Shown: one piece after another, positions 1 through 64,000 of the stretch | Layout: every line of letters begins with the position of its first letter | How positions within the stretch are numbered: the first letter of the stretch is position 1 | Notes under the pieces: generated by a model | The model's database searches: none | What the model was told of the DNA's origin: nothing | Seen by the model: the letters and a program-made list of their open reading frames with translations, nothing else | Assembly: GCA_903848645.1 (NCBI GenBank) | Contig: CAINGU010000088.1 | Span: forward strand, 89,276-153,275 | Reading direction: 5' to 3' | Source: an uncultured cyanobacterium | GTDB lineage: Bacteria; Cyanobacteriota; Cyanobacteriia; Cyanobacteriales; Nostocaceae | Length of the DNA: 64,000 nucleotides | Translations under genes and position numbers: made by a program

Positions 1-255
1 CAGATTGCTTATAAAGAAGCGGTGAAAAGTGTAATTTCAGAAACCAAGTGGTTTATTGAGTGGACAGCAGCCGAAATAGAACCTGTTCAAGCTGAGGAAT
101 TGGTGAATATTCAAGTTCAGTTAGCGATGTGGGAATTAACTTGGAATGACATTTGGGCAGATGAAAAAGTGCGGGCTGAAGTTGCAGAACAATCTGGTAT
201 TTGGTCTGAGCGATTATTAGATATGTCAGGCTTACTATCTGAATCTATTGCATAG
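1..255 (+). CDS. C-terminal part of a hypothetical protein (5' end outside window)
   Basis: The frame is open from base 1 to the stop at 253-255. The GTG at 22 used by the ORF track is an ordinary internal codon candidate, because codons upstream (reading Q-I-A-Y-K-E-A) continue in frame. The visible part is about 84 residues, acidic and tryptophan-rich, with no membrane segment or motif I recognise. The true start lies outside the window. No function can be proposed. Confidence 0.55.
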   Translation, partial: QIAYKEAVKSVISETKWFIEWTAAEIEPVQAEELVNIQVQLAMWELTWNDIWADEKVRAEVAEQSGIWSERLLDMSGLLSESIA

Positions 256-417
256 TAATTAACTCAATAAACTCAATAAACTAGCAATCATACTAAACTA
301 GAAAGTGGAATATATAATGAATAAACAATTGCTTAAAAAGTGGTAATTACAAAAAAATATTAGGAAAGACAGTAGCAGCTAACCGCTGCCTGGGAGAGAT
401 GCAATTTTCTTCCAACT

Positions 418-1077
418 ATGCCAATAATTAATCTGGCTGATATTCAACAAATTAATAAAACTCAGCAACAACTTTTATTTCCCCAACAAAACCATCATCT
501 AAATCACTCTGCTGTTGATTCTATTATTGCCGATAACTTCCATTTGCTGATGAAACAATTATTTTTACAACTACCTGTAGAACCTTTATTAAATGCCCAT
601 CCTCAAATTGCTCAATGGGTTGCTCAAGTACAGGAACTTGCACCAGAAATCTTTCAATCTCGCAAAAAGTTATTAGTTGATAATGCCGTCATTGCCCCCC
701 TAATGATTAATAACGATAATTACTTTGTTCAAGTCACCACAAATATAGCATTTAAACAAGGTATTCCCAGACTTTATGAATGGGCTGTGCGTCATCCTCA
801 GTTAAGCTGGCAAGACCGAGTAAAGTTGTGGACTACGACTATTCAATACTCAGTTATTCCTAAGCAAATGCAGCTTGTGATTATAGCATTAGACCCTGTG
901 AAACCACCCCAAAGATTAAATATACGCTGGAACAAGAAGTATCATCGGCAGACTGAAAAATGGTTAATTAAACTCCTGAATCAACCTCAAGAAAATGATG
1001 CCCAATCAAATCAAATTAATCAGGAAATACCGTCATCAATGATAAATTTAGCCGATATTTCTGAAGTTAGCATTTAA
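418..1077 (+). CDS. Hypothetical protein, 219 aa
   Basis: A complete ATG-started frame of 219 residues. The protein is soluble-looking and rich in Gln, Asn and Leu. The short phrase INLADI appears near both the N-terminus (MPIINLADIQQ) and the C-terminus (MINLADISEV), so the two ends share a motif. No catalytic signature is visible. It stands alone between the partial gene at the window edge and the flavin oxidoreductase. Function unknown. Confidence 0.6.
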   Translation: MPIINLADIQQINKTQQQLLFPQQNHHLNHSAVDSIIADNFHLLMKQLFLQLPVEPLLNAHPQIAQWVAQVQELAPEIFQSRKKLLVDNAVIAPLMINNDNYFVQVTTNIAFKQGIPRLYEWAVRHPQLSWQDRVKLWTTTIQYSVIPKQMQLVIIALDPVKPPQRLNIRWNKKYHRQTEKWLIKLLNQPQENDAQSNQINQEIPSSMINLADISEVSI

Positions 1078-1324
1078 CCCTCTTTTGTCACTTTTCCAAA
1101 ATGGAAAGATGTAACCCTTATCAAAAAAGAGTTTTAATCTCGATTTCAACGTCATCTACTTCAACCTCTGCACAACCTTATTCATAAAATTTCTTGCGCT
1201 TCACATCCACCAAAAACTGTTTTTTTAATATCTTCAATCTCACAATCTCCAACTTGCCAGTAATCGTCCCGTCATTTTTGATATAGATTATCCTAGATAC
1301 TTAAAAACGATTTCAGTTAGACTT

Positions 1325-2422
1325 ATGGATAACACGCTGCAATTATTAACCCCTATACAACTCGGTACTTACACCTTACCGAATCGTCTGGTGATGGCTC
1401 CTTTAACCCGCTGTCGTGCTGCGGCTGGCAACGTTCCCTACGAACTTCATGCCACCTACTATGCACAACGAGCAACCGCTGGACTGATTATTTCCGAAGC
1501 AACCCAAGTCTGTCCCCAAGGACAAGGTTATCCCGCTACCCCCGGCATCCATTCCGCTGAACAGATTGCTGGCTGGAAAAAAGTTACCCAAGCGGTTCAC
1601 GACAAAGGTGGGCGCATTTTTCTGCAACTCTGGCACGTTGGGCGCATTTCCCATCCTGATTTTCAGCCAAATGGTGAATTACCCGTTGCCCCTAGCGCGA
1701 TCGCCCCAACAGGAGAAGTCGGAACCTATGAAGGCATGAAACCCTACGTCGCGCCCCGCGCCCTTGAACTCGAAGAAATCCCCAGCGTGATTGACCAATA
1801 TCGTCAAGGTGCGAAAAATGCCCTCGAAGCAGGCTTTGACGGCGTTGAAGTACATGGCGCAAATGGTTATCTAATTGATCAATTTTTGCAAGACTGCACC
1901 AACCACCGCACCGATGCCTATGGCGGCTCAGTAGAAAATCGGTCGCGCTTTTTGATGGAAGTTCTGGAAGCCGTAACCGAAGTCTGGGGTGGCAATCGCG
2001 TTGGTTTGCGATTATCTCCTTCCGGCAGTTTTAACGATATGGGCGACTCAGACCCCAGGACCCTCTTCAGCTATGTCGTGCAGGAACTCAACAAATTTAA
2101 CTTAGCCTACCTGCACCTCATCGAACCCCGTCTTAATGCAAGCCAAGATACCCTAGAACATCTCAGTAGCGACCTCACCGCTGGTTTTTTCCGTCCCCTG
2201 TTTAACAGCAAAATTATTGCCGCTGGCGGATTAAACCGTGAAATTGGCGAACAAATCATCTCCAAGGGCGAAGCTGATCTAATTGCCTATGGTCGCATCT
2301 ATATTTCCAATCCTGACCTGGTGAAACGTTTTGCCCTGAATGCGTCGTTAAATCCCTACGATCGCAGTACCTTTTACGGCGGCACAGAACAGGGCTACAC
2401 TGACTATCCCTTTTTAGCATAA
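1325..2422 (+). CDS. Old yellow enzyme family alkene reductase (NADH:flavin oxidoreductase)
   Basis: A cytoplasmic FMN-dependent ene-reductase of 365 aa, the usual length for the NemA/OYE class. Such enzymes reduce activated C=C bonds (enones, maleimides, nitro compounds) with NAD(P)H. Visible family features are the N-terminal TPIQLGTYTLPNRLVMAPLTR flavin-binding start, the QLWHVGRISHP segment, the active-site HGANGYLIDQF region with the paired His/Asn of the family, the NRSRF segment, and IAAGGL...ADLIAYGR phosphate-binding end. The family is certain; the physiological substrate is not. It is a monocistronic passenger gene with plasmid genes on both sides, directly followed by a MITE. Confidence 0.93.
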   Translation: MDNTLQLLTPIQLGTYTLPNRLVMAPLTRCRAAAGNVPYELHATYYAQRATAGLIISEATQVCPQGQGYPATPGIHSAEQIAGWKKVTQAVHDKGGRIFLQLWHVGRISHPDFQPNGELPVAPSAIAPTGEVGTYEGMKPYVAPRALELEEIPSVIDQYRQGAKNALEAGFDGVEVHGANGYLIDQFLQDCTNHRTDAYGGSVENRSRFLMEVLEAVTEVWGGNRVGLRLSPSGSFNDMGDSDPRTLFSYVVQELNKFNLAYLHLIEPRLNASQDTLEHLSSDLTAGFFRPLFNSKIIAAGGLNREIGEQIISKGEADLIAYGRIYISNPDLVKRFALNASLNPYDRSTFYGGTEQGYTDYPFLA

Positions 2423-2440
2423 GCGTAAAGTTATGATCTC

Positions 2441-2614
2441 GGAGTGCCGATTTTAAGAGTTGCTCTAAGTAGGTGAACAAAATAAAAACGAGGGGTATTG
2501 CGTTTTGTGAAATGCCCCAAACTCAACCAGAATCTCGTATTAAGACAACTTTACATACCGTTACATGAGTTTGTTTTTTTTGGTTCACCTACTTAGCTTG
2601 GCGATTGGCACTCC
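2441..2614. repeat. MITE with long terminal inverted repeats
   Basis: GGAGTGCC at 2441-2448 is mirrored by GGCACTCC at 2607-2614. Inside these, CTAAGTAGGTGAACAAAA near 2465 pairs with TTTTGGTTCACCTACTTAG near 2577-2596. The centre holds a smaller hairpin (GGGGTATTGC against GAAATGCCCC). There is no coding capacity, which fits a non-autonomous miniature element. It accounts for most of the gap between the ene-reductase and the 212-aa gene; the rest (2615-2758) contains a GC-rich GCGTAGCGATTGC-type repeat patch and no gene. Confidence 0.75.
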
Positions 2615-2758
2615 CCAAAACTGCCTAGAAATATTTTTTGTGATGCGTAGCGATTGCCTCTGGCACTGCGCTCCGCGCAATCGCAGCCTGCAATTGGTCG
2701 GCGCTGGTGATAACTGCATAAACAATTCTAAAAAACGTGTTAGCTAACTGGCATGAAA

Positions 2759-3397
2759 TTAGACAATATACTCCCTCAACTCGTTATGCAGTCTTTCAAG
2801 AGCAATTTCTAGGTATTTCGAGTGCATCCAACCAACGTATCCTCCATAGACACATTTTTCTGAATAATCAGTAATAAAAACATGATCAACGCCTAACTGA
2901 TTTTTCCAGGTGTGAACGGCTAGGCCATTTTTGAAAAGGATATGAGGATGAGACTTGGAAAAATCTGTTTTGTCTGCATCAGTTATGCCCTGTACTCTTT
3001 GTAGTTGATTGATAAGCTGCATAACTGTAGGTTTACTTGCATTCTTGGCGACGTTTACCTCTATGGATGCAATGATGTTTTCCTTTCCCCCTATGATGTA
3101 CGAACCGCGTTTTGAATAGGAACCAGCGATCGCGCCATCTACATAAATCTCGAATCGTCCCAGCCACTCATACTTGCCACTCAGCAACCTTAAGGGATCA
3201 TCCTTAATAGAGTCTGTGCTAACAATAAGTGTGATGATATTAATACCCTCACAAAGGGATGGTGTGATATCAATGCTTGCGCCTGCTTTAAGCGCAAAAT
3301 GCCGATCATTTACATTGATATGTCCTGTATCACGTACCTCAATTAAACGTACTTGTACAAGACTTATATCGCTTATCGAGATAGTGTTGTTTGGCAT
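2759..3397 (-). CDS. Hypothetical protein, 212 aa
   Basis: ATG-started minus-strand frame. The N-terminal 100 residues alternate hydrophobic and polar residues, consistent with a beta-rich domain. The C-terminal part (HILFKNGLAVHTWKNQLGVDHVFITDYSEKCVYGGYVGWMH) looks globular with conserved-looking aromatic residues. There is no signal peptide and I recognise no family. The upstream region holds two near-copies of AGAA(A/T)TTTTCTGGATAT, which could be operator or promoter repeats. Confidence 0.6.
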   Translation of the reverse strand: MPNNTISISDISLVQVRLIEVRDTGHINVNDRHFALKAGASIDITPSLCEGINIITLIVSTDSIKDDPLRLLSGKYEWLGRFEIYVDGAIAGSYSKRGSYIIGGKENIIASIEVNVAKNASKPTVMQLINQLQRVQGITDADKTDFSKSHPHILFKNGLAVHTWKNQLGVDHVFITDYSEKCVYGGYVGWMHSKYLEIALERLHNELREYIV

Positions 3398-3424
3398 TAC
3401 ACAAGGATTATGGGCATTTTTAGC

Positions 3425-3500
3425 ATAATATCTAGAATTTTTCTGGATATAGTCAATATCTAAGTATTATACAGAAATTTTCTGGATATTATCCAAAAGA
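3425..3500. promoter_or_regulatory. Repeated TTTTCTGGATAT motif upstream of the 212-aa gene
   Basis: The motif AGAATTTTTCTGGATATAGTC and its near-copy AGAAATTTTCTGGATATTATCC are about 35 bp apart, just upstream of the minus-strand gene at 3397. Spacing and position suggest an operator. This is inference from sequence only. Confidence 0.3.
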
Positions 3501-3545
3501 GCAAGATAGCAAACTGCACTGGATTCATAACTATGTGGGGCGATT

Positions 3546-3701
3546 ATGTCGAGTCTAGCGGGTGCAATCCTCACGTTCTGTATGGACAACGCCTTGATAG
3601 ATTACCTACCAACACTCATAGACCAGCGCCTATCCATAGGTGTTTTGCAGGACAGATTCAAGGTTGAAAATGAAGGTGTTGCACCTGAACCTGAGCAATA
3701 G
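3546..3701 (+). CDS. Possible 51-aa ORF, perhaps a gene remnant
   Basis: An ATG frame too short for the ORF track, encoding a 51-residue peptide starting MSSLAGAILTFCMDN and ending EGVAPEPEQ. It has no obvious ribosome binding site and an in-frame stop lies 7 codons upstream. It could be the 3' remnant of a decayed gene. The rest of the 352-bp gap 3398-3749 shows nothing else I can name. Confidence 0.25.
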   Translation: MSSLAGAILTFCMDNALIDYLPTLIDQRLSIGVLQDRFKVENEGVAPEPEQ

Positions 3702-3749
3702 TTTCAAAATCACGACCATTCTCAAAGCAAACGGTTAGGTCGAGGAGTG

Positions 3750-5624
3750 TCAACCTTGCAATCCCGGCGTTTGATACACTCGTGTTGTAAAATTCTCTAA
3801 AACATCAGTTTCTTGATGATTACCAGACCCCTGTTCCTCCTGTTCCTGGACTGTGGCCACATCTTCCTCTGGTAATGGCAACATCCTTCCTGCTTCCTCA
3901 ATGCGGTCATACAATGCCTGGGTCAACATTTTAAGATCAGGAATTGTTACCTGACTTTCTAAAGCCAATCTAACTTGTGTGTCCCAAAGACCTTCACTTT
4001 CCTTAGCTCGGTTTTCATCGGTTTTCGACACCGGAATAATTAAAGGATAGGGAATAGAAGCTTGTCCCCCGGAACTGTAACCGGGACTGGTAATTACACA
4101 TTTACCTTGGGGAAACTTAAGGATTTCATCTGCACTAATTACAGGCATTTTTTGTAAATTCTCACTCCAGCTAATTGAACGGCTCATTTGTCCACCAAGA
4201 GTTCGCCCTGTAGTCCGATTTTTAATCAACACTTCCTTTTCACCGTAACGCTTTGAGTAATCTTCCGCCGTTTTGTAATTACCCGGATTGAATAACACAT
4301 GGGTACTGCAAGCTGATGCGATCGCACTCCCCATTTTATCGCCATAAATATCGTAAAGCTGCTCTAAACTTTGAATACCCAAGATAAAACAAGCCCCATT
4401 AGAACGATATTCATTAATCCACTGTGGTAGTCTATCCAGCTTAATTGATGGTAATTCATCCAAAGAAATAATTAACGGGTCTTTACGGGGACGACTCAAA
4501 TTACCGACAATCATTAAGTGCATTGCTGCTGCCAGTAAAGGACCAACCACACTACGACGTTCATCGTCTAGTTTGAACACCACCATTTCTCTACCTGATA
4601 GCTGAGTAGGAATATCCGATTGACCGATGAATGCCCGTAACAAATCAGCTTGAATAAAAGATGAGAAAGTCCCTGCCGCTGTCGTCAAAATCCCGGAAAT
4701 AGTCTTTTCTGCGTCCTTAGCACTCAAAAATTGGATAAATGAAGTGGCAACCCATTCATCCAACCGTTTGGACTGGACCGCATGATCAAGACGTTGTACC
4801 AATTTTGGCAACCGCAACACTGCATACAGCATTGCCATATCTGGGTAAGGTGAACCCTTGACTAACTGTAATAATGCTTTTGCTAACAAATCCCCAGCTT
4901 TAGCAAAGAATTCGTCACTTTTACCCCCACTAGCAGCATTGCGGTTAATCACTTGACCAATTTCCCCAGCCATGACCCCATCCCGTGCATCACGCATAAA
5001 ATCAAGGGGATTGATGACACCGCTAAAAGCTTCACCGGGGGCAAATACTCGCACTTTGTAGCCATAACGTGCTGCTAGAGGGGCGTGCAGTCGCATTTGG
5101 TCGCCTTTTTTGTCGTAGAGTAAAATTGGAAACCCTTGCTGCATGGCACTTTCTAGCATCCTGTCAATGGTCGAGTAAGTTTTCCCAGAACCAGGCGCAC
5201 CTATTACCAGTGTTCCCCGTTCGGCATGAGGAAACCAAACTGTAGGTGCAGCACCCAGCATGGTTTGCAGGTTAGCCATTAACCCCCGCCACTTCCCTTT
5301 TGTCCAGTAACGGGGTGTACCAGACCACAAGGTAACTTTATTGTGTTTGTGTTCTTTGATTTGTTTAAATGCGAGGTTAGTGGCTGCTAGTTTTTCGCTG
5401 ACACCGCAGACTTTACCAGTGGTGATTTTGCCTTTACCCGTACCACTGATTTGCAGTAGTATTAAAACTACCAGCAGTCCAGCCATCATTGTCCAACCTT
5501 GGGGGTTGTTGTACTGTTGAAAGAATTTACCGAAGTCAATACTGGCTAGTGTTGGTTGGTAAGATGGTACTTCAAATAATGTCGAGTTAGCAGTGTTTGC
5601 TAGATTTTTCTGGTAAAGGTTCAT
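3750..5624 (-). CDS. VirD4/TraG-type conjugative coupling protein
   Basis: A 624-aa membrane-anchored ATPase that links a relaxosome to a type IV secretion channel. A hydrophobic segment around residues 43-60 (TMMAGLLVVLILLQ) is the membrane anchor. The Walker A motif is GAPGSGKTYS near residue 145 and the Walker B is IISLDELPSIKLDRLP near residue 385, followed by family motif ILGIQSLEQLYDIYG and the SACSTHVLFNPGN segment. The C-terminal tail is acidic. Family membership is clear. It fits with mobC and the relaxase at 54.7-57 kb on the same replicon. The only other candidate transfer genes in the window are the lysozyme-like and lipoprotein genes at 9.4-12.2 kb. Confidence 0.9.
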   Translation of the reverse strand: MNLYQKNLANTANSTLFEVPSYQPTLASIDFGKFFQQYNNPQGWTMMAGLLVVLILLQISGTGKGKITTGKVCGVSEKLAATNLAFKQIKEHKHNKVTLWSGTPRYWTKGKWRGLMANLQTMLGAAPTVWFPHAERGTLVIGAPGSGKTYSTIDRMLESAMQQGFPILLYDKKGDQMRLHAPLAARYGYKVRVFAPGEAFSGVINPLDFMRDARDGVMAGEIGQVINRNAASGGKSDEFFAKAGDLLAKALLQLVKGSPYPDMAMLYAVLRLPKLVQRLDHAVQSKRLDEWVATSFIQFLSAKDAEKTISGILTTAAGTFSSFIQADLLRAFIGQSDIPTQLSGREMVVFKLDDERRSVVGPLLAAAMHLMIVGNLSRPRKDPLIISLDELPSIKLDRLPQWINEYRSNGACFILGIQSLEQLYDIYGDKMGSAIASACSTHVLFNPGNYKTAEDYSKRYGEKEVLIKNRTTGRTLGGQMSRSISWSENLQKMPVISADEILKFPQGKCVITSPGYSSGGQASIPYPLIIPVSKTDENRAKESEGLWDTQVRLALESQVTIPDLKMLTQALYDRIEEAGRMLPLPEEDVATVQEQEEQGSGNHQETDVLENFTTRVYQTPGLQG

Positions 5625-5800
5625 AGTAGTTTAGTATGGGTTTACCAGCAATTTTAGTTACCAAGTCAAAGTTAGGGAATTGACCTTATGGATATTTTTT
5701 ACTAACTCCAATAAAAGCTCCACATCTCACCCTAACCCTTTAACTTTGACGAAGGTATTGTATTAAAATAAGTTATTGGTCAAACGCAGGAGGTATTAGT

Positions 5801-6040
5801 ATGAATGAAAGGAAAACAGTTGCGCCAAAATCTATGAATATAAAATTGGTAACTACTCTTATCCAAGTTATTCGCTCTCTTTCTCAAGAAGAACGGAAAA
5901 TTTTAGAACAAGAGCTATTTTTTGATGATTCTGAACCTTCAAATCAAGAAATAATAAAACTTGCTGAAATGGGAAGTGCGTTTAATTTTCTGCACGACGA
6001 ACCAGATATTTATACTTTAGAAGACGGAGAACCTATCTGA
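5801..6040 (+). CDS. Putative antitoxin of a PemK/MazF-like pair
   Basis: A 79-aa acidic protein preceded by a good Shine-Dalgarno (GGAGGTATTAGT before ATG). It contains a central helix VIRSLSQEERKILEQELFF and a hydrophilic C-terminus. Its stop codon overlaps the start of the toxin gene (TGATG arrangement around 6038-6042), the usual translational coupling of toxin-antitoxin pairs. The assignment as antitoxin comes from size, charge and position; the sequence itself has no DNA-binding motif I can name. Confidence 0.7.
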   Translation: MNERKTVAPKSMNIKLVTTLIQVIRSLSQEERKILEQELFFDDSEPSNQEIIKLAEMGSAFNFLHDEPDIYTLEDGEPI

Positions 6041-6387
6041 TGTCTATTAAAAAAGGAGATGTGATTTTAGCACCCTTCCCGTTTACTGATTTGAGTCAAA
6101 CTAAATTACGTCCGGCCGTGATACTATGGGTTAGTTCTACAGGTGGTAATAATACTATTATTTGCTTTATTTCTTCTCAGAATTTAACAAATTTGCAGCC
6201 AGAAGAATTTTTGATTAGTGATTCAGATTCAGAGTTTATCAACACTGGTTTAAAGATTAGTTCTAAAGTGATTGTATCTCGACTTGTTACCATAGACAGA
6301 AATTTAATTACCCGCCGTATCGGTAATTTAGGAATCAATCAACTGCAAGAGTTAAACACTCGCTTAATTCAAACTTTTCAAATATAA
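6040..6387 (+). CDS. PemK/MazF-family toxin (endoribonuclease)
   Basis: 115 aa, typical for the family. The start KKGDVILAPFPFTDLSQTKLRPAVIL carries the GD.....PF...D.....RPAVI signature of MazF/PemK toxins, and the later ISSKVIVSRLVTIDRNLITRRIG segment is also characteristic. These toxins cleave mRNA or rRNA in ribosome-independent fashion and are neutralised by the gene upstream. It probably stabilises the plasmid. No damage to the reading frame is apparent. Confidence 0.9.
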   Translation: MSIKKGDVILAPFPFTDLSQTKLRPAVILWVSSTGGNNTIICFISSQNLTNLQPEEFLISDSDSEFINTGLKISSKVIVSRLVTIDRNLITRRIGNLGINQLQELNTRLIQTFQI

Positions 6388-6485
6388 CAACATGATTAAA
6401 TTAGTAATTACTTTTCGTACCTAATTTGACAATTTGGAATCATTTTCTAAACACTATAACAAAATATGAGTATCTAGCAGAAAAC

Positions 6486-6794
6486 TCATTCTTCTTCTCC
6501 ATAAAAAGCAGCAATCACTTCTTCTGAAGTGTCATCAAAATCATCAGAAATCTTAACTTGTCCTTGCCAAAAACCTGTAACCCTTGGTTTTAAAGTACCT
6601 TCATTACTCATCACTATCGAACTATGATTTAAACCCGCTTTTTCAATTATAGGTTCTGCTTGAGACAGAGGCAAAACTTTTGCCCAGGGAACTCCCTGAC
6701 GAGTTAGCGTAATTTCCACATGATTTTGGATATCTGATAATAAATCAAGTAAATTATCAGATAAATAATCAAGATCGAAAGTTTTTTCTGACAT
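6486..6794 (-). CDS. Phd/YefM-like orphan antitoxin
   Basis: A 102-aa protein with VEITLTRQGVPWAKVLPLSQAEPI, matching the Phd/YefM pattern of a strand-helix unit ending in V.P, normally an autorepressor and antitoxin. No toxin gene follows within its operon: downstream on the same strand it runs into the end of the convergent PemK-like toxin. The C-terminal GFWQGQVKISDDFDDTSEEVI segment is the kind usually contacting a PIN toxin. It is therefore an orphan or a remnant. Confidence 0.65.
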   Translation of the reverse strand: MSEKTFDLDYLSDNLLDLLSDIQNHVEITLTRQGVPWAKVLPLSQAEPIIEKAGLNHSSIVMSNEGTLKPRVTGFWQGQVKISDDFDDTSEEVIAAFYGEEE

Positions 6795-6987
6795 TGTTAT
6801 TTAAGTAATTGTGCGAAATTAATTTCCTATTATTTTATCTCCGCTCAATGTAGTATAAGTCTATAATAATTAAACTTAGGATAAGTTTACAGTTCTCTAC
6901 ATTAAAACCGCTACATTCAGGCAAAGTTACTAACTAAATTTAGAGGCTAACGCCTCAGACTTTGGACAATCATATTTATGCAGTCCA

Positions 6988-8085
6988 ATGGTTAAATCAA
7001 AAGTTACAAACAACTCTAAACACCCCCATCAATCCCCTCCCAAAACTGCTGCTACTAAACCTAAAACTACCAAAACCAGAGCAACTGAAATTGATGATGA
7101 TGACTTTGAAGGAGAAGAATTTGAAATAGACCCAGAACTCTTGAATGATAACTATAACCAAGTCCGTAAACCGCTTCTTCCCTATGGTATCGTCGTTAAT
7201 GATAAACCTGCTGGACTATTAATTCCAGAAGACCAGTTAGAAAAAGCTGGTTGGCTGGAAATGCCTGAAGAAGACGACTTAACTACTGTCACATTAACTG
7301 AAGATGTTACCGGACTATTAATTACTGAAGGTCGGTTACTGGTTTTAGGTTTTGCACCAGAATATATCCGCTATAAATCAGATGTTGAAGATGTCGGTGG
7401 TTCGTTATTTGGACTTTATGATGATTATAAACAAAGTCTTGATAAAAGAACAATGGATGTCTGTTCAGAACACGCAATTATATTTCTGGATGACAAAAAC
7501 AAACCATTACATACTACTCCTGTTGTCGTCCGCTTTAAAAATGTGGCTCTTTGGAGTTTTAAATCAGTCCGTGAGGAGTTTTACCGTTCTTTAGAGAAAA
7601 CCTTTGCTGATTATTTCCAAGTACCATTTAGTGGTAAAAGTGATAAATGGCGAAGTTTAGGGGTGCTGGAAGTTGAGTTTAGAGCAATTAAAGAAGGTGA
7701 AGGTAAGAATAAACACAACTGTTGCAAAACTGTAGCCTATACTAAACCCACAGTTGAGAACTTTCCCCAACTGTATTTAGGTAAACCCGCAGCTAAAGCT
7801 TTAATTTGGCAACAACATGATGCTATCGCTGGTTTCAATGAACCACAATCTCTACCTGCTTTACCAGGAGAATCGGTATCTGTAGAGGTGGAAGTTTTAC
7901 CACCAAACAAAAATAAGAACAAGAGTAAAACTCAAGCTGTCCGTAAATCCAAACCAACAACTAAACCACCTCGAAAAATTCAAATAATTGAAGATGACGA
8001 TGATGAAAATGACGATTTAGACCCTGATTTAGACGATGATGATTTTGAATTTGAAGATGACGATGAACAAGATGATGACGAATAG
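6988..8085 (+). CDS. Conserved plasmid protein with acidic C-terminal tail, 365 aa
   Basis: Residues 1-35 are basic and Pro/Lys/Thr-rich, residues 50-300 form a globular domain (RKPLLPYGIVVNDKPAGLLIPEDQLEKAGW ... YFQVPFSGKSDKWRSLGVLEVEF), and the last 45 residues are almost all Asp/Glu. This resembles a cyanobacterial family of uncharacterised proteins (I think DUF5895), an attribution from memory. The tail recalls those of single-strand DNA-binding proteins, whose acidic ends recruit partners, but no OB-fold motif is evident to me. Two other genes here (46172, 47286) have similar acidic tails. Confidence 0.6.
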   Translation: MVKSKVTNNSKHPHQSPPKTAATKPKTTKTRATEIDDDDFEGEEFEIDPELLNDNYNQVRKPLLPYGIVVNDKPAGLLIPEDQLEKAGWLEMPEEDDLTTVTLTEDVTGLLITEGRLLVLGFAPEYIRYKSDVEDVGGSLFGLYDDYKQSLDKRTMDVCSEHAIIFLDDKNKPLHTTPVVVRFKNVALWSFKSVREEFYRSLEKTFADYFQVPFSGKSDKWRSLGVLEVEFRAIKEGEGKNKHNCCKTVAYTKPTVENFPQLYLGKPAAKALIWQQHDAIAGFNEPQSLPALPGESVSVEVEVLPPNKNKNKSKTQAVRKSKPTTKPPRKIQIIEDDDDENDDLDPDLDDDDFEFEDDDEQDDDE

Positions 8086-8117
8086 TTGAGTGCTATTAAA
8101 TTACCTGGGTTGAACAT

Positions 8118-8152
8118 AAAATCTGCCGTAGTCAAAAACTATGGCAGGTTTC
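8118..8152 (+). terminator. Stem-loop after the 365-aa gene
   Basis: CTGCCGTAGT and ACTATGGCAG flank a CAAAA loop, giving a ten-pair stem with one mismatch-like wobble, followed by GTTTCT. The T-run is short, so termination is only likely. The remaining 8153-8583 gap holds a widely spaced inverted repeat (TAGTAGTC near 8214 with GACTACTA near 8359), an AT-rich promoter-like stretch near 8530, and no gene. Confidence 0.45.
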
Positions 8153-8583
8153 TCACTGAAAAAGCTAGACATTATTTTCTTTACAGCCATTTTCACGTAA
8201 ATAGACCATATCTTTAGTAGTCTTTGTTACTTGCTCGTCTTAATTTCTGTCTGGAATCCTAGTAGTCCATCAACATTAATTTTATGTGTCAACGAAATTT
8301 GAAAGTATTACTAACAAACGCTAATAAAATTTGATGCCTCATAATTTCAAGCTTGACAGACTACTAGTAGCATGATTGTATTTTACAGTCAAATACCAGC
8401 ATCGTCACAAGATTTGATGACTTTGGCTGTGAGCATAAGTAATTGGTAGTAATTGTTAGCTGTTCAGCTACGGTTAATTAAACCTAACGGGAGCATTAGC
8501 CATAAATCATGATGCAGACAATTAATATCATATATAATTAAATAAATCCTATTAATCCTGATGAAAGGAAAAAAGATACAATT

Positions 8584-8931
8584 ATGCAAATCACTATCGA
8601 AATTCCTGAAGATATTGGCAACCAACTACAACAGAACTGGCAAGACTTACCGCAAAAAATCTTAGAAACTTTAGCAATAGAAGCTTATCGAAGTGGTATC
8701 ATGACTTCTGGACAAATTCAACAGTTACTACAATTTGATTCACTTTCAAAAACTCAAGTGTTTTTAAACCAATCTCAGGTTTCTCTAGATTATACCCAAG
8801 AAAATCTAGGACAAGCTAAACAAACAAAGATGTTAGCTGATAATGTTAAGGAACTCCAGCAAATCTGTATTGAAGAAGATTATTCCTTAGAAATTCCCTC
8901 TCGTCAAGACCGTCCTAATTTGTTTTTTTAA
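8584..8931 (+). CDS. Antitoxin-like protein upstream of a PIN toxin (UPF0175-like N-terminus)
   Basis: 115 aa with the start MQITIEIPEDIGNQLQQNWQDLPQKILETLAIEAYRSGIMTSGQIQQLL, matching the pattern of small cyanobacterial UPF0175-type antitoxins. The hydrophilic C-terminus would wrap the toxin. It starts after AAAGGAAAAAAGATACAATT, a reasonable ribosome binding site. The toxin gene begins 8 bp after its stop, so the pair is one operon. Confidence 0.72.
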   Translation: MQITIEIPEDIGNQLQQNWQDLPQKILETLAIEAYRSGIMTSGQIQQLLQFDSLSKTQVFLNQSQVSLDYTQENLGQAKQTKMLADNVKELQQICIEEDYSLEIPSRQDRPNLFF

Positions 8932-8939
8932 TACCTGCA

Positions 8940-9335
8940 ATGACCTTTTTATGTGATACTAATATCATTAGCGAATTAGTGCGACCTCAGCCTAATCCTG
9001 GTGTTTTAACATGGATAAATAATTTGTCTTCGATAAATATCAGTGTAATTACTTTGGAAGAAATACATTATGGTTTAAAATCAAAACCTAATCTAAGAAT
9101 TCAAAATTGGTTTGATAACTTTATTAAAAATGATTGCCAAATCTTACCTATTACGACTGAGATTGCTAAACTTTGTGGTGAATTACGAGGTCAACAAAGG
9201 TTAAGCGGTAAAACAGTTACTCAAGCTGATATGATGATTGCTGCTACAGCCCAGATATATCAATTAACTTTAGTCACGCGCAATATTCGTGATTTTGATA
9301 GTTGTGCTATCCCCCTTCTTAACCCTTTCACTTAA
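8940..9335 (+). CDS. VapC-type PIN-domain ribonuclease toxin
   Basis: 131 aa. Acidic PIN residues are visible in order: CDTNIISELVRP (first Asp), VITLEEIHYG (Glu), TVTQADMMIAATA (Asp) and LVTRNIRDFD (Asp). These coordinate Mg/Mn for cleavage of tRNA or rRNA in VapC toxins. It is translated from an ATG 8 bp downstream of the putative antitoxin stop. Length and residues are intact, so it is likely active. Confidence 0.9.
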   Translation: MTFLCDTNIISELVRPQPNPGVLTWINNLSSINISVITLEEIHYGLKSKPNLRIQNWFDNFIKNDCQILPITTEIAKLCGELRGQQRLSGKTVTQADMMIAATAQIYQLTLVTRNIRDFDSCAIPLLNPFT

Positions 9336-9368
9336 TCCCAAAGATTTTTATAATTTGGGATTTTCTTA
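9334..9368. terminator. Bidirectional terminator after the PIN toxin
   Basis: AATCCCAAA and TTTGGGATT form a nine-pair stem around an AT loop, followed by TTTTCTT. It directly follows the vapC stop codon and separates it from the convergent gene at 9432. Confidence 0.75.
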
Positions 9369-9431
9369 AAATGTAGTTTAATGATACTACGAGTGAAGTG
9401 CAGAATGTGGGTTATTGACTAATAAAAACTG

Positions 9432-10160
9432 TTATTTTGGTGGTTTATTCATAGTAGCCAAAAGTTGACTATCGGCAAGTTGATAACGATTACCATTAAA
9501 ACAAAAGTTCAATTGTCGTAATTGCTGTTTTTCTGTTTGCAATACCTTAATACAAGGTAAAGCCTGATGGCGATTTTCTCCTACTGCTAATAATTGCTTT
9601 CCTGGTGGTAATGTAGGATTTAAATAGCTCAAAAATACCTGAGTAATTGGTTGATTTGGTTTGAACCAATAACCAGCATATAGACAACCCAAAGCACCAC
9701 AAACATCTGGAGTATTAAAGTTGAAAATTGTCAGCTTGCCATCTTTTTCCGTCACATTTACAGCCAATGTATTGTCAACAGATGTTTGAGGATTCAAGTT
9801 TGTATTTTCTCCAATTACCTGTTCCACTACAGAACTAGAAACAAGATTAACAGCTTTGTGCCAAGTCACAGTTGCTGCATTCAAACTACATCCTCCTAAA
9901 CCACAGAGAACAGAAAGCAGTAAAAAGATACTTAAACCAACACGAAACCAATGCACCCAATAACGTATCCTCATGGGAGGTTCTGGTAATTGATATCCTG
10001 TTGTTTTCAGTGATTGAAATTGAGTAGAAGAGGCTGACAAAGAAGAAACTACCTTGTCTGCTGTTGCTTGCTCAAATTGCTTTTTTGAATGCAAGTCAGT
10101 ATCGGAAAAATCCTTTGTCTCTGGCGCGGAAGATATAGAGGTTGTAGATAAATTAGTCAT
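9432..10160 (-). CDS. Membrane-anchored hypothetical protein, candidate conjugation component
   Basis: The ORF track extends upstream to a TTG at 10223; I prefer the ATG at 10160 (MTNLSTTSISSAPE) because the upstream extension has no ribosome binding site. The N-terminal 75 residues are hydrophilic, followed by a single membrane helix (FRVGLSIFLLLSVLCGLGGC) and an exterior domain with paired cysteines (VCGALGC). The LCGLGGC stretch resembles a lipobox but is far from the N-terminus. It lies 80 bp downstream of the secreted lysozyme-like gene, suggesting a shared role at the cell envelope. Confidence 0.55.
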   Translation of the reverse strand: MTNLSTTSISSAPETKDFSDTDLHSKKQFEQATADKVVSSLSASSTQFQSLKTTGYQLPEPPMRIRYWVHWFRVGLSIFLLLSVLCGLGGCSLNAATVTWHKAVNLVSSSVVEQVIGENTNLNPQTSVDNTLAVNVTEKDGKLTIFNFNTPDVCGALGCLYAGYWFKPNQPITQVFLSYLNPTLPPGKQLLAVGENRHQALPCIKVLQTEKQQLRQLNFCFNGNRYQLADSQLLATMNKPPK

Positions 10161-10311
10161 AAAAACCACGATGATAAGTATGGAACTTGCAACTTTTGAG
10201 AACCCAAAGGAAAGACGAATCAAACGAATTTATTTGTTGTGATAAGTTATAACAATAGCCACAATTGTTATAAGTGGCTTTCACTCCTGACTCCTGCTGT
10301 ATTTCGTACTT

Positions 10312-12243
10312 CTAATCACCAATGTTTTGAGCATTACTAATGTATCGAGAAGTTAAACTAGGAATACAGGTCAACGTTCCATTATCGCTGTTATTATTGC
10401 CATAAAAAGCTAAAGCAGTTTGTCCATAATCTTTCAGACTGAGACGACCAAAAACATCAGAACTACTAGCATCAACTTTGCTATTATCACCACCAAAATG
10501 CTTTTGTGCTACTCGTTCAATTAGCCGTTCACCAGTGAATAATTGTCCTGTAATTGGGTCTATTTCCGTTTGAGTTACTTGAATTTTATTGGCGATATCA
10601 GCCATAAATGCCTTATCCTGATCAGCAGGAGGAAAAAACTCAAATAATTCAGCTTCAGTTGGTTGATAACCTTGTCTTACCTGATTAAGAAACTGTTCTC
10701 CTCCAGACTTGGCAGCGATTAACCGCACTGCGTAGGGGTTGTAACTCATGAACTGATACCGTCCCAGTCCTCGACCACAATTTAAACCCCTATCAGCGCA
10801 GGTATGCACACCAACAGCTTTGTAATCCCCACTACCAGCACTTTCAATTTCAGCAATGGCGTTTCCTAGTAATGGCAAATTAACACCGGAAAAAGATTGA
10901 CTGATAATTGAACGATTACTACTGGTAAATCTGCAAGGATTAATTTGACTTGTTGTGCTATTTTGATTGAGATTACTTCTCACCTCTTTATTTGCACCCG
11001 TAGGTGTAGAAGTGGTATTAACACTTTGCTCATTTCCACCGTCCACATTGCCTACAAACATCAAAGCATTCACTTGATAGCTGAAAAAAGGAATTGGACC
11101 AATAAAATAAGGTGTACAACCCATTTTCCCAGCGCAAAAGCGAAAATATAAAGCCGTATCTACTGTATCAGTGGTTTCATCGGTTTCCATCACCACCACT
11201 TTAAAAGCTTTACCAAAGGGTAAACGTCCTGTTGGTTCTCGGCCATTGTTAACCGCTTTGAGGATACCCCAACCTCCCTTAACTTCCTGGTATTTACCGG
11301 AAATCCATTGCTTACCTTCCAAGGATGAGCGATCACTCTTACCTACATTTTCCAAATCATCTAGTTCTAAATAAGCACAATCTTTTTGAGTACAGGGGAC
11401 AGAAAAACCTTGCACATCTGAACCAGAAATTGGATTGTTACGGCGATTTTCTGCTGTTCCATAAACTGCATCAATCCGCATGACTAAATTACCAATTTCA
11501 CTGAGAGGATTGGGCATCAATCCTAAAGGTACTTGTCCCAGTCCTGGAATATTTTTGACAAAACTATTCATCCAATTTGTCAAATCTTGAATTGGTACTG
11601 CTTCTAAATTAGGAATTGAAGTCAGCGAAAACTTGGACAAATCAATTTCTCCCAGCTTGATTTTCCCAACTTCATATTGTGTCAACACTTGCGCTAATGT
11701 TAAATTTGCTGGTTGAATTCCTTTAGTTTTCAGTAAAGCAGCAATAGATTGAATATCTTTGACTGCTGTTTGAGCTAATTGAGGAACAACTTTAGCTAAA
11801 TGACTCAATGTTTGTTCTTTAATCAAAGAAAATTCACTTAATGCAATATTGTTTAAATCAGTAGATGTTATCTCTCTAATAGCTTGCAAAGCAAACTTTT
11901 CTGCTTGCAATGCCTCACTGATATCTCCTAACTTCAAATATTCATCAGGAGTCATGCCCACAGTCCAAGTCCGACTCAAATCATAACCTAATGTTTGGCT
12001 ATAGGGACTGCCATCAATTGCCCCAGATTGACTGATACCTGGTAGTTGACTAAGAGAAATGCGATTCCAGTCTGGCAACAAAAGTTTGTTAGCAGGTAAT
12101 CGAGATTGAGCATTAGTAACTTCTACAATTCGAGTGGGCAGATTGCCATTATTCAATGTACTGTTGGCAGCTTGCACAGTAACACTGTAGATAATAAAAC
12201 TGATGACAATTAGCAAAAATATCCATCTTTTTGAATTGTTCAT
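10312..12243 (-). CDS. Secreted 643-aa protein with lysozyme/transglycosylase-like C-terminal domain
   Basis: Residues 1-25 (KRWIFLLIVISFIIYSVTVQAANS) form a signal peptide with an AQA-type cleavage site. The middle region is Leu/Gln-rich and unassigned. Near residues 455-600 is AIAEIESAGSGDYKAVG followed by RGLGRYQFMSYNPYA, which has the catalytic Glu and GRYQFM features of the lytic transglycosylase/goose-lysozyme fold. Several cysteine pairs suggest a periplasmic environment. Such enzymes open peptidoglycan for conjugation machines (VirB1-like role). The conjugation role is inferred from context with the coupling protein. Confidence 0.65.
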   Translation of the reverse strand: MNNSKRWIFLLIVISFIIYSVTVQAANSTLNNGNLPTRIVEVTNAQSRLPANKLLLPDWNRISLSQLPGISQSGAIDGSPYSQTLGYDLSRTWTVGMTPDEYLKLGDISEALQAEKFALQAIREITSTDLNNIALSEFSLIKEQTLSHLAKVVPQLAQTAVKDIQSIAALLKTKGIQPANLTLAQVLTQYEVGKIKLGEIDLSKFSLTSIPNLEAVPIQDLTNWMNSFVKNIPGLGQVPLGLMPNPLSEIGNLVMRIDAVYGTAENRRNNPISGSDVQGFSVPCTQKDCAYLELDDLENVGKSDRSSLEGKQWISGKYQEVKGGWGILKAVNNGREPTGRLPFGKAFKVVVMETDETTDTVDTALYFRFCAGKMGCTPYFIGPIPFFSYQVNALMFVGNVDGGNEQSVNTTSTPTGANKEVRSNLNQNSTTSQINPCRFTSSNRSIISQSFSGVNLPLLGNAIAEIESAGSGDYKAVGVHTCADRGLNCGRGLGRYQFMSYNPYAVRLIAAKSGGEQFLNQVRQGYQPTEAELFEFFPPADQDKAFMADIANKIQVTQTEIDPITGQLFTGERLIERVAQKHFGGDNSKVDASSSDVFGRLSLKDYGQTALAFYGNNNSDNGTLTCIPSLTSRYISNAQNIGD

Positions 12244-12412
12244 AATTCAAGTTTTTCTGTGAGGATGGTAACCACCACGGCAACACGATAACTACACCCC
12301 AATCAATCAAGTATTTTCTTAAATCAAGACTGGATTTGTTTGACTTTGGGGTATAAGTATCAGAGAAAATATGATTTATAAATCGCATTCCTGATTCCTG
12401 AATTCTGACGAT

Positions 12413-12778
12413 TTACAACTCTAATTCTGGGGATGTTGACTGCTGAGTTTTCTGAGACTTGTAACCTAAACCAGAGTTATATCCTGGTAATTTTGGATTG
12501 GGATTAGCTGCTGATTCGGTATAGGGTGTATCACCCAAGTTAATTTCAAAAACATTTTCTTGATAACCATCTGCAAATCTGTCTGTTTCCCAAGGGTTAA
12601 TATTATCCTCATCACCCTGCGATTGATAACCTTTGGCAGACTTAACCTGACGATTATTATCATCATCAAAATTTGATTCCTCAAGGCTATAACCATGCGA
12701 CTGATAACCCTTGGTAGATTTAACGCCAGGATTATTTTCATCCTCAGCGTTTTGATTTAATGCGGGTTCTTGATTCAT
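12413..12778 (-). CDS. Acidic repeat protein, 121 aa
   Basis: A hydrophilic, Asp/Asn/Gln-rich protein. It contains repeated units around VKS(T/A)KGYQS(H/Q)G, GYQENVFE and GYKSQKTQQ, so four GY-centred repeats are visible. It starts at an ATG and is probably disordered. It lies just upstream of the secreted lysozyme-like gene on the same strand with about 170 bp between them. Function unknown. Confidence 0.5.
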   Translation of the reverse strand: MNQEPALNQNAEDENNPGVKSTKGYQSHGYSLEESNFDDDNNRQVKSAKGYQSQGDEDNINPWETDRFADGYQENVFEINLGDTPYTESAANPNPKLPGYNSGLGYKSQKTQQSTSPELEL

Positions 12779-12906
12779 TGGTATGACCTGAAAAACAATA
12801 CCAATACCAGCATAAAAAATTGATTGATTAACGGCACTAACCGATTGGCTAATTATGTCTTAGCCTATTGGCTATTTTGGGTGATGCGCTCATATCGAGA
12901 AGACAA

Positions 12907-13281
12907 ATGGCACAAATCAACTTGATTCCACCGGAAGTAATAGCAGAAATCAATAATCGTAAAAATGCTAAACTGCCAGACAACACTTTGAAAATGCTGC
13001 AAATTCTCGCTAGTTTAAATACCCCTAAAGAATTGTTAGCAACTTTATTAGAAATAGCCGAATTTTCTATCCACCATATTCGCTATCTAGCAGGTCCATT
13101 AGTGATTTACGGCAATTCTTGGAGTGATACAATTCCTCAATGGCTGAAGTTTGCTTGTATTCAAGACAGGTTAGAACTGATTTGCAATGAGTATGAACAA
13201 AATCAAGTTGGTGAATATGCCACAGCTACAGAAGTTCTCACTTACATGATGCCTGCAAGTTACGAAGCACCCGGTAAGTAA
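12907..13281 (+). pseudogene. 5' part of a plasmid gene split by nested mobile elements
   Basis: The ORF track starts at a TTG (12868); the ATG at 12907 has a better ribosome site (GAGAAG). The 124 residues end ...YMMPASYEAPGK, where the last residues come from inserted DNA. The codons for S-Y-E-A-P join in frame to E-A-P-L-H-R-D-Y in the fragment at 18654, so the ancestral product was roughly 235 aa. The octamer GAAGCACC occurs at both break points (13264-13271 and 18654-18661). The protein family is unknown to me. Confidence 0.7.
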
Positions 13282-13375
13282 TGAGACAAAATTAATTACA
13301 CAAATATTTGTACTGAAATCCTTAATGGACAAAGGATTGGTAAATAAATAATATGTAATTAATTCTGTCCAGGTA
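13276..13375. repeat. MITE-like inverted repeat next to the tnpB element
   Basis: GAGACAAAATTAATTACA near 13283 is mirrored by TGTAATTAATTCTGTCC near 13355-13371. The segment has no gene. It might be the left end of the inserted element or an independent miniature element. Confidence 0.45.
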
Positions 13376-13552
13376 CTTAAGCGTAAAGCTCAGTGGCTTT
13401 AGCCCTGAGATATAAGCGATACGGGCAGTTCGGCACGCTCACTGACCACGGTTTCAACCGCATTCAGTCATGTACTGCTAAATATCTTGACAATCTTACG
13501 CCACTAACAGGAATAGTAGTATAAGATTGGAGGTAAGGGGAAGGTAAGAACG

Positions 13553-14416
13553 ATGTTAGTTTTTGAGTTCAAAGTTTACGGAAAATCAGTTCAGTTAACA
13601 GCAATAGATGATGCAATTCGGACTGCCCAATTCGTTCGTAATAGCTGTATCCGGCTATGGATGGATGTTAAAAATACAGGCAAAAATGACTTGCAGAAAT
13701 ATTGTGCAGTCCTTGCAGCTAATTTCCCGTTTGCTAATGAACTCAATTCGATGGCACGACAAGCCAGTGCTGAACGAGCATGGTCTTCTATATCTCGGTT
13801 TTATGATAACTGCAAGAAGAATATTCCTGGGTTAAAGGGATATCCTCAATTTCAGAAAGATTGTCGTTCTGTTGAATACAAAACATCAGGATGGCGGCTT
13901 GCAGACAACCGTAAATCCATTACTTTCACTGATAAAAAAGGTATTGGTAGATTAAAACTCAAGGGAACTCGTGATCTTCATTTCTATCAGATCAACCAAA
14001 TAAAACGGGTGAGACTGGTAAAAAGGGCTGATGGTTATTATTGTCAATTTTGTATTGATGTTAACCGTCAAGAAAATATAACTCCATCAGGAAACACGAT
14101 TGGATTGGATGTAGGATTAAAAGAATACTACACCGATTCCAATGGCGTAATGATTGAGAATCCTAAGTTTCTTCGTGAAGGAGAAAAGGTTCTTAAACGT
14201 TCACAACGTCGCGTTTCCAGAAAAGTCAAAGGTTCAAAAAATCGAGGCAAAGCTAGACAGATTTTAGGAAAACGCCACCTCAAAATAAGTAGGCAACGTA
14301 AAGACCATGCTGTGAAATTAGCACGGTGCGTAGTTCAGTCTAACGACTTGATAGCCTATGAAGACTTGAGAATTAAAAATCTGGTGAAAAATCATTGTTT
14401 AGCTAAGTCAATAAAT
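13553..14416 (+). pseudogene. tnpB: tnpB, 5' part (RNA-guided nuclease family), interrupted by Tn3-type transposon
   Basis: Starts at ATG after GGAGGTAAGGGG. The N-terminal helix-turn-helix and central beta-rich part of TnpB are intact: RNSCIRLWMD, NTIGLDVGLKEYYTDSNG (first RuvC Asp) and LIAYEDLRIKNL (catalytic Glu region). At codon N-H-C-L-A-K-S-I-N the frame enters the transposon inverted repeat and stops at 14467 with foreign residues. TnpB is an omega-RNA-guided endonuclease that maintains its element; this copy is broken and presumably inactive. Confidence 0.9.
14412..14416. other. Left 5-bp target site duplication TAAAT of the Tn3-type transposon
   Basis: TAAAT lies directly outside the left inverted repeat and recurs at 18283-18287 directly outside the right one. 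Five-base duplications are standard for Tn3-family transposition. Confidence 0.93.
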
Positions 14417-14467
14417 GGGGTAAAGACAAGATACGCGCAAAATTTAGCACGACGTAAAGTTTTGTAA
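14417..14467. repeat. Left terminal inverted repeat of Tn3-type transposon
   Basis: 51 bp beginning GGGGTAAAGACAAGATACGC, identical to the reverse complement of 18232-18282. It is longer than the usual 38 bp. A diverged solitary copy occurs at 33422. Confidence 0.95.
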
Positions 14468-14476
14468 CAAAATTAC

Positions 14477-17455
14477 TCAAAAGCCTAAATTTAACGTCTC
14501 CTCAAGTGCTGCTGGAATCGCATCAAGATCAATCAGATAATCACCAAAACGCTTAATATGACTGGTTAAATAAGGACTCAAAGCCGCTAAATCTTCTCGC
14601 TCCCAGAAAAAACCTTCTTTTCTGAGTTGAAGCAAAACCTCAGTTAAATCAACCACATTATGGAAAATAACAGCATTAGCTACTAGATCACCGTACTTAA
14701 TCGTCTTCTCTTGCTGTTCAGGGTCATTACTAGCAATCACGCCTTCCCCTCCAAAACAAAACCACTTAGAAAAACCATTATAAGCTTCGACCTTATTAGT
14801 CATCGCTGTAATTTGTTGACGTAACTTTTGGTCAGAGATGAACTGTAATAAAAAAATAGTTCTAATAACTCTCCCTAACTCTCGAAACGCTTGATAAAGT
14901 TTATTCTTCCGACTATAATTTCCCAACTTTCGTAACAACATATCTGAAGAAATTTTGCCTTCTTTAATAGAAAGAACCACTCGTAATAAATCTGACCAAT
15001 GAGTTTTGATAAGTTCCCAATTAATTACCCCTTTAAATAGAGAATCAATATGCTGATAAACCGTCTCCTTATCAGGACGGTAGAAAACCAAATCTTGCCA
15101 ATTTCTAATGCGAGGCATAAGTTGAATACCTAACAAATAGGATAAAGCAAAAACAGGAGTAGACTGTCCTTGAGTATCAGCATGAATAATCGACGGTTGA
15201 ATGTCTGATTTGTTTTTGAGAAGCCCTTCAATAATATATACAGCTTCCCAAGTTCCACAAGGAATAAAATGACTAAACAGAGCTATATAACTATCAGCAA
15301 CATGATGATAAGCAATCCCCCCGTAACCACCATAGCGAATATGATATTCCGAAAGTAAATTTTGCTCGTAAAGATCATATTTAGTTCCATCAGCAGCAGC
15401 CGTCGTCCCGTCTCCCCAGAACTTAGTTAAAGGCATCACATTGTAGCGATTAATAATATCAACTAGAGCAGCATTAAGTCCTTTTAAACTAATATGTCTC
15501 TGATTAACAAAAGTGAGCATTCTTGACGTAACAACGCCTCTCATGTGACGTGCTGCTTGCGCCGCTCCTAGATTGCATCCATAAGTAAAAGTGGTTAATA
15601 AATAGCGTTCTGTAGACCGTTCTAATTTGGAATCAGAACCACTCACTGGACCAAAATGTCGGGTAAAATTTGTCCAATAGTCCACATCTCTAAGAATATC
15701 AATTAAGTTACGCTCTGGCATTCTTTCAGAAATTACAGCCTCTAAGTTTTTGAGAGAAGCACTCTCACGATTAGCTAATGGACGTTTTAAAACAGGTTCT
15801 CCTTGCTCGCTAATAACAATAGATGTATTATTGGGATAACCTAGATCTATTTTGGATGCTGTTTGGGTTAATGAATTTTTTAGATTCTCGACAAAATCTT
15901 CAGCCTGAGTAGGAAAGCCTAATTGTTGACAGTATGCTTCAACCAATGGCTGACAGTCATTCCAAGAAAGTAATTGTTCTCGATAATCAGCATAAGCCTC
16001 ACTGTTGAAGACACAAATATCCCCTGACTTTAGTTCAGCAGCTACATAAGAGAAAATACAAATCTCGAAATGGCGACGCATCACTTTAGTGACATCTTTT
16101 GACTGAACTAGCACTAACTTTTGCCATGGCTGTGAAACAAAAGATAAATCAACTTCTGTTCCTATCCACTCCCCTCGGCGATGGGAATTAGACAGTAAAA
16201 CTTCCACGGCTTTTACCAATTTATCATCACTACTGGTAGATTCTATCTTCAGGAACTTAAATAATCGAAAGAATGCACTACGATGACTTTTATAAAACCG
16301 CCATAATAAAGGAAAGTAATTATTGCCTTGATAAGCATTAATTTCTTCACACTCAGTTAATAATTGTTCAACTCCTCCCGTTTGTTTGAAGATAGCTTGT
16401 AATTGCTCCAATGGATTTGAATTTGAATCTGGTGGCTTTGAATCTGTGGTATCTACATTGAAAACTACTAAAACATCAGTGAGGACAGATACTAATTTTT
16501 CTGTGGTTATCTGCTGTCTTTTTTTGATAGAGTCTAATTCCTCAATAGCCAGATTATGGATTTTTTTCATCTGTTTGAGGAACATTTCTACTAGGTAATC
16601 ACGAGTCTGCACTTGAGCAGAATAAATGAGGCAAAGAAGTAAGGTTAATTGCTTATTCAGAGTAATATCCTTCATCTCAGAAGCAGTAAGAGCTTTAGCT
16701 TCCGAGGTAAAATGTTTGATTTTTGCCCTAGTTAGTCCTTGAAGATAGGGAGTAATTTCCCCCAGTGTTTCTAACCAAGTTAAATGGACAATTAAATCAT
16801 TAAGATGATTTCGACTTGATTTTTGAGGAAGTTTTTTCAGGTCATTATAAGGACTGCGTTCAACTGCTGCATAATTATCTAATAAATCCTTTAATCGCTG
16901 GATATATTCAGGATTAAGTTGATTAATTACCTGGGAGAATATCTGTTGGTTTACTTCTTTTTTGAGATGATTAACTAAACGGTCTAAGGTATTAAAACCA
17001 GGGAGTTCATAGCGTTCTTTGACAACCTCTTCAATGGCTACATTAATTAAATCGGCTGGATTATCCATCCTTAATGCTGATTCAGTGATAACTGCTGTGA
17101 TTAGAGCCTTGCCTTTTTGATTAAAAGGACTCACCTGGAGATAGGAGCGAATCGCTTTTTTGTGACGGGATAAAGTTGATGGATATTGATAGCTAAAACT
17201 TCTATCTTCTTGAAGATCCAATACTGTCCGAATATGGTTGATAATAGCGAGAGGAATGTCTGTTATTTTGGGAAAATAGCCTAATCTCTGAAATACTTTG
17301 AGTAAAACTAGCAAATTAAAATGGTTTTCTTCCCCAGCCGTAACTTTTAAGGCGAATGCTATTTCTATCCTCGTGGGAGTGTAAATTTTATCAAGTTCAT
17401 TGGCGGTATAGTATCGTTTGAATCTGGGATAAGCTGTCCGTTCAATTGATGCCAC
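14477..17455 (-). CDS. tnpA: Tn3-family transposase TnpA
   Basis: 992 aa, full length for the family. The N-terminal part (MASIERTAYPRFKRYYTANELDKIYTPTRIEIAFA) is the DUF4158-type DNA-binding region. The catalytic DDE triad is visible as FWGDGTTAAADG (first Asp), IIHADTQGQSTPVF (second Asp) and FGGEGVIASNDPEQQEK (Glu region). It performs replicative transposition by binding the 51-bp terminal repeats. Its stop is 9 bp inside the left repeat. No frameshift or truncation was seen, so it is probably functional. Confidence 0.96.
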   Translation of the reverse strand: MASIERTAYPRFKRYYTANELDKIYTPTRIEIAFALKVTAGEENHFNLLVLLKVFQRLGYFPKITDIPLAIINHIRTVLDLQEDRSFSYQYPSTLSRHKKAIRSYLQVSPFNQKGKALITAVITESALRMDNPADLINVAIEEVVKERYELPGFNTLDRLVNHLKKEVNQQIFSQVINQLNPEYIQRLKDLLDNYAAVERSPYNDLKKLPQKSSRNHLNDLIVHLTWLETLGEITPYLQGLTRAKIKHFTSEAKALTASEMKDITLNKQLTLLLCLIYSAQVQTRDYLVEMFLKQMKKIHNLAIEELDSIKKRQQITTEKLVSVLTDVLVVFNVDTTDSKPPDSNSNPLEQLQAIFKQTGGVEQLLTECEEINAYQGNNYFPLLWRFYKSHRSAFFRLFKFLKIESTSSDDKLVKAVEVLLSNSHRRGEWIGTEVDLSFVSQPWQKLVLVQSKDVTKVMRRHFEICIFSYVAAELKSGDICVFNSEAYADYREQLLSWNDCQPLVEAYCQQLGFPTQAEDFVENLKNSLTQTASKIDLGYPNNTSIVISEQGEPVLKRPLANRESASLKNLEAVISERMPERNLIDILRDVDYWTNFTRHFGPVSGSDSKLERSTERYLLTTFTYGCNLGAAQAARHMRGVVTSRMLTFVNQRHISLKGLNAALVDIINRYNVMPLTKFWGDGTTAAADGTKYDLYEQNLLSEYHIRYGGYGGIAYHHVADSYIALFSHFIPCGTWEAVYIIEGLLKNKSDIQPSIIHADTQGQSTPVFALSYLLGIQLMPRIRNWQDLVFYRPDKETVYQHIDSLFKGVINWELIKTHWSDLLRVVLSIKEGKISSDMLLRKLGNYSRKNKLYQAFRELGRVIRTIFLLQFISDQKLRQQITAMTNKVEAYNGFSKWFCFGGEGVIASNDPEQQEKTIKYGDLVANAVIFHNVVDLTEVLLQLRKEGFFWEREDLAALSPYLTSHIKRFGDYLIDLDAIPAALEETLNLGF

Positions 17456-17514
17456 GAGTGAGAGAAAAGATGGTTATTTTCAGTTTACAGGAGTATTGTT
17501 ATCACCCCCTTAAC

Positions 17515-18096
17515 TCAATCTGTCCAAAAAGATTCAAATCTTTGGGGGGACATCTGTGTGTAGCGGACTGTATGGTGAATGTTTTTATGTCCTAAGTAGT
17601 CTTGAATCGCTCTGGTATCATGTCCTTGTGAAGCAAGATAATAACCACAAGCATGACGTAGTTGATGAGGATGAACAGATTCCTCAAGTCCGGCTAATTC
17701 TCCGGCTCTGGCTATAATGTGACGGATAGTTCGGGTGGACAGGGGGGCTTTGCGCTCGGAGACGAACACATACTGAGTTTCAGGATAATCTCGTTTAATC
17801 TGACGTAATGACCTCAATTCAGGAGCGCGTAAGGGATGAGTGCTATCATGCCCATGTTTTACTCTTCTTATCTCTATATAGCCGTCGTTCAAATCAATTT
17901 GTGACCATTTCAGAGAAACTAACTCTGCGGTGCGTAGCCCATGCCGAAACATTAGTAAAATAATGGCTGCATCTCGAACTCCGTGTCTTCCAAATGAATG
18001 CGCCGCTTTGATCATTGCTTCCACTTCCTTTGGACGCAAATATTCCCGCTCTCGCTTTGACGCTACTTTTACAGGGGGATGAGGGTGAGAAATCAT
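17515..18096 (-). CDS. Tyrosine recombinase, probable cointegrate resolvase of the Tn3-type transposon
   Basis: 193 aa, essentially a catalytic domain only. The Arg of FRHGLRTAELVSL, the HPHQLRHACG box (HxxR) and the YTQMSPQRFESF tyrosine region of phage-integrase-type enzymes are present. Tn3 relatives with TnpI-like recombinases resolve cointegrates this way. It sits upstream of tnpA on the same strand with a 60-bp gap. The short length resembles the FimB/FimE class. Confidence 0.9.
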   Translation of the reverse strand: MISHPHPPVKVASKREREYLRPKEVEAMIKAAHSFGRHGVRDAAIILLMFRHGLRTAELVSLKWSQIDLNDGYIEIRRVKHGHDSTHPLRAPELRSLRQIKRDYPETQYVFVSERKAPLSTRTIRHIIARAGELAGLEESVHPHQLRHACGYYLASQGHDTRAIQDYLGHKNIHHTVRYTQMSPQRFESFWTD

Positions 18097-18172
18097 CTTT
18101 GCCGAAAAGGGAAGTTGGGGTGGTTGGTTAAGAATGGCTGAAAGCCTTATAATCTGTTTCTCTCTTGATTAT

Positions 18173-18205
18173 ACATTGCCTAAAATGAGTCAAACTAGGC
18201 AATGT
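18173..18205. other. Candidate recombination core site of the transposon
   Basis: ACATTGCCTA (18173-18182) and TAGGCAATGT (18196-18205) are perfect 10-bp inverted arms around a 13-bp spacer. It lies just upstream of the tyrosine recombinase gene, where TnpI-type resolution sites are found. It may double as an operator for the recombinase and transposase. Confidence 0.6.
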
Positions 18206-18231
18206 TTGAAAGGCATAAATATATGAATACT

Positions 18232-18282
18232 TTACAAAACTTTACGTCGTGCTAAATTTTGCGCGTATCTTGTCTTTACCCC
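18232..18282. repeat. Right terminal inverted repeat of Tn3-type transposon
   Basis: Reverse complement of 14417-14467, ending TTGTCTTTACCCC, followed by the second TAAAT target duplication at 18283-18287. Confidence 0.95.
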
Positions 18283-18287
18283 TAAAT

Positions 18288-18638
18288 GACGCATCTTGGT
18301 ATCAGTTTCGTGTCTGGCTGGAATACTTTGGGAAAGTATTCCAGAAAGTCGCGGTTGCGGTTAATCCACAATATACAAGCCTTGAATGCTCTAGCTGCGG
18401 TGAAATTGTCAATAAAACGCTATCTACTAGGACACACGCTTGTAAGTGTGGTTGTGTGATGGATAGAGACGAAAACGCAGCCAGAAATATCCTTAGTCGA
18501 GGATTGAGTACGGTAGGGCATACCGGAACTTTTGCGCTAGACGCAAGTAACGCTTTAGGAGATAAGACCTCTATTCAGACTGGAGAAATCCTGCCTGAGC
18601 AAGTCATATCGTTGATTAAAGAATCTCAGTGTCTTTAG
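18288..18638 (+). pseudogene. tnpB: tnpB, 3' part
   Basis: Continues the tnpB frame exactly when the transposon and one TAAAT copy are removed: ...AKSIN joins DASWYQFRVWLEYFG. It carries the zinc-finger SLECSSCGEIVNK...HACKCGCVMDRDENAARNIL with four cysteines and the last catalytic Asp (DRDENAARN). The residual ORF called at 18249 starts inside the transposon end and is not a natural gene. Confidence 0.92.
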
Positions 18639-18653
18639 AACTGAGAGTGTCAA

Positions 18654-18992
18654 GAAGCACCTTTGCATCGAGATTACGCTGACCTTTATCTTTGGGTAGG
18701 GAATGAAGTTTTAACTAAATACAATAAATTACCAAAAGATTGCCAGAGTTTTTATGAATTTATTGATGGTACTACGAACGATACTAGCAATAAATCCATC
18801 ATTCATTTTCAGCAGGTAAAAAATGATTTTCACGATATTAGTCAATCAATTCGCCGCAGCATAGTTAAACACGCAGCGCAAGAAGGATGGGGGAAACGTC
18901 GTGTTAATTCTAAGTCTAAAATAGACTCAATTGAAAATACTCCTCCTCCTGAATCTTCCTCCAATTCATCTGTACAAATGGACTTGTTTTAA
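18654..18992 (+). pseudogene. 3' part of the plasmid gene split by the nested elements
   Basis: From the duplicated octamer GAAGCACC the frame reads E-A-P-L-H-R-D-Y-A-D-L-Y-L-W-V-G-N-E-V-L and runs for about 110 residues, ending in a Ser/Pro-rich tail and VQMDLF. It fits in frame with the fragment at 12907. The TTG at 18663 used by the ORF track is an internal codon. I see no known domain. Confidence 0.7.
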
Positions 18993-19003
18993 AGTTAATA
19001 AAA

Positions 19004-19040
19004 ATCCTCAGTTTAAAACTAGAAGTTCAAGACTGAGGAT
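19004..19040 (+). terminator. Hairpin downstream of the split gene
   Basis: ATCCTCAGT (19004-19012) pairs with ACTGAGGAT (19032-19040). It follows the TAA at 18992 and probably ends transcription of the original gene. Confidence 0.5.
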
Positions 19041-19165
19041 ACATTTACTCTAACCATTGTTATGTTCTAAGTTTCATTGAATCGTGTTGATTGAATGATT
19101 GAAAGCAAGTGAAATGGAAGCTATTGCTTCGTTGTTTTTGATAATCAAATCTCAATTTAGTTACC

Positions 19166-19861
19166 ATGAATATTCAATCAGTTCAAGAAAGTTTAAATTA
19201 TCTCATCCTGGTAATTACAGCATTCTCTACCATTGTCATGCTTGTTGATTTCATAGTGGGATTAGTGCATTTATGGCATCAAGTCGCTCTTAACGTCGAA
19301 CATTATACCACTCACAAAACATCTGAGCAATCAAACATTGAACCTATTGATACCACAAATAGCAATCTTAATGTTGAACAAGAAAATTGTCATCTATCTG
19401 CTAACTATAATTCTGTTGCCAATAGCTCTAAAAATGTTGAACATAACAATTGTAATCAATCAACTATCTATCATTATGCTTCAAATAGTTCTCTAAATGT
19501 TGAAAATGACAATGGCAATCAATCAAATGATAGCACTTCTTTACAACCAGAACTTGAACTTAATAATTCAGTTACTATTAACATAGACAAAATTGATTTA
19601 CGCACAGCTAGAAAAATTGCCAGTGCCATTAAAAAAGTTTCAAAAACCAAGTCTGACTTAATTATCAAACAAACAGTCAATGGTAAAAGCGTTCCTTTAG
19701 CTTGGTTACAAGCACAGATTAAAAATCGCTTAGAAATTGCTCCAGAAATTGTCAAACCAATTATTCAAAAATTAGCTCCTACTGCTATTAATAATTCTCA
19801 ACAGGATATCCAGCATCATCAGGTTGTCCAAACAAGTAAACGTCAGCGTCAAATTAGTTAA
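19166..19861 (+). CDS. Membrane-anchored hypothetical protein with internal repeats, 231 aa
   Basis: Residues 10-37 (LNYLILVITAFSTIVMLVDFIVGLVHL) form one membrane helix. Residues 40-130 hold at least three degenerate units of the form NSSLNVE(N/Q/H)xNxNxS, a likely flexible linker. Residues 145-205 (DLRTARKIASAIKKVSKTKSDLIIKQTVNGKSVPLAWLQAQIK) are a compact, basic, helical domain that could bind nucleic acid. There are no neighbours within 170 bp upstream. Function unknown. Confidence 0.55.
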   Translation: MNIQSVQESLNYLILVITAFSTIVMLVDFIVGLVHLWHQVALNVEHYTTHKTSEQSNIEPIDTTNSNLNVEQENCHLSANYNSVANSSKNVEHNNCNQSTIYHYASNSSLNVENDNGNQSNDSTSLQPELELNNSVTINIDKIDLRTARKIASAIKKVSKTKSDLIIKQTVNGKSVPLAWLQAQIKNRLEIAPEIVKPIIQKLAPTAINNSQQDIQHHQVVQTSKRQRQIS

Positions 19862-19878
19862 TTGAATCAAGTTATAAG

Positions 19879-19910
19879 GAGAGGGATATTACATATAAAC
19901 CTCTCTTTAA
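19879..19910 (+). terminator. Stem-loop after the 231-aa gene
   Basis: GGAGAGG near 19879 pairs with CCTCTC near 19901, followed by TTTAA. The remaining stretch up to 20158 shows no gene. Confidence 0.4.
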
Positions 19911-20158
19911 CAAAGTTTGGAGGTTAAATTACCGTGCTTCTAAAGGCAACAAGTTTTGTATCGTGTTCTAAATCCCCATTGCAAAACTTAATTACGAATT
20001 AATTTAATTATTCTTATCAAACAATACCAACTATAGCAGGAGTCACCGAGTCAGGAGTTAAGAGTCTCTTACCGTATGGCTTTTACTGTAGATTCTGTAT
20101 CTCATTCAAGTGCATACCGCTATAATACTTATGGCTTAAAAGCCCAATTGTTATCACT

Positions 20159-21973
20159 ATGAATTACTCTCCAGAATACATTTTAGTCAAAGATATTCCC
20201 ACTCTCAAAAGCGTTATCAAACCTTTGTTTTATGCAGAAATTTTAGCCTTAGATTGTGAAACAACAGGACTCGACCCTTTAACTGACACAATTAGATTAA
20301 TTCAAATAGCTGCACCTAATTACCCAGTTGTACTAATTGATTTACCAGCTATATCTGTGCGCGATAGCGCAGAACACAATACCAAAAGTAATCAGCTACA
20401 CTGCACCGGAAGCACTCGCACTGAAATTTATCGTTTACTACTCAAAAAACTCTTCTGCAACTCTGCTGTGAAAATTGCTCATAATGCCAAATTTGAATGG
20501 CAATTTCTCACTCAAGCTGGACTTCAACCTTCTGGATATTTCTTCGATACTCAACTTGCTTACCAAGTTGTGAATGCGGGAATTAAAACCAGTGCCTCTT
20601 TAGAAAATGTAGCTCGTAAACTGTTGCGTATCCAACTAGATAAAACCTTACAAACTAGCAATTGGCATCAACATCTGACTCCAGCACAATTACAATATGC
20701 TGCTACAGATGCTGCTATTTTACTTAACCTTTACCCGATTTTAGTCAAGAAATTAACACAGGCAAAATTGCTAAAAATTGCCCAACTGGAATTTCATTGT
20801 TTGCCTGTTGTCGCCCAAATGGAACTCAATGGAATGTTATTTGACTTGTCCAAATGGCAAACGCTGGGTGCAAAGTTAGAAGCTGATAAAATAAATGCAC
20901 TTCAACAGCTAAAAGAACTGCGTCTTGCTGGTAAATCTCAACTATCACTGTTACCAGAATTAACGGATACTGTTAATCCTAATTCACCCCCACAAGTATT
21001 AGCTGCTCTCCAAGCTATGGGTATTGCCATACAATCAACTAACCAAAAAGATTTAGTCCCTTTGGTTAATCAATATCCTATTATTAAGGCTCTTTTAGAC
21101 TATCGCCACCTTGCTAAAATTACTGCTACTTTTACTGATAGTTTACCTAAACATATTCACCCCAAAACTGGGAGAATTCACCCCAATTACTATCAACTAG
21201 GAGCAAGGTCTGGAAGATTTTCCTGTCGTCACCCACCATTACAAACCATTCCCCGTCATGCTGCGGCTAGAAATTGCTTTATTGCTGCACCTGGCTACCA
21301 AATTTTAGCAGCAGATTATTCGCAAATCGAATTAAGAATAGTAGCTCGTCTCTCTGGTGATGCTAAGATGCGCCAAGTCTACCGTCAAGGTGCTGATTTA
21401 CACAAACTCACGGCAGCTTTGGTAACTGGTAAGCGGATCATGGAGGTTACTGAGGAAGACCGCAGACTGGCTAAAGCGATTAATTTTGGACTGATTTACG
21501 GTATGGGGGCTGCCAAACTTCGCATTTATGCTGAAACTAAGTATGGTGTGACAATGACACTGGATCAGGCGAAGGCTTTTAGAACCAGGTTTTTTGATGC
21601 TTATTCTGGTGTGACTAAGTGGCATGAAACGATTAAGCAAGCATATTTGCGGGGTATTAAAGAAAGTCGGACTTTAGCAGGGAGAAGACGGAGATGGGCA
21701 GATAAACCAAGGTTAGCAGAAATGCTTAATCATCCTGTGCAGGGTTTGAATGCAGATATTAATAAGTTGGCGATGGTGAAGCTGATTAAGCCGTTAAGTA
21801 GGACTAATGCAAAGTTGATCTGCGTTGTCCATGATGAAATTGTCCTGGAATGTCCAGAGAATGAGGTGGAACGAGTGAGCAAAATGCTACACAGATGTAT
21901 GGTTGCTGCGGCTGATAAGTTTCTCAACCCTGTGCCTGTGGTAGTAGATATTACGGTAGGTGATTCCTGGTAA
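20159..21973 (+). CDS. Family A DNA polymerase with 3'-5' exonuclease domain, no 5' nuclease
   Basis: 604 aa, the Klenow-like part of DNA polymerase I. Residues 25-205 are a DEDD proofreading exonuclease (ALDCETTGLDPLTD with the Asp-x-Glu, KIAHNAKFEWQFL, YAATDAAILLNLY). The polymerase motifs follow: AADYSQIELRIVARLSGD (motif A), RRLAKAINFGLIYGMGA (motif B) and CVVHDEIVLEC (motif C). The chromosomal PolA normally adds a 5' nuclease, so this smaller enzyme is probably a plasmid replication or repair polymerase, as in some phages. All catalytic residues are present. Confidence 0.93.
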   Translation: MNYSPEYILVKDIPTLKSVIKPLFYAEILALDCETTGLDPLTDTIRLIQIAAPNYPVVLIDLPAISVRDSAEHNTKSNQLHCTGSTRTEIYRLLLKKLFCNSAVKIAHNAKFEWQFLTQAGLQPSGYFFDTQLAYQVVNAGIKTSASLENVARKLLRIQLDKTLQTSNWHQHLTPAQLQYAATDAAILLNLYPILVKKLTQAKLLKIAQLEFHCLPVVAQMELNGMLFDLSKWQTLGAKLEADKINALQQLKELRLAGKSQLSLLPELTDTVNPNSPPQVLAALQAMGIAIQSTNQKDLVPLVNQYPIIKALLDYRHLAKITATFTDSLPKHIHPKTGRIHPNYYQLGARSGRFSCRHPPLQTIPRHAAARNCFIAAPGYQILAADYSQIELRIVARLSGDAKMRQVYRQGADLHKLTAALVTGKRIMEVTEEDRRLAKAINFGLIYGMGAAKLRIYAETKYGVTMTLDQAKAFRTRFFDAYSGVTKWHETIKQAYLRGIKESRTLAGRRRRWADKPRLAEMLNHPVQGLNADINKLAMVKLIKPLSRTNAKLICVVHDEIVLECPENEVERVSKMLHRCMVAAADKFLNPVPVVVDITVGDSW

Positions 21974-22099
21974 CTACGGTACTTAGACAAGGAATGTCAT
22001 AAAAATACGTGGTCTAGCAGTAGCTATAACGATTAGGACATGGATTCCCACCTATACGGCAATAACAAGCCTATATTTTGTGCTAACCGCCCGGTTGCT

Positions 22100-22170
22100 A
22101 TAATTGAGAAACGAGCGCGTCTTCTTGCAAGCTCAGTGGCACTCAGCCCTGAGTTACTGATAAAATAAAA
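22100..22170. repeat. Hairpin resembling an IS200/IS605 element end
   Basis: AAGCTCAGTGGCACTCAGCCCTGAG near 22130 closely matches the hairpin AAGCTCAGTGGCTTTAGCCCTGAG in front of tnpB at 13387. No transposase follows, so this is likely a remnant end or a solo copy. Confidence 0.45.
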
Positions 22171-22233
22171 TCAACGTGAATTCAGATCAATTGGGCTAAA
22201 ATTTAATAGCTAAATAGCAGTTTATACCTTGCA

Positions 22234-23022
22234 ATGAACCCCTACGCTATCCTTAATCAGAACAAATATCAACGTGTTAGTGATGGCATGAGCCGACCCT
22301 TGCTAGAAAATTGCGAGACTGCCTCACATATCCTTATTTTAGTTTGGCCACAACTTGGAGATTTTGATAGTCTTGAATATGCGTGGTGGTTGCAGCGTGA
22401 AGCTAAAAACTTGACAGATAAAAAACTCGCTATTCGTGCGGTGGGAATTGGTAATCTCGCTTCTGGCACAAAATTCTGTGAATATACAGGATTTCCGCCG
22501 GAAAATTTATTTGTTGAACCTGATGGAGAACTACATCGCCAACTCAATCTCTATTCTGGTCTGAATCTTTCTCTCCCTGGACTTGCTGAGTCTCGGAAAG
22601 CTTGGCTAAATCTAATTTTGATGTGTGCAGGGATTGGTAGTCCGGGAACGCTGGCGGAAGTTTTTCGGGGATACAAGGGCGACCGCAAAGCCCCTCAACT
22701 CATTGGGGATAATGAAATCATTCAAGGTACTCCTCTACCTGCCTTCCAAGGCTCATTTTTCCAATTAGCCGGCGGCAGTGGCTTTCAACGCCCCTTTGAG
22801 TTAGCTACTCTGCGGCTACGGAATATGGTGGAAGTTCTCAGAAATTGGCAGACTTATGTACCGAATTCTACTTACTTAACTCAGCGCGGTGGCACTTTTT
22901 TGTTTGATAGCAAAGGTCAGTTACTTTATGAACATCGAGATCCAGGAATTCTCGGCTTTGCTGCTAATATGAGCCAACCGCTATCATTTTTATCCTTAAT
23001 TGAAACAGACAACTGGGCGTAA
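22234..23022 (+). CDS. Peroxiredoxin-like (AhpC/TSA_2-type) family protein
   Basis: 262 aa with a thioredoxin-like fold pattern: ASHILILVWPQLGDFDSLEYAWWLQRE, VGIGNLASGTKFCEYTGFPPENLFVEPDGELHRQLNLY and GGTFLFDSKGQLLYEHRDPGILGFA. This matches the cyanobacterial peroxiredoxin-like (AhpC-TSA_2) family. The usual peroxidatic TxxC motif is not visible at the expected position, only FCEYTG, so peroxidase activity is uncertain. It is a stand-alone passenger gene. Confidence 0.75.
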   Translation: MNPYAILNQNKYQRVSDGMSRPLLENCETASHILILVWPQLGDFDSLEYAWWLQREAKNLTDKKLAIRAVGIGNLASGTKFCEYTGFPPENLFVEPDGELHRQLNLYSGLNLSLPGLAESRKAWLNLILMCAGIGSPGTLAEVFRGYKGDRKAPQLIGDNEIIQGTPLPAFQGSFFQLAGGSGFQRPFELATLRLRNMVEVLRNWQTYVPNSTYLTQRGGTFLFDSKGQLLYEHRDPGILGFAANMSQPLSFLSLIETDNWA

Positions 23023-23172
23023 ACTATAGGAATCCGGTTTGATTCTTGTTCATTATACTGAGACTCAATCGTTGATTCGATGGGGTTTACGGTTTACAGC
23101 TTGTATGGCTTACGCCACGCTACACCACGCCACGCTATCAAAAATCGAATAGTAGCCCTATATATCGCTTTT

Positions 23173-24024
23173 TTATTTGCCAAAATTGACAGAAGAAGGA
23201 TAATTCCACTGCACCGGATCTAAATGATAGTAACATTGTAGCTGCTGATAAACTGCCGGATCATGAGATAACAATTGGTGTGGTTTTTCAAAGAAAGTTT
23301 CAGTCGCTACCGCAAAAAATTCTGCGGGATTCGTTGCACCATAACTATCTATGACATTATTGACTCCTTGGAGAACATCGTTACAAAGTTGTTGATATGC
23401 TTCGCTCATCACCTTTGCCCAAATCGGATAGTCAGAGTTGCGTTGTAAAATCGGCACACCTTCAGCTTTACCATCCTCTTGATCTAACTGATGGGCAAAT
23501 TCATGCAGGACAACATTATGTCCATCTTGCCAATTAAAAGTATCCTGTTTTATCTGTTCCCAAGACAATATTAACTGGTCTTTTGTCCACGATTCTCCTA
23601 GTCTTGCTACACGCCTTTCCTCAACAACATAATTGCTAATAGCAGCCGTTTCTTTAACAATATAGGCACTGGGATAAACCAGAATTGAACGCAGTTTTGG
23701 GAAGTATTCTCCTCGTTCATTGAGTAGAAGTAAACAGGCAACAGTCGCAATAATCAGTTTCATTTCTTCTGTTACCTGTAATCCTCTACAGCCAATAAAT
23801 TGCTTTTCGGTTAAAAACACTTGAATATGTCCTTGAAGTCGCCTTCTTTCATCAGCAGAAAGATAGAGATATATAGGAAGATTATTCTCAATAACGGCAT
23901 TCCAAAGGGGAGGAAAAGGGCGACGTTTGAGACGGTTTCTTCTCCTTTTCATGAGGAAGGGATTGGCTAAAATTACCGTGATAATTAGCCCAATAATGAC
24001 AAAGACAATAATTGTTTCAATCAT
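23173..24024 (-). CDS. M90-family (MtfA-like) zinc metallopeptidase
   Basis: I choose the ATG at 24024 (MIETIIVFVIIGLIITVILANPFL); the extended ORF start at 24105 lies within a dispersed repeat. Residues 1-22 form a membrane anchor. The zinc site HNVVLHEFAHQLDQEDG carries HExxH, and the downstream YGATNPAEFFAVATETFFEKP supplies the conserved Asn/Glu of the MtfA family. The 283-aa length fits. MtfA in enterobacteria acts on a sugar-regulation factor; the target here is unknown. Confidence 0.88.
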   Translation of the reverse strand: MIETIIVFVIIGLIITVILANPFLMKRRRNRLKRRPFPPLWNAVIENNLPIYLYLSADERRRLQGHIQVFLTEKQFIGCRGLQVTEEMKLIIATVACLLLLNERGEYFPKLRSILVYPSAYIVKETAAISNYVVEERRVARLGESWTKDQLILSWEQIKQDTFNWQDGHNVVLHEFAHQLDQEDGKAEGVPILQRNSDYPIWAKVMSEAYQQLCNDVLQGVNNVIDSYGATNPAEFFAVATETFFEKPHQLLSHDPAVYQQLQCYYHLDPVQWNYPSSVNFGK

Positions 24025-24069
24025 TGATTTTTGAGCATAATACAATTTTATGATACAGCAAATTTTATC

Positions 24070-24118
24070 TGGGTGAGGTACACTCGTAGCGGGCAAGATG
24101 CCCACACCACAAGATTTA
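24070..24118. repeat. Dispersed repeat GAGGTACAC...GCGGGCAAGATGCC
   Basis: The segment TGAGGTACACTCGTAGCGGGCAAGATGCCCACACCACAAGA is nearly identical to part of the MITE at 45688-45797. Here only one side is present, so it is a partial copy. It overlaps the false N-terminal extension of the M90 gene. Confidence 0.65.
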
Positions 24119-24211
24119 TAATATTAAGATGTGTAATTCATTTACTGGCAAAGTGCCGTATCAAATTCGTTGAAAAAAATCACACTAAAAACACGCTAAA
24201 GCTATGGCAAC

Positions 24212-24850
24212 TTACTCAAAAAAAGATTGAACAGTCAAATCCTTGAGGGTAATAGTGAAGTTACGCTGTTCTGCTGTAGCAATGAAGGAGATAATTGCCT
24301 CACAGGCCACAGCAACCGTTAACATCACTAGATTTCGTGCTAGGGGATAATCACAGACATCATCATTAACCTCAGAAGGAACACGATAAACATCATTCCA
24401 AATTACTTCTGCATAATCAGATGATAGCCCAGCATGAAGACAAGAAACACGTTTTTGATCAGCATAATCTTTCACTGCTTGACGTGCCACACTGTTGTCA
24501 AAAGCATCAATAATTAACTGACTGTCTTGGAGTAATTGATTAGTATTTGCTGGTGTCAACTCCTTTGTTTTAGCATCAACTTTAGTGCCAATTGCTCGAT
24601 ATAAATTGTTGGCTAAAATCTTCGCCTTAAATGCTCCTACATCAGAACGGTAGTAGGGTTGGGTAGAAAGATTACGTTCCTCAATGCGATCGCAATCAAT
24701 CACTGTAAGTTTATCAAAACCAGAGCGAGCTAAGTTTTCTACAATGTTAGCTCCTAATGCTCCCGCCCCACAAATTGTGATCGGATAATCCTTTAACTTT
24801 GTCATCACAGCATTGCTGCGGTAAAGCTGTTCATGGAAAAAGATACTCAT
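24212..24850 (-). CDS. ThiF/E1-like adenylyltransferase, part of the Ro60 cluster
   Basis: 212 aa Rossmann protein of the ThiF/MoeB/E1 superfamily, which adenylates the C-terminal Gly of Ub-like proteins. The ATP loop is ITICGAGALGANIVENLARSGF, followed by VIDCDRIEERNLSTQPYY (conserved Asp and Arg) and LIIDAFDNSVARQAV. Cysteines in VSCLHAGLS and DVCDYPLARN are candidates for a thioester site; no CxxC zinc motif is seen. It is the last gene of the minus-strand group that includes Ro60. A 67-aa protein upstream is a possible Ub-like partner (inference). Confidence 0.85.
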   Translation of the reverse strand: MSIFFHEQLYRSNAVMTKLKDYPITICGAGALGANIVENLARSGFDKLTVIDCDRIEERNLSTQPYYRSDVGAFKAKILANNLYRAIGTKVDAKTKELTPANTNQLLQDSQLIIDAFDNSVARQAVKDYADQKRVSCLHAGLSSDYAEVIWNDVYRVPSEVNDDVCDYPLARNLVMLTVAVACEAIISFIATAEQRNFTITLKDLTVQSFFE

Positions 24851-25064
24851 AATAGGTAATGGGTAATTGGTAATTAAGACACACTCTTAGTAACGTAAGT
24901 TGCTAGTTAGGGCAACTGTCAGAAATGGCTAACGCTCCCGTAAGGGATACAGGATTTCCATGATTTAAGGATAAACAGGATTAAAACTGGGATTTTATCC
25001 CCAATTATCCAATCCATTACCAATTACCAGCCTCAACTAGATGACTAGCAACTTGGGTTAGTAG

Positions 25065-25898
25065 TTAGTATTCTTGTTGTTCCATTACAGCTACTAAGGA
25101 TTGCAAGTCAAAATCGCGGTCGCGTCCACTCAGACAAATACCAGAACTGACAACAGTTAAATCAGATTTAGCGATCGCACTACTATGACGAATACCATCC
25201 GCAGTAGTCCAGTCAACAGTCCAATAATCACCGCGATCATGGAATTGAGTTAAAGTACCACCCCCCATTTGTAACGCCTTTCTCAATCGTCTTTCATCCT
25301 GTTGGGCTTGAGTAAAGCCCTCAACCTGCTGACTTGCTAATTCATACACCGTGCGGATTTCTGGAGTAATGCCTTTGAACTGCAAATCCTGTGTTGGGGT
25401 AAATTTTTTCACAGCAGATTGCAGAGTTTCCACAATTTCAGGATCGGTACGGCGATCAACTTCCTCAAACCAGCAGGATTTTCCATCCCAACGAGCTATG
25501 ATTTGCTCAAAGGCAACACCCTCAGTTACTAAATGTAATGCGATCGGCTTAACCAGCTTCAACCGTTGACGCATATCCGCTTCATTCACAGGGTATGCTA
25601 ACCAAGTTTGTTTTTGAAGTTCTTGTGCTAACCGCAGTCGGATTTGGGGAAAATGTTGCAGGTATTCGGCAATTTGGGGTAAATCTGCCTCTTCTACAAG
25701 CTTTGCTGTCTTTTCATCCACAGCCTGAAAGATGCCCCAACCTGCAAATTTACTAGGCTTTGGTGTGAAGGTGTAAACCATCCCAGCTACCCTTATGCGG
25801 ACTCGTCCACCTTTGACACAGGGCGCAAGGAATTGAGTTTCAGACAACTGTGCTTCTGCATTAGCTATTTGGTTGATTAGGTTAAATATGTTAGTCAT
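25065..25898 (-). CDS. Conserved hypothetical protein of the Ro60/ThiF cluster, 277 aa
   Basis: ATG at 25898 (MTNIFNLINQ) is preferred over the TTG at 25910. Residues 25-110 (FLAPCVKGGRVRIRVAGMVYTFTPKPSKFAGWGIFQAVDEKTAKLV) look like a small beta-barrel, followed by a helical region and a C-terminal domain. From memory this N-terminal unit recurs in other bacteria, but I cannot name it. It begins 94 bases after the rRNA-mimic RNA (25992-26200), which is transcribed in the same direction, so that RNA could be processed from its leader. The gap to the ThiF gene is 214 bp. Confidence 0.65.
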   Translation of the reverse strand: MTNIFNLINQIANAEAQLSETQFLAPCVKGGRVRIRVAGMVYTFTPKPSKFAGWGIFQAVDEKTAKLVEEADLPQIAEYLQHFPQIRLRLAQELQKQTWLAYPVNEADMRQRLKLVKPIALHLVTEGVAFEQIIARWDGKSCWFEEVDRRTDPEIVETLQSAVKKFTPTQDLQFKGITPEIRTVYELASQQVEGFTQAQQDERRLRKALQMGGGTLTQFHDRGDYWTVDWTTADGIRHSSAIAKSDLTVVSSGICLSGRDRDFDLQSLVAVMEQQEY

Positions 25899-25991
25899 AA
25901 CTAATACCAATTATTCAAAATCAGCTAGAAATTCAACCTAGAAACTCGCATAAAATCTAACTTTCTTAATTACGAATTAATCTAAATATTT

Positions 25992-26200
25992 CCTGCGTGC
26001 AAGTTAGTGGAGCATTGCGTGTTCTCAGTTACTAGAGGGACTCCACTGGTGAGTTGTTACACACTCTTTAAAAGATGGCTGCTTTCAAGCCTACTTCCCA
26101 GGTTCTTCGCACTCCCCGTTCACACACGCACACTGCATTTGGCAGTGTTACCTTTCCTCTCGTACTAGTATGTAGGCTCACACGAGTTAGGTCACGCAAG
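25992..26200 (-). ncRNA. Y-RNA-like RNA carrying 23S sarcin-ricin-loop and GTPase-centre mimics (module a)
   Basis: Read on the minus strand. Outer helix P1 is CTTGCGTG with CACGCAGG. A CCTAACTC strand follows, then helix P2 (GTGTGAGC with GCTCCAC, one bulge), then CTACATAC. The insert holds ACTAGTACGAGAGGAAAGGT (26150-26169), matching the 23S sarcin-ricin loop; a perfect hairpin ACACTGC/GCAGTGT; and at 26043-26102 a copy of the L11-binding GTPase-associated centre (GGCTTGAAAGCAGCCATC then AAAGAGTGTGTAACAACTCA). TAACTTG precedes P1'. A TATAAT box at 26212-26217 places a start at about 26200-26205, consistent with the predicted 5' end. Confidence 0.8.
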
Positions 26201-26211
26201 AAACATATTAC

Positions 26212-26233
26212 ATTATACTACAGCATAGTATAA
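26212..26233. promoter_or_regulatory. Palindromic operator overlapping divergent -10 boxes
   Basis: TTATACTA-CAGCA-TAGTATAA (26213-26233) is a perfect 8-bp inverted repeat. It contains TATAAT for the minus-strand RNA (26217-26212) and TATAAA for the plus strand, upstream of the WYL gene. No good -35 was seen for either direction. A regulator bound here would control both; the WYL protein is an obvious candidate, by inference. Confidence 0.6.
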
Positions 26234-26380
26234 ATAAATTTCCACTTTTCGGGCAAAAGGTAAAAGTAACGCTAACGTGTCAGCAATATGGTCATAAACG
26301 AATTTTTGTAATTCGGGATACTAGCAAAATTTCGTAAAATAAGATTTACTATTTAAGTAGTACCAATATACTAAAAGCTC

Positions 26381-26773
26381 ATGACTAAAAAGAAAAATTT
26401 AGGTCATAATTTTGGATTCCAAGAGCCTCCACTCCCCAATACTCTAATATCAGAACCGCTACTGCCAGATCCAAAAGTCTTAGAACTTATCAAACAAGCA
26501 ATTACCCAAAAGCGTTTAATTGAGTTTTACTATCAAGATTTCCAACGTATCGCAGAACCTCGTATTCTTGGATTAAAGGATGGATTTACAAAAGTTTTAG
26601 TTTATCAAGTTAGTGGTCAGAGTGGTTCCGGTCCACTTCCTGATTGGAGACGCATGAATGTTGAGAATATCTTACGTCTTCGGCTTCTTGATGAAACTTT
26701 TTCTAACCCTCGTCCTTCTCCATCTGGGAATCATAGTTCATGGGATGAAATTATAGCTACCGTTATCTTTTAA
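26381..26773 (+). CDS. Small WYL-domain protein divergent from module a
   Basis: 130 aa. Residues 30-105 (LELIKQAITQKRLIEFYYQDFQRIAEPRILGLKDGFTKVLVYQVSGQSGSGPLPDWRRMNVENILRLRLLDETF) match the WYL ligand-sensing fold: a short helix, IEFYY, an EPRILG strand and YQVSG. There is no N-terminal helix-turn-helix as in YafY-type regulators. WYL domains bind nucleic acid or nucleotide ligands and regulate several defence systems. The gene is the only plus-strand gene within the Ro60 cluster and shares a divergent control region with the ncRNA. Confidence 0.75.
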   Translation: MTKKKNLGHNFGFQEPPLPNTLISEPLLPDPKVLELIKQAITQKRLIEFYYQDFQRIAEPRILGLKDGFTKVLVYQVSGQSGSGPLPDWRRMNVENILRLRLLDETFSNPRPSPSGNHSSWDEIIATVIF

Positions 26774-26871
26774 TGTTTAGGTTGTTTTACAAGAGAGAAA
26801 TTGCTCTAAACAGCAAGGATATTTCTTGTGAATTTAGGATGTCTAATAGACAGAATCAATTGAAAATTTAC

Positions 26872-26920
26872 AAAGTAAGTAATGCTTACTATTACAAATA
26901 GTGAACATTGCTTACTTTTT
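26872..26920. terminator. Bidirectional terminator between the WYL and Ro60 genes
   Basis: AAAGTAAG and CTTACTTT form the outer stem, with inner pairing AATG..TTACTATT and AATAGTGAACATT, followed by TTTTT. It lies between two convergent stop codons. Confidence 0.7.
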
Positions 26921-26923
26921 AAC

Positions 26924-28552
<1,629 letters not shown>

Positions 28553-28580
28553 AACAACTGCCAATGGAAATAAATAAAAT

Positions 28581-28708
<128 letters not shown>

Positions 28709-28714
28709 AAAATT

Positions 28715-29510
<796 letters not shown>

Positions 29511-29562
29511 TGGATTGACCTCCTTATAAGTGATTGAGTTAAATACAATTTAAATAATCAGA

Positions 29563-29747
29563 ATTCCGCACAAGTTCAAGAAACTTTTTACAGCTACGGT
29601 TGTTCTTACCAAATATTGGCAGTGGACACGCAAGCTAAATCTGCGAGAGACTGATCATGCTTCGCTGGTTCGATTGCTCGAATTTTGCTACCTTAGAACC
29701 GTTATAAATGTGTATGTATGTATGTTTCTTCTGTCGGGGCGCGGAAT
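29563..29747 (-). ncRNA. Y-RNA-like module carrying a 23S helix 70/71 mimic (module d)
   Basis: P1 is ATTCCGCGC (29739-29747) with GTGCGGAAT (29563-29571). CCCGACAG follows, then perfect P2 AAGAAAC/GTTTCTT, ATACATACATAC, a 120-nt insert, and GAACTTG before P1'. The insert contains TATAACGGTTCTAAGGTAGC (29687-29706), which matches the universally conserved 23S segment ATAACGGTCCTAAGGTAGC of domain IV, continued by AAAATTC. A GCAA tetraloop hairpin (TTCGA-GCAA-TCGAA) replaces the natural helix 71 tip and GGTTC pairs with GAACC. It starts 11 nt after the stop of the 67-aa gene. Confidence 0.78.
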
Positions 29748-29757
29748 ACTAAACACT

Positions 29758-29973
<216 letters not shown>

Positions 29974-30045
29974 TTAAATTACAAATTGTTATTCATGGAT
30001 CTGATCGGGATTGAACCGATACCCTCCCTGTGAGAGTTGCACTCA

Positions 30046-30170
30046 CACCTCGTGTAAGTTGAAAAAGCTGTGATTACACCGCAGGACTTGAACCTGCAAC
30101 CTATCATTTTCAAGATGATCGCTCTACCAATTGAGCAAGTATGTAAGCTTTTTCTGTCAGGACACAAGTG
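30046..30170 (-). ncRNA. Y-RNA-like module with tRNA-like head, nested in another tRNA (module e)
   Basis: P1 is CACTTGTGT (30162-30170) with ACACGAGGTG (30046-30055), one bulged G. CCTGACAG follows, then P2 GAAAAAGCT/AGCTTTTTC (nine perfect pairs), TTACATAC, the inner tRNA-like head, and CAACTTA before P1'. The flanks of P1 belong to the interrupted outer tRNA-like structure, so the scaffold bridges two tRNA-like bodies. Confidence 0.75.
30074..30146 (-). tRNA. Inner tRNA-like structure with UGA anticodon-like loop (head of module e)
   Basis: 73 nt. D-arm GCTC-AATTGGTA-GAGC, anticodon arm ATCAT-CTTGAAA-ATGAT (UGA at 34-36, nominally Ser) and T-arm GCAGG-TTCAAGT-CCTGC are all canonical. The acceptor TTACATA/GGTGTAA pairs at six of seven positions and is continuous with P2. 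The variable loop is short, unlike class II serine tRNAs, and no CCA is encoded. It might be called a tRNA by a gene finder, but the continuous stem argues for a mimic. Confidence 0.65.
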
Positions 30171-30264
30171 AATCCAGGAACTCTACCATTAGAGCTACAG
30201 ACCCAATAAAAGCATGATTGCTCTGAGTGTTTTTTTGCCTTTTGGAGGAGGCGTTTGTGTTGAT

Positions 30265-30299
30265 ATTACATTTGTAATACAAATACTACTCTATGTCAA
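30265..30299 (-). promoter_or_regulatory. Promoter candidate for the RNA/Ro60 cluster
   Basis: On the minus strand a perfect -35 TTGACA (30299-30294) is followed by 17 bp and TACAAA (30276-30271) as a partial -10. The -10 lies within the palindrome ATTACAAATGTAAT (30278-30265), a possible operator. Transcription would start about 60 bases upstream of the interrupted tRNA-like structure and read into the 67-aa gene and beyond. Confidence 0.55.
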
Positions 30300-30335
30300 G
30301 AGCATACTACAAATTTTTGGGAAAGTCAGAGAACT

Positions 30336-30359
30336 GCACCATGAATTAATTCACGGTGC
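30336..30359. other. 24-bp near-perfect palindrome
   Basis: GCACCATGAATTAATTCACGGTGC is an almost perfect palindrome (one mismatched pair). It lies between the RNA cluster promoter and the integrase gene and could be an operator or a terminator-like hairpin. The stretch from here to 30632 shows no gene. Confidence 0.5.
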
Positions 30360-30632
30360 GTAACATTCATCTTGTTTTTTGCGAGATACTCCATCTCATT
30401 TACTCCTTCAAAGAAGCAAGCTACAGCGTAGCCAGGTGGGGAAGTTGAAGAGGTTAAAATGTCTTTTATTTAACAATTAGCCAATCAACCACATAAGTAA
30501 GTCAGCACTTTACACAAGTTAATAAATTAGAGAGACGGATCTGGATTACCCATTAAGGGTGACAATAAAAATCAGACAACACAAAACCAGACTTAACTTG
30601 GGTTATGTCTTATTGATCATAGTGTAGAAATT

Positions 30633-31562
30633 ATGCCTCTCTCACTCGTCCACGTTTCTCAATATCGCCAGTCCATCTCGGAACTATCCCCGGCTCAAGC
30701 TGAAATGAAGTTGATTACTTTGTGGTTGGATGGTAAGGCGGAGTCATCGGTGCGTGCCTATCAGCGTTACGTTAAGCATTTCTTGCGGTTTTTGAGGAAA
30801 CCTTTGCGCCACATTACTTATGAGGATTTGGTGGAGTACAGCACCCAGTTTTCCACACAATCTGCCAGCACTAGGCGCATTTATCTGGCAGCGGTGAAAA
30901 GTTTGATTAGTTTTGCTCACAAAATTGGTTATTTGCCCTTCAATGTGGGGATGGCTTTGAAACTAGGAGAAATACCCGATGCGATTAATGAACGCTATTT
31001 GGATGAAGCTGATATTAAGTTGATGGTACGGGCGGCAGCAGCGATGGTGGGTGATGCTAAAACTGCTAAACGGCAAGCGATCACTCGACGCAATCTGTTA
31101 ATTGTAAAATTGTTGTATCAGGCAGGCTTGCGCTCTCATGAGCTTTGCCAGTTAACTTGGGGGGATTTATCTACTAGAGGTGATAGTGGGCAAGTATATG
31201 TGCGACAGGGTAAAGGTAATAAGTCGCGCACTATTTTGCTGAAATCAAAGTTGTGGACAGAACTGATGGAATTTAAAGGGGATGCTGTGGGTACAGATGC
31301 TGTGTTTTCTAGTCAGAAGGGGGGACATCTAGAACGCCAGAATCTCCATCCAATTATTAAGGTGGTGGCAGCCGCAGCAGGTTTGAGTGATAAAGTTAGT
31401 TGTCACTGGTTGCGCCATGCTCATGGTTCACACGCAGCAGAAAGGGGGGTAAATCCGGTGCTGATTAAGGATACTTTAGGTCATAGCAATTTAGCTATCA
31501 CTGACAGGTATCTTAAGGCTAGACCAAATGATAGTAGTGCTTTGAAATTAATGGATATTTAA
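30633..31562 (+). CDS. Tyrosine recombinase/integrase (XerC/D-like)
   Basis: 309 aa, full length. The N-terminal SAM-like core-binding domain is SSVRAYQRYVKHFLRFLRKPLRHITYEDLVEY. Catalytic residues are visible: YQAGLRSHELCQLTWGDL (Arg I), SCHWLRHAHGSHAAE (HxxR), LGHSNLAITDRYLKA (His/Tyr). It may resolve plasmid multimers or integrate an element. It lies next to, and is divergent from, the tRNA-like array, a common position for integrases, but no attachment site is proven. Confidence 0.9.
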   Translation: MPLSLVHVSQYRQSISELSPAQAEMKLITLWLDGKAESSVRAYQRYVKHFLRFLRKPLRHITYEDLVEYSTQFSTQSASTRRIYLAAVKSLISFAHKIGYLPFNVGMALKLGEIPDAINERYLDEADIKLMVRAAAAMVGDAKTAKRQAITRRNLLIVKLLYQAGLRSHELCQLTWGDLSTRGDSGQVYVRQGKGNKSRTILLKSKLWTELMEFKGDAVGTDAVFSSQKGGHLERQNLHPIIKVVAAAAGLSDKVSCHWLRHAHGSHAAERGVNPVLIKDTLGHSNLAITDRYLKARPNDSSALKLMDI

Positions 31563-31809
31563 TAGGCAAGAAGATGGTAGATTCAGGTGTACGCAATTTT
31601 TTTAAATCAAACATGAGTTCTATATTTTTGATCACCTGTTTTCAATTCAACCAGTTATTCTGATAATTTCCTGTTCAGTCTCACTTTAAATTATACTGAA
31701 TATTGACCAAACTATTCTTAGTATTTAGTTGGTAATCAAAAATATCAGAAAATTTGGTGCAATTTTCTCCTAACAATATTTGATAAGGGTTGCCTAGCAA
31801 TCTAATGTT

Positions 31810-33411
31810 ATGAATCAAGATCCATCAAAACTTCCTAGTTCTCATGATCTAGAGAAACTTATTCCGCCTATTTTATTGGAAATTCAAGATAATATTAGAC
31901 AAGTTATCCGTGATAAATTAAATCAGTATTTTCTATCTAATCCGGCATTATCTGCTACTGAAACATCAGATAATTCTGAATTGTTTGAATCCATCTTTAA
32001 TGAAGTATTATATAGTACGATATATTCAATAGTTTCCGCCAAATATCAAGTTGATGAAAATACCATCCAAAATTACTATAATGTAATAAATGACCATCTT
32101 CAAGGCTATAGAGACAGCCAAGAAAATTCATTATTTAAATCACAGCCATTTGAAGCGATTCCTACAGCAGCACTTATGCTTTCAAGTATTAATTCTCAAA
32201 TTAAAAAACAAGAGTCATGGCAAAAAAATGAAGAGGGGATAGCAGTGGCGCAACACAGAGCTAAAGGTAATCCCCAAAATTATATTGAGCATTATATTAG
32301 TACCCCCGGTGATGTTACATTACTTCCTTGGCATGAAGCCCAACAGATTATTGATAAATTTGGGTTTAATAGTGTTAAATTACACTTAATATTTGCTGCT
32401 TATACAATGGAGCAGGATAAACCTTGGGACAGCTTATTTACGATTAAAGGTAGTGAGTTAATTGAAAAACTAGGCTGGGATAAGCGCACTGATTTACCCA
32501 AACATCAAAAACTTCTAGAAATAGCAAAAACCGCGTTTGCATTGGATTGTTTGTTAGTGAAAACAGTATGGATAGAAGGGAGAAATAGAAAAGGTGGTAT
32601 AAATGCTAGTACACCTATTGGTCGGATGTGGAACATCACGATTGTCCCCTATGGTCAGGTAAATTCATCTGGGAAGATAGAAGAGCCTGATGAAGTGCAG
32701 ATAATTGTTCAACCAGGTGCTTGGACGAAATACTTTTTAAACCGAGCGGGAGCAGAATCGCGGTCAGCTTTATATCAGTTTGGCTACTTAGCTCAAAAAG
32801 TCTTAGAAATTGATCCTTATCATGAAGAACTCACACTAAGGTTGGCTATATATTTGACATTGGATAGCCGGGTTCGTCTGGATGGCAACTACAGGGTACA
32901 GGAACTAATAGAAATTGCTTTGCCCAAAACAGAACTAGATAAAGCTTTATGCGATCGCTTGAAAGCTTTCAAGCTAAAGCAGCGCTGGGATAATGCTTTA
33001 CAGCACTTGCTTAACAAACTGAATTGGCAGATTGTATTTGACCCAAAAACATATCCTGAATCGCTTAGACCAGAGTATACACAGAAACAGCCTAAAGGCT
33101 ACTTTCAAAAATTACTTGATGCCAAGCTGACCATCAAACCCCCACATCCTATTCCTGAACTGATAGCATCCAAGGTTAAGCCAAAAGTAGAACGATTACA
33201 GCCCAAAACCAAGGATACACCACCAGAAGATATTGAATTGACTGGCAGCCAAGTGAGAGAAGCGCGGATTGCTAAAGGCTGGCCACAGACTAAATTAGCT
33301 AGTTTATTAAACGTATCCCAAAAGTTTATCTCACTGGTGGAACGAGGCGATCGCCCACTAAATCCGCAACAATCCGTCTATATTCGCATCCTCTTAGATA
33401 TTAAACTTTAA
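31810..33411 (+). CDS. 533-aa protein with C-terminal Xre helix-turn-helix, possible replication or regulatory protein
   Basis: Residues 475-530 (LTGSQVREARIAKGWPQTKLASLLNVSQKFISLVERGDRPLNPQQ) form a clear Xre/Cro-type helix-turn-helix. The remainder is unassigned: a helical N-terminal 130 residues, then a region (PGDVTLLPWHEAQQIIDKFGFNSVKLHLIFAAYTMEQ ... GSELIEKLGWDKRTDLPKHQKLLEIAKTAFALDCLLVKTVW) that could contain winged-helix units. Large size plus an Xre domain is compatible with a plasmid replication initiator or regulator, but this is a guess. Confidence 0.6.
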   Translation: MNQDPSKLPSSHDLEKLIPPILLEIQDNIRQVIRDKLNQYFLSNPALSATETSDNSELFESIFNEVLYSTIYSIVSAKYQVDENTIQNYYNVINDHLQGYRDSQENSLFKSQPFEAIPTAALMLSSINSQIKKQESWQKNEEGIAVAQHRAKGNPQNYIEHYISTPGDVTLLPWHEAQQIIDKFGFNSVKLHLIFAAYTMEQDKPWDSLFTIKGSELIEKLGWDKRTDLPKHQKLLEIAKTAFALDCLLVKTVWIEGRNRKGGINASTPIGRMWNITIVPYGQVNSSGKIEEPDEVQIIVQPGAWTKYFLNRAGAESRSALYQFGYLAQKVLEIDPYHEELTLRLAIYLTLDSRVRLDGNYRVQELIEIALPKTELDKALCDRLKAFKLKQRWDNALQHLLNKLNWQIVFDPKTYPESLRPEYTQKQPKGYFQKLLDAKLTIKPPHPIPELIASKVKPKVERLQPKTKDTPPEDIELTGSQVREARIAKGWPQTKLASLLNVSQKFISLVERGDRPLNPQQSVYIRILLDIKL

Positions 33412-33421
33412 ACTACATAGA

Positions 33422-33463
33422 GGTAAAGACAAGATATGTACAAAATTTATCACTATGTAAATT
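33422..33463. repeat. Solitary, diverged Tn3-type terminal inverted repeat
   Basis: GGTAAAGACAAGATATGTAC then AAAATTTATCACTATGTAAA matches the 51-bp end of the transposon at 14417 at roughly 35 of 42 positions. It begins 10 bp after the stop of the Xre-domain gene. No partner end was found, so it marks an old insertion or deletion scar; the adjoining SDR gene may have been its passenger. Confidence 0.75.
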
Positions 33464-33471
33464 AACGCAAT

Positions 33472-34137
33472 TTACCAAGGCAAAATTTCACCATTAGAGT
33501 GCCAGAAAGTCCCCGTATTTTCGAGATTCAATTCGTCAATGCGAGCCAGTAGTCCTTTAACTGCTTGTTCTGGGGTTATGCCTGAGTCGGTAAAACCAGT
33601 CATGCGAGTCTTTACCAATCCTGGATGAAGAATGCCAACAGCAATTCCTTGTGATTTTAGATCCACAGACAGTGATTTACCAGCCATTGATAACGCCACC
33701 TTAGACATCCTATAACCGTAAGAACCACCCGAAGTATTATCTTCAATTGAACCCATACGGCTGGTCATCATAATGACTTTTGAGCCTTGTTTGAGATTGG
33801 TCAGCAAAGCTTGAGTCAGTCGTAATGGACCGAGTGCATTAACTTCAAATTGCCTGCGGATGCTATTCATATCCAGGCGTTCAAGACTAACTCTTTCTAC
33901 AATACCAGCATTGTTAATCAAAACATCAATTGGTTGACCATCAAGTCTTGTGACTAAATCGGCAACCGACTCATCAGAGGTGATATCTATATCCGTTTCT
34001 ACAGATATACCTAAATTCTTCAATTCGTCTGAAGCCGAGCGACAGACAGCAATCACGCGCTCACCTCGCTCTTTCAGTTGACGACAATACTCTAAACCAA
34101 TGCCTCGATTTGCTCCTGTTACTAAATACGTAATCAT
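33472..34137 (-). CDS. Short-chain dehydrogenase/reductase
   Basis: 221 aa, a classical-type SDR of somewhat reduced length. The dinucleotide motif is VTGANRGIGLEYCRQL, followed by LINNAGIVERVSL (NNAG), an MMTSRMGSIED serine segment and the active-site YGYRMSKVAL (YxxxK). The cofactor is NAD(P)H and the substrate is unknown. It lies beside a solitary transposon end and could have been carried in by that element. Confidence 0.92.
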   Translation of the reverse strand: MITYLVTGANRGIGLEYCRQLKERGERVIAVCRSASDELKNLGISVETDIDITSDESVADLVTRLDGQPIDVLINNAGIVERVSLERLDMNSIRRQFEVNALGPLRLTQALLTNLKQGSKVIMMTSRMGSIEDNTSGGSYGYRMSKVALSMAGKSLSVDLKSQGIAVGILHPGLVKTRMTGFTDSGITPEQAVKGLLARIDELNLENTGTFWHSNGEILPW

Positions 34138-35239
34138 TAAGTTACCTCACCAGCTTTTTAAAACACTAACCGTTATTTTGACTCATCTGAGGAATTTAAG
34201 ACTTTGTCAACTAAATCGTTGCTTGGCGGTTAATGGCGTAATTTTGCTCCAGCTATCAGCTTTAAGCGGCTAGTTTTTGTTCTAGTTTAGTTCCAAAACA
34301 AAATTTTGTTCTAAAGAAAAAAGTTGGAAAAATAGACTTCTAATCCTTGTGGGATATAGCTTCAAGCGTTAGAACAACGACTCTAGTATCCTATAACAAA
34401 AACTCTAGTATCCCGTAACAAACTGGGGCTAGAACCCTTGCTAAATCAGGATTTTTTTCTGCGGAGAAGATAGATCCGTTTTCAAACACTGTTTCTGCCA
34501 ATATGGCATAATCATGAATATTTACTTATGCGACTGCAAAAATCCCCTTTTGATGCGAAATAAGGGAGATGTGCCTACGTCAATCGCAGTTTCACCGGGT
34601 TACAATAAAAAGACTGCATTTACTAAGGAATTTTGTGTATGGATTTAAAAATAGAACTGCTGAATTTAATCAATCAGTCTTTGTTACGGGAGTCTCACCA
34701 CTCCAAAAAAAAAGCTGGGTAGTCCGCTAGTTGCTTAGTTTAGGTAACAGGACAACTCAAAAGTCTAGAAAGAGAAAGTCTAGAGAGAATGAGAAGACCA
34801 AAACAGCGAAACGACTGGAAATCGTTTCAGCAACGGGCGAGCCATCCAAGCTCATCCAAAAAAGATATAAATATTTTGATCTCCATTCTAGACCATGAGT
34901 TACCCATTTACCAACAATTAGGCATTAAATCAAGATAGTAAAAATCTGCGAATGGCTCTAAACCCCTTATATGAAAGAGTTCTGGGAATTTCTGATCACA
35001 GCAAAATTCATGTATTTGTACTACACTCTTGTTTCTCTATTTCCTTCTGGCCTTGCGCCTGGAGCCTGAGAAAAAATGTAGTTCATTTACCTGAAAATAG
35101 CTGAAAATTGCTAACAGCAACAAAAATCAGGCTTGTTCAGAGCTTTTAAGCCCAACAGCAACTTTTTACATCCACAGAGGTTAAATGCCAACTAGCGGCT
35201 ACCCGATGAAAAAACACAAAACATCGAGGCAAGCCAATC
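34138..35239. other. 1.1-kb noncoding region with short direct repeats, candidate replication origin
   Basis: No convincing gene. Two 22-bp direct repeats, ACTCTAGTATCC(T/C)(A/G)TAACAAA, occur at 34380 and 34402. Related TTGTTCTAG and AAAGTCTAGA(G/A)A motifs are scattered from 34285 to 34790, with an A-run near 34705. A 27-codon ORF at 34639-34722 is probably spurious. Placement directly upstream of a primase-type replication protein makes an origin plausible. This is inference. Confidence 0.4.
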
Positions 35240-38068
35240 ATGTATCTACCAGAAAACCCAGACAATTTCAGCAAACCAGCCCGTCGTCAAAGCAAAAAAA
35301 ACAAACCCCACCTACCAGCCTCCGAAATAGGGAAAAGGTACGTCACATATTTTTGGCATCCTTGGAGTCCGATAATCGCCCCAGCCAACAACTTCCTCAG
35401 CAAACCAGCCTGGAGAACAGAAGATTATTACCTTCAGCCATCGGAACTGTGGGCATATCATCAAGACAGAAACTATCTCATAGGCATCCGCTTTAGTTCA
35501 TATACCCGTTACGCCACAATAGACATAGACACAGGCAGCGACTACCATAACCTAGAAGCCTATCAAACCATCAAAGCCGCATTAGAAGACATAGGCATAA
35601 TCAGCTTAGTCCCCATCCAATCAAGTTATAGCGGCGGCTACCACCTAATCATCCCCTTCACAGCCCCAATCCCCACATTCAACCTAGCCTGCGCCCTAGA
35701 ACAAACAATCAAAGATACAGGCGGCAACATCAGTGCCGGACAAATAGAAATATTCCCCAACCCCAAACCCTGGGGAAAAGACAGCATCACCAACTACAAA
35801 GCCATTCGTTGCCCCATGCAGCCTGGAAGCGGCGCACTCCTTCTAGACGACGACCTGCAACCAATCAGTGACTCAGTAGCCACCTTCCTTGACCATTGTG
35901 ATCATGCAGCCCGTCATCAAGACCTCAGTAAACTTAGATACGCCTGCAAAAAAGCCAGAAAGCGGCATACAAGAGAACAATATCGGCAAAAAGCCAGCAT
36001 CAAAATCGAAGAATGGCAAAGTAACTGGGAAGAAATCATCGCCACAGGTTGGACAGGGTTTGGACAAACAAACACCCTGCTGCAAATCATCGTTGGCTAC
36101 GGCATCGTCTTTTTAGACCTACAAGACGAAAACCTAGTTAAATATGCCATAGAAACCGCTAGAAACGCCCCAGGCTACACACAATATTGTCGTCACCAAC
36201 ACCGCATCGAAACCAGAGTCAGAGACTGGGTAAAATGCACAATTAGACATCAATGGTATACACCCTACGCCAGCTATCCCAAGCGCCCATTAGGAACATA
36301 CTTGAATACATTTGCCCTAGCCATAGCAGATATTAGAGAAATAACCAAATATCAAAACCAAGATAATGTCATCCCCTTTGAAAAACCCAAAAGTAAAAAC
36401 CAGCAACGCAGCGAACAAACGCAAAAACGCATTAAAGTTATAGTGCAAAAATTAGAAACACAACCAAGAATACAGGAATGCAGAAGTACAGAAGGTCAAA
36501 GTACCTTACAAGTACAAACAGAGTTAAACACACAAGTAGAAACAGAACAACAACAACTAACAGAACTTACAGAATCAGGATTAAGTGAAGGAGTAACCGA
36601 AAGAAGCCAACAAATAAGTGCAGAATATAAACGTCAATATAACAAAACACTAAGTCAAAACACATTATATAAGCATAAGCATTTATGGCATCCCCAATGG
36701 TACATCCCAGATCCTTGGTTAAATAACAGCAACTTACAAAATCTCAACACAGACAATCGCATTAAAACAAATAACGTCGAAACAAATAACAACAAACAAA
36801 ATAGGATTCAAATAAACAGCATTAATCTAGCAGATACAATCTTGGATAGAAACATCAATTCAGGAAACAGCCAAGAGCCAAAAAATAGCGCAAACCCTTA
36901 CCCAGAGGACGATTACACTCACTTTTACCTAACTAATCAAACGTGGAAAAAACAAGAACCTCAAAACCCTTACCCAGAGGGCGATTACACTCACTTCTCC
37001 TATATGAAGGTATTATGTTTACCTTTCGCTACCAGTCCCGCAGGGGCTGAGGTAGCTGAAGAGATTATTGAACAACAGGAAAAAAACGAAAACTCCGAAG
37101 TTCAGGATTGTGATCTGGAAGTTCTAGTTTGTCAGCAGGAATCAAATCAACAGGAATTAAACCAATCAGAAGTAATTCAGTCTCTAGAAAATATTGAATT
37201 CATAAATTCTCTTAATAGTCCTGAAACTGATTTAACTCAAGTCAACAATCAATCAGAGTTAACAGTTAAACCGATTGTTTTGCAGTTAAATCAAGTTCCT
37301 ATTCATCAGGTTTTCTTATCTTCTTTGATTTGCAGCGACTCGCTAAAAAGCGATAAAGAAAACTTATCAATGACGGAGACTGACGAACTGCTGAGTGTAG
37401 TTGAATTGGGTTTAGTTGTTTCCGGACCAGAAGAGACGGCAGAACATTCGCTCTACACGTCCAAGAATGGGCAGGAAATCGTTTTAACTGGTGATTTGAT
37501 AGAATCCCCTGTTTTATTAGAAACATCAACCCTAAATGGCAATAACGGGGGGCAAATAGATTCTGTTGAGGATGGCATACCAGCTATGGTAACACCAGAA
37601 CCTGCACAGGAAGTTGTTAACAACGGGTTACACAGCGCGTTTATTGGGAATGGGACACAGCTAGATCCAGTTTCAAGAGAACCACTGCTTCAATCTGGTA
37701 ATAATGGGTGGCGAAGTGGCTCTGTTGATAATCTGATACCGGATACTAAAATACCAGAACCTGCACTCCGAAGTGTTAATTATGGACAGGAAAATACCTC
37801 TGTTGACAATTCTACTGCTGATGAGGACTTAAGAATCGAGGAACTCAAGCGGGTAACAAAGCTGCGACTAATGGCATTAAGCCATGCTAGAAAAAAGGTG
37901 CGGGAATACTGCCTAATTTCAAGGCGACTCATTGGTGGTCAAGAGCGCCAACACCTGGAGAAGACGTTCAAGATGCAATTTTACTTAGATTCGGGTCACG
38001 AATTGCTAGTAGCAGAAGCTACTGCATGGGCAGAGGATAATCCTGGGTGTTTGCCGTTTAGGTATTGA
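35240..38068 (+). CDS. Plasmid replication protein with AEP-type primase domain, 942 aa
   Basis: Residues 65-225 carry archaeo-eukaryotic primase features: RYATIDIDTGSDYH (metal-binding Asp-x-Asp), SSYSGGYHLIIPF (catalytic sxH) and GQIEIFPNPKP...NYKAIRCPMQPGSGALL. Residues 225-400 are helical. The second half is Gln/Asn-rich, low-complexity, with duplicated NPYPE(D/G)DYTHF and several PEPA/NNG(W/L) repeats, and ends in a compact basic domain. It is much longer than needed for a primase. It probably initiates plasmid replication from the upstream region. Confidence 0.72.
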   Translation: MYLPENPDNFSKPARRQSKKNKPHLPASEIGKRYVTYFWHPWSPIIAPANNFLSKPAWRTEDYYLQPSELWAYHQDRNYLIGIRFSSYTRYATIDIDTGSDYHNLEAYQTIKAALEDIGIISLVPIQSSYSGGYHLIIPFTAPIPTFNLACALEQTIKDTGGNISAGQIEIFPNPKPWGKDSITNYKAIRCPMQPGSGALLLDDDLQPISDSVATFLDHCDHAARHQDLSKLRYACKKARKRHTREQYRQKASIKIEEWQSNWEEIIATGWTGFGQTNTLLQIIVGYGIVFLDLQDENLVKYAIETARNAPGYTQYCRHQHRIETRVRDWVKCTIRHQWYTPYASYPKRPLGTYLNTFALAIADIREITKYQNQDNVIPFEKPKSKNQQRSEQTQKRIKVIVQKLETQPRIQECRSTEGQSTLQVQTELNTQVETEQQQLTELTESGLSEGVTERSQQISAEYKRQYNKTLSQNTLYKHKHLWHPQWYIPDPWLNNSNLQNLNTDNRIKTNNVETNNNKQNRIQINSINLADTILDRNINSGNSQEPKNSANPYPEDDYTHFYLTNQTWKKQEPQNPYPEGDYTHFSYMKVLCLPFATSPAGAEVAEEIIEQQEKNENSEVQDCDLEVLVCQQESNQQELNQSEVIQSLENIEFINSLNSPETDLTQVNNQSELTVKPIVLQLNQVPIHQVFLSSLICSDSLKSDKENLSMTETDELLSVVELGLVVSGPEETAEHSLYTSKNGQEIVLTGDLIESPVLLETSTLNGNNGGQIDSVEDGIPAMVTPEPAQEVVNNGLHSAFIGNGTQLDPVSREPLLQSGNNGWRSGSVDNLIPDTKIPEPALRSVNYGQENTSVDNSTADEDLRIEELKRVTKLRLMALSHARKKVREYCLISRRLIGGQERQHLEKTFKMQFYLDSGHELLVAEATAWAEDNPGCLPFRY

Positions 38069-38154
38069 GTGGAGATTCTGCATAGTCTTTGAGTATAAGA
38101 GTATGCAAACGGGTTGACGATGTGGTTGCTTCCCCTTTGCCCAATTTAATACCT

Positions 38155-38190
38155 ATTAAGGGGTATAGCCGGGATACCCCTTAATAACTA
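38155..38190. other. Perfect inverted repeat ATTAAGGGGTAT...ATACCCCTTAAT
   Basis: Twelve-base arms around the spacer AGCCGGG, downstream of the primase gene. The core GGGGTATAGCCGGGATACCCC has a related copy (GGGGTATCCCGGCTATATCCC) at about 38901, beside parB. It might be a terminator, or a binding site connected with partition. Confidence 0.5.
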
Positions 38191-38328
38191 AAACTGGTTT
38201 TCATCTGTCATGCTCTATATATCTAGTTTATCTGCGGTTACAGGTAATGCCATACTCGGATCATAAACTGTAATACCAGGCGTTATGGTATATTAGCTAT
38301 AACCAGTAGATTCGCTTTCCTTAATAAT

Positions 38329-38730
38329 ATGAAATCCTTAATAAAAAATAATGTGCAATTCGTAAAAAGAGAAGAAAAAAAACGTGGCTCAAAAATCTCT
38401 GATTTTAAGGAAGTTAATTTTAGCTTTGAGTTTCGTTTTGAATTAGACTTGGAGTTAAGCGAGTGGGATTTTATGCACTTGGATGGATGGAGGTGCGAAG
38501 AATATTTAACAGAGACGGAAGAAGGACGATTTGAGAAAACTATTACTACTGTTGTTCCCTTTATGAGCGATTGGCTATCAGACATTTTGGATACTTACAA
38601 ACAAAGCATAGATTACGATAAGCTAAGACCAGCGGATAAAAGAACATATAGAGAGGGAATAGATTTGTTGAGAATCATGGTTGAAGCAGGGGAATTGTTT
38701 ATTCTCATAACAGAAGTTTTTAAGCAGTGA
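38329..38730 (+). CDS. Hypothetical protein, 133 aa
   Basis: A soluble, charged protein. The N-terminus is basic (KNNVQFVKREEKKRGSKISDF), followed by a strand-rich FSFEFRFELDLELSEWDFMHLDGWRCEEYL segment and a helical C-terminal half. I recognise no motif. It lies between the replication protein and parB, with a convergent arrangement to parB. Confidence 0.5.
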   Translation: MKSLIKNNVQFVKREEKKRGSKISDFKEVNFSFEFRFELDLELSEWDFMHLDGWRCEEYLTETEEGRFEKTITTVVPFMSDWLSDILDTYKQSIDYDKLRPADKRTYREGIDLLRIMVEAGELFILITEVFKQ

Positions 38731-38922
38731 TAAATGTAATCAAACCAGCAATTACACTTTACAGGATAAAACAATCACTGTAACTTTCTAAAGTTAGATT
38801 TATGAATGAATTTTATCCCTAGCGATATGCGGCTTGGTGAATCATTTAGCCATACTTTATGGTCAATGGCAACACAATCACCGTCAACGCGGACAACTTG
38901 GGGGTATCCCGGCTATATCCCA

Positions 38923-40047
38923 TTATGACGAATTAATTAATTGAGCAATTTCATCTAACTTCTGTGCCAAGATTTCTTGTAAAGATTGCAGTTGTTCACG
39001 ACTAGCATTAGCTAAAGTCGTCTCAGATAACCCACTACTAATTTTTTGAAGAACTGCTTTGATTTCTTTCGATTCTGATGGCTCTGGTGTTAAATATCTA
39101 GCCTTAATGCCTTTGATTAAATCCCGTGTCTCAGGTACAGTTAAATTTTCCTTCAATACCTGTTCTGTGGCTTTGATTCGTTCTCTAGCTGCTTCTTGTT
39201 CCGAAATTTTCAAAGTTTTTGCTGACAATGTTGCTAATGCTAAAGCGTGTGCGCCTTTCAATCCTTTTTCACGAATGGCTTTTTTTAAATCTTCTGGCAA
39301 AGATAACATTGGTAAAAGATTGGATTTAACAGAAGCTGGATTTAAGCCAAACTCCAAAAACACTAAAAATAAAGCTTGCTCTTCATTAATAATTTCCAGT
39401 GCTTCTAAACCCTGTTGTTGTTCTTCACTATTAGCAACTAATAATTTTGTCAATTCCTTAATTTGATTATTACGTTCAATCCGCTTGAGTACAGTTGCTA
39501 GACTTGTCGTAACTTCATCCAATTCTAATCCAGTGGATTTAGTAATCTCCTTAAATATGGCTTCTGCTTTATCTAGTGGATTTAAATCTTCAAAACCCAG
39601 AAAAGTCAATAACGATGATTGGTCTAAATCCTCTGGAGGTGGGACGATTAATGCCCGAATAGTCTCCCATCCTAAGACCTGCGCTCCTGACCACCGTAAC
39701 TGCCCGTCCAAAAGTAGATAACGACCGTGATTGTGCGGAACTAAAATTATTGGTGTAATCTGCCCATGTTTTTTTAGTAATCTGGCTTTGGACTGAATGG
39801 ATTCTTGGGTAATTGTTTGTCTTGGTTGGTTAGGGTTAGGATCTATTAAACCTATATCAATGGCAATCTCACCTGTTTGCGTTTGCAATTGTTCCCGCAG
39901 TTTGGCTATTTCCGTCTCTAATTCTGGTGATTGCAATGCTCGTAGTTTTTCTACTTCAGCTTGCAAATCCGTAATTTTCTGTTCTTGATCTGTTTTCTGG
40001 ACTGCCCCTTTAAATTTATCACCTATTTGCGGTAATCCTTTTGCCAT
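38923..40047 (-). CDS. parB: ParB/RepB-like partition protein
   Basis: 374 aa, preceded by an AAGGAGG site. Residues 10-50 form a coiled coil. The ParB/Srx domain is IDIGLIDPNPNQPRQTITQESIQSKARLLKKHGQITPIILVPHNHGRYLLLDGQLRWSGAQVLGW, with the CTP-binding GxxR-like QLRW segment. A helix-turn-helix region and a helical C-terminus follow. It lies 53 bp downstream of parA in the same operon. Confidence 0.9.
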   Translation of the reverse strand: MAKGLPQIGDKFKGAVQKTDQEQKITDLQAEVEKLRALQSPELETEIAKLREQLQTQTGEIAIDIGLIDPNPNQPRQTITQESIQSKARLLKKHGQITPIILVPHNHGRYLLLDGQLRWSGAQVLGWETIRALIVPPPEDLDQSSLLTFLGFEDLNPLDKAEAIFKEITKSTGLELDEVTTSLATVLKRIERNNQIKELTKLLVANSEEQQQGLEALEIINEEQALFLVFLEFGLNPASVKSNLLPMLSLPEDLKKAIREKGLKGAHALALATLSAKTLKISEQEAARERIKATEQVLKENLTVPETRDLIKGIKARYLTPEPSESKEIKAVLQKISSGLSETTLANASREQLQSLQEILAQKLDEIAQLINSS

Positions 40048-40100
40048 CTAAACCTCCTTATGTTATTTCTGCTACATCTGTAGCCTTAGCGGTGAGAGTG

Positions 40101-40890
40101 TCAATATTTTTCCTGAATTAAGGCAATGACATCATCAACAACTAATTTAAAATCTTTACAAGCTGGATGCTTGGGACGATACTTGTGCAATGGTAAACCA
40201 TAGGCACTAGCATTTTTAAATTCGTTAGAACTCCGAATTTTGGGATATAACTTGATTCCTAATCTCTCCGCAATTGCCGGTAACTGTGCTAAATATTGTC
40301 TGTGCATAGCTACTGCTCCGTTATACATACTGGGAACAAACCCTAAAATTGGTGGTCGGGGTTCAAGTTGTAACTCGTCACTGGTGGAAATACACCATTC
40401 AACTAACTCTGCTGAACCAGAAATAGCTTTCATTTCTAACTGGACTGGAACTAATACATGAGTAGCCGCAGCTAAAGCATTGACATTGAGCATCCCCAAT
40501 GTTGCTGGACAGTCCAAGATAATTAAGTTATGAGGTAATGGATATTTATTGAGTTTGTCCGCTAAACTGTATTCTCCCCGTTTTCTGATGACCAGTTCAT
40601 TAGCCATTTCTGCTAATAAGGGATGTCCTTGGCACACTTCAACTTTAGAATCCCAAACTGGTGCTAATGACCAATCACCTTTAAAATCTTTAGAAAATAA
40701 TTCTACTGTTGTTAAATTTGCTTCGGCTGGCGATAAACCACAAAATACATCTAATGAACGTTGGGGGTCTAAATCTAGCATAGCTACTCGATAACCCCGC
40801 TTACTGACTTCATAGGCAAGATGTGTACTAATAGTAGACTTACCTACTCCCCCAGCGTTAGCCAGAAGTGCAATAACTATCTGTTTCATA
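40101..40890 (-). CDS. parA: ParA partition ATPase with variant Walker A
   Basis: The ATG at 40890 (MKQIVIALLANAGGVGKST) is the natural start; the track start is a TTG 62 bp upstream within an operator palindrome. The 262-aa protein shows Walker A', LDLDPQRSL and ILDCPATLGMLNVNALAAATHVLVP. The signature lysine of KGGxGK is replaced by alanine (NAGGVGKST), which is unusual in ParA. C-terminal positively charged KIRSSNEFKNA region is present. Confidence 0.9.
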
Positions 40891-40929
40891 AAATTTTTAC
40901 TCGCGCTTGCTTTTAATATATCAATTTTT

Positions 40930-41002
40930 TGTCGTATTTTAAAATTCGACAACTGTAAGAAGATAGAGAATTTTCATAAATGTCGTATTTCAAAATACGA
41001 CA
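40930..41002. promoter_or_regulatory. Two palindromes upstream of parA (operator/parS candidates)
   Basis: TGTCGTATTTCAAAATACGACA (40981-41002) is a perfect inverted repeat. TGTCGTATTTTAAAATTCGACA (40930-40951) is the same site with one mismatch. They lie 40 and 90 bp upstream of the parA start, where ParA or ParB would autoregulate and where a centromere may lie. Confidence 0.8.
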
Positions 41003-41032
41003 TTGGGCATAATTTTCAAGACTACATTCAGG

Positions 41033-42622
41033 TTACTCAAATAATTCCTGATGTTGATAAGCAAACGGTGAAACATCCTGACTCGATACAGGTTGAGCAT
41101 AAATAGCCTGATTGCGAATAGCTTGCATTTGTTCTGATTCTCGCTCCATTGCTGGGGTAAATTGCGATCGCTGTCTCAACAAATCCTCAAACTCAATTTG
41201 CCCCGGTCTACCTTGAGCAAAAGCATTCTCAGCACAACGACGCACAGCATTACCAATTTCGGCTGGAGTACAAATTCTATACTCAGCCAACAGCCTCCGC
41301 CATTGCTCATCACTCCAAGGTGAATCATTACCTGAAAAAGCTGAAAAATACTTAGCTAAATGCAAATTGAAAACTTCGTATCTTGCCCCCTCATGGGGTA
41401 AATCTACAAAAAAGATATCATCAAAACGACGCACTAATTCAGCAGGTAGCATTTCTAGACGGTTGATAGTGGCAATCGTATAAACAGGTTCTTGGTGTTC
41501 CTGCATCCAAGTTAACAACCCCGCAGACAACCGCCGGGCTACACCTCCGTCTGCATTCGAGTCCCAACCGGCAAAACCTTTATCAAAATCATCCCAGTAG
41601 AGAACGCAGGGAGCAAGGGATGTTACCAAACCGATAAATTCCTTTAAAGCTCGGTCAGGATGAGGACTACCCAATAGTACACCCCAATTAGCGGCTAACA
41701 GTGGCAAGCCCATTTTCTTGGCTGCTAACTTGGCAGATAAACTTTTACCTGTTCCTGGTGGTCCCCATAACAACATTCCCGTGGGAAACTGCAAATTATA
41801 TGTTTGTGCTTCTGGTTGCAGCAAACAGGTAATAGTCTCCAACCTTGTTGCCAGTAAATCTAACCCCGCAGATGAAGGGATATCCGGTTGAGCAATGTAC
41901 TCTAAACCCCGTCCCTTTAATTTGTTAACTTTATGATCAAGAACTAATTGGGCGATATCCTCAAGCTGATTTGCAAAACCCAGACATTGTTTCAGTAGCA
42001 AATTTATCTCGTCTCTGGGTAAACCTTGACAGGCACGAATTAGCAATTGCAATGCTTGGCTTGTTGAATTTGTTTTTGAGTAAGGATAAGCATTGGCTAA
42101 AGTCGAGTGCGAACAACAATCAAAAAACTGCTGTACAATCAGTTCTACCTGCTGTTGGTTTGGCAATGGATGAGACAGTACAGGAATAAAGGGCTGTAAT
42201 TCTAAAGGTAGTTGAACGTAAGTTTCTAGTAATACCCAGTAATTATCTTGTTGACTCCACAAAGCTTGATGATAAGCATTCAGTAATTGATAGCTAAGTT
42301 TTTGACTAATTTGGCTACCATTATCTTCCTGTAACACTCCCTCTAACAAATAAATACCTGGTTGATAGTCTGACAAAAGATACTGAAGAATATCCTTCTT
42401 GTTACTACCCCTATCAGTTGACTGTAAGATGTACTGACCTTGATGCTGAATTAATTGTTGTAGTTCGCAATAACCGGGATTCCAGAGAAAGACTGACAAA
42501 GATTGCTCCTCACCCCAATGATAAAACTGCTCTAAAATCTGCATTCTATCAGGTGTCTGATATTCCACAGCCACAATTGCCGTATTTTGGTTAGCTAAAG
42601 CAGGCCAGTCTGTCAACTTCAT
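41033..42622 (-). CDS. Ycf46-like AAA+ ATPase
   Basis: 529 aa. The N-terminal half is unassigned (LEQFYHWGEEQSLSVFLWNPGYCELQQL). The C-terminal AAA+ module has Walker A LLWGPPGTGKSLSAKLAA, Walker B APCVLYWDDFDKGF, the DSNADGGVARRLSAGLLTWMQE segment and the sensor/arginine-finger region TIATINRLEMLPAELVRRFDDIFFVDLP. Cyanobacterial/plastid Ycf46-like proteins have this architecture. The role on a plasmid is unknown; the gene follows the partition operon on the same strand but is separated by its operator region. Confidence 0.82.
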   Translation of the reverse strand: MKLTDWPALANQNTAIVAVEYQTPDRMQILEQFYHWGEEQSLSVFLWNPGYCELQQLIQHQGQYILQSTDRGSNKKDILQYLLSDYQPGIYLLEGVLQEDNGSQISQKLSYQLLNAYHQALWSQQDNYWVLLETYVQLPLELQPFIPVLSHPLPNQQQVELIVQQFFDCCSHSTLANAYPYSKTNSTSQALQLLIRACQGLPRDEINLLLKQCLGFANQLEDIAQLVLDHKVNKLKGRGLEYIAQPDIPSSAGLDLLATRLETITCLLQPEAQTYNLQFPTGMLLWGPPGTGKSLSAKLAAKKMGLPLLAANWGVLLGSPHPDRALKEFIGLVTSLAPCVLYWDDFDKGFAGWDSNADGGVARRLSAGLLTWMQEHQEPVYTIATINRLEMLPAELVRRFDDIFFVDLPHEGARYEVFNLHLAKYFSAFSGNDSPWSDEQWRRLLAEYRICTPAEIGNAVRRCAENAFAQGRPGQIEFEDLLRQRSQFTPAMERESEQMQAIRNQAIYAQPVSSQDVSPFAYQHQELFE

Positions 42623-42717
42623 GAATTTGATTTGAATGACTTACTTTCCCCTTGTAGAGCAAATTGATTACTAATGCCTTAGCCTTATGGATAATTATTA
42701 CTAACCAATGGGCTTTG

Positions 42718-43062
42718 TTATAACCTAAGCAGAGCTTGAGCTTTAGCAAGACGCACTAAATTTTCGATAAACTCATAATGTTGCCACAGACACAGATCGC
42801 TTTCATCTAAACCTTGATTACGATTTTTGTCTAAGAGAAATTCAATTTCAGCTTGCACAACAGGTGAAAGACGGAGAGTTAAAATTTCTTGAGGAGATGG
42901 TAACTTTGCCAAAAACTCTAAAACTTCAGTTAGTCCAGAAAAACCTGTCGCCGGATTAGCACTAATTTCTCGCAATCCTAAAGCCAAAATTTGGGGTAAA
43001 TCTTCCTTGCGAGATTCTAAATTTCGCGCCATTTCATCAGGTATGTCTAAAGTAATTTGCAT
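42718..43062 (-). CDS. Orphan antitoxin-like protein, 114 aa
   Basis: MQITLDIPDEMARNLESRKEDLPQILALGLREISANPATGFSGLTEVLEFLAKLPSPQEIL is the pattern of a cyanobacterial antitoxin-like family usually found upstream of a PIN or HNH nuclease gene. Here no such gene follows; the next 90 bp contain no ORF and then the divergent-end of the AAA gene. It is therefore an orphan. Confidence 0.6.
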   Translation of the reverse strand: MQITLDIPDEMARNLESRKEDLPQILALGLREISANPATGFSGLTEVLEFLAKLPSPQEILTLRLSPVVQAEIEFLLDKNRNQGLDESDLCLWQHYEFIENLVRLAKAQALLRL

Positions 43063-43088
43063 AATTTTTGGCTCTTCGGTAATATAAA

Positions 43089-43385
43089 TTATATATAAAT
43101 TGCCTCGGCTAAAACACGCTCACGAATCCGGGGTTTAAGCCCATTCTTAGTAACAACATCCACCTTCAAGCCAAACAACTGACTTAAATAAGCTCTAAAT
43201 TCCACCAACATTATAAAAGTAGGTGCTGTTTCATAATGAACCAAAATATCTATATCACTTGCTTCCGTTTCCTCTCCCCTAGCATAAGAACCAAAGATCC
43301 CAATTTCTGTAATTTGATAAATTTCACAGAGAGATTGCTTTTGTAGTGATAAAACTTCCCGAATTTCATGAATACTTTTTATCAT
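43089..43385 (-). CDS. MNT-type nucleotidyltransferase (MntA-like)
   Basis: 98 aa with the diagnostic GIFGSYARGEETEASDIDILVHYE (GSxxRG...SDxDxxV), the minimal nucleotidyltransferase fold. In MntA-HepT modules this enzyme AMPylates and silences a HEPN ribonuclease. No HEPN (DUF86) gene follows here, so the pair has been lost or the NTase acts in trans. Confidence 0.85.
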   Translation of the reverse strand: MIKSIHEIREVLSLQKQSLCEIYQITEIGIFGSYARGEETEASDIDILVHYETAPTFIMLVEFRAYLSQLFGLKVDVVTKNGLKPRIRERVLAEAIYI

Positions 43386-43415
43386 ATTTTATCGTCAGCC
43401 ACAGTTAATTTAATC

Positions 43416-43667
43416 TTAACAAACACAATTATTTCCGCCTTGCTTGCAATTTTTCCATCCCGTCCAAGACTGCACCCGACTTTCTGCTTCCATCGGTAAT
43501 ACCTCCGCCCGTTGACGAATACGAGCAAGCACTTCATCCCGTTGCCCATAACGTTTTTGCAACAAATCACGGACTTCTTGCTCCATCGAAATCCCCTTTT
43601 GTGCCGCCAAACGTTTAATGCGCTCAAGCAACTCATCGGATATATTGCGAATGGTAATTGTTGCCAT
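43416..43667 (-). CDS. FitA-like ribbon-helix-helix antitoxin, likely truncated
   Basis: 83 aa beginning MATITIRNISDELLERIKRLAAQKGISMEQEVRDLLQKRYG, an Arc/MetJ-type FitA antitoxin. The C-terminus (SRVQSWTGWKNCKQGGNNCVC) departs from the usual toxin-binding tail, and the FitB PIN toxin expected downstream is absent. The overlapping 84-aa ORF at 43382 is a shadow. This looks like a decaying locus. Confidence 0.7.
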   Translation of the reverse strand: MATITIRNISDELLERIKRLAAQKGISMEQEVRDLLQKRYGQRDEVLARIRQRAEVLPMEAESRVQSWTGWKNCKQGGNNCVC

Positions 43668-43702
43668 ACTGCCTCCTTTGCTAGTGCTAGTCTACTACTG
43701 GC

Positions 43703-44185
43703 TCATGTTGGCGTTTGATGATAGCTCTGTAAATCTCTGTCTAGTGACCAGATAAATACTTCACTCATGGGGAAACGTTTACACGATTTATTAAATTCTT
43801 CAATGATGCTGAGATCCCCGAAGCTTGTTCCTTCTTGTTTATCGGGAGCTTTGTTTTTACCAGCCAACTCCGGGAACTGGTCAATCCATAACATTATCTC
43901 TGTTGTGTTTGGGAATGTAGTAGTTCGCCAGGGAGCTTCACCTGTGAATGCTTCTTTAACTGCTTTAACAAAACGTAAGGCTGTTATCCTTCGCATTGTG
44001 CCGTCGCCGTTTTGGGCAATATGGTTGCCTGTTTCGAGTATCGTCGCCATAGGCAACAGAAAAGTACAGCCAGATTGAGCATAGGTCTGAAAATCTTCGA
44101 GAACTGATGCTCTATGTTGATTATAGTTGGGAACGTTAAGTATTTCCAGGAATATGCTGGTATCAATCAGACAAATACTACTCAT
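43703..44185 (-). CDS. PIN-like nuclease paired with an AAA ATPase
   Basis: 160 aa with PIN-type acidic positions: ICLIDTSIFLEIL (Asp), LPMATILETGNHI (Glu), GTSFGDLSIIEEF (Asp) and FIWSLDRDLQSY (Asp). The central part is unlike standard VapC, with an AFTGEAPWRTTTFPN insertion. Its start overlaps the ATPase stop by 8 nt, so the two are translated together. An ATPase-nuclease pair of this type suggests phage defence (inference). Confidence 0.72.
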   Translation of the reverse strand: MSSICLIDTSIFLEILNVPNYNQHRASVLEDFQTYAQSGCTFLLPMATILETGNHIAQNGDGTMRRITALRFVKAVKEAFTGEAPWRTTTFPNTTEIMLWIDQFPELAGKNKAPDKQEGTSFGDLSIIEEFNKSCKRFPMSEVFIWSLDRDLQSYHQTPT

Positions 44186-45548
44186 TACTGTACTCCTGTA
44201 AACGAGACAGCCAGGCCAGAGCTTGCTGTTTTCTGTCTTCAGGTGTGTGCGGTGACTTAACGAACCTATCCACTACTCCAGCAGTTACCAGTTGTCCTAA
44301 TGGTCCTTGCGATATGAGACTGGGGAAATCATACATATCCCCAAGCCTGATCAGGCGACTATTTCCTTGATTCCCTTCCTCTGGATCTCGGAAACAAAAG
44401 ACTACATCGCCTAAAGCAGCATCGGGTAAAGCATCCATTAGGGCTGGGTTGTGTGTGGAAAGCAGCACTCGTAATTTACGCCGCTCGGCGATATCTCGGA
44501 TGCTAGACAGTAGATGCTTGGCACGGTTGGGATGAACGCCGTTGTCAATTTCTTCGATAACTACCAAACTTCCTTCAGTTGCTGATAGCATAGCTGCTGC
44601 GATCGCTAACACCCGCAATGTGCCATCTGATAACAATGCGGCTTCACAATAGCGACGGGTATTACCAAAAGTTTCCGCTAGTTGCACCATGACTTCATCT
44701 CGTGGACCAATAAGGAAATCTAGCCCTTCTATAGCCTGTTCTGGTAAACTTTGGATAAAGTTGAGAATGGTCTGTTGATTTTCTGGTTGGTTCTCCCATA
44801 AGCGATAGAGAACGCTGGATAAATTAGTACCATCTTCTTGTAATCGCTTATCAGATTTGAAGCTGTACTCGCGCATTTTGGCGGGAACGGGATCTAGAAA
44901 CAGGATATTCTGTAAGACTCGTTGATATTCGCGGACTGTTTCAGGAATTATCTTTTGGGAATTTTCATATTTGGCATCAAAACGGGCAGGGCTGTCTAAT
45001 TGCACAAAGATAGCCATTTGATCACTGCACGTTATTTGTGGGTTGTTCTTTCCTTTGGTAAAATTGTTATACGCGACACTAACATCAGTATTTATCCCTT
45101 CAGAAGGCTGATTTAGCTCATATAGCGGGACTGAATTTGTCGAGTCAGCAATTCGTTCGCTACTGATATGCAGTTCTCCGTCACGCACATTGAGGGTTAT
45201 ATTAAGTTCGTTCCACTCTGTTGAGTCTAAACGGCAACCGATAGTAAAACTTGATTCTCCCCGATGACACAAATCATTAACTCGACCACGTACAACTCGC
45301 TCGGCGCTATTCACCGCATATTGAATGCTGGAGAGTTTTTGCCCTTGTGCCAGCCATGACAGAAAGCGCAAACCTTCCAGGGCGTTACTTTTACCTGCGG
45401 CATTAGCTCCTATTAGGACAGTCAAAGATCCTAGAGGCAATCGGCTTTTCGACAGGTGGGACAGTGGGACTGCCGAACTGTTCAAAGTTCCGCTTGTACT
45501 GTAACTTTTAAAGTTGGCGAGGGTAAATTCGGTTAGCATGGCACTCAT
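44178..45548 (-). CDS. ABC-type AAA ATPase (AAA_21/OLD-like), candidate defence sensor
   Basis: ATG at 45548 (MSAMLTEFTLANFKSY) is chosen because the extended start is a TTG. 456 aa. Features: Walker A VLIGANAAGKSNALEGLRFL, an ABC signature-like AALLSDGTLRVLAIAAAML, Walker B GSLVVIEEIDNGVHP and LLSTHNPALMDALPDA (H-loop). There is no TOPRIM domain, the effector role apparently being in the downstream PIN-like protein. SMC-like ATPases of this type serve in several anti-phage systems. Confidence 0.85.
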   Translation of the reverse strand: MSAMLTEFTLANFKSYSTSGTLNSSAVPLSHLSKSRLPLGSLTVLIGANAAGKSNALEGLRFLSWLAQGQKLSSIQYAVNSAERVVRGRVNDLCHRGESSFTIGCRLDSTEWNELNITLNVRDGELHISSERIADSTNSVPLYELNQPSEGINTDVSVAYNNFTKGKNNPQITCSDQMAIFVQLDSPARFDAKYENSQKIIPETVREYQRVLQNILFLDPVPAKMREYSFKSDKRLQEDGTNLSSVLYRLWENQPENQQTILNFIQSLPEQAIEGLDFLIGPRDEVMVQLAETFGNTRRYCEAALLSDGTLRVLAIAAAMLSATEGSLVVIEEIDNGVHPNRAKHLLSSIRDIAERRKLRVLLSTHNPALMDALPDAALGDVVFCFRDPEEGNQGNSRLIRLGDMYDFPSLISQGPLGQLVTAGVVDRFVKSPHTPEDRKQQALAWLSRLQEYSNE

Positions 45549-45687
45549 CTTACAATTTTCCTCTAAATGCTCGATTTTATAGTGAAGCAAAGAGGAGATT
45601 ACGCAAATATATTCGTCAGTATTCGCTCTTGTTGCTCCTGTTTAACTTTGTACTTTTTTACTGCTTTATTGAGTATGAATAAGCATA

Positions 45688-45797
45688 TACAGCACTTCCC
45701 GGTGTTATGAGGTACACATCTAGCGGGCAAGATGCCTGCACCACAAGAGTTTCATGATTCAACTTTGTACCTCATTAGAGCGGAATCTGCTGTATAG
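45688..45797. repeat. MITE with ATGAGGTACA inverted repeats
   Basis: ATACAGCACTTCC...GTGTTATGAGGTACA at the left is mirrored by TTGTACCTCATTAGAGCGGAATCTGCTGTAT at the right. The interior TAGCGGGCAAGATGCCTGCACCACAAGA is shared with a partial copy at 24070. The other sequence of the 581-bp gap 45591-46171 shows no gene, only an AT-rich upstream region for the next gene. Confidence 0.8.
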
Positions 45798-46171
45798 TAT
45801 TTCCTAGTCTAACGGGGTACAAATTTATCTGTGTTTATCTGCGCTCATCCTTTTCCATCTGCGGTTAATTCTTTTTGCTCATACGTCACTTAAATGGGAA
45901 TTGCTATAGTAATTCTAAATAAAATGTGAATGCCTTTTGTTGCTTGTTTTATGATTCAGTATGGCTACGCCTCGCCAGCTATAATAACTCAAATCTGATT
46001 GCTATATCACCAGAATAATCTGCTTGTTTATTTGGATATTTGCAAGTGTAAATAGTTGTCACAGCAAAGATAGATTTGGAATCTCAATCATGAAATTGGA
46101 AGTAAATGGAGATGAAAGCCGCGATTGCGGCAAGGAGGTGAAAATTTCACTTTCTTAAAGGAGTTTGTTAA

Positions 46172-46804
46172 ATGGCAATCGCCAAAACTCGTACTAACGG
46201 TAATACTCGCCATACAGCTAATGGTAAAGTATCAGCGAAAACAAATAACACAGCTACCGCAACTAAATCTAAGGCAGTAAAGGCTTCACCACAACAGGAA
46301 GCATTAGCCTTATTGAAGGAATTGCGAAATTTAATCTTCAAAGAGTACGGGATTAAATTACAGTTACGAGACTCCAGAATTTCTACCAAAATCGGTCATG
46401 CAGCCCGTGAAAAACTCGGACTTGATATTGCTGCTCAAGTTAAAAAGAAAGGTGGTAATAAAAAGTTTGATTGGCAGAAATGGAACAGCAAATTATTTCC
46501 TAAATTGTTTGGACAACCAGATGCCCTCAAATATCCACCAGAAGTAGTTGCTATTTTCATGAGTATGCTGTACGACACAATCAGCAAAGACCCGGAGCAA
46601 GCAATAGCTGATTTAGTCGAATTCAACCGGGCATCACTAGAACGTCGCAACTCATTCCAAGAACAAGAAGTGGAAGAACTGGATGATTTAGATAACGAAC
46701 TTGACGAGGACTTGGACGAAGATGAGGATGATGACGATGAACTCGATAAGGACTTGGATGAAGATGACGATTTAGATGAAGATGATGAGGACGATGACGA
46801 GTAA
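46172..46804 (+). CDS. Basic-core protein with long Asp/Glu tail, 210 aa
   Basis: Preceded by TTAAAGGAGTTTGTTA. Residues 1-40 are Lys/Thr/Asn-rich and basic; 40-160 are helical (LLKELRNLIFKEYGIKLQLRDSRISTKIGHAAREKLGL ... KKFDWQKWNSKLFPKLFGQP); the last 45 residues are nearly pure Asp/Glu. The KFDWQKWN phrase resembles EFDWEKHN in the two genes downstream, so a common origin is possible. Function unknown; the tail could mimic DNA or bind basic partners. Confidence 0.6.
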   Translation: MAIAKTRTNGNTRHTANGKVSAKTNNTATATKSKAVKASPQQEALALLKELRNLIFKEYGIKLQLRDSRISTKIGHAAREKLGLDIAAQVKKKGGNKKFDWQKWNSKLFPKLFGQPDALKYPPEVVAIFMSMLYDTISKDPEQAIADLVEFNRASLERRNSFQEQEVEELDDLDNELDEDLDEDEDDDDELDKDLDEDDDLDEDDEDDDE

Positions 46805-47037
46805 TTGATTCTCAACAAGTGACAGAATTATAACTACAAATAACCATGTATTGCTACCAACAATACAGGTTATTTTTTTATTGAATTTGAACAAAATAAT
46901 GCAGAAAAATCAGAATTATTACTTCTTGTAATATTTCAAACAAACTTTTAAATTTATCAATTGTCATTGTCTAAATGCGGAATTAATTAGAAACTGAAAA
47001 CATCTAATTTCATTTTAAAAGCACAAAAATTTATCCT

Positions 47038-47280
47038 ATGAGCCATAGCTTGTATGAAGAAATAGGAGTCATCCGCCAAGTTATGCTAACAGGAATACCT
47101 ATGAACCATAGCTTATATGACGAAGTAGAAATCATCCGCCAAGTTATGCTAACAGGAATGCCTATAAAAAAACTAAATTTAGTAAAACAAACTTTGGAAA
47201 GAATGAACGAATTGGAATTTCAGCGAATTGCATCTTTCGATGCGGTTTCTATGAGAAAAACAGAAAATATCAAGGAGTAA
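47038..47280 (+). CDS. 80-aa protein with a tandem 21-residue duplication
   Basis: Residues 1-21 (SHSLYEEIGVIRQVMLTGIPM) are repeated as residues 22-43 (NHSLYDEVEIIRQVMLTGMPI), corresponding to a 63-bp duplication in DNA. The remaining residues are helical. It ends 5 bp before the next gene, so it is in one operon with the paralogous acidic proteins. Confidence 0.5.
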   Translation: MSHSLYEEIGVIRQVMLTGIPMNHSLYDEVEIIRQVMLTGMPIKKLNLVKQTLERMNELEFQRIASFDAVSMRKTENIKE

Positions 47281-47285
47281 TTCTC

Positions 47286-47717
47286 ATGCTGAAGACTCGC
47301 AAAGCCACTAAAACAGCCTCTACCTCTAAAACTAAAAAGCATATTCCAGCTTTAGAGCGAGTAATTACTTATCAGGAAAAAGTCCACTTGATGGTAATTG
47401 AGGTATTACGGGAAGAATCGGGGAGAGAATTAGCAGCTACCGCCCGATTTAATGAACAAGAGTTTGATTGGGAAAAACATAACACACAGTTTCGTAACGA
47501 TTATCTGAACACACCATTGAAAGAATTGGTGAATTATGCCCGCAAACTTTACGGGTTGAATAATCTGGATGAAATTCGAGATAGACGTGCTGCTCATAAA
47601 GCTGTTCGCTCTAAACGCATGGAGGGACTTAATGGTTTAAGTAATAACTCAGATGACTGGATAGATGACGATTTTGAACAGGATGAAGATGACGAAGATT
47701 TAGAAGTTGAAGATTAA
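47286..47717 (+). CDS. Small plasmid protein with acidic tail (paralogue 1), 143 aa
   Basis: Basic N-terminus, a helical core (YQEKVHLMVIEVLREESGRELAATARFNEQEFDWEKHNTQFRNDYLNTPLKELVNYARKLYGLNNLDEIRDRRAAHKAVRSKR) and an acidic end. The core is about 55-60% identical to that of the gene at 47914, so the two arose by duplication. No known motif. Confidence 0.6.
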   Translation: MLKTRKATKTASTSKTKKHIPALERVITYQEKVHLMVIEVLREESGRELAATARFNEQEFDWEKHNTQFRNDYLNTPLKELVNYARKLYGLNNLDEIRDRRAAHKAVRSKRMEGLNGLSNNSDDWIDDDFEQDEDDEDLEVED

Positions 47718-47722
47718 TTATT

Positions 47723-47755
47723 ATGCCCCGATTCAAATAATTCGGGGCATTTTAT
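47723..47755 (+). terminator. Rho-independent terminator
   Basis: ATGCCCCG and CGGGGCAT with inner ATT..AAT pairing, followed by TTTTATTTG. Directly after the 143-aa gene. Confidence 0.8.
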
Positions 47756-47913
47756 TTGAGCGCATAGCTAATACAACAAACAGAATTGAAGACAATAATT
47801 GCAACTGAATTTTAGCTTTAGCAATCAGAAAGTGAATTTTAATTCAGAAGGCATCTGTCGATGCTATCTATGCGAGATCCAAGTAAGTAATTCGTTAATC
47901 AAAGGACAATGCT

Positions 47914-48303
47914 ATGAAACGTAATCAGCAACAAACTAAAGTTTTAGAAAAAGCGATGGAATATCAAGGTCAGGAAAATCCAATTAAACGGAAACGTAAT
48001 CAACAAGAAACCAAAGCTTTGGAAAAAGTTATGGGATATCAAGATAAAGTACGATTAATGGTACTCGAAGTTTTAAGAGAGGAAACTGGACGAGAACTCG
48101 CTGCTAAAGCCCGGTTTAATCAAGAAGAATTCGACTGGAACGAACACAACACAGAGTTTCGTCTGGACTATGCTGATACTCCAATCAATGAACTGTTAGC
48201 TTACGCTAAACGTTTCTATGGATTAAAGGATTTGGATGCAGTGCGCGAGCGACGCAAGGCTCACAAACAACAACGTGCAGCTAGATTTGCTGAAGCATCT
48301 TAA
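47914..48303 (+). CDS. Small plasmid protein (paralogue 2), 129 aa
   Basis: Contains an internal N-terminal duplication (KRNQQQTKVLEKAMEYQ and KRNQQETKALEKVMGYQ) and the same core as the 47286 gene (DKVRLMVLEVLREETGRELAAKARFNQEEFDWNEHNTEFRLDYADTPINELLAYAKRFYGLKDL). It lacks the acidic tail. Function unknown. Confidence 0.6.
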   Translation: MKRNQQQTKVLEKAMEYQGQENPIKRKRNQQETKALEKVMGYQDKVRLMVLEVLREETGRELAAKARFNQEEFDWNEHNTEFRLDYADTPINELLAYAKRFYGLKDLDAVRERRKAHKQQRAARFAEAS

Positions 48304-48325
48304 GTATCTACTTCTGAAAACAGCA

Positions 48326-48353
48326 ACCCCACATTTAAGTGGGGTAACTTTTT
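48326..48353 (+). terminator. Rho-independent terminator
   Basis: ACCCCAC-ATTTAA-GTGGGGT followed by AACTTTTTG, after the 129-aa gene. Confidence 0.85.
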
Positions 48354-48528
48354 GCCCACCCACCCTTACCCATAAAAACTGTATTTTCGAGGCTAAATTC
48401 GCATAACCACACCTGAACGGACGGACACCACTACCGTTACAAAAATTAAATTTACTTAATATTTCGTTACGATAAGGGCATTGAGAGAAAAAACAAACTT
48501 CTCAATGCCCATGTCACAGGTAAACGCC

Positions 48529-49653
48529 ATGAATAGCACAATTCGGGTTGGCAACCTCTTTGGAATACCTTTCTATATACATCCTTCCTGGTTTTTAGTT
48601 CTAGGTTTGGTAACTTGGAGCTATAGCAGTGGACTAGCGGCACAATTTCCCCAATTAGGTGGAGGATTGCCTTTGGTACTGGGATTGATGACGGCGCTAC
48701 TGTTATTCGGCTCAGTTGTCGCCCATGAATTAGGACACAGCTTTGTCGCTATTCGCCAAGGAATTGATGTTAAATCAATTACACTATTTATATTTGGTGG
48801 ACTGGCAAGTTTAGAAAAAGAATCGCCAACTCCAGGAGCAGCTTTTTGGGTAGCTATTGCCGGACCAATAGTTAGTTTGATGCTATTTGCTACAGCGACA
48901 ACAGTTGGTTTTGCGACTGCTGCATCTGGACCGTTGGCTGCTATCCTGGGTCTACTGGCTTCTGTTAATTTGACCTTAGCTCTATTTAACCTCATTCCTG
49001 GCTTGCCTTTGGATGGGGGTAATATCCTAAAAGCAATAGTTTGGAAAATCACTGGTAAATCCTATAAAGGAGTGGTTGTTGCCAGCCGAATTGGACAAAT
49101 CTTTGGTTGGTTAGCGATCGCTTCTGGTTTAATTCCTCTACTATTGTTGGGTAGCTTTGGTAACTTCTGGAACTTGTTAATCGGCTTCTTTTTGCTACAA
49201 AATGCTGGTAATGCTGCCCAATTTGCGAGAGTGCAAGAAAAACTCACAGGTTTAACAGCAGCGGATGCTGTAACGAACGATAGCCCGATTGTCAAAGCGA
49301 ATTTGAGTTTAAGAGAGTTTGCTGATCAACATCTCTTAAATGCTCAGGAATACCGTCAGTTTTTGGTGACAGATGAGCAAGGACAATTGTTAGGAGCAAT
49401 ATCAGTTGATGACTTGCGAACTATCCCGAATACATTGTGGGCAGAAACTCAAGTTCTCAAAGTCATGAAACCAATTGAGCAGTCTAGCACTGTACAATCG
49501 GATCAACCGTTGCTAGAAGTAGTACAGTTACTCGAAACACAAAAATTATCAGCACTGACTGTAATTCGTGAAAATGGTTTTCTGGTTGGTATTTTAGAAA
49601 AAGCTGCAATTATCAACTTACTTCAGAAGAAAGTACAAACAAAATTTGCATAA
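48529..49653 (+). CDS. Site-2-type (M50) membrane metalloprotease with CBS region
   Basis: The track start (TTG 48481) and ATGs at 48505, 48511 and 48529 are all possible; MNSTIRVGNLFGIPFYIHPSWFL at 48529 matches family N-termini. Four to six membrane helices are visible. Zinc ligands are VVAHELGHSFVAIRQG (HExxH) and LIPGLPLDGGNILKA (NPDG-like Asp). Residues 245-370 form a CBS-like pair (SPIVKANLSLREFADQHLL ... VLKVMKPIEQSSTVQSDQPLLEVVQLLETQKLSALTV). Such proteases cut membrane proteins in stress signalling. Confidence 0.88.
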   Translation: MNSTIRVGNLFGIPFYIHPSWFLVLGLVTWSYSSGLAAQFPQLGGGLPLVLGLMTALLLFGSVVAHELGHSFVAIRQGIDVKSITLFIFGGLASLEKESPTPGAAFWVAIAGPIVSLMLFATATTVGFATAASGPLAAILGLLASVNLTLALFNLIPGLPLDGGNILKAIVWKITGKSYKGVVVASRIGQIFGWLAIASGLIPLLLLGSFGNFWNLLIGFFLLQNAGNAAQFARVQEKLTGLTAADAVTNDSPIVKANLSLREFADQHLLNAQEYRQFLVTDEQGQLLGAISVDDLRTIPNTLWAETQVLKVMKPIEQSSTVQSDQPLLEVVQLLETQKLSALTVIRENGFLVGILEKAAIINLLQKKVQTKFA

Positions 49654-49672
49654 CCTCTTCAATTCTCCAAAT

Positions 49673-49717
49673 AAAAACTCAAAATTGCCTTGAAAAGAAA
49701 GCAGTTTTGAGTTTTTA
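49673..49717. terminator. Bidirectional terminator after the M50 protease
   Basis: AAAAACTCAAAA and TTTTGAGTTTTT form a twelve-pair stem. It lies 20 bp after the protease stop codon and before the convergent lipoprotein gene. Confidence 0.8.
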
Positions 49718-49786
49718 TGTTTGTAGACAAATATTCAGAATACAGAATATCGTGCTACAAGTTAGAACAAACATATCGCTGAAAAA

Positions 49787-50341
49787 TCACTTTTTCTTCA
49801 CAGGTACAGGTAGAGGCTCACAACCAACACCACCAAATGTGGCAATTCTTCGAGTAGAAAACTGACTGGTCATTAAATTGTAAATCTGCTGATTAGACAG
49901 TTGAGTTTTGTTAATTTCAATTGTTGGTTTCGTTTTCCCCTTATTGACATAAATCAGCATATCTGCCCAATAAAACCGTGGTTCGGAAGGTTTGGAATAA
50001 ACAGGATAACAGCCTTTAGAACTAATCGCTAATTTATGATCTACAGCAGACATTGATCCCAGAGGAATACCAGTCTGAACCAATTTCGCTGCTTCTATTG
50101 GTCCCCACAAACGCAGATTGTCCTTGATGCAGCGTTTACCATCTTTAACTGGGGCAATGATATTCCCACAAACTTTTACCTCAACATCATACATTGGTGG
50201 GTAATTAGGTACAGAGGGAGTTTGTGCTTTGGCAGTAATGCTTTGGCTATTAGTGCTTAAATCAACACTTGCATTGGTGCAAGCTGCTAAAATTCCGCCT
50301 ATTACTAATAGCCAAGTTGTGCGAAGTTTACGGCTCATCAT
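49787..50341 (-). CDS. Putative lipoprotein, 184 aa
   Basis: The ATG at 50341 follows AGGAGTGAAATCA; the track start is an upstream TTG. MMSRKLRTTWLLVIGGILAAC is a lipoprotein signal with lipobox ILAAC. The mature part contains four further cysteines (KVCGN, KRCIKD, SKGCYP, GVGCEP), suggesting disulfides, and ends in PVPVKKK. It probably sits at the cell envelope, perhaps in conjugation. Function unknown. Confidence 0.68.
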   Translation of the reverse strand: MMSRKLRTTWLLVIGGILAACTNASVDLSTNSQSITAKAQTPSVPNYPPMYDVEVKVCGNIIAPVKDGKRCIKDNLRLWGPIEAAKLVQTGIPLGSMSAVDHKLAISSKGCYPVYSKPSEPRFYWADMLIYVNKGKTKPTIEINKTQLSNQQIYNLMTSQFSTRRIATFGGVGCEPLPVPVKKK

Positions 50342-50373
50342 TGATTTCACTCCTATTTTAGAATTAAACAACT

Positions 50374-50470
50374 AATATCAAATCCGGTTAAATGTACATA
50401 ATTTCAATCCTGAAATAACAGGGGTTGTAGCTCGTTTTTAGTGCGGTTGTTCTTACGGATTTGATATCAA
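50374..50470. repeat. MITE with ATATCAAATCCG inverted repeats
   Basis: ATATCAAATCCG near 50373-50385 is mirrored by CGGATTTGATAT near 50456-50468. About 95 bp in total with no coding capacity, between the lipoprotein and the 260-aa gene. Confidence 0.7.
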
Positions 50471-50472
50471 AA

Positions 50473-51255
50473 CTAATTTTTTGATTGAGAAACAAACTTA
50501 CGTTGATTAAGAGGTTGCACCCAAAGAGTACAAAAACCTGATACGGCTTTTTTGCTGCTTGCTCCCATTTCTAAAGTTACCCCTAAGCGTTTTACTTCCT
50601 TCGTACAAGTCAATTGACCAGCACTATCTCGACTCAATAAATCTCGATTCCATTCCATGAAATTACGAGCAAACTTACCTTCATTAGTGGTTGTCCATGC
50701 CAAAGCATTAGCTTCTTGTTGAGTCAATTGGCGTGAACCAGTCGGGTCTAAATTGCTAGATTGATACCAAAGCATTGCCCCTATACCCAGGAGTCCACCC
50801 ACTGTTGCGGTAATCAATAAGAGTATTCCAGCAACAATTAATGAAGGAACTGAATGAATAGCACGCTCAAATTCTGTATGCTTAATTAATGTCGTGACTG
50901 CATGAGCGATCGCTTTCTGCTGTCCTTTGACTGCTGCTTTTTCATAGCTTTGCAGATGCTCATAAAGTTGGGTTTGCCACTGGTCAAACATTGTCTCCAT
51001 TTCTTGAGGACTGTCTTCTAACAACACTTGTAGTCTGCCAGTCGCAATCATCATTAGAAATGCTGGATCATCGGGGTCAAGTCCGGTTTGAACAACTATT
51101 TCCCAAACCCTCGCTTTAAAAGCATCATCCTTACCACGAATTGCTAAGTCTAGTAAAGTAGGGTAAGGAATTCGACTTAAACCTCTACCTCTAGCAGCGA
51201 CTGAATCCAAAAAATCATCATCTAAATCGAGTTCTTCGGTGTGAGAATTCTTCAT
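50473..51255 (-). CDS. Single-pass membrane protein of the segregation operon, 260 aa
   Basis: Residues 1-140 are soluble and helical (RIPYPTLLDLAIRGKDDAFKARVWEIVVQTGLDPDDPAFLMMIATGRLQVLLEDSPQEMETMFDQWQTQLYEHL). One membrane helix lies near 150-172 (SLIVAGILLLITATVGGLLGIGAML). The C-terminal part is probably external. It lies 81 bp downstream of the ParA-like gene. It may belong to a cyanobacterial plasmid DUF family (DUF6753-like, from memory). Confidence 0.6.
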   Translation of the reverse strand: MKNSHTEELDLDDDFLDSVAARGRGLSRIPYPTLLDLAIRGKDDAFKARVWEIVVQTGLDPDDPAFLMMIATGRLQVLLEDSPQEMETMFDQWQTQLYEHLQSYEKAAVKGQQKAIAHAVTTLIKHTEFERAIHSVPSLIVAGILLLITATVGGLLGIGAMLWYQSSNLDPTGSRQLTQQEANALAWTTTNEGKFARNFMEWNRDLLSRDSAGQLTCTKEVKRLGVTLEMGASSKKAVSGFCTLWVQPLNQRKFVSQSKN

Positions 51256-51336
51256 AGGATAACTGGGTAATTAGGAAACGAGCGAGTCTATGACTAAAGC
51301 CAGACTCCGCTATTAGATTGAAGAGTGTTAAATAGG

Positions 51337-52107
51337 TTATTTCTTGGTAGCGACTTTGCCATTAGTATTAGAACTATCAGCTTTTTCTGACGGTGGAGTA
51401 ATTGAAGCTGCTGGTAGATTCCAAATTTTAGCTTTTTCAATTTCCTCACAAGCTTTTTTGAGAAAACTGTGCAGTCTCTGCTTACCTAATATTCCTAATT
51501 CTCCATAATCTTTAGCCTGAGAAAAATTTATCCGATGGGCATCAAGGAGATCCCGTTCTCGATAACTAAACTTGGGAAAGTCAATGACTGCTACTTTATA
51601 AGCCTTAATTAAATCCTGTAAATCTTCACGTCCATCTATGTGTTTCCAATCATCGCATAAACCAAAGTTACGGACAAATATATGTTTAATATTTTTTTCA
51701 AATCTTTGAAGAGATTGCATAAATAACTGCACACTATCATATCCTCCACTACAAACAAACCATTTATTTATCTTGACTTTATTTTTGCCAGTAATTTCTA
51801 GAATTTGATTACGCTCAATCCAATCAGTTACGGCTGGGTAGACTTGAGCAGGTAAATTGACAATTACAGAATTTGTCAGTGCCAAATTAAAGATTTCATC
51901 AGCTTCGTAAGCTTTGCGCTCTGATTCACTAAAAATGGCTGTTTTATGATTGTCTGGGTAAAATGCACCTACGTCTGGATTACTTTGGTCTGCTTCCACC
52001 AACTCATAAAGTAATTTATTGTCAATGCAGTATTGCACCATGACTCTGGCAAATAAAGACTTGCCAACACCACCTTTTTCACCATCAATGAAGTGAATTG
52101 TAGCCAT
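51337..52107 (-). CDS. ParA/MobD-like P-loop ATPase
   Basis: 256 aa. Start MATIHFIDGEKGGVGKSLFARVMVQYC has the KGGxGKS deviant Walker A; LYELVEADQSNPDVGAFYP takes the Walker B position and VIVNLPAQV follows. It resembles MobD-type mobilization ATPases more than chromosomal ParA. The alanine-rich C-terminus is disordered. It lies in the operon with the ParM-like and 183-aa genes and could connect segregation to transfer. Confidence 0.78.
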   Translation of the reverse strand: MATIHFIDGEKGGVGKSLFARVMVQYCIDNKLLYELVEADQSNPDVGAFYPDNHKTAIFSESERKAYEADEIFNLALTNSVIVNLPAQVYPAVTDWIERNQILEITGKNKVKINKWFVCSGGYDSVQLFMQSLQRFEKNIKHIFVRNFGLCDDWKHIDGREDLQDLIKAYKVAVIDFPKFSYRERDLLDAHRINFSQAKDYGELGILGKQRLHSFLKKACEEIEKAKIWNLPAASITPPSEKADSSNTNGKVATKK

Positions 52108-52254
52108 CTTATTCTCTCCTTTGTGATTTGACTAACTGTGCATTCATATAGGAATCTGGTTTGAATTTTGAAAATATGCTGAGACTTAAATCTCTGTCTA
52201 AACAGGGTTTTATCTGAAAAACAGGTCAGAAATTTAATAGAGTCCTATAGATGC

Positions 52255-52806
52255 TTAAATATCTGTAAACATATCATTATTGTCATCATAAAAAGACCCT
52301 TTACCAGGAATGAAAGAATCAGAATCAATTTGATTTTTTGCCTGATTACTATTACTTTGGTATTGGCTACTACTATCATCATTACTACTGGAATTACCAG
52401 CATCTGAATCGAACATAGTAGCCATTGTCTGAGGATTAGTTATCGTACTTATAGGTACAGCTAAAACATCACTTGATTTGTGTGGTAATCCTAATTCCAT
52501 TCGCAAATAAGCTAGGTGTTGCTCTAGGGCATGACAACAAATCAACCCTATCCGATGCACTTCTTGATCACTAATATCTACACCTGTATTTACTTGGGCT
52601 TTGTATGCTAATGGCAACCAGCATATTCTAATTGCTTGTAATACCATTTCTTTACCAGTTTGTGCTTTATTTCCCTGTTGTAAATATGCAATTAGTTTCC
52701 CATCTACAGTATTTGCCAGAGGACGATATCGAAAACTAAAATCTTCCTTTTGTCTGTTGTGTTGTCTATTAGGGTCATGATTTTTAGGTAATTTATTATT
52801 AGTCAT
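52255..52806 (-). CDS. Partner protein of the ParM-like filament, 183 aa
   Basis: The gene starts 2 bp after the stop of the ParM-like gene. Residues 25-115 are helical (FRYRPLANTVDGKLIAYLQQGNKAQTGKEMVLQAIRICWLPLAYKAQ ... RIGLICCHALEQHLAYLRMELGLP); the tail is Ser/Asn/Gln/Asp-rich. In ParM/StbA systems the second gene encodes the adaptor that binds centromere repeats. That role is likely here from position. Confidence 0.6.
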   Translation of the reverse strand: MTNNKLPKNHDPNRQHNRQKEDFSFRYRPLANTVDGKLIAYLQQGNKAQTGKEMVLQAIRICWLPLAYKAQVNTGVDISDQEVHRIGLICCHALEQHLAYLRMELGLPHKSSDVLAVPISTITNPQTMATMFDSDAGNSSSNDDSSSQYQSNSNQAKNQIDSDSFIPGKGSFYDDNNDMFTDI

Positions 52807-52808
52807 AT

Positions 52809-53963
52809 TTATGCCACTTTCTCCATTTGCGCTCTAAATCGCATAAACAAGCCAAAAGCATCAATTAACCTAAAGGACAAAGCTTCTTGTTCTCGGAAAC
52901 TATGGTAATAATCATTATTGGCATTCTTGAAAGCTGCTTGCACCTGCTGCTGTAAATCCGTACCCCAATAAGTGGGAATTTCTTGAAAACATTCTTGTAA
53001 TTCTTGCTCTAAGTACAAAGCTGCACCACCACTCAAAATCACTTCGTTGACCGCAGGTAAAGTTGATTCCAGCCAATCGTAAAGCCTAGACCAATACTCA
53101 GATTTAGCAGTCGCAATGGCATTAACAATCATCTGCAACTCATAATCAATGTTTTTTGCGTCTCTACTTTTAACCAAAGCACGAATCGCTTGGTTATTTG
53201 CTGTGATATCTGAACCGGCTGCATAGATAGCAGCAGTCAAAGTGGTGGCATCTTGTCCAGATGTGCGTTCAATTACCCGTTTTACCATTTGGTGGAAACC
53301 CAACCCATTGGTGTAACCCGCTGTCATCTTCCCTCGTTCAAATAAGAGCAGACTGGTATTGCGATGCCCAAACATCAGCACGGCAATGGTTTGGGAGTTA
53401 AACCATTCTTTCCCATTCTGGCGTTGGCGAATCATGGCTAATCCCGCACCTTCAGGCAGACACTCGAATCGTTCCAGTTTTACCCGCAACCTTTGACCCC
53501 GAAATTTAAAATCTTTGAGTGCTACCCGCAACTGTTCTTCAAAGGCTTGGCGATTTTGATATTCTCCATAGGGTAATAGTGAGGTAAGCGATAGTGAAAA
53601 TCGGTTTGGCAATTTATTGTGTTGAGCGATCGCACCAATTACTGCTAGAGCTTTGTCAATTGAAGTTTCGTACTTGAGTTTATCTAGTCTGGCGGATGCT
53701 GAAAACTGACGTGCCAGGAATCCAACTACTGTACATTGTGTATCACCATCTACCGCACAAGACACCCAAGCTTCATCTACTGGTTTAGAAGATTCCAGAC
53801 CCTTGCGACTTGACATATAAGCGTCAATCGAACTTTGGGGCAACTTCAGCATTTCTGGTTCCATTGTCATTAAACATGGTTGGCCTTCAGTTGCTAGTTC
53901 GTAAACAATCTTGGTCAAGGAAGCACCAGGGTCAAAACTGACTATCAGGTTTGACATTGACAT
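52809..53963 (-). CDS. ParM/StbA-like actin-fold segregation ATPase
   Basis: 384 aa. The phosphate-1 loop IVSFDPGASLTKIVYE opens the actin-like fold; AVLMFGHRNTSLLLFERG is the phosphate-2 position, and EVILSGGAALYLEQEL the adenosine motif. The family forms filaments that push plasmids apart. The upstream region contains eight ACTCCA repeats (54150-54335), the expected centromere-like site. Operon order is ParM-like, adaptor, ParA-like, membrane protein. Confidence 0.82.
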   Translation of the reverse strand: MSMSNLIVSFDPGASLTKIVYELATEGQPCLMTMEPEMLKLPQSSIDAYMSSRKGLESSKPVDEAWVSCAVDGDTQCTVVGFLARQFSASARLDKLKYETSIDKALAVIGAIAQHNKLPNRFSLSLTSLLPYGEYQNRQAFEEQLRVALKDFKFRGQRLRVKLERFECLPEGAGLAMIRQRQNGKEWFNSQTIAVLMFGHRNTSLLLFERGKMTAGYTNGLGFHQMVKRVIERTSGQDATTLTAAIYAAGSDITANNQAIRALVKSRDAKNIDYELQMIVNAIATAKSEYWSRLYDWLESTLPAVNEVILSGGAALYLEQELQECFQEIPTYWGTDLQQQVQAAFKNANNDYYHSFREQEALSFRLIDAFGLFMRFRAQMEKVA

Positions 53964-54143
53964 TAGCTGTGGTTATACGTAAAAGCTGCTTTTAACTTAA
54001 ATCCAAATATTGCTTATGAACATCACTCTATTGACTATTTTTTTGCTGCAAATTTTAGCCAGTTGGTTATTTTTTTCACAATCGTTGTTCAATTCTTGGC
54101 TTTTCTGTTAATTTGATCCAGTTCTAAAAGTATGGCAATGCAA

Positions 54144-54340
54144 CGCCACTGGTACTCCAGTAGAACTCCACTGGAATTACACTCAACCGCCATTAAAACT
54201 CCAGTAAAACTCCACTCAACCGCCATTGTCTGCTGTTTGTATAGTTAGAAACTGTCAATAAAAAAGCTTGTTGATAATAATTTTGGCAGTGAAACTCCAC
54301 TCCTACTCCATTGGTACTCCACTGAAACTCCACTCATATT
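54144..54340. repeat. Iteron-like ACTCCACT repeats, candidate centromere
   Basis: At least eight ACTCCA(C/G/T)T units occur in 190 bp, two within longer duplications (ACTCAACCGCCATT). They precede the ParM-like gene by 190 bp. Direct repeats in this position are the parC/stbDR type of segregation site. Could also be iterons of an origin. Confidence 0.65.
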
Positions 54341-54440
54341 TTTGATTTGAGCAGACTAAAAAAACGTTTGGAGCATAGCAAGCCATGTCGCAATGTGCAT
54401 CTCTAGGATGCAAAAATTTTGTACTTTTCAGGGAAGCAGC

Positions 54441-54512
54441 GACAGACTTGCCCTCCTTTCACGGTTCCCCTACCTCAGTAGGTTAACCACCGTGACGGAG
54501 GGGAGGATGATA
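54441..54512. other. Large inverted repeat, oriT candidate
   Basis: CCCTCCTTTCACGGT is mirrored by ACCGTGACGGAGGG with loop CTACCTCAGTAGG, itself a small hairpin. It lies 190 bp upstream of mobC and the relaxase, where transfer origins are found. A nick site was not identified. Confidence 0.5.
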
Positions 54513-54600
54513 CGAAAAAAATCAAAACTCACAGGACTTGCCTTCACTCTCAATATACGAAAAAATCAAAACTCATAGGACTTGTATTCGCTTTCAATGC
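54510..54600. repeat. Two 44-bp direct repeats upstream of mobC
   Basis: TACGAAAAAAATCAAAACTCACAGGACTTG near 54512 and TACGAAAAAATCAAAACTCATAGGACTTG near 54556 are near-identical. They may be relaxosome or host-factor sites. The other sequence of the 739-bp gap shows no gene; the ORF at 54393 overlaps the hairpin and is rejected. Confidence 0.55.
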
Positions 54601-54702
54601 TGGATGTGAAATTCAAATCGAAAATAGCCATTTGGTTAATGACTAATTGACTTACATATTTCAAACTGGAAATAAAACATAATCTTTGCAATAAATTAAG
54701 CC

Positions 54703-55065
54703 ATGCCTCAAAAAGATCGCACAATTAGATTTCATATTTGCCTTACACCGCAAGAAAAAGAACAGGTGCGACAAATGGCAGCAGAAAATAGCTTGACGAT
54801 GGCAGAATTATTCCGTGCTAAGACTATCAAAAATAGATTACCCAGGCGTGTCACCAAAGTAGCAGGTCAAACTTACTGGGAATTGGGGAAAATAGGCAAT
54901 AACCTCAACCAAATAGCTAAAGCTATCAATACATCGGTACTCATGGGTGAGCCAGTGGTTGTTGATAGAGGATTGTTGGAACAGGTAAGAGATTTGGTGA
55001 AACAGGTGCGGCGAGAGATTACAGAAGTTGATTTAATCACTGATTTACAAGACGAGGAAGATTGA
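54703..55065 (+). CDS. MobC-like relaxosome accessory protein
   Basis: 120 aa. DRTIRFHICLTPQEKEQVRQMAAENSLTMAELFRAKTIKNRLPRR is a ribbon-helix-helix followed by a basic patch, and YWELGKIGNNLNQIAKAIN is the MobC signature helix. It would bind oriT and aid the relaxase. The last 72 bp including the stop are tandemly duplicated directly behind the gene. Confidence 0.9.
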   Translation: MPQKDRTIRFHICLTPQEKEQVRQMAAENSLTMAELFRAKTIKNRLPRRVTKVAGQTYWELGKIGNNLNQIAKAINTSVLMGEPVVVDRGLLEQVRDLVKQVRREITEVDLITDLQDEED

Positions 55066-55140
55066 TTTGTCAAACAAGTGCGGCGAGAAATTACGGAAGT
55101 TGATTTAACCACTGATTTACAAAATGAGGAAAATTGATTG
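54997..55140. repeat. Two tandem 72-bp repeats at the mobC/relaxase junction
   Basis: GTGAAACAGGTGCGGCGAGAGATTACAGAAG... (54997-55068) and GTCAAACAAGTGCGGCGAGAAATTACGGAAG... (55069-55140) differ at about nine positions. The first copy contains the mobC stop and the second the relaxase start, so the duplication has moved the two genes apart while keeping the junction sequence. Confidence 0.85.
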
Positions 55141-56927
55141 GTAAACAGGTTAAAGGTAAAAGTTTTATCAAATTGCTCAAATACCTTTTTGGCAAGGAAG
55201 GAGCAAGACAAATTGGTGGCAATATGGACGAAACAACCCCACGTTCATTAGCGGCTGAGTTGCAATTTTCTACACGCATTAACCCAAAAGTTACTAGAAA
55301 TGTTTATCATGCTTCTCTCAGCTTGACCCACAATGAGAGTTTAGATGATGACACTTGGCATGAAATCGCCCAGAAATATCTGCAAGCAATGGGTTTTACT
55401 ATGAACCAATATATCGTAGTGCGACACACTGACCGGACTCATGATCATGCACATATTGTTGCCAATCGTATTCGCTTAGATGGAACTACAGTTTCCGATA
55501 GCTGGGACTATCCTAGAAGCGAAGCTGTGATTCGCAAATTAGAAAAAGAATACAATTTGCAATCAGTAGAATCAAGCAAGAGAAAAGAGAATCGTAGTCC
55601 TACTACTGGTGAACGCAGACAACTTGCTAGAACTGGAGAGGAAAGTGTTAGAGTCAGACTTCAGGGATGTCTACGGCGGGCGTTGCGAACTGCTTGCAGC
55701 AGCGCTTCGCTATCGTTTGATGAGGCAACCCACTACCACCCAACTATGCCGGAGTTAATAGAGAAAGCGCAACAACAAGGTATTAATGTCTGCGTTGGTT
55801 ATACTCGCACAGGCAAAGTCAAAGGCATTAGTTACCAACTTGATGGCGTGGCTTTCAGTGGGACGCATCTTGGTAAAGCATATACTTTTCCCGGTTTACA
55901 AAAACATCTAGGTGTCAGCTATATTCCTAAGCGGGATGATCAACTCATCCAAAAACTGACAGAGCGAAATATTGAAAATGTTACATCCAATCAACCAAAC
56001 CAGGACGAGCAAGGCATTCAAGTTCAGGCAAATGTTGAAAATAGCACAATAAAAGTTGCTTCACCACTGGATAAGAAACACATTGAAATCGGGCAACCTG
56101 TTGAAAATTCCACACCAACAGTTGCTCAAAAACACAATGACAAACATCTTCAAATCCAACAAACAATTGACCATTCAACATCAAAAGTAAGAACAAAACA
56201 AGATGATGAACTCGTCCAAAGACTGACAGTGCAAACAGTTGACCATTCAACACCACCTATCAAGCAACCAAATTCTTCACCTACACCAGAACCAGCAAAC
56301 TGGGAACAAATACGCCTAAGTTTACACCAGCAGTACAATTTACCCAATTCTCTGCTCACAGAACTGTATCAAAAAGGTTGGCTATATCCCAGTAAAACAG
56401 GTCAACCAGTATTTGTAGAACGCACACTTGATGATATTCCCACTCAAGCCAAGCAGCTAGAACCAACAGGTGACTTCACTGCTATTCCTCTCAACTCTGA
56501 ACCTACGAAAAACGGTGGTTTTTGGATTGCTACGGATACCACAGTCAAAAGAGCAGTGCTACTGAGTGACCCTATCGAAGTTCTTTCTGTTATTGCCTTA
56601 GAATCAACTGTTGACAAAAGAAAGCGGCAACCAACATTGTATTGGAGTGTAGGCATGGAGAGAGAGTACAATGCCACAAGCGAACTGCTTGCAGCAGCAC
56701 CGAGCGATCGCTCTCAAATACCTTTAGAATTTTTACGCTCACTTGATACAGTGATCATCGCGGTTAAAGATAATGAGAATGAGGACTTGGTATCTGAGAT
56801 ATTAGCTGAACTACCACAGGCCAAACGAGTTTTTCCTGGTCAAGCGGGTTGGAATAAGCTGTTAACTGATAGTAAAATGCAACCCAAGCATAGCCAAATC
56901 CCACAACCTCAAGATTGGGAACTTTGA
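55134..56927 (+). CDS. MOB-type conjugative relaxase
   Basis: 597 aa, starting at a TTG ([18 protein letters not shown]) with GAGGAAAA before it; the preceding mobC duplicate ends at the same bases. The histidine triad is [17 protein letters not shown] (HxHxxxN) and the catalytic Tyr may be in [10 protein letters not shown] or NVYHASLSL. Residues 275-395 hold four diverged repeats of about 35 residues ((V/I)(E/D)(N/H)ST...VA..); the C-terminal 180 residues resemble a TOPRIM-like domain ([18 protein letters not shown] ... [15 protein letters not shown]). It nicks oriT and leads the strand to the VirD4 protein. Confidence 0.88.
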
Positions 56928-56964
56928 TATTATTCATCAGTGCATAGCCAAGCAACATAAACCC

Positions 56965-58611
56965 ATGACTAAATACGTCGCTGCAATTGACCAAGGAACG
57001 ACCAGTACCCGCTTTATCATGTTTGACAAGCAGGGTAAAATTGTTGGCTATGCCCAAAAAGAACATCAGCAGATTTATCCCCAGCCAGGTTGGGTAGAAC
57101 ACAACCCCAAGGAAATCTGGTCATCTACTCAAACTGTAATTAAAGATGCTTTAGAGCAGAGTAATATTACTGTTGCTGAGATAACAGCGATTGGCATTAC
57201 GAATCAGCGAGAAACAGTAGTAGTTTGGGATAAGAACACAGGCGAACCTTACTACAATGCCATTGTCTGGCAAGATACCAGAACTGATTATATTTGTAAT
57301 CAACTAGCAGCAGATGGTGGGATAGACCGTTTTCGCGCCACAACAGGTTTACCACTGGCTACCTATTTCAGCGCCCCCAAAATTAAGTGGTTACTGGAAA
57401 ACATACCAGGATTAAAAGCCGCAGCCGCAGATGGTAATGCTCTTTTTGGCACAATTGACACTTTTTTGATTTGGCATTTAACAGGTGGTACAGAAGGCGG
57501 TTTGCACATTACCGATGTGACTAATGCTAGTCGTACCTTGTTGATGAATTTGAACACTCTGGACTGGGAAACTGAAATATTGGAAATTATGGGTATTTCC
57601 CGGCAAATGTTACCAGAAATTCACCCTTCATCGGCTATTTATGGTCAAGCTACGGGTATTTTGGCAGGAGTTCCCATTGCTGCTGATTTAGGTGATCAAC
57701 AAGCCGCATTAATTGGACAAACTTGTTTTCAGGTGGGTGAAGCCAAAAATACCTATGGTACAGGTTGCTTTATGCTGCTGAATACAGGCCAGCAAAAAGT
57801 GATTTCCCAACATGGTTTATTAACAACCGTAGCTTACAAGTTGGGTGATGCTCCGGCAGTTTATGCTTTGGAGGGGAGTATTGCGATCGCTGGCGCTTTG
57901 GTTCAATGGTTGCGTGACAATTTGGGATTAATTCAAAGCAGTGCAGAGGTAGAATCATTAGCCAGTACAGTTACAGATAACGGTGGTGTTTATTTTGTGC
58001 CTGCGTTTTCTGGGTTATTTGCTCCCTATTGGCGCAATGATGCTAGGGGTGTAATTGTGGGTATGACTCGCTACACAAATAAAGGTCATATTGCCCGTGC
58101 GGTGTTGGAAGCTACAGCATGGCAGACTCGTGAAGTTTTGGATGCGATGAGAGAAGACGCGCAGGTAAATTTAACTGCTTTGAAGGTAGATGGTGGGATG
58201 GTTTATAACAATCTGCTGATGCAATTTCAAAGCGATGTGTTAGGTGTGCCAGTGATTCGTCCCCAGGTAGCAGAAACTACTGCTTTAGGGGCAGCTTATG
58301 CTGCTGGGTTGGCGACTGGTTTCTGGAGTAATTTGGAGGAGTTGTCTGATAATTGGCTTTTAGATCAGACTTGGGAATCAAAGATGGATGCTGTGGAGAG
58401 GGAAGGTTGTTATCGGCTTTGGAAGAAGGCGGTTACTAAAACTTTTGATTGGGTACAATACTATTGCCAATTTTCTCAAATATGTCTGAAACCCAATAAA
58501 ATCGTGACGATATCAATAGGGTTTCAGGGGTTTGGCAATAGTATTGTTGGGTATAGATGTAAATTTTGTCTCTATGAACTTGCTATACTCGGTATAATCG
58601 GTTTTGACTAA
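56965..58611 (+). CDS. glpK: Glycerol kinase with MITE-derived C-terminal extension
   Basis: ATP-dependent phosphorylation of glycerol to glycerol-3-phosphate. FGGY-kinase motifs: [52 protein letters not shown] and [19 protein letters not shown]. The normal protein is about 500 aa and would end near [11 protein letters not shown]; here 50 extra residues come from an inserted repeat (58455-58547) and following DNA. It is a plasmid-borne metabolic passenger. Whether the extension impairs activity is unknown. Confidence 0.93.
58455..58547. repeat. MITE with 16-bp perfect inverted repeats inside the glpK 3' end
   Basis: ACAATACTATTGCCAA (58455-58470) and TTGGCAATAGTATTGT (58532-58547) are perfect complements; an inner TCTGAAACCC/GGGTTTCAG pair adds a second stem. 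93 bp, no gene. It has replaced the glpK stop codon. Confidence 0.85.
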
Positions 58612-58632
58612 GTAACCCAATTACCATAGATT

Positions 58633-61600
58633 ATGACAAACAACCAAATCGCAACACCCTTTAGTCAAGATGATAATAATCTCATGCAGCAACTTCTGCA
58701 ATATTGGGGATTGTCAGAACCAATACTGATGGGACAATATACGAGAGTTCAAGACAAACCTTTCGGTTTTTTTAATAATGTTAAGAATAAAGCTGGTAAA
58801 CTTTTATCATATCCGCAGCGATTAGATGAAGTTAGTGTATATATTTATCGGGACGATTTAGAGGAAGGAGCTTATTATAAATTTAGGTTCTGTTTAGCAT
58901 CTCTAAAAGAAAGCCAAAATAAAAATAATCGTTTTCTGATTCAAACCGATACAAGCCAGGAAATTATTAAACTTGATTATAATCAAGAAAATAAAAATAA
59001 TACAGATTCAAATAAATTAGTCATTAAAACACCAAAGCCAAAACTTGAAAATTATAAAAGCTGGGTGCAAGAAATATTTGATAGAAAGGGAAAAACAGAA
59101 GAAGATGCTAAAGATATAGCCAGTTCATTAAATATCTTTTCTGAAGATTTATACACAAAAGCAGAACGTTTTATTTTTGAGCTTTTACAGAATGCTGATG
59201 ATTTTCCAGGAGCATCAGGAAAGGTACAAATTAAATTTATGCTTTTACAAGAGCATTTATTGATTCTTCATACTGGTAAATCGTTTTCTAAAGAAGAAGT
59301 AGAAGCAATCTGTAGGATTGGCAATAGTACGAAATCAACAGATGCTTCTAAAACAGGCTATAAAGGTATTGGTTTTAAATCTGTTTTTGTTCATGCAGAC
59401 TGTGTTTATATATTCTCCGGTAATTATCAGTTTAGATATGATAAAAACTACTATAAAAAACCAGAAATAACTCCTTGGCAAATTAAACCAATATGGACAG
59501 ATAAACATGAATTACCACAAGAAATAAGATTAGCTGGCGATTTTTTTGAATATCCTGTCGCAATTGGTGTTCATGTTGGAATAGATAAAGTAAATGAATA
59601 TAGACAAAAAATTAAAGAGATTTTCTCTGAACCCAGATTTATGCTATTTTTACGTCATGTAAATTTAATAGAAATATCAGGGTTAGTTCATGATTTAAAA
59701 ATCAGCTTGCAATTAGATAGAGAAAACAAGTTTAGTAAAATATCATCTAATGGTAAATTTAGAAATAACTGGTTAGTTGAAGATTTTGTATTTGAAGTTA
59801 CCCAAGATGTCAGGGATAGAGTTAAAAATGATAACAGTGTACCTACAAAATTACAACAAGCTACAAAAACAAAATTAAGTTTTGGTACTAAAATTGAGAA
59901 TGAAAAATTAATTGCTCTATCAACTGATGAATCAGTATTATTTAGCTATTTACCTACTAATGTTAAAGATTATCAGTTTCCTTTGTTAGTTAATGCGGAT
60001 TTTTTGACTAAAGCTGATCGTGAAGATTTACATCGGGATAATGACTGGAATTGTTTTATTTTTGAACAAATAGGCTACCATATTTTTGAATTTTTAGCTC
60101 GGATATGTAATTCCTATCCAACATATAGAAATTATATTACTGACTTAATACCTTCTCCATTAAATAGCAAAGAAAAGGTATCACAAAGTTTTAATGATGG
60201 ATTTGCTAAAGGTATAGAAAATATTGCCTTTATCCCATCAGATGAAACAGATAAACTTTTGAAAGTAAATGAAGCAATTATTGACAATACAGGTATTACT
60301 GAAATCATTCCTACTTCAAAAGTCAAGTCTATCTTAAATATTCAAAAGTGTTTTGTAAGTAGAACATTAAGAAATTCTGACAAATTACAGCGACTAGGTG
60401 TTGAAACATTTGATTTGAATCAGCTTATTAATTTACTTAAGCAATATTCTTATGAATCTTTAGAAGAATATATCAAAATTATTATTCATTTAGAAAATAA
60501 AAAATATGCTACCAAGATAAAAGAAAGACAATTACCAATGATTTGGGGTGAAAATGGAAAAATTATAGTATCTACATCTGAGCAAACTGTATATTTTCAA
60601 CCATCAATAGAATCGAAAAAGTTATTGACTTTTGATAATTTTGCCTTTATTCTCCCTCAACTAGATCAGGACAGTTATGAAAATACTCATTTGCATTCTG
60701 CTTTAACATCACTAGGAGTAAAAGATTTTAATCCTATACAAGTGATTAAAGAAAGAATGAGAAAAAGTCAATATGAACCTATAGCTAATACAGTTAATGA
60801 TCATATTAATCATATTCGTTTTATTTTTCAAAACCGTCATCAACTTACTGATATTGAATATCAACGATTAAGTAATCTCAAACTTCTTTATAGAATAGAG
60901 GAAAAATATTTTCCTGCGGTAGCTTCTAGTTGCTATTTATCTGATTACTATCAACCACAATATGCTTTAGAGTCTGTAGCTAAAAATTTAGGCGAAAATA
61001 ATAAAATTGCTAATAATTTTCAATTTATTGCATCTGATTACTGTGAATATGAGAAAGATATTACCTCATGGAGACAATTTTTCCTTAAAATTAATATTGT
61101 TAAACCAGATGGGTTAGAAATTATTAAAAAGTATATTTTACCCCTGATTGATAATAATCAAATTAATGAAAATAACACTATACAAATTACCAGATTTATG
61201 TTTAGTGTACTTCATAACCAAATAATCAATATTGATATTAAACAAAAACTTAGTAAGTTATTATTGCTGACTAATGAAGGGTTAAAACAAGTTATTGAAT
61301 GTAATTTATCTGAATTTTACATTAATGTCTCTCAATCATCAAATTTTCTACAAGAATTTAAACTTCCTAACCGTATTAGTAATCAATATTGCAGTGGTAA
61401 TGAATCTCCAGAAAAATGGAGACAATTTTTTGTTAATATAGGTGTTAAAGAGGTTAATGGAATAGAATTAATTAGAAAAAAAATTGCTTTGTTAGAAACT
61501 AACAAGGATTTTATTAATCCCAAGAATGTTATTCAAATTACTATAGAAATATTTAATTATAACCGTGATTTAACACAGGATGATTTTCAGAAATTATCTG

Positions 61601-63585
61601 AACTACCCATCTTAGTAAAAAACGGTCAACTTGCACCAGCAAATGAATGTTATCTATCTAATGATTATCATCCTAAACAAGATTTAGAAAGTTTATTTGC
61701 TAGTACAGAATTTCACAAAATTGTAAGTTCTCAATATATTACTGAAAATAATGCAGAATTATGGAAGCAATTTTTTGTCAAAATTCAAGTCGCAGAAGAG
61801 CTTAGAGTTTTAAAATATGAGGAACGAGTATCTTTTATATCTACTAAAGATGTAGAAAAAGCATATTTAAAATATATTCAAGTGGATTATGCTGATAGCT
61901 ATGATATGGAAAATTTTGTTGAAATTACTGACATAGAGGATTATATTCAAAACTATGACTTTGCTTACCAACTATGGTCATATTTGAAGCAAATTTGGAA
62001 TATCAATTTAGAAGCTGATTCCCAAATTTGGATTAGTTCTGACAAGAGACGAAAAGTTTTTTCTTACTTCAAGTTTTTATTTACCCAATATCCATCAATT
62101 CCTTGCATAGATAAACGATGTCGTAAACCTGCTGAAATTTATTCATATTCTATTCCTACCAAAAATGATTTAATCGCTTTGGGTTTACCTGTATCATCAA
62201 TAGATTTTCCAAGTAACATAGAATCTTTTTTAGGAATTAAGAAAACGTTAGACGTTAAAGCATATCTACAAATAATAGATAATATAAATGCTAATTTTTC
62301 AAAAAACCACATACCAAAATTGTTGTCTGCTTATGAAGGACTATTGAAAGTTTTACAGAGTGGAAATTCTGGAGATAAAATTTTGATTAGTCAATGGAGT
62401 AAAACTGGTAAACTGCTTGGTTGTGATGAACAACTTCATCCTACTAATGAATTATATTATCTTGATTCATCACTGGAGTTACCTTATAAACAAAATCCCC
62501 GACTGGTTAAGTTTCCAGAAAGTTTGAGGAGTTATAATGCTGAAAATTTATTATCTGCTTTTCATGTAAAAAAAATTCAAAATGCTCCAGTTTATTATGA
62601 TGCAGATAAAACCTGTACAATCTTACCGCAATTAATACATGATAGACTTTACTATATTAGTGTTTACTTAGTAAATTCTACTATTCCTGAATTAATTGAT
62701 GAGCAAACTAAAAAAGTTATTATTGCTTTATCTCAACTTAGTATTAGTAATCCTAATAAACTTTATCGTTCTATTAAAGATATAGACTATGAAGAAGCAA
62801 TTTATAATTTTTATGGTAATAATGGAATTTTTTATGTTGGTCGGTGGAATAGCAGGAAAAATGCTAAAATTGGTGAATATCTCATTAAAGCATTGGGATT
62901 AGATGAGAGAAAAATTAGTAGTGAAAAATTATTAGATTTCTTAGATGATCCTTTAGAGGAAGTAATTAGTTATCTGAGAGAAGGTGGTTTTGATATTCCT
63001 GAACCACCAAAACCTGAAGTAATTCCACCTATAGAGACTTCAATTACAAGTAGTGTTATTTCAATTGACGAACCAGGTAAAGGATATAAACCAGAACAAT
63101 GGGGTAAATTTGGTGAAGATAAAGCTGAATTATTTTATAAAAGATTAGGTTATACTATTGTCAAACAACCAGACGGAACTGGTTATGATTTTCGATGTAC
63201 TAAACCAAACAGTGAATTATTTGTAGAAGTCAAAACCATTAATCCTAATTATAATGATGTGATTAGGATTACGCCAAATGAGTGGCAGAAAATGTGTATA
63301 CTTGATAATCAAAACAAGTATGAATTATTCATTGTTCTCCATGTTGGTGAATCAGTTACTAAAATGATTCGGATTCAATCTGCATGGAAAACATTACAAG
63401 AGGTTTTATCAAAACTTAATCAACAATCTCATACTGCTTATGGATATAATAGTAATATGATAGAGGTATTGATTGGTTTACAAGGTAATTCTAATAATTC
63501 AGGTAATGACATTATATTTAATTGGAAACGATTAGCTGAAAAGGGAAATTTATTAAGTTCAAATATACAAGAATTTTCCTCTTGA
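58633..63585 (+). CDS. Sacsin-type GHKL ATPase with C-terminal NO VEIN (DUF3883) nuclease-like domain, 1650 aa
   Basis: Residues 150-330 form a GHKL ATPase: FIFELLQNADD (N-box), HTGKSFSKEEVEAICRIGNSTK and GYKGIGFKSVF (G-boxes), as in sacsin/HSP90-like enzymes. The long middle (400-1480) is Leu/Asn-rich with repeated blocks such as WRQFF(L/V)(K/N)I and CYLS(D/N)(Y/D)Y.P. Residues 1500-1600 (EQWGKFGEDKAELFYKRLGYTIVKQPDGTGYDFRC...LFVEVKT) show a GYDF-EVKT PD-(D/E)xK-like core of the DUF3883 family. This architecture occurs in phage-defence genes. Low GC relative to flanks suggests transfer. Confidence 0.8.
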   Translation: MTNNQIATPFSQDDNNLMQQLLQYWGLSEPILMGQYTRVQDKPFGFFNNVKNKAGKLLSYPQRLDEVSVYIYRDDLEEGAYYKFRFCLASLKESQNKNNRFLIQTDTSQEIIKLDYNQENKNNTDSNKLVIKTPKPKLENYKSWVQEIFDRKGKTEEDAKDIASSLNIFSEDLYTKAERFIFELLQNADDFPGASGKVQIKFMLLQEHLLILHTGKSFSKEEVEAICRIGNSTKSTDASKTGYKGIGFKSVFVHADCVYIFSGNYQFRYDKNYYKKPEITPWQIKPIWTDKHELPQEIRLAGDFFEYPVAIGVHVGIDKVNEYRQKIKEIFSEPRFMLFLRHVNLIEISGLVHDLKISLQLDRENKFSKISSNGKFRNNWLVEDFVFEVTQDVRDRVKNDNSVPTKLQQATKTKLSFGTKIENEKLIALSTDESVLFSYLPTNVKDYQFPLLVNADFLTKADREDLHRDNDWNCFIFEQIGYHIFEFLARICNSYPTYRNYITDLIPSPLNSKEKVSQSFNDGFAKGIENIAFIPSDETDKLLKVNEAIIDNTGITEIIPTSKVKSILNIQKCFVSRTLRNSDKLQRLGVETFDLNQLINLLKQYSYESLEEYIKIIIHLENKKYATKIKERQLPMIWGENGKIIVSTSEQTVYFQPSIESKKLLTFDNFAFILPQLDQDSYENTHLHSALTSLGVKDFNPIQVIKERMRKSQYEPIANTVNDHINHIRFIFQNRHQLTDIEYQRLSNLKLLYRIEEKYFPAVASSCYLSDYYQPQYALESVAKNLGENNKIANNFQFIASDYCEYEKDITSWRQFFLKINIVKPDGLEIIKKYILPLIDNNQINENNTIQITRFMFSVLHNQIINIDIKQKLSKLLLLTNEGLKQVIECNLSEFYINVSQSSNFLQEFKLPNRISNQYCSGNESPEKWRQFFVNIGVKEVNGIELIRKKIALLETNKDFINPKNVIQITIEIFNYNRDLTQDDFQKLSELPILVKNGQLAPANECYLSNDYHPKQDLESLFASTEFHKIVSSQYITENNAELWKQFFVKIQVAEELRVLKYEERVSFISTKDVEKAYLKYIQVDYADSYDMENFVEITDIEDYIQNYDFAYQLWSYLKQIWNINLEADSQIWISSDKRRKVFSYFKFLFTQYPSIPCIDKRCRKPAEIYSYSIPTKNDLIALGLPVSSIDFPSNIESFLGIKKTLDVKAYLQIIDNINANFSKNHIPKLLSAYEGLLKVLQSGNSGDKILISQWSKTGKLLGCDEQLHPTNELYYLDSSLELPYKQNPRLVKFPESLRSYNAENLLSAFHVKKIQNAPVYYDADKTCTILPQLIHDRLYYISVYLVNSTIPELIDEQTKKVIIALSQLSISNPNKLYRSIKDIDYEEAIYNFYGNNGIFYVGRWNSRKNAKIGEYLIKALGLDERKISSEKLLDFLDDPLEEVISYLREGGFDIPEPPKPEVIPPIETSITSSVISIDEPGKGYKPEQWGKFGEDKAELFYKRLGYTIVKQPDGTGYDFRCTKPNSELFVEVKTINPNYNDVIRITPNEWQKMCILDNQNKYELFIVLHVGESVTKMIRIQSAWKTLQEVLSKLNQQSHTAYGYNSNMIEVLIGLQGNSNNSGNDIIFNWKRLAEKGNLLSSNIQEFSS

Positions 63586-63717
63586 CTATATTTATCCATT
63601 AACACCGTAATGATTTTAGCGATCGCTCACCCTTTCCTTTCTCAATAAGCGATCGCTACTAGAAAAGATCACTAAGTAATTGTAAATTTTTTTGCCATTA
63701 AGCGGTAATATATCGCT

Positions 63718-64000
63718 TTATTTTAGCATTTTTGGCAGATAAGACTGACGATAATTATTCTTAGCCATTAGCCTAGCTTCACGCCTTGTCCAGCGTTTTT
63801 GTAAAGGTACATCAGCCAATCTTTGTAGCAGCATAAACACACTATTATCTCCTGTCAACTTAGCAATTGTTTGAGCAATAACCTTACAACAATTCCAAGG
63901 ATGACGCACCACCTGAATTTCTGCAAATCTGATTACACCCCAATTCCGTTCCAAGAAAAATCGGTTACGAATTTTATCATCATCAACATCAATACAGTGG
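63718..64000 (-). CDS. C-terminal part of an endonuclease-like protein (5' end outside window)
   Basis: The frame continues past the TTG used by the track to the window edge, reading HCIDVDDDKIRNRFFLERNWGVIRFAEIQVVRHPWNCCKVIAQTIAKL. This resembles the C-terminal half of DUF559/Vsr-type restriction-endonuclease-fold proteins (RNxFLE...W.VIRF.E.QV). The stop is at 63718. It lies convergent to the defence-like ATPase and may belong to the same island. Confidence 0.5.
   Translation of the reverse strand, partial: HCIDVDDDKIRNRFFLERNWGVIRFAEIQVVRHPWNCCKVIAQTIAKLTGDNSVFMLLQRLADVPLQKRWTRREARLMAKNNYRQSYLPKMLK

Follow-up and report, generated by a model that had tools for sequence, protein, structure and literature searches.

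The window, by which we mean the whole 64,000-nucleotide stretch of Nostocaceae DNA analysed here, closes with one very large gene and the fragment of a second on the opposite strand. Window position 64000 is also the last position of the contig (C88), and the assembly contains nothing further 3′. The features recognised in this last part of the window are as follows.

58633-63585, forward strand: tmtA-like (Tiamat) gene, intact, a single open reading frame (PADLOC TmtA match; dN/dS)
58675-58977, forward strand: N-terminal domain, residues ∼15-115, proposed to be a cold-shock-like OB-fold sensor (homology to the McrB-like CnuB, PDC-M26A; weak CSD-like profile signal)
59148-59448, forward strand: GHKL (sacsin/HSP90-type) ATP-binding core, residues ∼173-272 (Pfam, NCBIfam, motifs, profile against structures)
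60796-61815, forward strand: three degenerate tandem repeats of ∼115 residues each, residues ∼722-1061 (segment comparison)
63151-63357, forward strand: NOV_C (DUF3883) PD-(D/E)xK-like domain, residues 1507-1575, with G1517-Y-D1519-F and E1532-V-K1534-T (Pfam, alignment)
63700-63718, forward strand: terminator-like stem-loop between convergent genes (consensus match only)
63718-63999, reverse strand: truncated neighbour, the end of a 218-residue protein as completed from Trichormus sp. NMC-1 (open reading frame)

The large gene encodes a product of 1650 residues in one uninterrupted frame. The initial annotation had called it AT-rich, and its G+C content is indeed 0.283 (GC3 of 0.16) compared with 0.395 for the remaining window (28% vs 39.5%), the adjoining plasmid genes glpK and relaxase having values of 0.429 and 0.42. 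Promoter-like matches were no commoner than in shuffled sequence. PADLOC identified the product as TmtA (PDLC03972, E=4.9e-245), and five further TmtA models also matched. Tiamat (TmtA) is a single-gene anti-phage system, reported by Millman et al. in 2022. Like TmtA, the window protein joins a sacsin/HSP90-like ATPase through a long middle part to NOV_C at its C-terminus; unlike the TmtA model, whose match begins at residue 142, it carries an extra N-terminal domain of ∼100 residues outside the model, and its 1650 residues compare with 1302 positions in the best TmtA model. Thus, the architecture described by the initial annotation was right and already has a name: the Tiamat family is known, and what is new is the N-terminal domain variant in one TmtA clade.

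The ATPase is of the sacsin type, in agreement with the GHKL domain predicted earlier. Pfam SACS matched residues 174-272 above its curated cut-off (2.5e-12), and NCBIfam P_loop_sacsin matched at 2.1e-22. Among 20 aligned sequences and fragments, the N-box (E183, Q186, N187, A188, D190) and the G2 box (G242, G245, G247) were invariant wherever the region was present. The G1 box is degenerate in this group, reading HTG, HNG or HDG and not DxG (HTG in the window protein), so that ATP hydrolysis by the protein is not assured. With a profile, the best solved relatives were the SR1 region of sacsin (PDB 5v44-5v47, E=9e-6) followed by mitochondrial TRAP1. The ATPase domain is therefore like that of sacsin (SACS) SR1; unlike sacsin, however, the window protein ends in a nuclease-type domain, and Pfam found none of the DnaJ, HEPN or ubiquitin-like domains of sacsin in it.

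For the middle of the window protein, BLAST of the whole protein against itself revealed no repeats, and we therefore compared segments instead. This identified copies at about residues 722-835, 842-955 and 942-1061, with Smith-Waterman scores of 140, 138 and 114 compared with a shuffle maximum of 63. The middle had been described as repetitive over a thousand residues; the demonstrably repeated part is only ∼350 residues.

At the C-terminus, NOV_C matched residues 1507-1575 above the curated Pfam cut-off (1.5e-12). D1519 and E1532 were kept in all homologues except one paralogue (L102), which has lost both, G1517 and K1534 were kept in all aligned homologues, and the D, E and K were invariant in five distant relatives from viral contigs as well. 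The residues of GYDF and EVKT, which the initial annotation had singled out, are thus conserved, and the PD-(D/E)xK-like end that it proposed is borne out. The initial annotation had named a lack of conservation at the catalytic residues as grounds for dropping its reading, and this check did not overturn the reading. DUF3883 has been called a novel REase domain (PMC3710099); the window protein shares the conserved D...ExK of that domain, but in the published case it is fused to a SNF2 helicase in an R-M operon, whereas here its fusion partner is a sacsin ATPase and there is no methyltransferase. An AlphaFold model of the C-terminal 271 residues (7 sequences) was unusable (mean pLDDT of 45); a Foldseek search with this low-confidence model returned nothing at E<=0.001, and a match to EcoRV over only 29 residues is no evidence.

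We compared the gene with its copies in Trichormus sp. NMC-1 (91% identical) and in a second genome, G146 (69% identical). Whole-gene dN/dS values were 0.39 and 0.33, respectively, indicating purifying selection, and the ATPase gave 0.19-0.20 in the same two comparisons. The N-terminal domain gave 0.65 and 0.92, values that rest on few changes, and this relaxation could reflect drift instead of adaptation. Along the gene, dS relative to the copy at L005:10001-14989 varied from 0.02 to 0.32, a mosaic pattern suggestive of allelic recombination. Taken together, the TmtA profile, the conserved residues of both the ATPase and the nuclease and the purifying selection uphold the defence reading and the single-protein, ATPase-to-nuclease architecture given earlier, and lend good support to a defence gene whose one sacsin-like product ends in a nuclease domain.

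Upstream of tmtA lie plasmid genes, encoding a NikA/MobC-like protein, a relaxase, a ParM/StbA-like protein and GlpK. Fourteen Nostocales plasmid records matched the region, 12 of which were typed as conjugative or mobilizable; no plasmid record contained a full-length tmtA relative. In Anabaena cylindrica pANACY.01, RelE/ParE, PIN and HicAB toxin-antitoxin genes occupy the position at which NMC-1 has tmtA, and tmtA is thus cargo at a variable site. A 91-bp repeat (58456-58546) lies at the 3′ end of glpK; its core is an inverted repeat, TGAAACCC...GGGTTTCA at 58487-58526, and because the repeat removes the glpK stop codon, the glpK frame runs on to 548 residues. This repeat is absent from the NMC-1 site, but parts of it are matched on other plasmids of Nostocales.

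The truncated neighbour had been described as endonuclease-like. No nuclease family was matched in Pfam, NCBIfam, PHROG or PDB, and the idea that it is a restriction endonuclease thus found no support from any profile. It was rejected as a partner of tmtA, since the two are 2.5 kb apart in NMC-1, with other genes between them, and the neighbour is a backbone gene of many Nostocales plasmids: we found it on 41 other plasmid records, in nearly every case annotated as a hypothetical protein. By eye, an ADF...EIDE pattern resembles DUF559/Vsr-type proteins, which we mention as a lead. At the four loci with an N-domain gene that we read (the window, L005, L040 and L042), there was no common partner gene, the window and L005 sharing the plasmid backbone only; the tmtA product therefore probably acts alone. 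At the G146 locus (L042:3528-14616), tmtA directly follows a gene for a 1906-residue DruE-like helicase, and a UvrD/GajB-like helicase gene lies further upstream.

The distribution is patchy: of 193 genomes of the family, 22 contained matches to tmtA. Relatives also occur on large contigs of chromosomal origin and on viral contigs, and on one of the latter a relative adjoins a gene that by eye resembles a terminase gene. The genome of the window itself contains a second TmtA (1357 residues; L004:4001-8074), encoded on a different contig beside rbcL, the gene for the large subunit of Rubisco. This second TmtA covers positions 4-1302 of the 1302-position TmtA model, and it has close homologues in G073, G108 and G033. 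A third sacsin-domain protein, of 854 residues, lies outside the window on the same plasmid-like contig (C88 ∼15053-17617; L106:3054-5618, reverse strand). Broken relatives are common (L040, L045, L046, L048, L052), with transposase insertions, split frames or a deleted ATPase; these copies fit costly accessory defence genes, and some may be assembly faults. Four viral contigs (L109, L111, L112, L113) encode shorter sacsin-NOV proteins of 1057-1121 residues, in each case directly downstream of large genes, at least some of which look helicase-like by eye.

The N-terminal domain (residues ∼15-115) is a separate unit ahead of the ATPase that the initial annotation did not include, and it matched no Pfam family. 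TmtAs of sister genomes begin ∼137 residues further in, so that D172 is preceded by 34 residues compared with 171 in the window protein, and most TmtA relatives that we found are missing the domain. Four TmtAs of full or nearly full length have it (the window, NMC-1, G146 and G243), and these form one clade on the ATPase tree (support of 0.93); a plasmid relic of Geminocystis sp. NIES-3709 keeps part of it. The relic (L041:5472-6305), a TmtA of the N-domain type that has lost an internal segment, adjoins a McrB-like AAA gene. Outside this clade, we found the domain only in McrB-like CnuB proteins: it begins the 673-residue McrB-like proteins of G073 and G172 and their equivalent in G175, all three from the genus of the window, and it aligned with the N-terminus of the CnuB/PDC-M26A protein at E=6.6e-11 (32%). 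The domain is rare, four genomes being matched, one of them marginally, in samples of ∼390 genomes each from the phylum and the class, and neither a profile nor single homologues matched it when used to search plasmids and viral contigs.

The McrB-like protein and its partner matched PADLOC PDC-M26A/B (tested for G073), and the pair at L049/L050 bears the published marks of Type I-A CoCoNuT: an NxD motif (INVD) at 472, Walker A at 281, a long insert between Walker B and NxD whose length was read off the sequence, weak matches to SMC-type coiled coils at 79-214, and a partner with PDDEXK_7 and four CxxC (zinc-binding cysteines). The PDC-M26A model does not extend over the N-terminal domain, and in G298 the CnuB-like protein begins with another sequence altogether; CnuB, too, thus seems able to exchange this domain. 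The N-terminal domain is homologous to that of Type I-A CoCoNuT (CnuB/CnuC; PADLOC PDC-M26; PMC11090510), but the window protein, unlike that system, lacks the McrB AAA+ domain, the coiled coil and the CnuC partner. We therefore rejected CoCoNuT as its identity: there was no AAA match and no McrC-like neighbour, the N-terminal domain alone being in common.

The N-termini of Type I CnuB proteins are reported to be cold-shock-like (CSD-like) OB-folds, which typically bind RNA and possibly single-stranded DNA (PMC11090510). A profile built from 23 cyanobacterial cold-shock domains aligned with the N-terminal domain in hhalign with a score of 19.2 and a pairwise E of 0.005, at a probability of only 7%; 2 of 200 column shuffles reached this score, and the reversed control scored 8.4. 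The alignment, at that same low probability, is collinear and places KPFGFF on KGFGFI and VYIY on VFVH (RNP1/RNP2-like). The Pfam cold-shock domain (PF00313) gave no match above the gathering threshold, and an AlphaFold2 model of the N-terminal domain (2 sequences) was unusable (mean pLDDT of 35). The domain is probably a cold-shock-like OB-fold by its homology to CnuB, for which our own fold comparison is only suggestive.

On balance, we favor the explanation that the gene is a Tiamat single-gene anti-phage system of a clade with an added N-terminal sensor, carried as cargo on a mobilizable Nostocales plasmid. In McrB-type proteins, the N-terminal position is that of recognition domains and carries specificity (PMC7641849), and by analogy with these systems we propose a sensor role for the domain. 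It would bind phage-derived RNA or single-stranded DNA, and this binding would lead to ATP-dependent closure of the sacsin/HSP90-type GHKL module, acting as a switch. The repeat region may then relay closure towards the C-terminus and activate the NOV_C PD-(D/E)xK nuclease, which would cut the nucleic acid of the phage, or of both phage and host, and so presumably protect the host. A less likely explanation, although one that retains some weight, is that this is an ordinary Tiamat whose N-terminal domain is a stabilizing, oligomerizing or targeting appendage, recognition being a function of the repeat region as in TmtAs without the domain. The sister TmtAs with 34 residues before D172 have intact motifs, so the domain is not needed for core function, and its relaxed dN/dS is also in keeping with an appendage. 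However, a defence ATPase of an unrelated kind, the AAA+ McrB-like protein, has the same domain at its N-terminus, in the specificity position where McrB-type proteins carry their recognition domains, which argues against an appendage.

Two further explanations concern the role of the gene as a whole. One is that it protects the plasmid or serves in competition, acting against incoming plasmids or plasmid loss in the manner of the pANACY.01 toxin-antitoxin genes and not against phage. What lies between glpK and the genes downstream, namely toxin-antitoxin genes in pANACY.01 and tmtA in NMC-1, is consistent with this idea, but TmtA relatives are also found on large chromosomal contigs and viral contigs and no antitoxin-like gene is linked to tmtA, and we consider it improbable. 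Weaker still, and very improbable in our judgment, is the idea that the gene has no part in defence and that its product, much like NO VEIN of plants, serves as a sacsin-like chaperone or in housekeeping, for which the HSP90/sacsin-type ATPase, the profile matches to sacsin and TRAP1 and the plant sequences that also match Tiamat models (PMC12409356) might speak, but which agrees poorly with the patchy distribution, the many copies broken by an IS, by splitting or by internal deletion, carriage by plasmid and phage, the defence-type neighbours at the G146 locus and the intact nuclease residues.

For the Tiamat system with an N-terminal sensor that we favor, the occurrence of one front domain in both a TmtA clade and CoCoNuT CnuB suggests that anti-phage systems swap sensing parts. 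We raise more tentatively the possibility that the TmtA family is modular and that a domain at the N-terminus, binding nucleic acid, determines what each protein senses; in the present case this domain would be a cold-shock-like OB-fold that was exchanged with CoCoNuT CnuB. If this is true, two unrelated systems, Tiamat with a GHKL ATPase and CoCoNuT with an AAA+ ATPase, each with a different PD-(D/E)xK nuclease, would answer the same phage signal, probably phage RNA, and two systems thought to be unrelated would be connected through a common sensing part. A 2026 review lists the mechanism of Tiamat as unknown (PMC12926258), and here the shared domain offers a test, though no answer; this domain of ∼100 residues would provide a direct handle on both the mechanism and the phage range of Tiamat.
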